From positions 1-39,217 of IMG/VR virus record IMGVR_UViG_3300031857_000506: a DNA stretch of 39,217 nt. One strand, written 5' to 3'. Below, one piece after another: positions 1 through 39,217 of the stretch. Origin of the DNA: a virus. The notes under the pieces are model-generated. The model was given only the letters and a program-made list of their open reading frames with translations. It was not told the DNA's origin and searched no databases. A program made the translations under genes and the position numbers. Within the stretch, counting starts at the first letter, position 1, and the number at the start of each line of letters is the position of its first letter.

Positions 1-96
1 GAATCAGAACTGCTAGCTATCTTTCAATTTCACACGTCTCACGAGGTATTACTATTGCGGGTGATTTGAGCACTCCGTTGTTCCGTTGAACGGTGG

Positions 97-129
97 CAAA
101 GATAAGGGGATATCTAAGTTCTAAATCAA
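97..129 (-). promoter_or_regulatory. Candidate leftward Bacteroidetes-type promoter
   Basis: On the minus strand a TATCTTTG box (97-104) lies 22 bases downstream of a TTG (127-129). This fits the Bacteroidetes -7 consensus TAnnTTTG, with a slightly long spacer. Transcription would leave the window to the left, so the gene it serves is not visible. Single sites of this kind can occur by chance in AT-rich DNA. Confidence 0.3.
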
Positions 130-261
130 GTTTTAAAGACCTTCTAAACGACCTGTGTTTATGCGGTGTTCAGAGATTTGCTTTTTTGAAACCCGCGCCA
201 CGTCTATCCAATAACTGAATTACAGCCAAAGGCAATAAATTCGCCTAACTGACAAAAAGTG

Positions 262-297
262 TCGACGAATTATAATTTATCATCGACGAATTTTAAT
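262..297. repeat. Two direct repeats of a 15-mer, 21 bases apart
   Basis: TCGACGAATTATAAT (262-276) and TCGACGAATTTTAAT (283-297) differ at one position and are spaced 21 bases start to start, about two helical turns. They lie 18 bases upstream of the promoter at 315-345. The spacing places both copies on the same DNA face, as expected for an activator or repressor operator. No protein is known to bind here. Confidence 0.5.
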
Positions 298-314
298 CTT
301 TTTTACGTTATTTC

Positions 315-345
315 TTGGAAGCCGCGAAAACATTGACTATCTTTG
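315..345 (+). promoter_or_regulatory. Bacteroidetes-type promoter of the left non-coding region
   Basis: TTG (315-317), a 20-base spacer and TATCTTTG (338-345) match the Bacteroidetes -33/-7 consensus with typical spacing. The start of transcription would be near 352. No convincing reading frame follows for over 850 bases, so the product is probably a non-coding RNA or a very long leader. Confidence 0.5.
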
Positions 346-351
346 TAAGCA

Positions 352-1186
352 ATGGTGCTGAAAGCCGCGTAGGACAAGGGATTCAGGCCGGCGGGAAATA
401 GTCAGAAATGGGCGTTTCTCACAGCTAGGGGAGGGGGTGAACAGGGGTAGAAACAGGCCAAAACCCAAAAACAGCATCAGATGTTCTCTAGGACAGGCAC
501 AGCGCGGGTTTGAGAGCGAAAATCAACAAAAAGCGTATGCGTCCTGGGAAGCGGTCTACAGGTGAGCAATCAGGAGACATCAGACAGGGTAAAACAGGAC
601 AGCCAAACAGCAGGCAAAGGACAGGCCATGCGCGGGCAAATAACCCACAATCCACCCTATGTAATAACACACACACACCAAGAGACAGGAGAGAGAGCAC
701 ATAAAGCACTCGTGCACGCCCGCACATTAGGCCAACTCAATCTAGGTTACCCCAAGCAGAATTTCCGAGCCTTGCATGGTTCTCAGGAATGGCGGGGTTT
801 TCAGGCGTTCAGGCCGTGTGGTTTCTAGGGCATCGGGCGGGGTGCTTGCAGTATCTAGCGGGCATGGTCATGCATGGTGTAACGTGCTGATACTTAACAC
901 GTTGTGACGTTTATGCAAACGGGTTGATTATCAATGGGTTAGTCTACTTTCTCCACCGAGCGGAGACAAGTTGCCGCGCATCGGGCTGTGTGCTGTGTGC
1001 TATATCTACCTGAGGGTCAAGCAGTTGGCCTTGGTGGCATAACAGGCTGCAAATCAGGGTGTTAAGTACCCCACCCCTGTTGCCAAATCGACTTCGGGTC
1101 GGGTCGCGTAACCGCCTGCCGGGGGGGGTGACCCCAACCCTAGTTGGTCAACGATTTTCCCAACCATCCTGGTATTATGATTTTTT
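352..1186 (+). ncRNA. GC-rich non-coding region; candidate large structured RNA
   Basis: This stretch holds no plausible gene: its short open frames have unnatural composition and no order. It is clearly richer in G+C than the genes around it and has its own promoter. From about 440 to 720 it is poor in T and full of CAGG/ACAG motifs. From 880 to 1150 hairpins follow one another: AACGTG/CACGTT (881-903), TCTCC/GGAGA (950-966), a nested stem at 1009-1058 (CCTGA/TCAGG around GCAG/CTGC around GCC/GGC), CGAC-TTCGG-GTCG (1089-1101), GGGG-TGA-CCCC (1125-1135) and CCAAC/GTTGG (1134-1147). A weak hairpin plus eight T's at 1181-1188 could end it. Length and setting recall large phage RNAs such as GOLLD and ROOL, but I recognise no defining motif. 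It could instead be a packaging, terminal-repeat or origin region. Bases 1-314 hold only the two sites listed above. Confidence 0.35.
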
Positions 1187-1216
1187 TTGATTATTATGTG
1201 CATCCGTGTATATTTG
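1187..1216 (+). promoter_or_regulatory. Bacteroidetes-type promoter of the basic-protein cassette
   Basis: TTG (1187-1189), a 19-base spacer and TATATTTG (1209-1216) match the consensus exactly. Transcription would begin near 1223, 8 bases before the ATG at 1231. The -7 box therefore decides the start: the longer frame beginning at 1144 would start upstream of its own promoter. Confidence 0.65.
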
Positions 1217-1230
1217 TAAAAAAAAGCTCC

Positions 1231-1554
1231 ATGGAAGCATCTCAAGATTATCGCGACAATATGTTTGGCGCCAGTTATGTGAGTCAGTTCTTGAAGAAGA
1301 AAAAGAAGAAGGACGCTAAGGACCAGGAGGTCAGTATGAGTTGTAGTAAGGATGGGTGCGCTGCATATGACACTGGGGGTGGCGGATCTGGTGCTGGTTC
1401 GAAGGGTTATACTGTAAAGACTTCGTCTGCTTCTACCGGCGAGAAGAATAAGGTTTTAACGCCTAAGCAGGTAGCCAAGCGTAAGGAGGAGATGGAGGAG
1501 TTCCGTCGCAAGGAGAAGGAGAAGCATTCGCCATCAACGAGATCAAAATTCTAA
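1231..1554 (+). CDS. Small basic protein, first gene of the cassette
   Basis: This gene encodes 107 residues of unknown function. The protein starts MEASQDYRDN, carries a run of six lysines near residue 26, then a Gly/Ser-rich linker and a charged C-terminal helix rich in Lys, Arg and Glu. It contains the pair CSKDGC but no recognisable domain. The ATG at 1231 is chosen because it lies 14 bases after the -7 promoter box; a second in-frame Met at 1261 is also possible. It heads a run of nine tightly spaced genes for basic proteins. The low complexity suggests a largely disordered, nucleic-acid-binding or virion-associated protein; this is inference. Confidence 0.6.
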   Translation: MEASQDYRDNMFGASYVSQFLKKKKKKDAKDQEVSMSCSKDGCAAYDTGGGGSGAGSKGYTVKTSSASTGEKNKVLTPKQVAKRKEEMEEFRRKEKEKHSPSTRSKF

Positions 1555-1564
1555 AAATAAGGAT

Positions 1565-1999
1565 ATGCCAGAAAAAATTAAAAAGAACTTGCTAGGTCGC
1601 ACCGTAACTAAAACGTCTGGAGTAAACTCTAGCGGTGTAGAATTTAAAAGAAAGTTAGTTAAAAATTCTAGGGGCGAGTCTATAAAGTTAAAGGCAAAAA
1701 CCAAGTCGGTACTATCGGATGGTACTGTTCGTACTTTGAAAAGGTCCGAAAACAATAAGTCTGTAAGGGAAAAAATTAAATACGATTATCCAGCTGGTAA
1801 ATCTGATGTAACGAGAAGAAAGGTCGGTAAGGCAGGACTATCTGGTGGAGTTACTACTGAAAAACAAACAGTAAGAGGGAGATCAGGTAAAGTACGTTCG
1901 GTTGAAACAAGAAAGCCTGGCGAGACTTCTACGAGGACCAATATGGGCGCTTTGCGTCAGGCTGCTGAATTTCGTCGTCAAATCAAAAAGAACAAATAA
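1565..1999 (+). CDS. Lys/Arg-rich protein with the MPEKI leader, paralogue 1
   Basis: The 144-residue product is more than a quarter Lys plus Arg. Its first 16 residues, MPEKIKKNLLGRTVTK, are almost identical to those of the gene at 2289, while the rest has diverged. The body is a series of short segments with alternating polar and Val/Thr residues around Gly turns, suggesting repeated beta hairpins or a disordered, DNA-coating chain. No catalytic motif or membrane segment is visible. Its stop overlaps the next start by one base (TAATG), so the two are probably translationally coupled. Function unknown; the charge suggests binding to nucleic acid. Confidence 0.7.
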   Translation: MPEKIKKNLLGRTVTKTSGVNSSGVEFKRKLVKNSRGESIKLKAKTKSVLSDGTVRTLKRSENNKSVREKIKYDYPAGKSDVTRRKVGKAGLSGGVTTEKQTVRGRSGKVRSVETRKPGETSTRTNMGALRQAAEFRRQIKKNK

Positions 2000-2289
2000 T
2001 GAAATCACGATCAAACGGTTCAAAAAGTTTTCCCAAGCCTAAGACTCTAAAACAGAGAAACGAGGCTAAGCTGAAGAAGGTTGAAACAAAGATATCGAAG
2101 TTGAAATCTAATCAGGCTGGGCTGAACAAGGAGGAATACTTGAACAGGGCTGCTAGTAGAATTACTGGGGTTTCTGAATCGAGTCTGGCCCAGGGTAAAC
2201 TTGGTCAGCTTGAAAAGAAGAAAGTAAGAATTCAAAACATGATGACTCCTGGAAGACAAACCGGAAAGTCAAAAACCAAGAAAAAGTAA
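1999..2289 (+). CDS. Lys-rich helical protein
   Basis: The 96-residue product has basic tails at both ends (a KSKTKKK-type C-terminus) around a probably helical, coiled-coil core at about residues 15-75, where Lys/Glu alternate with Leu. I do not recognise the family. It overlaps both neighbours by a single base in TAATG junctions, which places it firmly in the operon between the two MPEKI-leader paralogues. It may act with them; this is inferred from position only. Confidence 0.65.
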   Translation: MKSRSNGSKSFPKPKTLKQRNEAKLKKVETKISKLKSNQAGLNKEEYLNRAASRITGVSESSLAQGKLGQLEKKKVRIQNMMTPGRQTGKSKTKKK

Positions 2290-2837
2290 TGCCCGAAAAA
2301 ATCAGAAAAAACTTACTGGGTCGCACTGTTACCAAGAGTAGCGGGGAGAGCGGTTCCGGCTATGAGTACAAGTCAAAGGAGGTTTCTGGTCCTCGCTTAA
2401 ATAAGAAGACTTACAAAGAGTATCGTAAGGGGGAAAGCAAGCCATTTTTGACTGAGCGTAGTAAGGATACTCCTCGTCGTCAGATGCAGATGGAGAAAAA
2501 TGTTGCTAACCCAAAAAAGCAGTTTGGTTACGACAGCGCGTCTGATAAGAAGACAAAGGTTGTTTCTACTCCATCAATGGTTCGTCGCAAGACTGTGACT
2601 CGCTCTGGAGAGGGTAAGCGTGGTGTTGAAAAGACTATGACATCTCGTAAATCAGCCGTTACTGCCCATACTCGCAATCTTCGAATCCCTGCCGGTAAGG
2701 GAAAAACTAAGGGAGGAAGATCATACCAGGTTGAGGCTAACTCTGCAAAGAATCAAGAAACACGCAAATACGTTTTGAGTAACCCTATTTCTCAACGTGC
2801 TGCGTTTAAAAAAGAAGTACGAAAAGGTAAAAAATAA
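2289..2837 (+). CDS. Lys/Arg-rich protein with the MPEKI leader, paralogue 2
   Basis: The 182-residue product opens with MPEKIRKNLLGRTVTK, matching the leader of the gene at 1565 at 15 of 16 positions. The remainder is a different, strongly basic sequence with Ser/Thr-rich segments such as RKTVTRSGEGKRG. A conserved N-terminus on a variable body suggests a shared docking or targeting peptide, or recent duplication followed by fast change. No known domain is visible. It is joined to both neighbours by one-base TAATG overlaps. Confidence 0.7.
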   Translation: MPEKIRKNLLGRTVTKSSGESGSGYEYKSKEVSGPRLNKKTYKEYRKGESKPFLTERSKDTPRRQMQMEKNVANPKKQFGYDSASDKKTKVVSTPSMVRRKTVTRSGEGKRGVEKTMTSRKSAVTAHTRNLRIPAGKGKTKGGRSYQVEANSAKNQETRKYVLSNPISQRAAFKKEVRKGKK

Positions 2838-2956
2838 TGGCAAAGGCACTAGGAAGCGGATTAAAGACTACCTTTGGCAAAAGAAAGGAGGGCAAGCCCT
2901 TTAAGCGCAAGTCTCCCAAGGATAAGAATGTTAAACCAACAAGAGGACAGGGATAA
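2837..2956 (+). CDS. Basic micro-protein, 39 residues
   Basis: A short frame starts at the ATG overlapping the preceding stop (TAATG) and ends at another TAATG with the next gene. The product begins MAKALGSGLKTTFGK and is mostly Lys, Arg, Gly and Pro, ending KPTRGQG. The perfect overlaps at both ends and the composition shared with its neighbours support a real gene despite its size. Its function is unknown, and it is probably unstructured when free. Confidence 0.6.
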   Translation: MAKALGSGLKTTFGKRKEGKPFKRKSPKDKNVKPTRGQG

Positions 2957-3105
2957 TGGCAAAACAGGGACTATACGCAAACATCAACGCCAAGCGCAAG
3001 AGAATTGCTGCTGGATCAGGCGAGAAGATGAGGAAGCCCGGAACGAAGGGCGCACCTACGGCAAAGGCATTTGCACAGTCAAAGAAAACAGCTAAAAAGA
3101 AATAA
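2956..3105 (+). CDS. Conserved phage micro-protein (MAKQGLYANINAKRKR type), 49 residues
   Basis: The 49-residue product begins MAKQGLYANINAKRKRIAAG and continues with a GEKMRKPG segment and a Lys-rich end. I recall very similar short proteins in many phages of marine and gut bacteria, always as hypothetical proteins. It overlaps the upstream gene by one base. The strong conservation of so short and basic a protein across phages suggests a real, possibly virion or nucleoid-related, role. None has been shown as far as I know. Confidence 0.75.
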   Translation: MAKQGLYANINAKRKRIAAGSGEKMRKPGTKGAPTAKAFAQSKKTAKKK

Positions 3106-3106
3106 C

Positions 3107-3268
3107 ATGATCAAGAAAAATCAACCAGACCCAAAGAAAAAGTTGATGATGAAGACCACAAAAGTTTCTTCATCAACTCCTAAAAAACAATTAATGATGA
3201 AGACAACCAAGGTCTCTACATCTGGTCCAAAAAGACAGTTGATGATGAGGACAACTAAGGTAAAATAA
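3107..3268 (+). CDS. Basic protein of three tandem LMMKTTKV repeats, 53 residues
   Basis: The ATG at 3107 gives a 53-residue protein that is almost entirely three copies of a 16-residue unit, PK(K/R)(K/Q)LMM(K/R)TTKV followed by a Ser/Thr linker. An upstream in-frame start at 3071 lies inside the preceding gene and is less likely. The alternation of basic, Met/Leu and Thr/Val residues would suit a short beta strand or amphipathic element. Wobble changes between the repeats show the peptide, not just the DNA, has been kept. Function unknown. Confidence 0.6.
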   Translation: MIKKNQPDPKKKLMMKTTKVSSSTPKKQLMMKTTKVSTSGPKRQLMMRTTKVK

Positions 3269-3286
3269 TTTTAAAAATTAGATACA

Positions 3287-3754
3287 ATGGCTAATAAACC
3301 AAAAGAAAAAACGATAGTTCGCACTAATCCTTTTAGTGGTAATCAAAAAACCATTACCAAATCTAAAAGCGTAGACGCGCAGGGTACGGTTACAAAAAGT
3401 CGTTCTGTTTATCGCAAGGCTCTTACTGAAAAGGGTCAGGATCTATCTACGAAAAAAGTAAAAGCAAAACAAAAGTTCGCAAATGGCGCTACTAGAAAGG
3501 TAAAATCTCTTTCTTCTTCGTCAACTGATATTTACCGTTATGGTCCTAAAAAACAAACAAGCACTACTGCTACAAAAGAAAAGGTAGTTGATAAGGGACT
3601 GGTAAATAAATTAAAGGGTTTGGCGAAACCATCTCAAAAAACAGGATATACAAGAAACCTTTCTGGTGGTTATTCTTATACCGCTAATAATCTTGATTAC
3701 GCATCTGCAAAAAAGACCGTGAAGCGTGTTAATAAAAATCTAAAAAAGGGATAA
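3287..3754 (+). CDS. Lys/Thr-rich basic protein
   Basis: The 155-residue product resembles the two MPEKI proteins in style but lacks their leader. It has repeated polar strand-turn-strand patterns such as KTITKSKSVDAQGTVTKSRS, and a Tyr-rich patch near residues 120-140 (GYTRNLSGGYSYT) before a basic end. No domain is recognised. It lies directly before the conserved gene at 3755 with no gap, in the same operon. It may be a diverged paralogue of the proteins at 1565 and 2289. Confidence 0.65.
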   Translation: MANKPKEKTIVRTNPFSGNQKTITKSKSVDAQGTVTKSRSVYRKALTEKGQDLSTKKVKAKQKFANGATRKVKSLSSSSTDIYRYGPKKQTSTTATKEKVVDKGLVNKLKGLAKPSQKTGYTRNLSGGYSYTANNLDYASAKKTVKRVNKNLKKG

Positions 3755-4018
3755 ATGGCAAAGTCACCAGCATGGCAACGCAAGGAGGGTAAGAACCCAG
3801 AAGGAGGTTTGAATGCCAAGGGTCGAGCTGCGTATAAACGCGAGACTGGAGGCACGTTGAAGCCACCGGTATCTGCCAAACAAGCCAAGAAGTCTCCCAA
3901 AGCAGCGTCCAGGCGTAAATCCTTCTGTGCTCGCATGGGAGGTATGCCTGGTCCGATGAAAAAGCCTAATGGCAAGCCTACAAGAAAGGCGCTGGCTCTT
4001 CGCAAGTGGGACTGTTAA
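3755..4018 (+). CDS. Conserved small phage protein, DUF6321-like
   Basis: The 87-residue product opens MAKSPAWQRKEGKNPEGG and later carries the segments SRRKSFCARMGGMPGPMK and RKALALRKWDC. I recall this pattern, with its invariant Cys and Gly/Met/Pro turn, as a widespread phage family of unknown function, probably DUF6321. The number is from memory. It is the last gene of the basic cassette, 1 base from its neighbour, and is followed by a terminator. Confidence 0.75.
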   Translation: MAKSPAWQRKEGKNPEGGLNAKGRAAYKRETGGTLKPPVSAKQAKKSPKAASRRKSFCARMGGMPGPMKKPNGKPTRKALALRKWDC

Positions 4019-4062
4019 GAAACACGGTCTCGTGCAGGGGACTGTTGTAGTTACGATTAAAG

Positions 4063-4085
4063 CCGGGGTCATTCCCGGTTTTTTT
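4063..4085 (+). terminator. Rho-independent terminator of the basic-protein cassette
   Basis: A CCGGG (4063-4067) / CCCGG (4074-4078) stem with a six-base loop is followed by seven T's. It lies 45 bases after the stop of the gene at 3755 and next to the converging leftward cluster. The reverse strand lacks a good T run, so it mainly serves the + strand. Confidence 0.8.
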
Positions 4086-4176
4086 ATTTGTCAGACTTCT
4101 CTACGATCTTGACGATTCCGTAGGCGAAGATGTACAGGGCTGCCAGCGCCATAAATCCGGTTATGTAATGCTCCAT
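4084..4176 (-). CDS. Micro-membrane protein, 30 residues
   Basis: The frame encodes MEHYITGFMALAALYIFAYG followed by a charged end (VKIVEKSDK): a single predicted transmembrane helix with a short cytoplasmic tail. Its start overlaps the end of the next micro-gene by 16 bases. Together the three genes at 4084-4399 form a chain of overlapping or abutting one-helix proteins, which supports their reality. Roles could include membrane remodelling, superinfection exclusion or lysis; the sequence does not decide. Confidence 0.45.
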   Translation of the reverse strand: MEHYITGFMALAALYIFAYGIVKIVEKSDK

Positions 4177-4271
4177 ACGAGTAGGAAGTATAGGATTGTT
4201 AGTACGAGATAGTAGATGACCATTGTGATCCAATGCGGTTTGTTAAACTCCCACCAGATCATTCTCATCAT
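4161..4271 (-). CDS. Micro-membrane protein, 36 residues
   Basis: The product starts MMRMIWWEFNKPHW and has one hydrophobic helix, ITMVIYYLVLTILYFLLVW, before a short end. Three Met codons lie close together at the start; the first, at 4271, is preceded by AAGAAAG. It overlaps the downstream micro-gene by 16 bases and follows the upstream one by 5. The aromatic N-terminus is typical of an interfacial membrane anchor. No family recognised. Confidence 0.45.
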   Translation of the reverse strand: MMRMIWWEFNKPHWITMVIYYLVLTILYFLLVWSIT

Positions 4272-4276
4272 CTTTC

Positions 4277-4399
4277 TTACATTAAATTTACACATACTTG
4301 GATGATGTAGAATGTTGCAATCCCTACGGCAATCATGACCAGGTAGGGGATCAGAGTTTCAAATTCCCTGCTGTTAAAAAAGTTGTACTTTTTGTTCAT
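4277..4399 (-). CDS. Micro-membrane protein, 40 residues
   Basis: The product begins MNKKYNFFNSREFETL and has one hydrophobic helix at about residues 17-37 (LIPYLVMIAVGIATFYIIQV). It is the first of three linked micro-membrane genes. The inverted repeats at 4413-4442 lie just upstream and could control it. No family recognised. Confidence 0.45.
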   Translation of the reverse strand: MNKKYNFFNSREFETLIPYLVMIAVGIATFYIIQVCVNLM

Positions 4400-4412
4400 T
4401 TCGTTTGTTTTT

Positions 4413-4442
4413 GTAACAAATCCGGTAAAAATTTGTTACCGG
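4413..4442. promoter_or_regulatory. Two overlapping, mutually exclusive inverted repeats
   Basis: GTAACAAAT (4413-4421) pairs with ATTTGTTAC (4431-4439), a perfect 9-bp inverted repeat. CCGGTAA (4422-4428) pairs with TTACCGG (4436-4442), a perfect 7-bp one. The two share bases 4436-4439, so an RNA could form only one at a time. The site lies between the leftward gene at 4473 and the micro-membrane genes. It could be an operator, an attenuator or a terminator without a good T run. The core GTAACA/TGTTAC arrangement recurs at 6111-6144. Confidence 0.45.
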
Positions 4443-4472
4443 TTTGTGTCACAATTCTTCAAATATTCGTGA

Positions 4473-4685
4473 CTACGTCTTCATAATCTTCTTCAGATAC
4501 AGGGCAAGGTCAAGCGCCTCCTCGTATGCGTGTTGGATCCACTCATCCTTTGTCAAGTCTTCCCGGTCCATTGTGTGATTATACTGAGAAAAACCCTTCT
4601 TTTCACGCATAATCATGTCCATAACTACCTCGTTGAGTAAATGCGAGGCGTATTTTATCGGCTTATTGTCGCTTGTATGTCCCAT
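4473..4685 (-). CDS. Small helical protein, possibly MazG-like fragment
   Basis: The 70-residue product is predicted to be all helical and ends in HAYEEALDLALYLKKIM. That pattern recalls the last metal-binding helix of all-alpha NTP pyrophosphohydrolases (MazG and relatives). The protein is too short for a full MazG domain, and only one acidic cluster is evident, so enzymatic activity is doubtful unless it acts as a multimer. It overlaps the gene at 4655 by 31 bases within the leftward accessory operon. Confidence 0.55.
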   Translation of the reverse strand: MGHTSDNKPIKYASHLLNEVVMDMIMREKKGFSQYNHTMDREDLTKDEWIQHAYEEALDLALYLKKIMKT

Positions 4686-4843
4686 CGGTATTTATGCCAG
4701 TTTCGTTCGGTTCCCATCATTTTATCCAGTCTCCAGCAGTCGTTTAGGGCCTTAGTTTTAGCCATTTCCGGGCTTTTTGCTTTAGCCTTTGCGTTATGGA
4801 CCAGCTTGTCGCCGTCCCAAACAGTTATTACGTAGTTATTCAT
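4655..4843 (-). CDS. Small protein of unknown function, 62 residues
   Basis: I start this gene at the ATG at 4843 (MNNYVITVWDGDKLVHN), which overlaps the end of the upstream gene by 8 bases, a common coupling arrangement. A longer frame from 4915 would lie wholly inside that gene. The N-terminus looks like two beta strands, followed by a Lys/Ala helix with KSPEMAKTKALND and a Trp-rich end. The shape resembles small phage single-domain proteins, but I cannot assign a family. Confidence 0.55.
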   Translation of the reverse strand: MNNYVITVWDGDKLVHNAKAKAKSPEMAKTKALNDCWRLDKMMGTERNWHKYRWDIQATISR

Positions 4844-5027
4844 GTATTTCGTAGGTTGAATTTTTCCAAATTCTGACTTGGTCGCTGGTAAAGTGCTTGA
4901 TTCTTCCCCCGTCAAGGAGAACGACCGTTATTTCGTCATTCTCTAGCATCCCGCCCGGTGTTATGTAAAGGATGTATCCATCTCCAAGTGGAGTCGTAAC
5001 TGGGATTGGTGAAGGGGGAAAGGTCAT
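4836..5027 (-). CDS. Small beta-rich protein, SH3-like appearance
   Basis: The 63-residue product has the pattern IPVTTPLGDGYILYITPGG, an END turn, then VVLLDGGRIKHFTSDQVRI and a C-terminal NSTYEI. This is a run of short beta strands with Gly turns as in SH3-like barrels. I recall similar small proteins in other Bacteroidetes phages, annotated only as hypothetical. It overlaps the frame at 4936 by 92 bases. Confidence 0.6.
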   Translation of the reverse strand: MTFPPSPIPVTTPLGDGYILYITPGGMLENDEITVVLLDGGRIKHFTSDQVRIWKNSTYEIHE

Positions 5028-5193
5028 CCTTGCACTTAATGAGTAGATTCTCCACTTCGTCCATCTTCATTGACTTCAATCCCGGCAGGTTGTTCTTCAC
5101 CACCGTGGTGATCAGGTCCTGATCCATCTGCGGCCTCCACTCCGTTAGTTTCTGGATCAGGTGTTCCTTTAGCGCTTGCTTGGTTCTTTTCAT
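4936..5193 (-). CDS. Possible overlapping small helical protein
   Basis: The frame encodes 85 residues. The first 58, beginning MKRTKQALKEHLIQKLTEW, look like a genuine helical domain with G/C-rich wobble bases. The last 27 (starting SPFTNPSYDS) look like out-of-frame translation of the downstream gene. It overlaps the gene at 5036 by 158 bases and the gene at 4836 by 92. Either it is a true overlapping gene, or one of the frames is an artefact of a sequence error or a frameshift. I keep it at low confidence. Confidence 0.35.
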   Translation of the reverse strand: MKRTKQALKEHLIQKLTEWRPQMDQDLITTVVKNNLPGLKSMKMDEVENLLIKCKDDLSPFTNPSYDSTWRWIHPLHNTGRDARE

Positions 5194-5509
5194 CTATTTG
5201 TCGTTTTATGTCAGATACGCCTTGATTAACTAATGCCCAGTACTCAACTGGTAGGGTTGCTAGGTTTTGCAGGGTGATTTCCATCAATTCTACCGCGTTC
5301 ATGTAGGCTTCACCACCCTGAACATTGCCTAACACGGCAAACAGCGGCATCAGCTCTCTTTCCAGCTTTGCAACCAGGTTTTTGGAGTGCATTTTAAGAT
5401 CTTGTCGGAAGAATTTAAGCTCTACACATTCATCGTGGCACTGAGCGTAAATCTGTTGTGCGGCTAAGGCTGTAACAATTAGTCGTCTTTTCTTTTCCTG
5501 TTCTGTCAT
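5036..5509 (-). CDS. Helical protein of unknown function with polar tail
   Basis: The 157-residue product has a convincing all-helical part at about residues 1-112, starting MTEQEKKRRLIVTALAAQQI, with amphipathic heptads. It then has an acidic, Gly/Pro-rich tail from about residue 113. The tail coincides with the overlapping frame at 4936 and may be disordered, or may mark a frame switch. A promoter-like site at 5529-5559 lies 20 bases upstream, making this the first gene of its transcript. Family not recognised. Confidence 0.6.
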   Translation of the reverse strand: MTEQEKKRRLIVTALAAQQIYAQCHDECVELKFFRQDLKMHSKNLVAKLERELMPLFAVLGNVQGGEAYMNAVELMEITLQNLATLPVEYWALVNQGVSDIKRQIDEKNQASAKGTPDPETNGVEAADGSGPDHHGGEEQPAGIEVNEDGRSGESTH

Positions 5510-5528
5510 ATCGTTTGTAATTAGTTGC

Positions 5529-5559
5529 GAAAATACAACACAAGTGGAGTTGGTGCAAG
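5529..5559 (-). promoter_or_regulatory. Candidate promoter, near-consensus -7 box
   Basis: On the minus strand TTG (5557-5559), a 20-base spacer and TATTTTCG (5529-5536) match the Bacteroidetes consensus with one mismatch in the TTTG part. It lies 20 bases upstream of the gene starting at 5509, at a distance like the stronger sites in this window. Confidence 0.4.
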
Positions 5560-5569
5560 CATTTTAACA

Positions 5570-5824
5570 TTAATTTGCGCTAAACATAAAGCTCACGTCG
5601 CTCATAATAATTTCATCCACTTGTTCCATAGAAAGTCCTATAATGAAGTCGTCCCCACCGGAACTTACCATACAAAGATTTTTATAGTTTTGATATGGGC
5701 GAACATTGTCGATACTATAGAATATGCCTGGCTCACACTCATACTTTTCGGGTGTAGCACCAACCAAATCAGCCAACCGTTTTTCTTCGGTGTCAATAAC
5801 CACAGGTAATATGACTCTCAGCAT
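5570..5824 (-). CDS. Small protein of unknown function, 84 residues
   Basis: The product begins MLRVILPVVIDTEEKRLADL and continues with a segment rich in Tyr and Asp (IFYSIDNVRPY) and a C-terminal helix (LSMEQVDEIIMSD). The mixed alpha/beta appearance and natural composition support a real gene. It starts two bases after the stop of the HExxH gene, so both are in one operon. I do not recognise a family. Confidence 0.6.
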   Translation of the reverse strand: MLRVILPVVIDTEEKRLADLVGATPEKYECEPGIFYSIDNVRPYQNYKNLCMVSSGGDDFIIGLSMEQVDEIIMSDVSFMFSAN

Positions 5825-5825
5825 A

Positions 5826-6068
5826 TTAGTCCAAATTTACTCTTCTATAACCTAATGCCCAAAGAAACTCTGATATTTTTACACCATACTCTTCAACATA
5901 GTGTTCATCCCAATGCTTGAATTCGTGGTGTAAATATTCGTGAATTGCAACCTCCAAATGTTCTTTGGCTGGAAGGCGAGGATCAATTTCAATCAAGCCG
6001 TCTTCATGGTAAAGACCCCTGGCCTTTTCCCTGCCCAACTTTCTGTATTTGATCCTGAAGTTTTCCAT
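5826..6068 (-). CDS. Small putative zinc metalloprotease (HExxH)
   Basis: The 80-residue product carries HEYLH at residues 43-47 within a helix (VAIHEYLHHEFKHWDEHY), the HExxH zinc-binding signature of zincin proteases. Acidic residues further on (EE at 59-60) could supply the third zinc ligand. The preceding strand and loop (GLIEIDPRLPAKEHLE) fit the edge strand seen before the active-site helix in minimal zincins. It is very short, like compact phage zincin domains. Its substrate is unknown; it may cut a host or phage regulator. Confidence 0.65.
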   Translation of the reverse strand: MENFRIKYRKLGREKARGLYHEDGLIEIDPRLPAKEHLEVAIHEYLHHEFKHWDEHYVEEYGVKISEFLWALGYRRVNLD

Positions 6069-6110
6069 TGCACATCCCGTTATGCAAAATACAGAAAAAA
6101 ACGCACATCT

Positions 6111-6144
6111 CTCGTAACAAAAACACGCACAAAAATGTTACGAG
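6111..6144. promoter_or_regulatory. Inverted repeat CTCGTAACA-N16-TGTTACGAG
   Basis: A perfect 9-bp inverted repeat (6111-6119 and 6136-6144) begins 3 bases past the stop of the phosphoesterase gene and ends 42 bases before the HExxH gene. On the minus strand it is followed, nine bases on, by a run of T's (6095-6101), so it might end transcription. Its core GTAACA-N16-TGTTAC matches the GTAACA-N15-TGTTAC at 4413-4439, which favours a shared operator. Confidence 0.45.
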
Positions 6145-6147
6145 TGA

Positions 6148-7170
6148 CTACTTAATCTTACCATCCACGATACGGTAGTTTGTCACCTCAAAGTCTTCAT
6201 TATCAAACACTTTGACGTGTGCAAATCCGTGTGTAAATTTGTTAATTGGCATATAGTCCGGATGCAGCTCACAAAGGCAAGCTACCGACCAGCAGGTGGT
6301 TACCTTTCCGTTGATGTTTGGCTCGGTATGCTCCGACGTCTGGTGGTGGTGTCCGCAGATAGCGTTATCCTTGGCTCGAAGATAAAGACCACGGGCAATG
6401 TTTACTGGGCTAAACATACTTGACCCAAACTCATGCCCATGAAGGGCTACTAGCTTACCCATTCTAACAAGTTGTTTGTCTGGAATAAACGTGATGTTCA
6501 GTTTATCCAAGTGAAGAATGGATTGCAATGAGAACTCTTCAATCCCCACAAGATCTGAGGCATTGTTGATTAAATAGTGGTCCCAACGGATGTCGTGGTT
6601 TCCTGCTTTGAAGTATATTGCTTGTGTAGGGAACAATCGTCGCAGGGTGTAGAGGAAGTCTCTTGCCATGTAGATTTCCGAGGCGAGGTCCCTTTTTCGC
6701 GGATCCTTTTGGAAGCGGCTGATTGCGTAGAAGTCGATGAGGTCCCCGTTAATGTAGATTGTGTTGACCTCATTTTCAAGACCGTACTTGAGTGCAGCTG
6801 TGACGGCAGCAATGTTGTGATATGGTACGTGAATGTCGGTGAGAAATAGGATATCATTATGATTAGTTGGAAATTTATACGGGCTGTACTTGTTTTCCTT
6901 TGAGTCTGGGAGACCCAATGGATTACTGTCGGGAATCAGCTCATTAATGATATCCTCGAACGCATTTACAATTGCTTGTGGTTTAAATCGTGCTTTTTTC
7001 ACCGGCTCCTTGTGTGAGTTTGTTTTCTTCCACGCCAGGAAACCTCTTTTAAAAGATTGTAGATTAGACCCGGTTTCAGCCTTATTCCACTCCTCTTCTA
7101 GTTTTTTGTTTTGGCTTATATCGCGAGTATCGTTGAGTACGTTGCGATAGTTTTGTACGTTATTTTTCAT
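6148..7170 (-). CDS. Calcineurin-like metallophosphoesterase
   Basis: The product (340 residues from the ATG at 7170) carries the full set of calcineurin-like motifs: TDIH, GDLID, GNHD, LHGHE and GHHHQ. In numbering from the longer frame these lie near residues 117-120, 148-152, 196-199, 249-253 and 279-283. These residues bind the two metal ions and catalyse phosphoester hydrolysis. The first 100 residues are a polar helical extension. The longer frame uses a TTG inside the -7 promoter box, so 7170 is the more likely start, 15 bases after that box. Possible substrates are nucleotides, nucleic-acid ends or host signalling nucleotides; the sequence does not decide. Confidence 0.85.
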   Translation of the reverse strand: MKNNVQNYRNVLNDTRDISQNKKLEEEWNKAETGSNLQSFKRGFLAWKKTNSHKEPVKKARFKPQAIVNAFEDIINELIPDSNPLGLPDSKENKYSPYKFPTNHNDILFLTDIHVPYHNIAAVTAALKYGLENEVNTIYINGDLIDFYAISRFQKDPRKRDLASEIYMARDFLYTLRRLFPTQAIYFKAGNHDIRWDHYLINNASDLVGIEEFSLQSILHLDKLNITFIPDKQLVRMGKLVALHGHEFGSSMFSPVNIARGLYLRAKDNAICGHHHQTSEHTEPNINGKVTTCWSVACLCELHPDYMPINKFTHGFAHVKVFDNEDFEVTNYRIVDGKIK

Positions 7171-7185
7171 TTGGTTGATATATTG

Positions 7186-7193
7186 CAAATATA
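7186..7193 (-). promoter_or_regulatory. -7 promoter box of the phosphoesterase gene
   Basis: The minus strand has TATATTTG (7186-7193), an exact TAnnTTTG match, 15 bases before the ATG at 7170. No clear TTG -33 element is present: the expected position falls in the T run of the terminator at 7209-7237. Promoter and upstream terminator are therefore packed back to back. Confidence 0.5.
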
Positions 7194-7208
7194 ATCACCA
7201 TCACCGAG

Positions 7209-7237
7209 AAAAAAACCGCCCCTTGTTAGGAGCGGTT
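7209..7237 (-). terminator. Rho-independent terminator after the two-gene membrane operon
   Basis: On the minus strand an AACCGC/GCGGTT stem (7232-7237 with 7214-7219), extended inward by two G-C pairs, is followed by seven T's (7209-7215). It begins at the stop codon of the 29-residue gene and ends 16 bases before the next -7 box, insulating the phosphoesterase gene. Confidence 0.75.
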
Positions 7238-7326
7238 CACACAAACGAAATGATTAAAACAAACTGAACTTGCGCCACAACAACGCAACTCAGCAAATGT
7301 ATCAACAAACTTTTTAGCTTGTTCAT
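7237..7326 (-). CDS. Micro-membrane protein, 29 residues
   Basis: The frame starts in an ATGA overlap with the stop of the gene at 7323 and ends at a terminator, so its boundaries are set by the context. The product MNKLKSLLIHLLSCVVVAQV plus nine more hydrophobic residues is a single membrane helix with a two-Lys N-terminus. It may work with the two-TM protein encoded just upstream, for example in lysis or membrane exclusion. This is inference from coupling. Confidence 0.5.
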   Translation of the reverse strand: MNKLKSLLIHLLSCVVVAQVQFVLIISFV

Positions 7327-7532
7327 TTTCTTTTGATTACGATGACTTTTTGCTTTTTATTTTCTACTTGTACTTGTTTTCTCCAGACCATATACTTGAT
7401 TGGCAATATGGTTGCTATGGTTAGAAAACAACCTATCGCGCTTGGATAGTTTTTCTCAATTATAGAAAGGACTAGTGCAATACCAAACGCAATCAAAAAT
7501 GCGGTTAGTGTTATGTTGGGTATTTCCAACAT
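7323..7532 (-). CDS. Two-transmembrane protein
   Basis: From the ATG at 7532 the product has 69 residues with two hydrophobic helices (LTAFLIAFGIALVLSII and AIGCFLTIATILPIKYMVW) and a Lys-rich tail. That is the layout of small holins and other phage membrane proteins. A longer frame opens with a TTG inside the -7 box at 7620-7627 and cannot be the true start. An internal TTG would give about 79 residues. A holin role is possible, but no endolysin gene lies nearby. Confidence 0.5.
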   Translation of the reverse strand: MLEIPNITLTAFLIAFGIALVLSIIEKNYPSAIGCFLTIATILPIKYMVWRKQVQVENKKQKVIVIKRK

Positions 7533-7619
7533 ATATCGGATAAATGATTTCTTTAGTTCCAAAATATAAAATGTGTTTTTTGATTTATCTCGCCCATTAT
7601 CACCAGCGTTGCCGGTACG

Positions 7620-7654
7620 CAAATATACATCGTTTTATTTTCCCCGTTTTCAAA
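7620..7654 (-). promoter_or_regulatory. Bacteroidetes-type promoter of the membrane operon
   Basis: The minus strand has TTTG (7651-7654), a 23-base gap and TATATTTG (7620-7627), an exact -7 match. Transcription would start near 7613, giving an 80-base leader to the ATG at 7532 if that start is right. Confidence 0.5.
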
Positions 7655-7689
7655 CCAACTAAACCTCTCAAATATTCGCGATTCAATGA

Positions 7690-7723
7690 TTGACATTATA
7701 CGGTAAATTTTAATTTATCTTTG
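7690..7723 (+). promoter_or_regulatory. Bacteroidetes-type promoter of the lone basic gene
   Basis: TTG (7690-7692), a 23-base gap and TATCTTTG (7716-7723) precede the ATG at 7739 by 15 bases. The TTG within the -7 box at 7721 makes a spuriously longer frame. This promoter and the one at 7620-7654 are divergent. Confidence 0.55.
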
Positions 7724-7738
7724 CTCAAATTCATAGCC

Positions 7739-8029
7739 ATGAGAAATAAACTTGCCGGTCGTTCTTTGGGAAAATCTAGATCTGCTAAACATTATGCAAA
7801 AAATCCCGATTCCAAAGAAAAAAAGGCTGAGTATGACAAAAAGTACCACTCTACTGAAGAGAGGAAAAAGTACCGAGCATCCCTTAACCGCGCCAACCGC
7901 AAGGCAAATACCTACGGTAATGGCGACGGAAAGGATATGTCTCATACCAAATCTGGTAAAATGGTTAGAGAAAAGCAGTCTTCCAATAGAGCTAGGAATG
8001 GGCATAACGGTAAGTCTTCTAAAAAATAA
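7739..8029 (+). CDS. Conserved basic phage protein (MRNKLAGRSLGKSRSAKHYA type)
   Basis: The 96-residue product starts MRNKLAGRSLGKSRSAKHYA, continues with a Lys/Glu/Tyr-rich helical stretch (EKKAEYDKKYHSTEERKKY) and ends in a basic tail. I recall this N-terminus in proteins from many phages, often near packaging or structural genes, with no assigned function. It resembles the cassette at 1231-4018 in composition but has its own promoter and sits alone among leftward genes. It converges on the gene at 8019 with an 11-base overlap of the ends. Confidence 0.7.
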   Translation: MRNKLAGRSLGKSRSAKHYAKNPDSKEKKAEYDKKYHSTEERKKYRASLNRANRKANTYGNGDGKDMSHTKSGKMVREKQSSNRARNGHNGKSSKK

Positions 8030-8297
8030 CTTCAAACTTTAGCTTGTCGTACTTTTCAAGCTCTATTGACTTGCCGTCAAACTTGCCACGGTAAGTGCAA
8101 TCAATAACCTCGCATTCGCCTTCGCTGCCCCAAGCCATCGCCATTGCTTTGATATGTTTTTTAACAGCGTCAGGAGAATTTAAAACTTCTGAGGTCTGGA
8201 GTATTTCATTATTTTCTCCGATTGTTCTAACGCGGTAAGCATTAACCCTTTTCCCATCAATGGTGCGCTTTGCGTCTTTTATTTCAATTCTGCCCAT
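8019..8297 (-). CDS. YegP/DUF1508-like small protein
   Basis: The 92-residue product contains NAYRVRTIGENNEILQTSEV followed by an Asp/Ala/Val helix (SPDAVKKHIKAMA). This pattern resembles the YegP (DUF1508) repeat, in which an RxRxxAxNGxII(A)xSExY strand pair precedes a helix. The C-terminal half adds polar beta strands not in the usual repeat. YegP proteins have no firmly known role. It is the last gene of the leftward replication transcript. Confidence 0.5.
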   Translation of the reverse strand: MGRIEIKDAKRTIDGKRVNAYRVRTIGENNEILQTSEVLNSPDAVKKHIKAMAMAWGSEGECEVIDCTYRGKFDGKSIELEKYDKLKFEVIF

Positions 8298-8514
8298 CTT
8301 CTATTTTTTTTAGTTCATTGAAAAGTCCACCAAGCCAAAGGTACATATCATTACCGGTTAATTCGTACAATCTCTTGTTAATCAGACGCATCAAGAAATA
8401 ATCTCTCCTGTATTTGTCTTTTGGCTTGTATACACCTTTTTTCTTGGGGTATTGGCTGTCACCAGCAAGCATTTCATGCCTTAGGCTCCGCAGGTGCTGT
8501 AACTCGGTCGACAT
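8284..8514 (-). CDS. Small basic helical protein of unknown function
   Basis: From the ATG at 8514 the product has 76 residues: an amphipathic helix (STELQHLRSLRHEML), a Lys/Tyr-rich linker (KKKGVYKPKDKYRRDY) and a C-terminal helical part ending LKKIEDGQN. Another candidate start is the ATG at 8472, one base after the stop of the DnaA-like gene, giving 62 residues. The spacing favours 8472 and the helix favours 8514. It overlaps the next gene by 14 bases. Its position directly after the DnaA-domain gene hints at a linked role. Confidence 0.5.
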   Translation of the reverse strand: MSTELQHLRSLRHEMLAGDSQYPKKKGVYKPKDKYRRDYFLMRLINKRLYELTGNDMYLWLGGLFNELKKIEDGQN

Positions 8515-8998
8515 CGACGGAGTAGGCGGCAAGGATATCGGGATTCCGTTCATTGAAAAAATCTAATAAAAGTTCTTGTTTAGTTGGATCAAGGTCAGCA
8601 ATAAAGTGACGAATTTTATTTCGGCGTACCGCATTGTAGCTGTAATCACCCTTTATGGTTTTCATTGCATGACATACAGTTGCGTGGTCTTTATTCACTG
8701 TTCTAGCAACTTCTGCTAGGCTTTTCGTTGAACACACTTTTACTGCCGTTACATACATTTGACGAGCAAGAACAACATCTGCAAATCTCTTATCGCTTTT
8801 AATGTCAGCGGTTGGTACTTCGAAGTGCTTGCTTACCTTTTCTAAGATGTCGTTTTCGTGTGGATTATCTACCTTGTGGAGGTACTCGTAAATCTTTGTG
8901 AATTCGGCCCGTCTTGCAAACGGAACCATTTCTACTAGGTCTTTGAATGTGTATCTCATTTGTTCGTTTGGTTTAAGCCGTGGCGGGTTTGCTTGCAT
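8474..8998 (-). CDS. DnaA domain IV-like DNA-binding protein (no AAA+ domain)
   Basis: Residues about 50-118 of this 174-residue protein read like the C-terminal DNA-binding domain of DnaA: ILEKVSKHF, an IKS(D/x)KR segment, the VVLARQMYV helix, SLAEVARTV and the signature KDHATVCHA (103-111), which matches (R/K)DHSTVxHA of DnaA. That signature contacts DnaA boxes (TTATNCACA type). The whole protein is too small to hold the AAA+ ATPase. It could mark a phage origin, recruit host DnaA or compete with it at its sites. It lies between the SSB-like gene and two small genes in the replication transcript. Confidence 0.75.
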   Translation of the reverse strand: MQANPPRLKPNEQMRYTFKDLVEMVPFARRAEFTKIYEYLHKVDNPHENDILEKVSKHFEVPTADIKSDKRFADVVLARQMYVTAVKVCSTKSLAEVARTVNKDHATVCHAMKTIKGDYSYNAVRRNKIRHFIADLDPTKQELLLDFFNERNPDILAAYSVDVDRVTAPAEPKA

Positions 8999-9027
8999 TT
9001 ATCCCCCGCCACGACTCTTGGTTAAGA

Positions 9028-9663
9028 TTAAAATGGCAATCCGTCGTCATCTGGATCCTCAACTACCTCTGGGGCAGCATACGAATCTAATTTCTTTACG
9101 GAACTTACGGCCTTGACCTGTGGCAAGAATATGTCGTTGAGATGCTTTTCAAAGAATTCTTGACGCTCTGAGTCATCCCATACAACTTGACCCTTTACCT
9201 TGATTTGTTTCATTTCAGGCATATTTCCGGGGTTGTCTTTAGTCCATGCCCACTTGATGTCTTCTTGTCCCTGACGCAGGTAAAGCATTGTACGGGTTTT
9301 GCCGTCAATCTCCTTAGACCATGGAGTAAGAGTAATCTCTTTTCCGGCATCGATGTTAGGCATTGACAAAAAGAATCCGGATGAGTAGCGTGAACTCCAC
9401 GGCATTTGGATTTGGTATTCCTTATCACCATCTTTCAATACAATACACAGCTGATCGCCATATCCCTGTTCGGACACACGCTTAAACACGTCTGTGATGT
9501 AGCCTGAAAGTGATGTGTAACGCTCTTCGTACCAAATCTTAGTACCGTCTTTACTCATACACTTAATTGAGCCAGCTGTTCCTTCAGGAACGCGCTTGGC
9601 AATCTTACCGCCAGCAATACTGAGGTAAGTACGGTTTGATGAACCACCTTGATTTAATCCCAT
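9028..9663 (-). CDS. Putative single-stranded DNA-binding protein
   Basis: The 211-residue product is beta-rich with many aromatic residues and ends in an acidic tip, DPDDDGLPF. This resembles the DDDIPF tail by which SSB proteins recruit replication partners. It does not match the classical OB-fold SSB by sequence, but many phage SSBs do not. Its own promoter (9697-9727) suggests high expression, as expected for an SSB. Position next to the primase-helicase fits this role, which remains an inference. Confidence 0.6.
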   Translation of the reverse strand: MGLNQGGSSNRTYLSIAGGKIAKRVPEGTAGSIKCMSKDGTKIWYEERYTSLSGYITDVFKRVSEQGYGDQLCIVLKDGDKEYQIQMPWSSRYSSGFFLSMPNIDAGKEITLTPWSKEIDGKTRTMLYLRQGQEDIKWAWTKDNPGNMPEMKQIKVKGQVVWDDSERQEFFEKHLNDIFLPQVKAVSSVKKLDSYAAPEVVEDPDDDGLPF

Positions 9664-9696
9664 AACTTTTTGATTAATTTATATTGGTTATATTCG

Positions 9697-9727
9697 CAAA
9701 TGTAGCATATATGTTTCTTTTATGCAA
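9697..9727 (-). promoter_or_regulatory. Bacteroidetes-type promoter of the SSB-like gene
   Basis: TTG (9725-9727), a 20-base spacer and TACATTTG (9697-9704) on the minus strand form an ideal match. It lies between the end of the primase-helicase gene and the SSB-like gene, giving the latter an independent transcript with a leader of roughly 25 bases. Confidence 0.65.
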
Positions 9728-9743
9728 GAAAAAAAATGTTAAA

Positions 9744-11684
9744 TTATTCCCAGGCCTCTTTGTAGCCGTTCGGGTGATCTATTTCTTCATTCCACTCCTT
9801 TGCTTCTTTTGAGTCAGTCCAACTTCTGTTTGGCTTAATTACAGAGGGCTTTGGTTCTTCCATTGTAGCTTGTACATACTTGCCATCAATCGCTTGTTGC
9901 AGGTAGTCCACTCCATCAAAAGTAAACCTTCGAGTGTTCCTCTGTAACTGGAACTCAAAGAAGCCCTTTATACCCACGATCTTTTGTCGTCGGATCTTCT
10001 TACTATGGAACTCGCAGATAGGGCTTTCTGGGGCTGTCTGAGCGAACGGACGGTGGTATATGAGAATGTTGTCAGCCTTGTTGTTCCACATTGCTCCGTC
10101 GGCAAGGTCAAATACTTCTGGGCATGGATAGTTACCGTCATCTCCCTTCCTCATTTTGTGTGGGTGAACCACTATGTCGAAGTACACGTTGTTCTTTCTG
10201 GCAAAACGGGTGCAGTCAGATAGAAACGTCTCCAGGTACTTGTCGCTGCGTCCTCCTCCCTTCGTGTAATCATTTGCCATCTGGTTGAACGGGTCGATGA
10301 TAACTCGCTCTACTCCATGCTTTACGATGAGGGTAAGGAATACCTCCTTAACGTATTCAGGAGTAGGGCTTACACTTTTAGGGTAAACCATAAATATGTG
10401 TTCTCCAATCATTTTATACACTTTCATGTACGCTTCGTATGACGGGCGGTTGGGGTTGTTGGGTGTGCAGTCTTTTCCAAAGTAAATTTCGACCAGGTCG
10501 TGGTAAAACTGCTCTGCTGGTAATTCTTCAGGCGTGAAAATGGCAACCTTTTCTCCAAATTTCACGATTCTAAAAACCATCTCCCACTTCATAAACGACG
10601 ACTTTCCGTAATTTCCAATTCCGGAAACAATTGTTAAGTCACCCTTCACACGTTTGAAGTGTTTGTCGAGTTGCGGAACCCCTAACGGTTGAGCTGCCCT
10701 GTATCCGTGGAGGTATATGTCGGACGCCTGTTCTATAACTTCCTCCGCATAAATCACGTCATTCGCCGCAATATTCGCCGCATCTTCTGCGGAGATTACG
10801 ATGTCAACCTCCAGTCGGTTACTCTTACTAACCAACTGGTCTTTGGTGAACTCGGCTGTATTCCATTGATTCATGTTAGCCCTGTATGCGCTACGTATCG
10901 CTTGTCTGCATTCACGTTGGCTAAAACTAGCGTCAGGCACAACATAGGTCATCATCATGTTGTAGCATGTCTCCTCAAGCATCCCGAACCGGCAGCAACT
11001 TGCAGCTAACTTGAAAACAAAGTGGTTCCTTTCTCCTTCTCGGAACGCATCTCCTTTGGATGTCATCCAGGTCAAAAGGTTCTGGAATATCTTGTCGTCG
11101 TCGTTAATCGTTTCTGTGGCTGTCTGTTGTGGTGATCTTTTATCGGCCTTCTTTACGGGTAATTTAGAGTAAACCTCAGCATTCGGATTGTAGTAAAGGT
11201 CTGGATCGTATGATTCAAAGCATAAACGAGAAACATTCCTACCCGTTTTATCAATGTCCGGAAAATCATTCATTAAGGCATCAAAATGCTCCTTATGCAT
11301 GGTTTTCCATTCAATTTGGACCAAAGCCTTTAATCCTTTCCCAGAAGGCGACACCCAAACAGCCGCAATGTGCTTTATATGACCCAATTCATTTCTTTTT
11401 TGGGTTATATTTGGGACATTATCGAAATCAAGTACGATGTACCCGGAGTGTTCGATAAGTTCAGAATCCTTGCGTTTATTAAAAAGACCACTGAAACAAA
11501 CCGCTGGAAGTTTCTTCTTTAGTTCGTCCGCCTCTTTTTTGGTCTTGGCTTCCCTCGCCTTCTCGACAAGCTCCTTTGATTTTCCAGTCCGAATTCGTTC
11601 AAGTGCGCCCACCACAGTAATTTGGTGTCCTTGCAGGTCATTGAAGTCTTTGTAAATTGAAATCTTACCATGTGTTGTTATCAT
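9744..11684 (-). CDS. Primase-helicase: BT4734/VirE-N-like domain plus DnaB-like helicase
   Basis: This 646-residue protein has two parts. Residues about 10-175 match the BT4734/VirE-N type domain, an archaeo-eukaryotic primase-like fold: LDFDNV (85-90) gives the acidic metal site and SPSGKGLK (112-119) a nucleotide-binding loop. A helical linker at about 200-275 resembles the PriCT region. The helicase core follows: GIGNYGKSS Walker A (355-363), FTPEE (383-387), VIIDPFNQM Walker B (461-469), VVHPHKMRK (505-513) and a DNILIYHR arginine-finger segment (538-545), as in DnaB and Twinkle. It would unwind DNA and prime synthesis at the phage fork. It overlaps the initiator gene by 20 bases. Confidence 0.85.
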   Translation of the reverse strand: MITTHGKISIYKDFNDLQGHQITVVGALERIRTGKSKELVEKAREAKTKKEADELKKKLPAVCFSGLFNKRKDSELIEHSGYIVLDFDNVPNITQKRNELGHIKHIAAVWVSPSGKGLKALVQIEWKTMHKEHFDALMNDFPDIDKTGRNVSRLCFESYDPDLYYNPNAEVYSKLPVKKADKRSPQQTATETINDDDKIFQNLLTWMTSKGDAFREGERNHFVFKLAASCCRFGMLEETCYNMMMTYVVPDASFSQRECRQAIRSAYRANMNQWNTAEFTKDQLVSKSNRLEVDIVISAEDAANIAANDVIYAEEVIEQASDIYLHGYRAAQPLGVPQLDKHFKRVKGDLTIVSGIGNYGKSSFMKWEMVFRIVKFGEKVAIFTPEELPAEQFYHDLVEIYFGKDCTPNNPNRPSYEAYMKVYKMIGEHIFMVYPKSVSPTPEYVKEVFLTLIVKHGVERVIIDPFNQMANDYTKGGGRSDKYLETFLSDCTRFARKNNVYFDIVVHPHKMRKGDDGNYPCPEVFDLADGAMWNNKADNILIYHRPFAQTAPESPICEFHSKKIRRQKIVGIKGFFEFQLQRNTRRFTFDGVDYLQQAIDGKYVQATMEEPKPSVIKPNRSWTDSKEAKEWNEEIDHPNGYKEAWE

Positions 11685-12321
11685 CTTGAATAGGTGTTTG
11701 TTTTATTGTTTTCGTTTGTGTTTCGTCTTCCCATCTTCTATCGCGAAGATATCGAACAGGATCCTTCCAGTATTTGCGTTCGCGACCCGATTTGTGGTTA
11801 TCCATGCCTTCAACTGCTAGGATTCTGTCATCAGCGGATAGTTTGTTCCAAACAGCTAGAGTTTGTTTCTTGTCCACCTTCTTGTCGTAAGCAATCCAAA
11901 ACTGCTCGAAAGTATATTTATATGTTATTTCTTTCTTTGTATTATCTATATATGTAGTGGCGGGTTTTCGGATATCGGGTTTTCCGCAATCCGTTAATCC
12001 GCTTTCCGGTAATCCGATTTCCGTTGGTTCGTAATAAACCACATAATTAAATCCGCGAGACAGGCCATCGCTTCCAATCATCCTAACTGAGTGTATATAT
12101 CCCAGCACTTCTAGTTCATCCCAAGCGCTTGATATAGAGTCTTTACCATCTAAGAAATAGTCTGTCAACTTACTTTTGTATATCACCCAATCGGGAGGTA
12201 GAGATAGCAGAAAAGACAAAAGACCTTTAGCCTTTAGGCTTATTGACTTGTCCCTTAGAAATTCAGTAGGAACCATTGCGAAAGGCACGTTCCTGGTTTT
12301 AACAATTTGTCCTGTATTCAT
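11665..12321 (-). CDS. Replication initiator/replisome organiser with winged helix
   Basis: The 218-residue product begins with a helix-turn-helix module (residues about 10-85: FAMVPTEFLRDKSISLKAKG, then LSLPPDWVIY and KDSISSAWDELEVLGYI). This pattern occurs in phage O-like and DnaD-like initiators. A variable linker precedes a C-terminal part (FEQFWIAYDKKVDKK, then KYWKDPVRYLRDRRWED) typical of replisome organisers that load a helicase. The next gene downstream is the helicase, overlapping by 20 bases. The start codon lies only a few bases beyond the T run of the RNA element at 12327-12426. Confidence 0.75.
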   Translation of the reverse strand: MNTGQIVKTRNVPFAMVPTEFLRDKSISLKAKGLLSFLLSLPPDWVIYKSKLTDYFLDGKDSISSAWDELEVLGYIHSVRMIGSDGLSRGFNYVVYYEPTEIGLPESGLTDCGKPDIRKPATTYIDNTKKEITYKYTFEQFWIAYDKKVDKKQTLAVWNKLSADDRILAVEGMDNHKSGRERKYWKDPVRYLRDRRWEDETQTKTIKQTPIQDDNNTW

Positions 12322-12326
12322 AAAAT

Positions 12327-12426
12327 AAAAAAAGCCCGCAAGAGCAACTTCGCGGGCCTAATTTGGTAAAAGTTCTACTTTACCGAGGCATCCGAAGCCT
12401 AGTTTGCTGTTGCTCTATAACAAACT
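12327..12426 (-). ncRNA. Four-hairpin RNA element with 8-bp loop-loop pairing and terminator-like end
   Basis: Read on the minus strand, 100 bases fold into four hairpins: H1 AGTTTG/CAAACT (12401-12426), H2 AGGC/GCCT (12386-12400), H3 GGTAAA/TTTACC (12365-12384) and H4 GCCCGC/GCGGGC (12334-12357). H4 is followed by seven U's (12327-12333), as in an intrinsic terminator. The 14-base loop of H1 contains AGAGCAAC (12409-12416) and the 12-base loop of H4 contains GTTGCTCT (12341-12348). They are perfectly complementary over 8 bases, so the outer hairpins could kiss. The U run ends 6 bases from the ATG of the initiator gene. It could be a small RNA, an attenuator of the replication operon, or an origin structure. 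A weak promoter-like TAGTTTGT overlaps the H1 5' arm. Confidence 0.6.
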
Positions 12427-12470
12427 ACGCTTGGAATATTTGGCAAACATAAAACAACCACGCGAGGTTG

Positions 12471-12662
12471 TCAAGGGTTTTCTCCATTATTTTTTATGTG
12501 CCATGTCTCACACTCCCAGCACATATAGACTTGCTGGTCGTAATCACAGTATTCCTCGGCCTCCTTTCGAGTCTTGTAACATCTTTTACCACAGCCATAT
12601 ATGGAATTCTTAATCATAAATGTAAGGCACGATATAACGAGTATGATTGAAACGATAAACAT
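12471..12662 (-). CDS. Membrane-anchored zinc-ribbon-like protein
   Basis: The 63-residue product has an N-terminal hydrophobic helix (FIVSIILVISCLTFMI) followed by CGKRCYKTRKEAEEYC and, later, YMCWECETWHI. The paired cysteines and the TRKEA and CxxCxxWHI patterns resemble a small zinc ribbon that I recall in soluble form in many phages. A shorter start at an internal Met (MIKNSIYGCGKRC) would remove the membrane helix. The promoter at 12667-12696 lies only 4 bases before the first ATG, implying a leaderless message if 12662 is correct, or supporting the shorter start. Confidence 0.55.
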   Translation of the reverse strand: MFIVSIILVISCLTFMIKNSIYGCGKRCYKTRKEAEEYCDYDQQVYMCWECETWHIKNNGENP

Positions 12663-12666
12663 AGCG

Positions 12667-12696
12667 CAAATTTACATTGTTTAGTGTTATTTACAA
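12667..12696 (-). promoter_or_regulatory. Leftward half of the divergent promoter pair
   Basis: On the minus strand TTG (12694-12696), a 19-base spacer and TAAATTTG (12667-12674) fit the consensus exactly. The -7 box ends 4 bases before the ATG at 12662. It probably drives the leftward replication region unless the element at 12327-12426 ends transcription. Confidence 0.65.
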
Positions 12697-12704
12697 GCAT
12701 CAAC

Positions 12705-12734
12705 TTGACACAGTGTTGTTTTTCTGTATATTTG
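12705..12734 (+). promoter_or_regulatory. Rightward half of the divergent promoter pair
   Basis: TTGACA (12705-12710) and TATATTTG (12727-12734), with 19 bases between TTG and the -7 box, give an exact match. The box ends 4 bases before the ATG at 12739, mirroring the leftward promoter. It is the only strong promoter seen before the virion genes and should drive at least the GroES-like and terminase genes. Confidence 0.65.
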
Positions 12735-12738
12735 CATC

Positions 12739-12954
12739 ATGAGTAATTTATTCCCTGCCGATTATCGGGTATTTATTGAAATAGAAAATAAAGGCAAATC
12801 GCAGATTGACGCAATAATAACCAAAGTTGGAAGATTTACTGATTTTGAAGTTGGTCAACGCGTTTGCATTGTTGGTAAAATAGACAAGGTTGAACTGCAA
12901 GATGTTACGGAATATTCTGTACACGAGCAATTTATTGTTATGGTTTATGAATAA
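12739..12954 (+). CDS. Small protein, possibly GroES-like
   Basis: The 71-residue product (MSNLFPADYRVFIEIENKGK...) has a strand resembling the first GroES strand (DYRVFIEIE), then VGQRVCIVGK like the VGDxV strand, and YSVHEQFIVMVYE like the closing strand. The mobile loop is absent. This reading is by eye and weaker than for the gene at 13478. It is the first gene after the rightward promoter and may be translated from a leaderless message, since only 4 bases separate the -7 box from ATG and no later Met is usable. Confidence 0.5.
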   Translation: MSNLFPADYRVFIEIENKGKSQIDAIITKVGRFTDFEVGQRVCIVGKIDKVELQDVTEYSVHEQFIVMVYE

Positions 12955-13249
12955 CATAGAAAATTGGAACAGAGCCATCTTGCTTCTCAATACAATGATT
13001 GATGAGAAGATTGAGATATATGAGGTTATGAGGATATTTACTCCAATGGCCACAAAGTCTCGCCGAAGACTATTGTATTGTGACCCGCACATAACATCGG
13101 AAGATCTTGATCAGGTGGAGAAGGCTATTCGTAGATATCGTGAAACTCTTGATGAGATCTCAAAAACAAAGGTAGAAACTCGTATTAAGCGATCTTCATT
13201 CTTCAAAACATTGCAAGAGCATTATGATCAGAACAAAAACAAAAAATAA
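12947..13249 (+). CDS. Helical protein of unknown function, 100 residues
   Basis: The ATG at 12947 overlaps the previous stop by 8 bases and gives MNNIENWNRAILLL. A longer frame from 12890 would lie inside the upstream gene. The product is all helical with a charged C-terminus. The middle part (ITSEDLDQVEKAIRRYRETLDEI) looks like an amphipathic coiled coil. No family recognised. Confidence 0.6.
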   Translation: MNNIENWNRAILLLNTMIDEKIEIYEVMRIFTPMATKSRRRLLYCDPHITSEDLDQVEKAIRRYRETLDEISKTKVETRIKRSSFFKTLQEHYDQNKNKK

Positions 13250-13481
13250 TTACCTCAAAATCATAGAGGTGTACGAATACTACATTCGACGGGAAAAAGT
13301 AGATCCGGTAAAAGTCGAGGGCTTAATGTCTGATTGGGATGCTGTTATGGTTTTTGGCAGTTATTCTTCACTCAGAAGATGCGTGAATAAACTTAAAAAT
13401 AAAATTCCTATTGGGAAGAAAAATTTTGACAAACAGAAACAAGTACTTGAAATTTACGAAAATAAACTTGCAAACAAATGA
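13224..13481 (+). CDS. Small helical basic protein, 85 residues
   Basis: The product begins MIRTKTKNNYLKIIEVYEYY and is helical and basic, with a YSSLRRCVNKLKNK helix. It overlaps the preceding gene by 26 bases and the next by 4. The layout in the transcript leading to the terminase suggests a role in packaging or regulation, but nothing in the sequence identifies it. Confidence 0.55.
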   Translation: MIRTKTKNNYLKIIEVYEYYIRREKVDPVKVEGLMSDWDAVMVFGSYSSLRRCVNKLKNKIPIGKKNFDKQKQVLEIYENKLANK

Positions 13482-14281
13482 ATCTGAACGGATTAGATAT
13501 AGATAGTTTACGATTAATAAACGGAGAATGCATCATAGAACTTCATTCATTAACCGAAGATGAAATTGACTTCAATGGCGGTAAATTAAAGATTGTAAAC
13601 AAGGTAAAGGATTACATTGCTGAAGTTGATCCAGAACATATGGTTAGCCTTGTTAATGGAATGAAAAAATCAAGATACAAGGACAAGTCTTTAATGAAAG
13701 AGTACAATAGGATAGTTGCAGAATCAAAAAGAGAGGCAGATACAAACAAAGAAGATATACAAGGAAAACAAGCGGTTAGGCGCGGTAAAATAATCAAAAT
13801 AGCCGAGGCTGATTTGAATGATCAAGGGTGGGACTACGACTGTGAATTCGACGGGATTGTTGGCGATGAGGTTTGGTTTGATGCTACCTTTACTAGGGAG
13901 ATGATAACTGAAGGAGAGGGTGGGTTTGTTAAGGACGGTAAAACATATTTATCCATATCAAAAAAGTCCATATATGCAGCAAAAAGAGGGGATGATATTT
14001 TCAGTTTAAACGGATACGTAATAGGCAAGCTGTTGGGAAATGAGCGAAAGAGTGGCGGGATACATATGTTAGATAATGATATTACAAGAGTAGAAGTTGT
14101 AGTTGTTCCAACTAGGATGCCGCGATACCAGTTTCATGATGTTTGGACAAATACAAGTGTTGAAAAGGGAGATGTGGTTTGCGTCAGAAGAATACACGCT
14201 ATAAAATTAGATCCAACGATGGCAAACTCAACTGACTATGTTCGATTTCAGCCAAGAGTAATAATGGCTTACGAAAGATGA
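13478..14281 (+). CDS. Protein with two tandem GroES-like domains
   Basis: The 267-residue product can be read as two chaperonin-10 units. Unit 1 (about 14-170) has ECIIELHSL and NGGKLKIV (18-40), a roughly 60-residue helical insertion, then RGKIIKIA (102-109), GDEVWFDATF (129-138) and DGKTYLSISKKSIYAAK (153-169). Unit 2 (about 175-266) has NGYVIGKLL, KSGGIHML (191-198), VEVVVVP, KGDVVCVRR (230-238) and YVRFQPRVIMAYE. These match the GroES order RVIVK, SAGGI, GEVLAVG, GDxVxF and dILAxxE. Phage co-chaperonins such as T4 gp31 work with host GroEL to fold the capsid protein. The fold is inferred by eye. Confidence 0.5.
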   Translation: MNLNGLDIDSLRLINGECIIELHSLTEDEIDFNGGKLKIVNKVKDYIAEVDPEHMVSLVNGMKKSRYKDKSLMKEYNRIVAESKREADTNKEDIQGKQAVRRGKIIKIAEADLNDQGWDYDCEFDGIVGDEVWFDATFTREMITEGEGGFVKDGKTYLSISKKSIYAAKRGDDIFSLNGYVIGKLLGNERKSGGIHMLDNDITRVEVVVVPTRMPRYQFHDVWTNTSVEKGDVVCVRRIHAIKLDPTMANSTDYVRFQPRVIMAYER

Positions 14282-14931
14282 TAAAATTAGATTTTAGTAA
14301 AATATCCTACAACATTGAAGGCATCCCGGATGACGAGGTGGTAATATACCGTTTCTCGGACCTGGCTAGTCAAGCCCACATTCTCGATAGGTCTGACGAC
14401 CTTCCAGAAGGAGTTAGCGCCGACAAAGTTGTTCGATATCTCATATATATGTTCGCTCCAGGTACACCCGTTAAGGATGCGTATCCGGACATCAACCAGC
14501 GCAAACGATATACTTTGAACAAGCTGAACATCATGGTTGATGACACGGACCCAGACAACGGTTACGCCCAGCTCTGCATGATGAATGTGGACTGGGCGGT
14601 GGAGCGTTACATCACGTTCACCCGGCTACAATGTTCGGAGGATTATTCGATTATGAGTACAGCCGACATCCGAATAGCAGCCTTGCAGAGAGCGTTGTTG
14701 ACACAGCCCGTCGATAGGTCTAATGATGACAAGAACTTTCAAGCGGGACTTGAGAGTTGGAGACAGACCTTAGTAGATGCCCGTAGTAGGATAATGAACG
14801 ACGAGGTTAGCATTACGTTACAAAAAGCAATTACCTTTTCTGTACGTGCTGAGAATCTTGGAATCCAACCTGAACACTACTCGCGAGTTTGGCGTGAGAA
14901 GAAAGAAATATTTCCAGAGGTTATACCATGA
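14278..14931 (+). CDS. Candidate small terminase subunit
   Basis: The 217-residue product lies directly before the large terminase gene, overlapping it and the upstream gene by 4 bases each. The sequence has an N-terminal mixed region and a C-terminal helical part. No clear helix-turn-helix is visible. The call rests on position, since small terminases usually precede the large subunit and vary greatly in sequence. A structural or head-completion role cannot be excluded. Confidence 0.4.
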   Translation: MIKLDFSKISYNIEGIPDDEVVIYRFSDLASQAHILDRSDDLPEGVSADKVVRYLIYMFAPGTPVKDAYPDINQRKRYTLNKLNIMVDDTDPDNGYAQLCMMNVDWAVERYITFTRLQCSEDYSIMSTADIRIAALQRALLTQPVDRSNDDKNFQAGLESWRQTLVDARSRIMNDEVSITLQKAITFSVRAENLGIQPEHYSRVWREKKEIFPEVIP

Positions 14932-17390
14932 AGTACGATTACTTAGAGGAAGATGAGTTTGTCTCGTTCCACGAAGACGATGATGAATTAGATACAATTC
15001 GCATTCCTCTTCCTCGTCTTGAAAAATGGTATTCGCATCATTTAAAGCGAGAGGTTACACGTGAAGAGGCATTAACTTATGTTGATGGGTATGGGCTTGC
15101 TCCAAAGGACCAAAAGTTTACTTATCAGGAAACTCCGGAAAAAATAAAGTTGATTTATGAGGTCGTTTTTAATAAGAAACACGCAACCAACAAGTCAAAG
15201 TACAAAGAGGTAGGTGACGTTCGCCTTGAAGATATTTATGAAGAGATTGAATCCAATCAGAAGTACTATGCAATGGAGATTGAATGGATCAAGCTCCAGA
15301 TCAAGCGCAGGTATGTAGGTTACTGGTGCTTTATTAAGGGGAAGCCGACATATATCAATGGCGCGAACTACTTCTTCTTGAACTTTTGGACAGTAAAAAA
15401 CTTTGGCAAGAATAATAATCGCCCAGACTACCGAGATTATCAACGTAAGATGTTTCACTTGTTCATGTATGCTTACACAACAGAAGATGCGTTTTACAAG
15501 CATAAGGTTTTGTATAGGGAAGATGGCGTTGTAAAAACAAAATATTCTAACCAGGACGTGAAGAATGTGGTAGAGGATATGAATGAGATGGGGGTTGAGT
15601 ATTTCATGGAACCGAACGTGAACGTAACTGTTGGTAAAGGGAAGCGAACAGTGCATGGGATTAATTTTGTTTCTGGAAGACGTATTGCAAAGACTGCAAT
15701 CGCTTGTTGCTTCTGTACGTGGGGGACACTCAATATGCCCGACCAGACCTTTATCATCCAGGCGATGAATGAAGACCAGGCAGTTAATAAGATATTTATA
15801 AAACAAATTCAAACACCTGTAAGCAAACTTCCTTTCTTCTTTCGACCTCATTATCGGGGTAGGATAGAGGCAAAGGAAGGTTTGCGTTTTCAGTATGAAG
15901 GAGCAATCGCATCAGCAGCAAGAGCGGGAATCATTCCCGAACAAATGGAATGCTTCATCACGCCGTTGCCTTCGACGGAGAAAGCGGCGGATGGTGAAGC
16001 GGAAATCGCTTTTGTCTACCGTGACGAGCCAGCGAAAAAAACGGACGCGAAGGCGGCGGACCAAAACATCCCGACGTGGTGGTATAACACGATGAAGCCA
16101 GCGATCGAGCGAGGCGAAAATATTCGAGGATTCTGCATCATGCCTTCCACTGTGGGCGACATGGACACCGGTGGTGGAGCGCAGTTCTTTGACATTGCTA
16201 ACGACTCGCATTTCTCTGATCGTAACGAGAATGGAACTACACCATCTGGACTTATCAACTTCTTCCTGCCCGGTTATTACGCGGTAGAGGGATACATTGA
16301 CGAGTATGGAGCAAGTATTATTGACGACCCCAAGGAACCCGTTATGTCTAATGAGGGTAAGTGGATTACCAAGGGAGCTAAGTCTTACTTGTTAAATCAA
16401 GCAGATTATTTCGAGCGCAAGCGCGAATGGCAGAAGCTAATTAAGTTGCAGCAAAACTTCCCGATGACATGGAAACAAGCATTTGCTGTAATACCAAAGG
16501 ATATGGGTATGCCCATCGAAAAGATGCGTGATCGTATATCTGAACTAAAGTTTTCGCGAACTCCAATTACAACAAAGATTAATTTTAAGTGGGTTGGAGA
16601 TAGATTTGGTGGAGACGTGTATGTAGAGAACGACCCGAAGGGAAGCTGGACTATGAGTTACCTCCCCCCGCACGAAATGCGTAACAGAAAAACTATTGTA
16701 ACAGCAGAAGAGGGTTATATTCCTCCTAAAGAGAGAGGTCCAATATACGCTCCCGATCCATCGGTGATGAATAAATTTTTTCTTTGTTGTGACCCGGTAA
16801 AATTCCATAAAAGAAATACTGTAGGCAAGAAAAAATCAAACGCCGCCGCCGCTGTATTTTACAAGCGAGATAGCCAGGTGGACCCAGATAGCAAATCAAG
16901 AAGCGAATGGGTTAGCAATGATTGGATTTTGATTTACAACAGACAAACAGAAGACAAAGCTGAATATCACGAAGAGTGGTTAAAGGCCGCTGTATTCCTT
17001 GGTGCATACGTCTACCCTGAGTGGCCCGATGGAGAAGCTCTTGTAGAATACTTCAGAGACAACGGATTTGATGGCTACCTTTTGAAAGATTTGGGGTCTG
17101 ATGGTAAACAGGATTCAAGACCAGGAGTTTGGGCAGGTGAAGCTGAGAAGAACGAAATGGCTGGAGACATAATGACGTTCTTTAACAATAATGTCAAATA
17201 TGTGAAAATGTGGGAGATAATTGAGGAGTGGAGTCAGATGAGAGGTCTTGATGATTTGACAAACCACGACTTGTGTGCTGCAACAGGGTGGTGTATGAGA
17301 GCTATAAAAAGCAGAATGCCAGATCTTTACAAAGAGGTGTATCAACCTATAGAGATAAAGGGTGGTTTTGCAATGTTTGATGTAGAATGA
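14928..17390 (+). CDS. terL: Large terminase subunit
   Basis: The 820-residue product is the DNA-packaging motor. The ATPase part has the Walker A-like SGRRIAKT (249-256), in which the usual Gly before Lys-Thr is Ala, and Walker B FVYRDE (362-367). The nuclease part has CCDP (Asp 622), a candidate acidic helix ending at Asp 747 (AGDIMTFF) and NHDLCAATG (Asp 781), the acidic triad expected of terminase nucleases. The N-terminal 200 residues are longer than in classical terminases. The start is set by an ATGA-type overlap with the upstream gene. It joins the portal to pull DNA into the prohead. Confidence 0.85.
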   Translation: MKYDYLEEDEFVSFHEDDDELDTIRIPLPRLEKWYSHHLKREVTREEALTYVDGYGLAPKDQKFTYQETPEKIKLIYEVVFNKKHATNKSKYKEVGDVRLEDIYEEIESNQKYYAMEIEWIKLQIKRRYVGYWCFIKGKPTYINGANYFFLNFWTVKNFGKNNNRPDYRDYQRKMFHLFMYAYTTEDAFYKHKVLYREDGVVKTKYSNQDVKNVVEDMNEMGVEYFMEPNVNVTVGKGKRTVHGINFVSGRRIAKTAIACCFCTWGTLNMPDQTFIIQAMNEDQAVNKIFIKQIQTPVSKLPFFFRPHYRGRIEAKEGLRFQYEGAIASAARAGIIPEQMECFITPLPSTEKAADGEAEIAFVYRDEPAKKTDAKAADQNIPTWWYNTMKPAIERGENIRGFCIMPSTVGDMDTGGGAQFFDIANDSHFSDRNENGTTPSGLINFFLPGYYAVEGYIDEYGASIIDDPKEPVMSNEGKWITKGAKSYLLNQADYFERKREWQKLIKLQQNFPMTWKQAFAVIPKDMGMPIEKMRDRISELKFSRTPITTKINFKWVGDRFGGDVYVENDPKGSWTMSYLPPHEMRNRKTIVTAEEGYIPPKERGPIYAPDPSVMNKFFLCCDPVKFHKRNTVGKKKSNAAAAVFYKRDSQVDPDSKSRSEWVSNDWILIYNRQTEDKAEYHEEWLKAAVFLGAYVYPEWPDGEALVEYFRDNGFDGYLLKDLGSDGKQDSRPGVWAGEAEKNEMAGDIMTFFNNNVKYVKMWEIIEEWSQMRGLDDLTNHDLCAATGWCMRAIKSRMPDLYKEVYQPIEIKGGFAMFDVE

Positions 17391-17420
17391 TTGTTTTCAA
17401 CTATTTAATAAAAATTTCAT

Positions 17421-17447
17421 TACATTTGTGCTGGTAAACTAAATTTG
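17421..17447 (+). promoter_or_regulatory. Candidate promoter before the portal gene
   Basis: Two -7-like boxes, TACATTTG (17421-17428) and TAAATTTG (17440-17447), lie in the 63-base gap between terminase and portal genes. No TTG sits at the ideal distance from either (the nearest, 17391-17393, is 27 bases from the first), so the call is tentative. A new start here would raise capsid-gene transcription relative to terminase. Confidence 0.4.
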
Positions 17448-17453
17448 TAAGAT

Positions 17454-19850
17454 ATGATATTACCACAAATAGTTGGTAGTGTGTTGTTTCCAAATGACAA
17501 CATACCTGAGATTGATAAGCTAAAGCCAGAATTTGGCTTGCGTTGTGCGCGGGCTTTATATTCTCGTTTTTGCGCGGGTGGTACATATTTCACTTATAGC
17601 CAAGTTCCTGAAATGCAGGAAACTAGAAATTATGGCGCAGGAAATCAATCTCAAGATAAGTATAAAAATTGGTTTACTAACGGATCTCCAATAGGCACTA
17701 AAGGCATAAGTCAAGGCGAGGCGGCGGCAAGCACAAAGGGGATGAGTAAGGCTCAGAGAAAGGCAATGGCTAATATTAGCTATGACATTTTCTCTCCTAT
17801 GCGAAAATTATCGAATGTTCTTCTATCAATTCTTGCTGATAACGATTATAAACTCGACTGTATTTCTCTTGATAAAAATATCATCAATAAAAAACAGGAT
17901 GAGAAAAATGATATTTATGTTAAAACGGTTTTTGTAAACCCGTTGATGCGAGAGCTTGGTCTTCCAGAGCTTAATGTTCCTTTTGTCCCTAAAGACGATG
18001 CAATGTTAGAGATGGCTGACCGTCTTGGATTTTTTAAAACAAAATATGAGGTAGCCCTAGAAAAACTAGCTGAATCCGGTTTTCGCGCATCTAATTGGGC
18101 TAGTCAGCGTATGGATTTTAATCGTGACGCGATTGATTTCCATTTCCGTGCGGCTAAGATTTACAATGATCCAATTACAGGTCAAGTAAAATTTAATTAT
18201 GTGGATCCAGCTCGTATGGTTATGCTATGGAATGAAGATAACCAAGAGGAGCCGGTAGCGATTGGTCATATTGAAGCTGAAACTATTCAGTCTATTTTTG
18301 ATAAACTGATAGACGCTGGATTTAATGAGGCTCAAATACAAGCAATGGCTAAGTCATACGTTCCGTATCAAACAAACGTATCAACTATACCGCAATGGGC
18401 ATTTGAACGCAAGGATTCAACTACAAATCGTTGGGTTTGGATGGATTTCAAAGTTTATGTATTGAAGTTTGAATATCTCTCTACAGATTATAAGCAATAT
18501 GTAGAGCGAGTAAATAAAGAAGGTTACGGAAGCTATATCCGTAATAACAAGCCTGTTGACGAAAAGAAAAAGAATCCTAACGATACATATGATGAGGTTG
18601 CTTGCAACTACTGGTATGAGGGTTCGTACATTATTTCTGGAACCGGTCAAGACCGCATTTACGAATGGAAGAAAAAGCCAAATCAAATGCAGAAGGGGTT
18701 GACCCCAATGAGTTCTTATGTTATTCATCGCATTAACGGTCAGTCTCCTACTCGCAGCGTAAAGGGCTTACTTGACGATTTGATGTTTGCTGTATTGAAG
18801 TTACGCGCAGCTGTTTGGGCTGCTGCTCCAAAGGGATATAGAATTGATGTTGGTGAAGCCGCTAATATCAAAATTGGAGGTGTAGAGTACGACTTGTTCG
18901 ACCTCATGCACATCCACCGTCAAAACGGTATTCAGATTGTTGCAACTAAGTTTAATGCAGCAACAGGCAAGTATATTTCTCAGCCCTTGACAGAAATGGA
19001 TAATGGTCTAGGTCCTCAAGGACAAGAATGGCTTGCTCAAATTGCTAACCTTCAAATGATGATCAAGGATCTCATGGGTATTCCAGATGCAATGGCGGCA
19101 AGCCCAGACCAGTCAGCAGAACGATTGGTGGGAGTAATGGAGGCGGATTATGTTGCTGGAAACCACGCTAATTGGCCACTTCGCGAGTCTGAGCGTCAAT
19201 TTAAACAGAAACTCGGTGAGAGAATTATTCATCAAGCGCGAATTGACATTGAATTCGACCCTAAAATTCGTGAGTTCTATGAAAGTATTATAGGACAAAA
19301 CATGGTAAGCGCACTTGATGATATTGAGGGATTGTCATTGGATCAACTTGCAATTTCCTGCAAAGTTCTTCCAAACGAAAAAGAAAAAAGTGCTATTTTA
19401 CAACGCGCTATGCAAATGTCTCAAATGCCAACAAAGGATGGGGCGGTTCTTCTTAGTCCATCTAGTGTAGAGCGCGTAGCTCAAATGCTGAAGAACGGTG
19501 ATATAGACGAGGCTCTTTGGTTTATGGCTACAGAAGAAACAGAGGCGCGTCAACGAGAAGAAGAACACGCTCAAATGATGCTTCAGCAAACAATACAAGG
19601 TCAACAGCAATCTGCTATAATGACCGAAGAAGCAAAGCGTCAGACCGCAATGCAGCTTGCTCAAATTGAAATCATGAAGCAGCGCGAGATGGCTAATATG
19701 GAATTGATGAAAGAGCAGCAACTTGCAAAAATTAAGGCAGACTCTAATTATCAAGTTCAATTACTCAAGGGTCAACAGGCTCTTCAGGAAATACAACTTG
19801 AGGCTACGTTAGAGGCTCAATTAGGAAGTGAAATCACAGGTAGAGTATAA
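17454..19850 (+). CDS. Portal protein
   Basis: The 798-residue product has the size and build of portals of crAss-like and related short-tailed phages. It has a mixed alpha/beta body, a stretch ANLQMMIKDLMGIPDAMAAS near residues 530-550 typical of the portal crown-wing region, and a long C-terminal Gln/Met/Glu-rich coiled coil (about 690-790) that would line the head interior. It lies between the terminase and the scaffold-capsid pair, the usual portal position. The portal forms the dodecameric ring through which DNA enters and leaves. Confidence 0.75.
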   Translation: MILPQIVGSVLFPNDNIPEIDKLKPEFGLRCARALYSRFCAGGTYFTYSQVPEMQETRNYGAGNQSQDKYKNWFTNGSPIGTKGISQGEAAASTKGMSKAQRKAMANISYDIFSPMRKLSNVLLSILADNDYKLDCISLDKNIINKKQDEKNDIYVKTVFVNPLMRELGLPELNVPFVPKDDAMLEMADRLGFFKTKYEVALEKLAESGFRASNWASQRMDFNRDAIDFHFRAAKIYNDPITGQVKFNYVDPARMVMLWNEDNQEEPVAIGHIEAETIQSIFDKLIDAGFNEAQIQAMAKSYVPYQTNVSTIPQWAFERKDSTTNRWVWMDFKVYVLKFEYLSTDYKQYVERVNKEGYGSYIRNNKPVDEKKKNPNDTYDEVACNYWYEGSYIISGTGQDRIYEWKKKPNQMQKGLTPMSSYVIHRINGQSPTRSVKGLLDDLMFAVLKLRAAVWAAAPKGYRIDVGEAANIKIGGVEYDLFDLMHIHRQNGIQIVATKFNAATGKYISQPLTEMDNGLGPQGQEWLAQIANLQMMIKDLMGIPDAMAASPDQSAERLVGVMEADYVAGNHANWPLRESERQFKQKLGERIIHQARIDIEFDPKIREFYESIIGQNMVSALDDIEGLSLDQLAISCKVLPNEKEKSAILQRAMQMSQMPTKDGAVLLSPSSVERVAQMLKNGDIDEALWFMATEETEARQREEEHAQMMLQQTIQGQQQSAIMTEEAKRQTAMQLAQIEIMKQREMANMELMKEQQLAKIKADSNYQVQLLKGQQALQEIQLEATLEAQLGSEITGRV

Positions 19851-19855
19851 AACAT

Positions 19856-20929
19856 ATGGAAACGAACGAATTAGAAAATCAAAACGAACAGGTGAACGAG
19901 CAAGTAAATGATCAAGTAACCGAACAAGTAAACGAACAAGTAAGCGAAGAGGTTAATCCGGTAGATTCTCCTTGGTTTTCTGCTTACGGGTATGACAGCG
20001 AGGATTCATTTAAGAGCGAGTTTGAACAACTTCGTTCCTATAAAAGTCTAGCGGAAGAGCTTGCAGAAAAACAAAAGGATATTGAAGAGGGTATTGCCCT
20101 ACTTCAAGAGGCTGATGATCCATTTGGTGGAATTGAAGAAGCTCGCACAATAGTTGCATTTGGTAAGAAAGGTATCAGTTCTACTATTGCTAACCAAATT
20201 GTGTCTTCTACACCAGACACTTTAATGGAAGATCCGCTCAAGGCTCTTGTGCTTGCTGAAGCGGTGAAGAACCCAGACAAATTCAAACGTCTTGGCCAAT
20301 CAACTATTGAGGAAGCTATTCGTGAAAAATATAACTTAGGTGAAGGCGAATATTACGCTACAGCTCTTTTAAAGTCTGATGCAATCGATGCAATTGAAAT
20401 GATTGAAAAGACTAAGAAAGATGTTGAAACTGTTAAAAATCCTTTTACCTTTGCAAAAGAGCTAAAGAGCCAAAATCAAAAACAGATTGCGGAAAGACAA
20501 ACCATAGCACTTGCCGAGGCAGAGTCCTACGCCAAGCAGCTAAAAGAGGTCCCCTACAAATTCGGCGATTCGGAAGTTTCGTTAAAAGTTTCAAACGAAG
20601 AGATCGATTCGATTTTGAAGTCGCAGTATGCAAGCTATTTAGGTCAAGCCTTTGATACTACCACAAAGGAAGGTAAACAAGCGGTACGTGAATGGTTGTC
20701 GAACCAAATCCTCATTCATAAGGTTCAGTCTGGGGATATAGGTGTTCAAATAGCCAAATCACTTATGGCTCAAACCGAAAAAAAGGTAGTGCGCGAAGTT
20801 TACAACGGTCAGCCTAAAACGCCGAACCGTGTAGGCAAAACGGCTGTCGATCAAAAAGGTTTGACTGCTGCTCAAAGAGATCTCATGGAGCGCGGAATTC
20901 CTTTGCCATCGCAGTCGCTAAAATCATAA
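19856..20929 (+). CDS. Putative scaffolding protein
   Basis: The 357-residue product is acidic and helical, and lies just before the capsid gene. It opens with short repeats of the type NEQVNEQVNDQVTEQVNEQV (residues about 9-28), probably a disordered or coiled segment. It ends in a basic part (TPNRVGKTAVDQKGLTAAQR) that may bind the capsid shell. Position, acidity and helix content match phage scaffolds. No protease motif is seen. The scaffold would guide prohead assembly and then leave. Confidence 0.65.
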   Translation: METNELENQNEQVNEQVNDQVTEQVNEQVSEEVNPVDSPWFSAYGYDSEDSFKSEFEQLRSYKSLAEELAEKQKDIEEGIALLQEADDPFGGIEEARTIVAFGKKGISSTIANQIVSSTPDTLMEDPLKALVLAEAVKNPDKFKRLGQSTIEEAIREKYNLGEGEYYATALLKSDAIDAIEMIEKTKKDVETVKNPFTFAKELKSQNQKQIAERQTIALAEAESYAKQLKEVPYKFGDSEVSLKVSNEEIDSILKSQYASYLGQAFDTTTKEGKQAVREWLSNQILIHKVQSGDIGVQIAKSLMAQTEKKVVREVYNGQPKTPNRVGKTAVDQKGLTAAQRDLMERGIPLPSQSLKS

Positions 20930-20954
20930 TTAACTATTAAAAAAATTTAATAAA

Positions 20955-22409
20955 ATGGCATTTGTACAGAGTCCCACAATTGCACCTCCTATTAGTACGG
21001 GTGCAATGACGGTAGGCGCGATCCAGAACAACTGGGATGCGCTGATGGAAGATTTTGATGCGGTAGCATACCTCCCATTCGGCGACGAATATTGGGATGC
21101 GATGAACCAAATCATGAACGCGGTAGGTAACCGTGAAATTGCAAAGAATCCTCGTGTTCGTTGGTTCGAATTGACACGTATGGAGGCTCCTATTATTGCT
21201 GATGCAGCTGCTGGTAACGATGCTGGATGGGCCGTAACCATTGACGCTTCTGGAGTAACTACAGTGGGTGGTGTTGACTACTCATGGCCTAATGTTGGCG
21301 ATCTTTGGAAAGATGCCGTTACCGGTGATATTTTCCAGATCGTTGAAAAAACAGCAGCAGATACTTTCACTTTTGTTCCTTTGGTAACTGGTGGAACTAT
21401 TACTGTTGGCGGTTTTATGTTCTACGTAGGTAACTCAGCCCCTGAAAATGGTGGTGCTTACGCTTCTAAGTACGCATTTGATGAGGTTAAGACTTCATTC
21501 TTGCAGACTTTCCGTAATGACACTACTTCTAGCTCAGAAGCTCTTTACAACCAACTTTGGTACTCACAGTTGGAGAACGGAGTTCAGACTCCATACTCTA
21601 ACTCACGCGACATCATCTACTTGCAGCGTGAACACCAAGTTGCTATGGTAAACTCATTCTTTACCTCTACTCCAACCACCAACGGAGCTAACTTGATCAA
21701 CCCAGTTACTACAACAAGCAGCTCATTCCAAACCACACAAGGTTTGCTTGATGCTATCTTGAACAACGGTTCTGGTGCGAACGGCGGTGGTATCAGCACT
21801 GTTATTCCTACAGGTGCGGGTGCTGTGGCAATTGGTGATTTTTATGACATGGAAGCTGCTTTGACCTCTCAAGATGGTTCTGTAAAGAACTACATGGTTT
21901 GGACTAGCGGTTATATGCAATCACTCTTAGAGCAAGCTCTTTTCCAAGCAGCTGGTCCTGGTGCTTCTGCATTGAACTACAACGTGAGCGTTAACAAGAT
22001 TCAGATGGAGAAAACCTTCTGGGGCGAAGGCGCTTACGCTGATTTGATGAGCCGTACTTTCTCATTCAACAACCTCGTGTTCAACAATAAGAACTTCGGA
22101 TTTGTTCGTATGGGAATCTTCGACAATCCAACCATGTTGGGTGTTGGTGTTGATTCTACAGACAACGCTTGGAAGCAGTATGCGTTCTTCATTCCATTGA
22201 GTACTAATGGAGGTGTTGATGACGGTTTGGGTAACATGGGTAAGTATATCCGTCTGTGCCATAAGCCAGGTGCTTTCATGAATATGTGGCAAACAGGTGG
22301 TCGTGCGGCAGCTAACAAGACTGACGTATGGCAGCTCGGTGTTCACATCGTATCTGAAGTTGCGTTCAAGTTCATCAACGCTAACAAATACGGTTTGTTC
22401 ACAGCCTAA
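20955..22409 (+). CDS. Major capsid protein
   Basis: The 484-residue product, with near-uniform preferred codons, Ala/Gly/Asn richness and a following terminator, fits a highly expressed capsid protein, presumably of HK97 fold. Gene order portal, scaffold, capsid supports it. A beta-rich inserted part at about residues 85-160 (GWAVTIDASGVTTVGG onward) looks like an added surface domain. The leader is A/T-rich (mostly A's before ATG) with no Shine-Dalgarno sequence, as in highly expressed Bacteroidetes genes. Folding may need the GroES-like proteins encoded upstream. Confidence 0.75.
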   Translation: MAFVQSPTIAPPISTGAMTVGAIQNNWDALMEDFDAVAYLPFGDEYWDAMNQIMNAVGNREIAKNPRVRWFELTRMEAPIIADAAAGNDAGWAVTIDASGVTTVGGVDYSWPNVGDLWKDAVTGDIFQIVEKTAADTFTFVPLVTGGTITVGGFMFYVGNSAPENGGAYASKYAFDEVKTSFLQTFRNDTTSSSEALYNQLWYSQLENGVQTPYSNSRDIIYLQREHQVAMVNSFFTSTPTTNGANLINPVTTTSSSFQTTQGLLDAILNNGSGANGGGISTVIPTGAGAVAIGDFYDMEAALTSQDGSVKNYMVWTSGYMQSLLEQALFQAAGPGASALNYNVSVNKIQMEKTFWGEGAYADLMSRTFSFNNLVFNNKNFGFVRMGIFDNPTMLGVGVDSTDNAWKQYAFFIPLSTNGGVDDGLGNMGKYIRLCHKPGAFMNMWQTGGRAAANKTDVWQLGVHIVSEVAFKFINANKYGLFTA

Positions 22410-22422
22410 TCTTAGTAAATTC

Positions 22423-22455
22423 AAAACCGGGAGGGGGAGACTTCTCCCGGTTTTT
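22423..22455 (+). terminator. Rho-independent terminator after the capsid gene
   Basis: ACCGGGAG (22426-22433) pairs with CTCCCGGT (22444-22451) around a ten-base loop, flanked by A's before and five T's after. It begins 14 bases past the capsid stop codon. It would cap the capsid message and let only part of transcription continue to the tail genes, because no strong promoter follows before 22479. Confidence 0.85.
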
Positions 22456-22478
22456 ATACAAACAAAAAATAAAACGAT

Positions 22479-23408
22479 ATGTTATTTGATCTAAGCAACA
22501 ACTCACCTGTAGATATCCCAGAATGGGCAGAACAGGAATTAAGAAATGATTTTCCTGATTTTTTTAATAATAAGCGACCAGTAGTGTTGCGTATTAGAGA
22601 TCAGTACAAGTTAAAAACATACAAAGTTCCTAGCAACAATCACGATTCAGACGCTCGTTTGTTTGTTCAGGCGCCAGGCCCTACTTCTGTAAAGACAAGC
22701 GGAAATTTTTATGATAAAGAAACAGAGGCTACTTATACGCTGATTTACACTCAAACAGCTCCAACCGTCATCAACGGCACATATAACTACAATAACTCCA
22801 GATTGCGTATTGGGGATGGTTTTAGGATTCAGCCGGAGCAAAAAGATTTATTGTTCTATATTCACTACATATGCCCTATTGTAAACAACAATAAGACGCT
22901 GAACAAGACTAATCGTCGTATGTATGAGTACGAGATGAAGCACATTGAGGCTAAGAACAAAATTAGCGTTGCCAAAGCGGCCCGCGAACTCGAAGATCTC
23001 ATCTACTTTGATACAGATTATAAAATTGTATTGAAGGCCATTGAGGGGCTTGGCTTGAACAAAATGCATACCGAGGAAGAAAATCGTGTGTTATTGCATG
23101 ATTCAATCAAAAAGGGCAGTGAGACTTTCAAGAAGAATGCTTTTGAAATCCTTAACTCAGCAAAGCCGGTTCAGACCAAGTCAGCGGATGGCGAAACTAT
23201 CCATGAATTAGTAAACCGACTTTTGAGTGAAAATTATATCAAAAATGAGGACGGAATGTGGTATATTCGCGACCGTAGAGGCGATGGAACAAAATGGCTA
23301 AAGACACCATTTTTTGAGTCAGCGCAAAAAGGTAGCGAAGCTGCATTTGCGTTGATTGATCACCTCAAGGTAAATGAAGAATTATTAGGTAAATTAAGAA
23401 AATTATAA
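22479..23408 (+). CDS. Putative virion protein after the capsid gene
   Basis: The 309-residue product has an N-terminal beta-rich part (to about residue 130) and a C-terminal helical part with charged repeats. The segment IKNEDGMWYIRDRRGDGTKW near residue 260 is distinctive. I recall similar proteins after the capsid gene in Bacteroidetes phages, called structural. It could be a head-decoration or head-completion protein. It has no visible promoter and probably relies on read-through of the preceding terminator. Confidence 0.5.
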   Translation: MLFDLSNNSPVDIPEWAEQELRNDFPDFFNNKRPVVLRIRDQYKLKTYKVPSNNHDSDARLFVQAPGPTSVKTSGNFYDKETEATYTLIYTQTAPTVINGTYNYNNSRLRIGDGFRIQPEQKDLLFYIHYICPIVNNNKTLNKTNRRMYEYEMKHIEAKNKISVAKAARELEDLIYFDTDYKIVLKAIEGLGLNKMHTEEENRVLLHDSIKKGSETFKKNAFEILNSAKPVQTKSADGETIHELVNRLLSENYIKNEDGMWYIRDRRGDGTKWLKTPFFESAQKGSEAAFALIDHLKVNEELLGKLRKL

Positions 23409-23412
23409 AAAG

Positions 23413-25740
23413 ATGATTAGCACCGTATCCCTTTCGTTTGATTTAAGTGCGTCTCCCCCAATAGGGATTGTTACAGATTCAACTGATTATGCCGGCCTCG
23501 GATTAGATTTACTTTTAAATGAGGTGCAGGGATACGGTGTTATATCTTTTAATGGGACCGTAATTGAGCAGCATGATACAGTTTTAGATCCCATGATTGA
23601 TTTGCAAAACTGGGATTATGCAACTCAGGGAACACCAGTTTTTACATTCCCTCTTGAATTAGACCTGAATGGAAATGTAGCAAATGGTGTTTACACATTT
23701 AGTTATAGTTTAAGGGTAAATGTACAGGCTGCTGTAGCAATTCCAATTACGTTAACTCCAAATGATCTAGTTACAGTACCCGCTAATGAGTGGGTTTCTC
23801 TGTTTTTGGAACCGGGTAATGATATTACTATTGTTGAGCCATTTGTTGCCTCAGAAACAGTGCAAGTAATATCCACTGAGCAAGTGGGTCCGGATGGAGA
23901 AATAACCGTAACCGATTATACAATAGCTGTTGGTGATGTAATAACGTTTGAATTAACAAACTTACAGTTAAGTGGTGTTTATACCTATTCTGGATGCACA
24001 CAAACAAATGCAGATGTAAATTTTGTTTACGATTGCGAAGTAGGGGATAATGGTTCGTGGGCTGTTTCAAATGCAACTCAATTAGCTTCCAATGAAATTG
24101 TAGCTAGTTTAAATTGTGCCATTAATTACCCTTCATGGGCAACACTTAGTCCTACATTCCCTGGAAATGTTGTGGTTACTTCACTTCCATATCCAGGTGC
24201 GCCTAACGTAGAAACACCTCTTGCTACAGGGACCTATACTGTTTCTTTAACAGAGCAAATACAGCAAACCCAAACAGATGGACTGATTCTTCTTTACACT
24301 AGATCTGTAATTAAGGAATTCCAAGTAAGTTGTGCTGGAACTTTGTGTGGATTAGTGCCTTGCATTGAGAATCTTCGTGCTGCTCATCAAGCGGAATTAA
24401 CTCGAAATAAAATATCTAAATATCAAGTTTACGTAGATAATGTTTTAATGTATTACATTGAAGCGTTGAATTATAAGGCTTGCGGTGAACTTGATAAATA
24501 TAAGGCTGCAATAGCTTGTATTCAAGCTCAACTTGACGCCTCTGGCTGCGAGTGTGCTTGTTGCGATGATGAAACTTATTACTGGGTGTCAAATAACTCC
24601 GGGGTTTCAGTAATTGAAAGTTTGATTGAAGCGTTTCAATTTAGACTGTTCAATCTTGATCCTGTTGGACCTGGTTCTCCACTTATAACCAACGACGTAA
24701 CTCAAGGAGTAGAAGTTGGAGCATTGTGGGAAAATGTCAACACAGGTGTTATTTATCGCTGTACAGACAACACAGAAGGTGCTGCGGTTTGGGTAGAGTA
24801 TTATGCACCTGGTATTTTACCTACAGCAGCCCAAATATCAGCTGTACCTGGAGCAATATTGACAGGAAATGATGTACAGGCTCAATTAAATCAGGTTGAA
24901 GCGCTGTTTTTGTTTGATGGGATAAACGGTCTTACGAAATCAGGCAATGATGTTGGATTGGGTGGTACACTTACATCAAATACAACCATTAACGTTGACA
25001 ACTATGTTTTTGAAGTTGTAAGCGACAGTGACCCATTGATTGTTCGCGCTGGAGATGGCGTGGGGTTAACATCCGCTAGGGCGCAGTCTGCAAATACTGG
25101 AGTTGGTCAAAACTTAATCTTAGAAACAACCACTACTGCTGGCAATGGAGCTAATGGTCTTGGAAGTGGAATTTATTTTACGGCAGCACCCGCTACTTCA
25201 GCGCTTGCTTTCCCATTATCTACAATTCAAAGCTCTTGGGCAAACGCAACAACTCAAGATTCGAGATTAACAATAAGTACTGTAGATAACGGTGTAGAGA
25301 ATATTGGAATTACACTAAATCAAAACAGTCTTGTCACATTAAACGAATACGGACAAGGCACATTTGCTAATTTAACTCCGCCTACCTATAATCTATCAGT
25401 AGATTCTGCTGGTAACGTAATAGAGTTGCCTACTATTATAGGTTACACTGGAATAATAAGAACCATACCAGGGCCAAGTGTTAACATAACCGAAGCGTAC
25501 AATACGACAGCAGCCACAATAAGTATAAACTATATTGGAGTTGGATCTTATACTATAACCGCTTCTAGCGGCGTATTTATAGGCGCTACTGCTATTTTTA
25601 TCCAAACACAAACAGCTGGATTCGCTACCGCAACAAGGAATAATAATACTACTATTACGGTTAATACATATTCAACGGCAGGGGTTTTAGATAACGCTGT
25701 TGTAAACGGTGCGTATATCAAAATTGAGATTTATCCATAA
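23413..25740 (+). CDS. Virion appendage or fibre protein with Cys-rich centre
   Basis: The 775-residue product is a chain of beta-rich segments: immunoglobulin-like domains in the first 300 residues, then a short helical, Cys-rich centre (CAGTLCGLVPC at 307-317; SGCECACCDDE at 377-387). A Thr/Asn/Gly-rich fibre part follows and ends in a beta-rich tip. Low-complexity Ser/Thr/Asn repeats suit a trimeric fibre exposed at the surface. The Cys cluster could bind a metal or form disulfides. It is probably a head or tail appendage that contacts the host. Its stop overlaps the next start by one base. Confidence 0.55.
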   Translation: MISTVSLSFDLSASPPIGIVTDSTDYAGLGLDLLLNEVQGYGVISFNGTVIEQHDTVLDPMIDLQNWDYATQGTPVFTFPLELDLNGNVANGVYTFSYSLRVNVQAAVAIPITLTPNDLVTVPANEWVSLFLEPGNDITIVEPFVASETVQVISTEQVGPDGEITVTDYTIAVGDVITFELTNLQLSGVYTYSGCTQTNADVNFVYDCEVGDNGSWAVSNATQLASNEIVASLNCAINYPSWATLSPTFPGNVVVTSLPYPGAPNVETPLATGTYTVSLTEQIQQTQTDGLILLYTRSVIKEFQVSCAGTLCGLVPCIENLRAAHQAELTRNKISKYQVYVDNVLMYYIEALNYKACGELDKYKAAIACIQAQLDASGCECACCDDETYYWVSNNSGVSVIESLIEAFQFRLFNLDPVGPGSPLITNDVTQGVEVGALWENVNTGVIYRCTDNTEGAAVWVEYYAPGILPTAAQISAVPGAILTGNDVQAQLNQVEALFLFDGINGLTKSGNDVGLGGTLTSNTTINVDNYVFEVVSDSDPLIVRAGDGVGLTSARAQSANTGVGQNLILETTTTAGNGANGLGSGIYFTAAPATSALAFPLSTIQSSWANATTQDSRLTISTVDNGVENIGITLNQNSLVTLNEYGQGTFANLTPPTYNLSVDSAGNVIELPTIIGYTGIIRTIPGPSVNITEAYNTTAATISINYIGVGSYTITASSGVFIGATAIFIQTQTAGFATATRNNNTTITVNTYSTAGVLDNAVVNGAYIKIEIYP

Positions 25741-26495
25741 TGAATACTAATCTTGGAGAAATATATGATGAGCTTCTCTTCAGAGCCGGAAAAGATCTGA
25801 GGGGCGGCTACATCACGCCCGACGATTTCAATCGGGCTATCAAGATTGTTAACCAGCGATATCTTAATACCCTCGTTGATAATTTTGAAAAAAACCGAGA
25901 AATTACAAGCGATCTTCAGACATTTATTAAGACATTAGGTTCTCCCCAATATCCAGCTTTATCATTCACTCCCGTATTACAGGGGCGCCCAGAACGCGGC
26001 GGATATGCTGATATTCCTGCCGATATTTGGTATCAAGCAACTGCAAGTTTCCTTGAGCAGCTAAACAATAATTGCTCTTATGATACAAACTACAGAAGTA
26101 TTGAGTTTGTTAGTCAGCACGAGTTTGATGCTAAGATGCGTAACTCGATTACAAGCCCAGTAGACAACCCCGAGGAGAATGACCCAATTTTAGTAACACG
26201 AAACGATCGATATTTTATTTATCCGTATATGCCACGGATAACCTTTACTTACATACGAGAGCCAATTCAACCTGTATTTGACTATGACATTATTAATGGA
26301 ATTCCCGTATATTTACCACCGGGTACATTTCATACCAATAATAGTGTACAGCCTCTGAATTCTCCTAGCTTGAGTGTTGAGTTTGAGTATCCAGAAAGCT
26401 GTGTAGACCACTTGACAGATATGATCAAGACCTACATTGGAATTGGTAATGAAAACCAATGGAACATCAACACTCAAATGCCAAGTAAAGTATGA
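25740..26495 (+). CDS. Head-tail connector/ring protein 1 candidate
   Basis: The 251-residue product starts with a helical part (MNTNLGEIYDELLFRAGKD) typical of adaptor or gateway proteins, then a beta-rich domain and a final helix (VDHLTDMIKTYIGIGN). It is the first of three consecutive genes of similar size (251, 206 and 243 residues), tightly overlapping and lying before a very large tail protein. In crAss-like phages this position holds ring or connector proteins that join the portal to the short tail. The exact ring assignment is inference. Confidence 0.55.
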   Translation: MNTNLGEIYDELLFRAGKDLRGGYITPDDFNRAIKIVNQRYLNTLVDNFEKNREITSDLQTFIKTLGSPQYPALSFTPVLQGRPERGGYADIPADIWYQATASFLEQLNNNCSYDTNYRSIEFVSQHEFDAKMRNSITSPVDNPEENDPILVTRNDRYFIYPYMPRITFTYIREPIQPVFDYDIINGIPVYLPPGTFHTNNSVQPLNSPSLSVEFEYPESCVDHLTDMIKTYIGIGNENQWNINTQMPSKV

Positions 26496-27112
26496 TAACC
26501 AAGCGTCAAGCCATAGAACTAATACAACACAGATTGACTGGTGGAGACACCCCAGAAGATTTGCGTCGGTTGTATCCACGTTCAATTATATCGCGAGTAT
26601 TAAACTTAGCTCTTGCTGATATTGTTTCTCGTAATCCCTATGAGGCAAGCGATATGGCCGTTCCGTATACTTATGTTCCTGCTACTGATGCCAATGGTTA
26701 TTATGTAACGCTGAACCCACAGCCAATCGCTGGGTCCATGGCGATATTTAGTGTAGAGGACCAGTCTACTGGAGACAATGGTTACATTGTTCAGACCAAA
26801 GCAGAGGCTACTGCAATTAATATTCTGCGTGGCGGCAATAAGTCGGCGGCAATCCTTTTTAAGGATAAGTTGCGATTTAACAAGAAACCAGAGGGGAGTG
26901 TTACCGTTACCATGGTTCCAAATGTGTACCAAATGGAGGATGATGATGTTTTGATTATTCCAAGTGATGAAACGGGAAAGGGTGAGATGATGTTATTTCA
27001 AATGTGTTTACAGGTGTTAATGTCACAACAATTCCAAGATGATTTGAACAATGATGGAATTGATATTCAAGCACTTGCAAGAGATACTTCAAGATTATAT
27101 AGTAACGGATGA
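26492..27112 (+). CDS. Head-tail connector/ring protein 2 candidate
   Basis: The 206-residue product begins with helices containing TPEDLRRLYPRSIISRVLN, continues with beta strands and Pro/Asp turns, and ends in a helix rich in Gln and Leu. It overlaps both neighbours by 4 bases. Order and size suggest a connector ring or tail-tube subunit between the proteins encoded at 25740 and 27109. No family name can be assigned by eye. Confidence 0.5.
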   Translation: MITKRQAIELIQHRLTGGDTPEDLRRLYPRSIISRVLNLALADIVSRNPYEASDMAVPYTYVPATDANGYYVTLNPQPIAGSMAIFSVEDQSTGDNGYIVQTKAEATAINILRGGNKSAAILFKDKLRFNKKPEGSVTVTMVPNVYQMEDDDVLIIPSDETGKGEMMLFQMCLQVLMSQQFQDDLNNDGIDIQALARDTSRLYSNG

Positions 27113-27840
27113 CAATCAAGAACATAAAATATATTGCTACTTCAGCCCTATATCGTCTGGGGAAGAATCCTGTTGGTCGTGAGCTAACGTGGATGACGCA
27201 AGTGGCTATTGATTATTTAAGTGAGAAGTCTCCATTGGATGGAAATGTATCGCTAAAAACTATCTACGCTAAGATTGATACAGGCGCACGGGTATTCACT
27301 ATGCCCGGAGACTGTATGAGGATATCTAAAATTGGACTAAAGTCAGGTCGTCGTATTTGGACATTGACTCCAGATACTTCGTTGACTTATCCAGAGGAAT
27401 TCTTCCAATGTGAGAGCGACCAAAACGACGATGTCGTACTTGATGGGTATTTTCCAACTGGTTATTTTGGATATTTTTATAGTTATCCAAATTATACAGT
27501 GGGTGGTGGAAGAAACGAGAACTACTATCGTGTAGATGGTAACAATATCATTTTTAGCCACAACATACCTGATGGTCAGTTGATTATAGAGTATTTTTCA
27601 AACGGTTCATCAGTGGATGAGAATACATTGATTGATACAGCGTATGCTGAACCTTTCCGTTTGTATTTGATGAGTGAATACTGTTTCCACAAAGGAAATA
27701 GCGAGGATAAGGCTAAGTACAAGGAATTACAGATTCAGTACGAGGCCGCTCAATGGAGCGCTAACTTGCTTGTCAAGGCGCCGCGACTTACCGAAATGAT
27801 TGATGCGTTGGCACAGAGTTCAGAATTTAACTTAGGATAA
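27109..27840 (+). CDS. Head-tail connector/ring protein 3, T7 gp11-like candidate
   Basis: The 243-residue product has the layout of gp11-like tail tubular proteins of short-tailed phages: helical start (IKYIATSALYRLGK), a long beta-rich middle with aromatic turns (GYFGYFYSYPNYTVGGG) and a final helical part (FRLYLMSEYCFHKG and a closing helix). It overlaps the next gene by one base (TAATG). It probably forms the ring that meets the tail hub protein. Confidence 0.5.
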   Translation: MTIKNIKYIATSALYRLGKNPVGRELTWMTQVAIDYLSEKSPLDGNVSLKTIYAKIDTGARVFTMPGDCMRISKIGLKSGRRIWTLTPDTSLTYPEEFFQCESDQNDDVVLDGYFPTGYFGYFYSYPNYTVGGGRNENYYRVDGNNIIFSHNIPDGQLIIEYFSNGSSVDENTLIDTAYAEPFRLYLMSEYCFHKGNSEDKAKYKELQIQYEAAQWSANLLVKAPRLTEMIDALAQSSEFNLG

Positions 27841-30800
27841 TGCAATTTGAAGACATCATAACTTTTGAAGGCGGCATAAACACTGACGATACTCCGCAGA
27901 GTATGCCCAAGGGCGATTACCGAGATTTTTCATATTGTCGTTTGGGGTATAACTCTGGGAATGCTTACGCAGTTGAGACATCTAATGGCACACTGGTTAT
28001 TCCAAATCCACTTATAGAAATTCAAGACCAAATAATTGGTGCTGCTTCTTGGCAGAAAGAAAACTCAATTGTTTATTTTGTCTTTAAAGCAAATGGCATT
28101 CATGAGATATGGGTTTATGATATCACTAATCAAACTCACACCGTTGCGGTACAAAGTGCTGAGCTTAATTTTAGCCGTGATTGGCCGATATTTCATGCCA
28201 ATGTAATTGATGATATTCTGAAGTGGACTGATGGGCGATGGGATCCATTGATGTATGAGGATGATGGAACTAGACTCTTTAATCCCCCATACCAAATCAA
28301 TCTCAGGAAAGCTCTTGATGGTGATTACCCAATATTTGATCTTCAAACAATAGACGCGGTAAAATGGCCAATGGACCCTCTAGTAGTGTCATATTTTACT
28401 GATCCTACAAGGAATGACAATAAACTCAGAAATAAACTTTTTAGGTTTATTATTCAACCTGTTTATGAAAATGGTGAACAGGGTGTTTGGTCTATGTATT
28501 CAGAATTAAGTCTGCCTTATAAATCTGAATTAGTATCCGGAACAAATTGGGTTTTCTTAAATAATGACAATGGGATAAGGATACAATTCAATACTGGCCC
28601 AAGCATAATAAGGAAGTTTAATATAGCTATTCAGCAATATGATAGAGAATTAATTGGAGCAATTCCTCCATACGGAGTTTTTTTACAGCTTGATAAAAAT
28701 TTAGATAATATAGCTGATGGTGTTCCTTATGAAATTAATTACTATGGAGACGTAGCTACATCACCAGCTATAGATTTTGCAAAAAATTATGATCGATTAC
28801 CTATTGTGGCAGATTGTCAAGAATATCTCCCAACAAATCAGTTGACATATGTTAATTTTAGAGAGGGCTATGATAAGCCGACTGAAGCCCCATTTCTTGT
28901 TGATGCAACAATGACTTATTCTGTGGAAGAATTAGTATGGAGGCCATGGGCGCTTTATCAATCGACCAATATATTGGTTGGTGGATTAGGCACATTCATT
29001 GTTAATTTTAATAGCTTTAACACGCCAAGTATAGATGTAAATAATGTTTTTGTTTTTGAGGCGGGAATGATTGTATACATTACCAGCCCAAATGTGCTTT
29101 CCCCTGTTCAGTATAGAAATATATTTTTATACTATACTATATCTCAAAACGATATTGATACTGCTTTGCTTCAACCAACTACATTTGATCAAAATGCATA
29201 TATATTAACCTTAATAGGCGATTCTTTATCAACTCAACTTGCGCCAACTATATATACTACAGGGGGTACTGTTACACCACTTGGCTTAGCTGGTATGCAA
29301 TATGAGGCTCCAGATAGTGGTGGTCCCGGTCCAAGTGGGTGGGTTGGAAATAATGACGAGGGCATTTGGGATAGGTCTACGGACGCTGTTCCTAGTTTAA
29401 AAACGGGAGCAACACACGAATTTGGAATTGTTTATGGCGACAGAGCTTATAGAGATAGTACTGTTTATACTATTGATTCATTGAATCTTTTTGTTCCTTG
29501 GTTCTATGATGAACCAGCAAGAGCAAGTTTTGCTGACGATAGAAATCCATACACAGTTACTCCAAGAATTACTATTGACCACATCCCTCCTGTTTGGGCT
29601 ACAAAATATTGGATTGTAGCTAAACCCGCTACAGAAATATTGAGTTTTGGTCAATATATATCTAACAACAAACAAGACGGATCAGGAGCCGGATATGTTC
29701 AATCAATAAAACTAGATAGCGTAACCAATAATAGATACATAATATATATTGATAATTATTATGAGAATAAAAATCTTGGGGCTACGATAAAACATGAAAT
29801 TAGAGTTGGTGATAAGTTGAGGTTTGTTAGACAGGGACTTTTTGGAACTGGTGCTGTTTATCTTCCTTATTTAGAAATCGATATTGTAGATGTTGACACT
29901 AGCGGAACAGATGGAAGAGTTGCAGTCTACACTAATCTATTTGATATTAGTCTTGTAGAGCCTGATCCCCCATCTACTAGTGGTTTTGTATTTGGTTCAA
30001 TGGTCGAGATTTATACACCTCGTCCTTCTGTAGACGATACTGGGAATATATTTCTATCAACATGGAATGATGTAACTTCATCAATAGACATCATAGATCC
30101 ACATACAGAAAACAGATCTCATGGAGCGCCACCATTGTATTATCTTTACGTGGCGGCTCCTTTTTATTACATCGGAGGTGACTATTCATTTCTAAACGGA
30201 AACACCTATGATATAACTATATACAATCTTGACGGAACCACATCGTCTGTTGGGACTAGTATTACATCTACTTTTTATGATCAAGATTTAAACATAACGA
30301 GGATTACGCTTGGAATTGCATCCAATGTAAATATGGCTTATGTAACATTAGATACCGATCCATTTGCTGCGCCAGGTCAAACAAATGAACAGCAAAATGT
30401 CTCTGCTTTAGTTTCTCTTACTCCAGCAACATTCCAAATAAACTATGGTGATGTTTATGTAAGGAAAAGAAATTGGAATACTGGGCTTGGTGCGAGTAAT
30501 GAGCAGGCTTATTATTTTATGGAAGATCCGCATTATTCTGACTATTGGCTTAGTAATATACACAATACTGGTAGAATAAGAATTGAGGATACTAATGCTA
30601 AAATGACTCATCGTCAAGCTACTGCTATTCATTCTGATTCGTTTATTGTAGGTACACAGATAAACGGCTTGTCTTCATTTGCTTTGGATAATCAAAACAT
30701 TGAAGACATGAATCCGATATTTGGACCCGTTGTTAGAGCTTATATGTCGGGTCGGGAAGGTAAAACATTGAAATGTCTTCAGCCCAAAAAAGAAAATTCA

Positions 30801-32198
30801 ATTTACATTCAATACTATCCAAATGAAGTTGGATCCGATTCAACAGTTCGTGTATCCAATAGAACTTTTGCTTCTTGGTTTGACTACAAGAGTCTTTTGG
30901 GATGCGTGAATCCAGGGGCTACCGCAATCCTTCCAAATGGTGCAACAATGTATTTTGACAACAATGCTGGGGTATTTGTTTATTCTGGCGCTAATGGTCA
31001 GATACAAGTAAGTGAAATAGACCCGGACACAAAGGCGGATTACAAATTTAGAACAAAGACAAAGGCCCTAGCAGCAGCATACAACGCAAGCCCAGCTCCA
31101 ATGGTTCGGACATACGTAAACGAATCTGTTGGTGAGGTTGGTTTTGCTTTTAGGTTTGATGTGCCATACACTGGAGAGGCTCAAGGAATATTTAATCCTG
31201 CGGTTGGACAGTTGATTGAAGGTTTTATATTGTTTGGGGGTAACTTTGAATACCTGTATGGGTATGACATGGTTATTTATTTTGTTGAGAGCGGCAATGT
31301 TTATTCTGGAACAGTAAATTTTGTTGAATATCAACCGCTGTCAAATAGTACTATTATAGCGCTCGACGGGGTTGAGCCAGACGTAATTGACTATTTACAA
31401 CCTGGATATTATTATACCACGAGCGGATTGTCTTACGATCATGTTGTGTTTGACTATGTAAACATGAGGTGGAGATCAACTTATGATTACAATTTTCAGC
31501 AATACTGCAATCTTGGCCAGACTCTAGTCGGATGGGGTATTGATAATCAATTGTATCTCCATAATCAGCCTAATCAATGGAACTTTCACGGCCAATCGTT
31601 TGTTCAGAAGGTTTCTTTCGTGTCTAATGACAATCCGTTAATGTTGAAGCGTTACCAAGATATCACGTTAGTGTCTGATGATTTATTTTCTGTTGAGGCT
31701 AAATCTGAACCGAACAGAAGTTACCCGCTTGGTATGAAAACAACTATGCCAGCAAATTTGATTAGCACTTATGAAGGATATGGTAAGGTGAATTATAGAA
31801 AAAACTTATATGATCCTAAATTCTTTAACAACAACAACATATCATCATCTTTTTATCTACCACCAGCTCAGCCAGTTAACGGATGGATATTTGATTTTGA
31901 TCAATCATTGTTGTTAAATGAGTTGGTCACCATTATTCAAATTGACGGAAACATTTTTACGGGATTAGTGACTTCAGCTGTATATGATGTTGTAAACGAC
32001 TGGACTTTAATCACTTTACAAGATCAAGAGCCTAGCACTAATGGCGATCTTGGGAATTGGTATTTAAGTGAGATAGCGCTATGCAATGGTCAAGACATTA
32101 GGGCAAATGCTTTGACTCATACCCTCGAATACGATCCTTCAATCAATAATACTAGTTCAATACTTGTATCAGTTGGAATTAAGGGTGTTTTATCATAA
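27840..32198 (+). CDS. Large tail hub/stabilisation protein
   Basis: At 1452 residues this is the largest complete gene. Its start contains GGINTDDTPQSMPKGDYRD, the pattern I recall for the tail stabilisation (hub) proteins of crAss-like phages, which begin with a GxNxDxxPxxxPKGxYxx motif. The rest is a long series of beta-rich blade-like segments with Gly/Asn turns, as in beta-propeller hub proteins such as T7 gp12. Near residues 1000-1100, ESVGEVGFAFRFDVPYTG is a typical blade. It should sit at the tail tip, holding appendages and closing the portal channel. Confidence 0.7.
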   Translation: MQFEDIITFEGGINTDDTPQSMPKGDYRDFSYCRLGYNSGNAYAVETSNGTLVIPNPLIEIQDQIIGAASWQKENSIVYFVFKANGIHEIWVYDITNQTHTVAVQSAELNFSRDWPIFHANVIDDILKWTDGRWDPLMYEDDGTRLFNPPYQINLRKALDGDYPIFDLQTIDAVKWPMDPLVVSYFTDPTRNDNKLRNKLFRFIIQPVYENGEQGVWSMYSELSLPYKSELVSGTNWVFLNNDNGIRIQFNTGPSIIRKFNIAIQQYDRELIGAIPPYGVFLQLDKNLDNIADGVPYEINYYGDVATSPAIDFAKNYDRLPIVADCQEYLPTNQLTYVNFREGYDKPTEAPFLVDATMTYSVEELVWRPWALYQSTNILVGGLGTFIVNFNSFNTPSIDVNNVFVFEAGMIVYITSPNVLSPVQYRNIFLYYTISQNDIDTALLQPTTFDQNAYILTLIGDSLSTQLAPTIYTTGGTVTPLGLAGMQYEAPDSGGPGPSGWVGNNDEGIWDRSTDAVPSLKTGATHEFGIVYGDRAYRDSTVYTIDSLNLFVPWFYDEPARASFADDRNPYTVTPRITIDHIPPVWATKYWIVAKPATEILSFGQYISNNKQDGSGAGYVQSIKLDSVTNNRYIIYIDNYYENKNLGATIKHEIRVGDKLRFVRQGLFGTGAVYLPYLEIDIVDVDTSGTDGRVAVYTNLFDISLVEPDPPSTSGFVFGSMVEIYTPRPSVDDTGNIFLSTWNDVTSSIDIIDPHTENRSHGAPPLYYLYVAAPFYYIGGDYSFLNGNTYDITIYNLDGTTSSVGTSITSTFYDQDLNITRITLGIASNVNMAYVTLDTDPFAAPGQTNEQQNVSALVSLTPATFQINYGDVYVRKRNWNTGLGASNEQAYYFMEDPHYSDYWLSNIHNTGRIRIEDTNAKMTHRQATAIHSDSFIVGTQINGLSSFALDNQNIEDMNPIFGPVVRAYMSGREGKTLKCLQPKKENSIYIQYYPNEVGSDSTVRVSNRTFASWFDYKSLLGCVNPGATAILPNGATMYFDNNAGVFVYSGANGQIQVSEIDPDTKADYKFRTKTKALAAAYNASPAPMVRTYVNESVGEVGFAFRFDVPYTGEAQGIFNPAVGQLIEGFILFGGNFEYLYGYDMVIYFVESGNVYSGTVNFVEYQPLSNSTIIALDGVEPDVIDYLQPGYYYTTSGLSYDHVVFDYVNMRWRSTYDYNFQQYCNLGQTLVGWGIDNQLYLHNQPNQWNFHGQSFVQKVSFVSNDNPLMLKRYQDITLVSDDLFSVEAKSEPNRSYPLGMKTTMPANLISTYEGYGKVNYRKNLYDPKFFNNNNISSSFYLPPAQPVNGWIFDFDQSLLLNELVTIIQIDGNIFTGLVTSAVYDVVNDWTLITLQDQEPSTNGDLGNWYLSEIALCNGQDIRANALTHTLEYDPSINNTSSILVSVGIKGVLS

Positions 32199-32209
32199 AT
32201 TTGCCGTTA

Positions 32210-32644
32210 ATGGATACCAAGATATCCTATAGCGCTATTTGTGCGGCTTTTGATGGGGATGATGATATAAAAAATTATTGTGACCCTAGTAATGATAAGC
32301 CTACGCCGGAAGGAGTAAGCGATGATGCATACGAGAAGCTGCTGGTATATGAAGATTTGGTAGAAGGGGTATTTGAGGTTTTGAAACACGGAGAAATGGA
32401 AGTTGGTTTTGTTTACTACTTTGGAGACGTACTTGTTAGTTTTGGCGTTAATAAGAAGTACAGGACAAAAGATTTTTTGATGTCGTTGTTTAATGATATT
32501 AAAAAATGGATGAAGGATGATTTCGTAACCTATATGTGGGAAAGAAACGAGAGAGCGATAAGGTGGTTTGAGAAATGCGGGATGGAAAGAGAGGATTGTG
32601 ATATAGAGAATGTTGTTAAACTAAGATATAAGTCATGCCGGTAA
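32210..32644 (+). CDS. GNAT-like acetyltransferase
   Basis: From the ATG at 32210 the product has 144 residues. The segment NERAIRWFEKCGM (113-125) matches the closing GNAT motif (NxxAxxxYEKxGF), and a strand pair with VGFVYYFGDVLVSFGV precedes a helix where the acetyl-CoA loop should be. The loop is degenerate, as in many phage GNAT proteins. A nine-base longer frame begins at a TTG and is less likely. Phage acetyltransferases beside tail genes occur in other podoviruses and may modify host or virion proteins. Confidence 0.65.
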   Translation: MDTKISYSAICAAFDGDDDIKNYCDPSNDKPTPEGVSDDAYEKLLVYEDLVEGVFEVLKHGEMEVGFVYYFGDVLVSFGVNKKYRTKDFLMSLFNDIKKWMKDDFVTYMWERNERAIRWFEKCGMEREDCDIENVVKLRYKSCR

Positions 32645-33258
32645 TATTAGCAGTAGCAGGTGGTATAGCTGTCGGGAAGGGCGTTCAAAGCGCCATTCGC
32701 GCTAACCGAGCTAAAAAAGAAATTAAAAAACTTCAAGAGGGTCTTAGAGAGCCAAAGTATGAGCTTCCCCAGGAGCTAATGGATGTATACAACAGGCAAT
32801 TGGGGCAAAGAACAGATATGCCTGGTATGAGCGCGGCCCAATCTGGATTAGATTTGTCTTACGGGACGGCTCTCGGCGGTGCAAGTAGGGCTGCTACAAG
32901 TTCACAAGATTTGTTATCAGTAGCAACAGGTCTTGGTGGTCAGAAAATGGCTGCTGGATTGGATCTGGCTACTCAAGCCGGCCTTTTTAAGGCTCAGGCA
33001 GAACAGCAAAAAATACAAAATTTGCAGCAAACAGGTAGAGAGATAGCTGGATATAGAGATACTATGTATCAGGAAAATCAATTAAATCCTTTCCTAAGAA
33101 CTTCAGCGGCAATTTCTGCTCTTCGCGAAAAAAGATATCAGGAGTCAAACAATACTTTTGATGCCTTTGCAAAAGCGGCCCAAGTTGGTGGACAATTTGG
33201 ATCAGCGGCAGGAGGATATAGCAATATTGGGGATTATTCAACCCCCTCATTAACATAA
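32635..33258 (+). CDS. Putative internal virion protein (Ala/Gln-rich)
   Basis: The 207-residue product begins with a hydrophobic Gly-rich stretch (MPVILAVAGGIAVGKGVQSA), then basic residues and a long Ala/Gln/Gly-rich helical region. This is like the small ejected inner-core proteins of short-tailed phages (T7 gp14 type), whose N-terminus inserts into the host membrane. It overlaps the acetyltransferase gene by 10 bases and leads into two further internal-protein genes. The function is inferred from composition and order. Confidence 0.55.
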   Translation: MPVILAVAGGIAVGKGVQSAIRANRAKKEIKKLQEGLREPKYELPQELMDVYNRQLGQRTDMPGMSAAQSGLDLSYGTALGGASRAATSSQDLLSVATGLGGQKMAAGLDLATQAGLFKAQAEQQKIQNLQQTGREIAGYRDTMYQENQLNPFLRTSAAISALREKRYQESNNTFDAFAKAAQVGGQFGSAAGGYSNIGDYSTPSLT

Positions 33259-33263
33259 TCGAA

Positions 33264-34544
33264 ATGGGAGTACCAAGCTCAGCAATAGTTTATACAGGGG
33301 CCGCAGGAGATATGCCAGGTTCTAACCGTGGCGCGGCGTATTCAGAGGGGTTGGGAGAGACCTTGAATATCGTAAATCAAGGTTTACAGGATATTCGTTT
33401 ATACGAGGGTGAAAGAAAGAAAGATCAGCAAGCTAAGATGCAGGCGTGGCAGGACTTCAATATGGAAGATCCAGATGTTTGGAATGTTGATTTGCCTAAG
33501 ATTCAGGAAAAAGTAACTGAGTACAAAGAGTACATGAAGAAGCTAAAGCTCAATCCCAAAATAGACCCACGAAATCTACCGCCGGATGAGCAAACTAAAG
33601 TTGACCAGATGCTTCGCGAAATCAAAAGACAGACAAACGCAGCTAAAGTAAACGCAAAGATTTGGGAGAAAGATAAGACCGAGGTAGACAAGAACCCCGC
33701 TAAGTACGACCAAGGACACGCAGCTGAATGGGCCAAGCAATTTATGCGTGACGACATGACTCCAGAGGAAAGACTTCGATACGCTCAATCAAATAGTATC
33801 TTTAAAAACAACGTAAACTTAGTTGACGTGGTTGAGAAGATAGATGAGATGATGGAGGAAGAGGAGATCAAGGAGGGGAATAGAACCATGATTAAAAAGG
33901 ATCCTGAAAAATTCAAGAACCTTTTGGGTATATACTTCAAAGACCAGGTGGGGATGGGTGATTACGAAGCCCTCATTCCCCGATATAAATACGACAATGA
34001 TAAGTTGTACGAAGAGGCTGTATCCATGTTTAAATACATGAATCCCGGTAAGCCTAAGCCGGTTACAAAAACTGGCACGACAACCCCAAGGAAAGACACT
34101 ACTCCTAAATACGGAACTAGCAAATGGGGTGATTTATCTATAGTTGTTGAGCCAACAGCAAGTACTGATTATTTTGAGCATGGTTATAATGACATGGCTA
34201 TTACCAAGAACAATCAAGAATTAGATCCAATTGAGGGTATTGATGGTGGATCTAATAATAATTTTAGAACCATAGCTAAATATAAACCTGTTAAATTTTA
34301 CCTAGCTAAAGGAGGTCGGGATGTAAGTGTTCAGGGTTATGAGCTAGATGAGGATAACAATTATGTTACTGATGATAACGGAAACCCTATAGAGGTTTGG
34401 GTTAGCTACAATCAAAACAAGACTAAACTGAAATCGTATTTAGATGGATTTGACCCACTGATGGAATTTAAAGAAAGAAATAAGAACACCGGCACAACAA
34501 ATAATTTTATAGGAGTACCAACAACAGGATTTAATGGACAGTAA
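33264..34544 (+). CDS. Putative internal virion protein
   Basis: The 426-residue product has an N-terminal Gly/Ser-rich part, a central coiled-coil region rich in Lys, Glu and Asp (about residues 45-265) and a beta-rich C-terminus with DEDNNYVTDDNGNP. No enzymatic motif is seen. The position between the small inner protein and the polyvalent protein suggests an inner-core or ejection protein. It overlaps the giant gene by 11 bases. Confidence 0.5.
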   Translation: MGVPSSAIVYTGAAGDMPGSNRGAAYSEGLGETLNIVNQGLQDIRLYEGERKKDQQAKMQAWQDFNMEDPDVWNVDLPKIQEKVTEYKEYMKKLKLNPKIDPRNLPPDEQTKVDQMLREIKRQTNAAKVNAKIWEKDKTEVDKNPAKYDQGHAAEWAKQFMRDDMTPEERLRYAQSNSIFKNNVNLVDVVEKIDEMMEEEEIKEGNRTMIKKDPEKFKNLLGIYFKDQVGMGDYEALIPRYKYDNDKLYEEAVSMFKYMNPGKPKPVTKTGTTTPRKDTTPKYGTSKWGDLSIVVEPTASTDYFEHGYNDMAITKNNQELDPIEGIDGGSNNNFRTIAKYKPVKFYLAKGGRDVSVQGYELDEDNNYVTDDNGNPIEVWVSYNQNKTKLKSYLDGFDPLMEFKERNKNTGTTNNFIGVPTTGFNGQ

Positions 34545-37500
34545 CCCAATTTATAAATTCATGAAAGAAAATAACCTCACCCAAATGGATGAGGCTTCTT
34601 TCGTTAAAGCGTATTCGGACCCAAAGAAATCTGCTGAAATCCATAAATTTATGGTTGACAACAAGTTAACCAATTTGGATGCCACGGCGTTTCATTCGGC
34701 GTATTTTGATCCTTCAAAAAAAAAAGGGGGTACTACGCAAGGCTCAGGACAGCCTGTTCAGCAGCCTGGAAAGCCTTCTGCGCCGAGTTTTGGCCAGAAG
34801 GTAACTGAAAAAATAATCAATTCATCTACTCAGGTTCCATTTAAGACCTCACAACAAGATAAAGAGCCTGTTCAGGAAAAGAAAAAAACAGTTCCATCGA
34901 AATACTTTGAAGTAGATGTAACTGAGCCACAAGATGTAACAGCTGTAAAACCAGCAGTTAGCCCGGTTGAAATGAGAAAAAGAGAATCCATTTCAATGGC
35001 TACCCCTCAAAAAATAGCCGAAAGAGAAAACAAACAAAAGGCTGATAAAGATTTTTACAGAGAGGTTGCATCAAAAGAAGTGTTCGAAATGCCTACGTAT
35101 TTTGAATCCAAGGAGTACGCTTCTGACATTACGGCTGACTATCTAAACTACTTACAGCAAATTGACCCTGAAAAAGGCACTTATACTAATGAGAAGTACA
35201 AGGTACTAAAAGCTAAGTCAAAAGAAGATAGGACCGCTGTTGATGAAAGTTTTTTAAGACAAGTAGAAACTGAAGCTATTAATAAAGTTTACGACGCTAA
35301 TTATGAGCGTTTACAGTTACTAGGTTCAAATATTGATAATCTTGAAAAAACAGCCGTCACCCCATCTGACCGAAGCAAGTTAGATTATATGTATAAGGAG
35401 TACGAGAAAATCTCAAACTCACTTAAAGGTATTTCCGCTACATATGATCAAAACAACTTGCAGTATGGTAAAATAGCCGGCCAGGAAATGCAAAGTGAAG
35501 AAAACAAGAGAAAGGCATTTGAAGAAATACAGGCAGGGGAGGGTAAGACAAAAGCGTTTTTTACAGCGGTAGGGGATGCTGCCATGGATGGCATCTTAAA
35601 TATGTATCAGTTTCCAAAAGTCATGGGAGACTTGATGGGTGATAAAGATTACGATTGGAGCGATGAGTTTTACGATTCTATTTCCGGCGCTAAGAGTGTC
35701 TTAGATGTAGATTTAGCCGCTCCACTCCCACAAGGAGCGAGAATGTCTGACCTACCATTTGTTGCAAGAGCTGCTGTTGTTGGTGGAAATGCGATTGGTA
35801 CTATGGGAATATTTGCGCTTGGAGGAGCCACTGGAGGAGCCACTAAGTTAGGGCAAAGAGCGGCTACATACGCCACGGCTTTTCTAACCCAAGAATCTAA
35901 TTATTACCAAGAGGCATTAGAAGGTGGAATGTCTCCACAGGACGCCGCAATAACAGGTACTTATTTGGCAGCACAAATGGCCTTGTTTGAAACGATTATG
36001 CCGGATATAGGATATCTGAATGCTGTAGGGTTTAAAAAAGGTGTTGTTTCTGGAACGATGCAAGCAATGAAGTCTGGGCTTCCAGCCAAGGAAGCTGCTA
36101 AATTGGCTTTTAAAAATGCTATTTCAGCGTTACCAGAAAACGCATTAACTCTTGGTTCGAACATCGTTAAAAGTGGTGGAAAAGAATTTTTTGCAGAAGA
36201 ACTTCCGCAAAATTTAGCCGAGGATACAGCGAAAGAGATAATCAACAATAGAAGCCAAAAAACATATTTTAACGATACATTCAATGTAGATAACTACGTT
36301 GATGCTGCGATTGGAAGTTTTATTGCTGCTGGTAGCATATCTGGTGCTAGTTCTATGTTTTCGAAGGCGACACCTAAGAGTCCAGTTCAGGAAGAAGTGA
36401 TGCGTCAGATTGTTGAGAATAGAGATAAATTTTTTGCTCAAGGCACAGACGCAGACCGCAAAGTAAGCCCGGAAGGAAAGAAGGAAGTTGAAGATGCTGG
36501 GGAGATACTTGATGCGATGAAGGCACATTCTGGATGGAATCAAATGTCTAAAGAGGAGCAAGACCACGCATTTGCTTTGGCTCAACAGGCTGATGTAATG
36601 AAGAAGGAGCAGGAGCGGATGAAAGAGCTTCGTATTCCTGATGAGAGAAAGGACGCTGAGATCAAGAGGCTCGAAGACGAGGTGAACGAAATGTTCTCCA
36701 TTCAATTAGAGCAGGAAAAACAGAAGGCTAAGGATGCAAAGCTCAAGGCCATTGAGGACGATTTCAATAAATCTATGGAGGGCGAAGAGTTCCCGGTTCA
36801 GGAAGACGAACGCGACCAGGAAATCGTAGAACTCCAGAAGCAGCGTGAGGAAAAGGGTGTAAGCGAACTTGATACATTCCTTAGCGACATGAAGCCAATG
36901 GTTCCATTCGCGGTGGAAAGAACCGAACAGGGATTACCTGTGGCCCAGTCTGTAAAGCAGGCTGCGTCAAATTATCTATACAAGAAGTACAAGGAGTTGA
37001 CCGACATGAAGTCTGATCCAAATCGGATGATGACTCGCGGTCAAATCGCAAGTGTTCAAAAACAATTAGAGCAGGACATTCGTACACTCGAAGGAACTGC
37101 TGAAACAAAAACAGAAGCACGTGATCAAGAAAACATCCAAGGGATACCAAGTCAAGTCCGAGAAGGGCAAGAACCTATCCAAGCCCAACCTGTCGAAGTC
37201 CCAAGCGCAGAAGCGCCTGAAGCAGGTGGAGTACTTCAAGCACAAGAAGAAGTAACTCCAACCGAAAAGATTAAAAGTAATTGGAATTACGAAGGAGAGG
37301 GTGACGCCTTTGCTTCTAATAAAGAAAGCAGGGAAGGTAAATCATCTTATGTAACTAGGATATTAGACACAATAGGCGTTGGTAAGTCGTACAATAGAGC
37401 AAAACAAAGGGGGGAATTAGATGTTGAATCGCCGCTAACTTATAAAGGGGATAAGGAAAGTATTAGCGCTATTGATGGTAATGGAAATAAAGTTGGCGTT

Positions 37501-39217
37501 ATAGAATTACAAAGTGATGGAGGTGTACAGCATCTTGCGGTAGCCCCTGAGTTTTCAAGAAAAGGAGTAGCAACTGAATTAATAAAACAGATTGAGCAAA
37601 AAGGAGCAAAAGTCCGTTTTGAAAAATCTAAACGAATTTCTCCCGACGCTGCAAAACTTTTTAACAAATTACAATCTCTCAAAGACCAAGAGACAGCCCC
37701 TGAAGTTACTCCCGAAGTCACCGTTGAACCAGTTGTTAAGCCTAGCCGTCGTGAGCGTCTGGCTAAGATGTTTGAAACATCGGAAGGGGAGATTGCTGCT
37801 GAGAAGGTGGCCAGCTTCCTTGGAGAGGCCAACATTGGAGTTGAGGTTCTCGATCCGAAATCGTTTGAGGAAAAGGGTAAGCAACGTAACTTCGAGGGTA
37901 GTGCCGACGGTATATTCTTAGTAGATAATAACACTGGTAAGATTTACCTCAACAAGGAGAGAATCAAAGGCGCAGAAGGTAAGACGATTGCATTCCACGA
38001 GGGTATCCACCCAGTTGTAAACATCATTCGCAACACTAACCCGAAACTTTACAGGGCCATTGTTGATGGTCTGAAAGCAGAGGCGGTTAAGAACGCTGGA
38101 GTAGCTGAGGCTGCTGAGGCTGTCGCTTCTTCTGGATACTACCAAGAGCAAGGTCCATCTGCAATCGAAGAAGAAACTGTAGTTGAAACTATGGCTCGTG
38201 TAGCTGCCGGGGATATTGACATTGATACATTCGAGCCTAGCTTCCGTGAGAAGTTCATCGAGTTCATGAACAAGCTGGCCAAGATGCTTGGACTGAAGCC
38301 TATCGCGGTAAACTCTCCACGAATGGAGGTGAAGCGTTTGGCTGATCAGTTGTCAAAGGCGTTGAACAAAGGCGGTAAGATTAGTGATGTTGTTGGGAAG
38401 GAAAATGTGGGTGAGTTCCAGAATAAAGTTGGCGCTCAAAAAAGAGCGGTTAGCATCGCCAAAGGCAAGGAAAGCCTTGTTAAGTATGGACTGAAAAAGG
38501 GTGTCAATACTACTAGAAAAATTGGGGAAGCTCTTGAAAAAAGATCAAGAGAGTTATATGGAATCATATCCAGAGAAGATAGATCTGAAAAGGCTTTAAA
38601 AGCGATATCGTCTTTCATGGCCGATGAAGTTAGATTCTTTGTAGAAGCATTTGGTGAAAATAGCGGAAAAGGTTGGTATGGTGAAAAGTTCCAAAAAGGA
38701 CTTGATGCAATGGCTGCTATTTTCCCAGAAATGAAAGATGATCAAAACGCAAGAGATCTCTTTACAATGTTGGTTGCTATAACTTCAGATGGAACTGAGG
38801 TAATGCAAAATTTCCAGCAAGCTAGTTTGGCATATAAGAATTACAAAGAGACCGGCAAGATGCCAACTACAGCTAAGGCCCAACGTGCGGAATCTTATAT
38901 GGTCAACTTCAGGAACATCCAGGATTTGCTTGACAAATACAATGGAGATGTTCAAGCCATTAAAAAAGAACTCTTGACCATTGAATCAATATCTGAATTA
39001 AATCAGCAGAGAAAAGCACAGGGGCTTGAGAAACTTGACACAAAGTGGCCGGCTTCTTTCAAAGTTCCTTTGGCGGCTTCAATTTTTGGTCCTAAACTCG
39101 GGATGTTCTACGCCAACCTAAGCGGCATGGAACAGTATCCAACCCTTGACAGATGGTGGTCTCGAACATTCAATAGATATCGAGGCACTCTTATTCCTCA
39201 AATAACCAGAGGTTACA
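34534..39217 (+). CDS. Giant polyvalent virion protein, partial (cut by window end)
   Basis: The frame is open from 34534 to the edge, at least 1561 residues. The N-terminus has two 30-residue repeats with KFM..N.LT..D (near 9-18 and 39-48). A helical part with a hydrophobic Gly-rich segment (GNAIGTMGIFALGGATGGAT, near 418-437) might insert in membrane. Coiled coil follows at about 625-800. A GNAT-like fragment at about 988-1047 has VAPEFSRKGVATEL. A zincin site AFHEGIH (1153-1159, HExxH at 1155-1159) lies before a helical domain typical of polyvalent proteins. This mosaic matches large polyvalent proteins ejected with phage DNA, which combine protease, acetyltransferase and other effector domains. 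The C-terminus is not seen. Confidence 0.75.
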   Translation, partial: MDSNPIYKFMKENNLTQMDEASFVKAYSDPKKSAEIHKFMVDNKLTNLDATAFHSAYFDPSKKKGGTTQGSGQPVQQPGKPSAPSFGQKVTEKIINSSTQVPFKTSQQDKEPVQEKKKTVPSKYFEVDVTEPQDVTAVKPAVSPVEMRKRESISMATPQKIAERENKQKADKDFYREVASKEVFEMPTYFESKEYASDITADYLNYLQQIDPEKGTYTNEKYKVLKAKSKEDRTAVDESFLRQVETEAINKVYDANYERLQLLGSNIDNLEKTAVTPSDRSKLDYMYKEYEKISNSLKGISATYDQNNLQYGKIAGQEMQSEENKRKAFEEIQAGEGKTKAFFTAVGDAAMDGILNMYQFPKVMGDLMGDKDYDWSDEFYDSISGAKSVLDVDLAAPLPQGARMSDLPFVARAAVVGGNAIGTMGIFALGGATGGATKLGQRAATYATAFLTQESNYYQEALEGGMSPQDAAITGTYLAAQMALFETIMPDIGYLNAVGFKKGVVSGTMQAMKSGLPAKEAAKLAFKNAISALPENALTLGSNIVKSGGKEFFAEELPQNLAEDTAKEIINNRSQKTYFNDTFNVDNYVDAAIGSFIAAGSISGASSMFSKATPKSPVQEEVMRQIVENRDKFFAQGTDADRKVSPEGKKEVEDAGEILDAMKAHSGWNQMSKEEQDHAFALAQQADVMKKEQERMKELRIPDERKDAEIKRLEDEVNEMFSIQLEQEKQKAKDAKLKAIEDDFNKSMEGEEFPVQEDERDQEIVELQKQREEKGVSELDTFLSDMKPMVPFAVERTEQGLPVAQSVKQAASNYLYKKYKELTDMKSDPNRMMTRGQIASVQKQLEQDIRTLEGTAETKTEARDQENIQGIPSQVREGQEPIQAQPVEVPSAEAPEAGGVLQAQEEVTPTEKIKSNWNYEGEGDAFASNKESREGKSSYVTRILDTIGVGKSYNRAKQRGELDVESPLTYKGDKESISAIDGNGNKVGVIELQSDGGVQHLAVAPEFSRKGVATELIKQIEQKGAKVRFEKSKRISPDAAKLFNKLQSLKDQETAPEVTPEVTVEPVVKPSRRERLAKMFETSEGEIAAEKVASFLGEANIGVEVLDPKSFEEKGKQRNFEGSADGIFLVDNNTGKIYLNKERIKGAEGKTIAFHEGIHPVVNIIRNTNPKLYRAIVDGLKAEAVKNAGVAEAAEAVASSGYYQEQGPSAIEEETVVETMARVAAGDIDIDTFEPSFREKFIEFMNKLAKMLGLKPIAVNSPRMEVKRLADQLSKALNKGGKISDVVGKENVGEFQNKVGAQKRAVSIAKGKESLVKYGLKKGVNTTRKIGEALEKRSRELYGIISREDRSEKALKAISSFMADEVRFFVEAFGENSGKGWYGEKFQKGLDAMAAIFPEMKDDQNARDLFTMLVAITSDGTEVMQNFQQASLAYKNYKETGKMPTTAKAQRAESYMVNFRNIQDLLDKYNGDVQAIKKELLTIESISELNQQRKAQGLEKLDTKWPASFKVPLAASIFGPKLGMFYANLSGMEQYPTLDRWWSRTFNRYRGTLIPQITRGY

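Follow-up and report, generated by a model that had tools for sequence, protein, structure and literature searches.

A phage replication-operon leader whose first hairpin and predicted terminator carry complementary, co-changing loops

Introduction

The phage leader RNA analyzed here resembles several described systems in part. With pT181-type attenuators it shares a leader RNA that carries an intrinsic terminator ahead of the gene for a replication initiator, loop-loop kissing, which starts the pT181 interaction, and loop identity, which there sets orthogonality; in orthogonal pT181 attenuators the loops set specificity (PMC4878617). The phage P4 CI RNA and seqA-seqC likewise belong to an untranslated leader of a phage replication operon, with self-complementary segments and premature termination, and this short RNA is derived from the operon's own transcript and is complementary to a leader segment (PMC4825925). 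Kissing loops upstream of a replication gene also occur in the I-complex/IncK RNAI-SLI system, in which a single base change in RNAI can alter compatibility (PMC10724649). The prohead RNA (pRNA) of phi29 is likewise small and phage-encoded, and its two loops, as in the leader, are complementary without being palindromic (PMC7357161); GOLLD and ROOL are also structured bacterial RNAs, with known homo-oligomers according to the accessible part of the source (PMC12286853).

The initial annotation of this locus knew of no class with its layout, and our searches agree. A literature search found no description of a kissing-loop rep-leader element, and at Rfam 15 gathering cut-offs there was no match in the window, by which we mean the whole 39,217-base stretch of DNA analyzed (virus record IMGVR_UViG_3300031857_000506). 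Searched against Rfam at E values up to 10, the rep-leader locus reached at best 38.8 bits, on the reverse strand, against a cut-off of 99 bits; the site-2, far-clade, and second-group loci described below returned only a tRNA in L143, and the Rfam covariance model of phi29 pRNA gave no match. Isolated phages showed no DNA match except a 26-nt chance match. The element is absent from the first 50 kb of each of two protein relatives, Maribacter phage Panino and Flavobacterium phage elemoE, and from the Bacteroidota MAG contigs in which distant primase relatives sit.

Results

A compact leader unit precedes the replication initiator gene

The window is probably a fragment of a 60- to 70-kb Bacteroidota phage; its longest relatives measure 59 to 70 kb, primases distantly related to its own occur in Bacteroidota MAG contigs, and the promoter-like sites show the form TTG-N-TAnnTTTG. 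On the minus strand, positions 12443-12322 form a compact unit of predicted Bacteroidetes-type promoter, leader, terminator, and rep ATG; covariance model R1 matches the leader RNA over these positions at 102.8 bits. The features are as follows.

12444 to 12474, minus strand: predicted Bacteroidetes-type promoter TTGAC-N-TATGTTTG (-33/-7), with a TTGACA/TATGTT pair scoring 10/12
12334 to 12437, minus strand: leader RNA of about 105 nt from predicted start to terminator, both ends placed from sequence
12398 to 12430, minus strand: hairpin 1 (HP1), an 11- to 12-bp stem with a 10-nt loop (RNAfold; two-sided stem changes in relatives)
12409 to 12415, minus strand: kissing sequence K1, GAGCAAC, in the HP1 loop (8-nt version AGAGCAAC, 12416-12409)
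12365 to 12399, minus strand: variable spacer hairpins GGCTTCGGATGCC (12399-12387) and GGTAAAGTAGAACTTTTACC (12384-12365), from RNAfold and alignment
12334 to 12357, minus strand: intrinsic terminator hairpin GCCCGCGA-A-GTTGCTC-TTGCGGGC (RNAfold, sequence, covarying stem)
12342 to 12348, minus strand: kissing sequence K2, GTTGCTC, the K1-complementary stretch within the loop of the terminator (8-nt version GTTGCTCT, 12348-12341)
12322 to 12333, minus strand: U run TTTTTTTATTTT, with a seven-T run (12333-12327) 5 bases before the ATG at 12321
11665 to 12321, minus strand: replication initiation protein gene, 218 aa (PHROG 270, E 5e-19), directly behind the terminator

The -7 box TATGTTTG is one that we take to match the TAnnTTTG consensus, and the putative start of the leader was placed about 7 nt past it. 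This promoter is almost unchanged in most clade-1 relatives. At its other end the window leader has the GC-rich hairpin followed by a U run that is expected of an intrinsic terminator; promoter and terminator activity are both predictions. The initiator is the first gene of the replication operon, with the primase/helicase (9744-11684) next, and the RNA sits beside the replication genes, as initially annotated, between the promoter-like site and the initiator ATG. Two other proteins encoded nearby on the minus strand may be mentioned. A small cysteine-rich 63-aa open reading frame (ORF) (12471-12662) lies just upstream of the leader, and its TGA stop overlaps the -33 box. The replication operon also encodes a 174-aa protein (8474-8998) whose DNA-binding domain is that of the DnaA C terminus (PF08299, E 1e-16); DnaA-box-like sites may thus be where this phage recruits replication.

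On the minus strand, AGAGCAAC in the HP1 loop is perfectly complementary to GTTGCTCT in the terminator loop, and the 8-base complementarity originally reported between 12409-12416 and 12341-12348 was correct in sequence and coordinates. RNAfold gives the window leader HP1, two small middle hairpins, and the terminator with its U run, at a minimum free energy of -32.8 kcal/mol (z -2.78; 1 of 200 shuffles equally good); taken alone, this fold is only moderately unusual. As for K1 targets in trans elsewhere in the window, GAGCAAC is no commoner than expected (3 occurrences versus 4.2 expected).

Loop complementarity is kept across relatives

We gathered approximately 150 loci through Rep and primase homologues and cut leaders from upstream of rep. 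In nearly all of these rep leaders the HP1 loop is complementary to the terminator loop, often with other sequences, the loop types being GAGCAAC/GTTGCTC, GAACCAC/GTGGTTC, GAGTCAC/GTGACTC, GTAAGGC/GCCTTAC, GTGGAGT/ACTCCAC, GTAGAGC/GCTCTAC, GTACGAGC/GCTCGTAC, GGACTAGC/GCTAGTCC, and AGTAAGGAAT/ATTCCTTACT. The clade-1 alignment holds 41 distinct leaders, the first of which (L002) is identical to the window, and in clade-1 relatives the rep ATG lies directly behind the terminator U run. All seven pairs of the clade-1 loop helix form in 41/41 leaders (100% standard cells), with two-sided changes at three pairs (19, 1, and 20 cells) and with no one-sided changes and no G-U pairs. The eight pairs of the terminator stem are likewise paired in 100% of cells, four of them with two-sided changes; the HP1 stem covaries, two-sided changes preserving its pairs; and the spacer hairpin P2 is paired in 86% of cells. 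When partners were slid by 1 to 3 columns as a control, paired cells of the whole structure fell from 96% to 35 to 50% among the 41 leaders. Covariation in stems and loops, proposed with the initial annotation as a check, is thus seen as two-sided changes in HP1, the terminator, and the loop helix. The four-hairpin layout described there agrees with the RNAfold structure of the window, but most relatives have one middle hairpin (P2) where the window has two. Because the middle hairpins vary, four hairpins are not a defining feature; the conserved core is HP1, P2, and the terminator together with the loop-loop pairing.

A phylogeny-aware covariation test confined to clade 1 ranked the kissing pair 35-106 first of 6,441, with an E value of only about 0.08, since the tree of leaders calls for few changes. 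What carries most weight is the variety of loop types rather than clade 1 taken by itself. When a covariance model was made of HP1, P2, and the terminator, with the loop pairs left out, it found the far relatives L143, L146, L044, L144, and L121 at E values of 4e-8 to 2e-5, and the loops of these far-clade leaders all match their own partners. (Opposite-strand covariance-model matches beside the leader were put down to these hairpins being read in mirror image and rejected as a second element.) For 18 distinct loop types, with loops taken from folding alone, own-partner complementary runs of 6 to 10 nt sum to 145 nt; in 100,000 permutations of partners the maximum was 98 nt, and none reached the own-partner sum. 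Loop-blind model and folding-derived loops are both non-circular checks of the pairing.

A detector that demands a terminator loop complementary over at least 7 nt to the loop of an upstream hairpin was run over both strands of 2.61 Mb. It returned 54 distinct matches, whereas control loops gave 0 when reversed and 2 when merely complemented, and the matches beyond the window's three loop types were all either the rep-leader element or a second RNA of like design. In total, about 60 distinct members of the RNA family were seen; L068 and L148 (7 and 6 nt of loop complementarity) were left uncounted as possible chance cases. Terminators before genes are common, and the fold z of the window is only -2.78, as might be expected if an ordinary terminator stood beside unrelated hairpins whose loops matched by accident. 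The detector scan, the permutation test, and the two-sided changes among 41 fully paired leaders refute that explanation, to which we give next to no credence, and the original judgment that chance pairing is unlikely stands. Neither outcome that the initial annotation had named as adverse, loops without covariation or an ordinary terminator with unrelated hairpins, was found. These patterns show that K1 and K2 co-evolve and that strong selection maintains their complementarity. A separate observation concerns the rep-side leader of L139 (4277-4392), in which TTGCAACATGA, at the putative 5' end of the transcript, and TCATGTTGCAA, in the loop of its terminator, are complementary over 11 nt; as a single case, this complementarity is suggestive only.

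Loop types switch repeatedly and independently of Rep type

On a tree built from 250 nt upstream plus the leader minus its loops and terminator, the loop type switches at least nine times, both loop sites changing together each time, and well-supported branches alone force three to four switches. Two loop types are nearly equal in frequency (21/41 and 19/41) among otherwise similar phages, and one metagenome (3300042691) holds phages of both types (L003, L004). The leader and terminator hairpin of the sisters L012 and L119 differ only at 2+2 loop bases (GAGTCAC/GTGACTC versus GAGCAAC/GTTGCTC), while L052/L053 and L059/L060 show differences in both loops and part of the terminator stem. Cassette recombination and compensatory mutation probably both contribute to this switching.

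The replication initiator (11665-12321, minus strand) is itself a mosaic: its C-terminal part is common, and its N-terminal part is of very different types in phages with 85 to 94% identical primase. Loop type is independent of Rep type: the Rep of L003 is 93% identical to the window's and its loops are different, and L017 has the window's loops with a Rep 57% identical. This independence bears on whether K1 and K2 might be facing DNA sites for a binding protein, such as an origin-bound initiator, that change together with its specificity. As such an account would have it, they form an inverted repeat with a spacing of about 60 bp, next to the gene of a replication initiator with different N-terminal types. 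However, loop type does not follow Rep type, which argues against Rep-binding repeats; K1 and K2 are found invariably in hairpin loops, the hairpins being conserved and on the strand that bears the promoter and U run; and a second site in the same phages adjoins a different gene and has other sequences. We consider DNA repeats a very improbable explanation.

A related arrangement was observed in L064, L065, L066, L070, and L072 to L078, where rep leaders of another shape lie upstream of rep and follow the same pairing principle. Rep in this group is like the window's in the N-terminal part only, and the matching primase is absent. The leaders have a 5- to 6-bp hairpin with the loop GGGAAAC, GGGGAAC, or GTGGAAC (three types), and the complementary strand is carried inside the terminator hairpin; in the drawn structure each of the 22 pairs is paired in 100% of cells, and 2 of the 7 loop pairs are changed on both sides. 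The principle of a first hairpin loop and a terminator strand before rep thus occurs in at least two scaffolds.

A second RNA of like architecture lies beside a ninB-like gene

The covariance model matched a second site in two phages, adjoining a ninB-like gene. The RNAs at this site are the following.

L226, 1013 to 1127, minus strand: second RNA of like architecture
L227, 1010 to 1124, plus strand: second RNA of like architecture
L228 to L241: further second RNAs of like architecture

The second RNA is present in 12/18 records with a located ninB-like gene; the window fragment stops short of this locus, and a further stretch of approximately 290 kb, drawn from 16 phages, contained no third genomic site. 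It has its own TAnnTTTG promoter, a conserved HP1 (TTCTCACATTGCA...), a spacer hairpin, and a GCCCTCG/CGAGGGC terminator. Each of eight loops (GTCTGGTAG, GTCTGGCTGG, GTCTGACGG, GTTGGAGAG, CTGGCACC, GTCTGGTAC, GTGTAGAGAG, and TGTTTGACGG) matches its own terminator loop over 8 to 10 nt; a further loop, in L237, pairs with a single G-U, and the loops differ from the rep-leader loops of the same phage. The site thereby adds about nine mutually different loop pairs on a conserved scaffold. Loops were compared directly, since MAFFT gaps the two loops differently in the site-2 alignment. Stems show 0.03 to 0.13 differences per site, and the two loops show 0.34 and 0.29, versus 0.31 in the unpaired spacer, with complementarity kept. 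Because these loops vary like the spacer, diversifying selection on them is suggested, not proven.

An ATG directly follows the second RNA in three phages (L226, L240, and L241); in the others there is no gene behind it on that strand, and in most phages it is therefore a free-standing unit. A short ORF beginning MYHGLKSV or MYYGLKSV lies directly behind the second RNA in L226 (759-1013, minus strand, 84 aa) and L240 and is missing there in other phages. The second RNA also qualifies the initial proposal of a switch into the replication initiator gene: the terminator directly before the rep ATG fits such a switch, but with an RNA that usually lacks a gene behind it this may not be the whole story, and attenuation cannot be the only role of the second RNA.

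Such stand-alone promoter-to-terminator units would also be expected if the RNA itself were the product, assembling into dimers or rings by intermolecular K1-K2 kissing in the manner of phi29 pRNA or the ROOL and GOLLD RNAs, with loop identity barring mixed assemblies when cells are co-infected and the place before rep incidental. Complementary non-palindromic loops on one RNA would allow head-to-tail assembly, as in pRNA (PMC7357161), and the stems are conserved (5' arms 0.03 to 0.04) while the loops are variable (0.29 to 0.34). Against this, the clade-1 terminator stands immediately in front of the ATG of rep, a layout that recurs in another group, the partner loop is that of a transcription terminator, and pairings of 7 to 10 bp far exceed the 4 bp of pRNA. 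The window phage, moreover, has an ordinary large terminase. All this makes assembly as the primary function rather improbable. We presume from its large terminase that the window phage does not use a phi29-type motor.

Discussion

Our preferred reading, held tentatively, is that the phage leader RNA is a kissing-loop attenuator of the replication operon, the pairing most likely setting the frequency of read-through by analogy with known attenuators. Early transcription from the promoter near 12450 would produce HP1, the spacer hairpin, and the intrinsic terminator, which would stop transcription just before the initiator ATG and free an RNA of about 105 nt, so that rep and the primase would be expressed only by read-through. 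K1 and K2 would kiss over 7 to 8 bp, and their pairing would set the read-through probability. The released leader could then pair with, or compete on, nascent leader copies, and the operon might thereby respond to its own RNA dosage while remaining largely blind to phages of another loop type, much as with plasmid copy-number and incompatibility RNAs. Regulation, action in trans, and the direction of the effect are all argued here from analogy.

How loop pairing would alter termination without an antiterminator is not obvious. When the 41 leaders were truncated ahead of the terminator 3' arm and folded, nothing upstream paired consistently with the 5' arm, and 16/41 had no such partner at all. 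The lack of a consistent competitor argues against exchange of the pT181 type, where the initiator gene is presumably repC, and a classic strand-exchange antiterminator was rejected. Without strand exchange, kissing would have to alter the speed or firmness of terminator hairpin formation, or else join RNAs; at approximately -9 to -16 kcal/mol overall, the loop duplexes are strong enough for either route.

Because close relatives exchange loop pairs yet stay complementary, we infer that RNA copies may pair with one another. The repeated switching of loop identity is like that of RNA loops that set specificity (PMC10724649, PMC4878617), which favors self-sensing in trans. A purely intramolecular role is almost as likely as a trans-sensing element. 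In that case HP1 would kiss the terminator loop within one molecule, tuning the terminator or shielding a small RNA from nucleases, and the loop changes would be neutral compensatory drift plus recombination. The partners are always in one RNA, where local concentration is high; K1 and the terminator are tightly spaced (45 to 60 nt among the leaders compared); the 7-bp pairs of clade 1, L044, and L121 have similar energies (approximately -9 to -10 kcal/mol); and site-2 loops change no faster than spacer. A difference of four loop bases alone between L012 and L119 would, however, be odd for slow compensatory drift, as would two loop types about equally common among similar phages. We rate action in cis only somewhat below the trans-sensing reading. 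The more far-reaching version of the attenuator reading is an undescribed class of phage small RNAs that occupy two sites per phage, each with a loop pair of its own. The first hairpin would kiss the terminator of its own transcript, the loop pair would serve for self-recognition and be exchanged rapidly, and the released RNA would control termination of nascent copies of its own type in trans. We hold this combination to be possible but less likely than not.

As a new structured RNA family, the element offers an unusually clear case of compensatory evolution in a tertiary contact, one that joins the loop of a 5' hairpin to that of an intrinsic terminator. Should loop pairing govern termination, the element would attenuate without any strand-exchange antiterminator. 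If loops recognize copies in trans, apparently virulent phages would have a plasmid-like RNA compatibility system, and the novelty could be categorical; were the loops a true self-recognition tag, co-infecting relatives of another type would not interfere, making this an RNA-only system of copy number or superinfection compatibility. Nature offers about 18 loop pairs whose scaffolds are alike and most of which cross-pair little, so the question is directly testable, and the pairs are ready-made parts for RNA circuits.

Set against known systems, the phage leader has both loops in one RNA, whereas in pT181 the antisense RNA is a separate molecule and an antiterminator strand takes part (PMC4878617). 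P4 is lysogenic and uses a processed antisense RNA, whereas the leader has two hairpin loops and an intrinsic terminator (PMC4825925); a PF00589 search of 20 records, of which some were fragments, turned up no integrase, which makes prophage immunity of the P4 type unlikely. The IncK antisense RNA comes from the opposite strand and acts in translational control (PMC10724649), whereas the phage element ends in a terminator, and on the opposite strand within the leader no Bacteroidetes-type promoter was recognized by eye. The phi29 pRNA pairs intermolecularly over 4 bp, is part of a packaging motor, and has another secondary structure (PMC7357161), whereas the partner loop in the phage RNA is that of a terminator. 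GOLLD and ROOL are large and ornate, as far as the accessible part of the source describes them (PMC12286853), whereas the phage RNA is about 105 nt and was unrelated to them in any test run. Nearest in function are the pT181-type attenuators, the P4 CI RNA, the IncK antisense loops, and the phi29 pRNA, and the leader is a member of none of these. Its parts, namely kissing loops, intrinsic terminators, and RNA control of replication initiators, are already known; what is new to us is their combination, the occurrence at two sites with separate loop pairs, and the co-exchange of the loops of a 5' hairpin and its own terminator.
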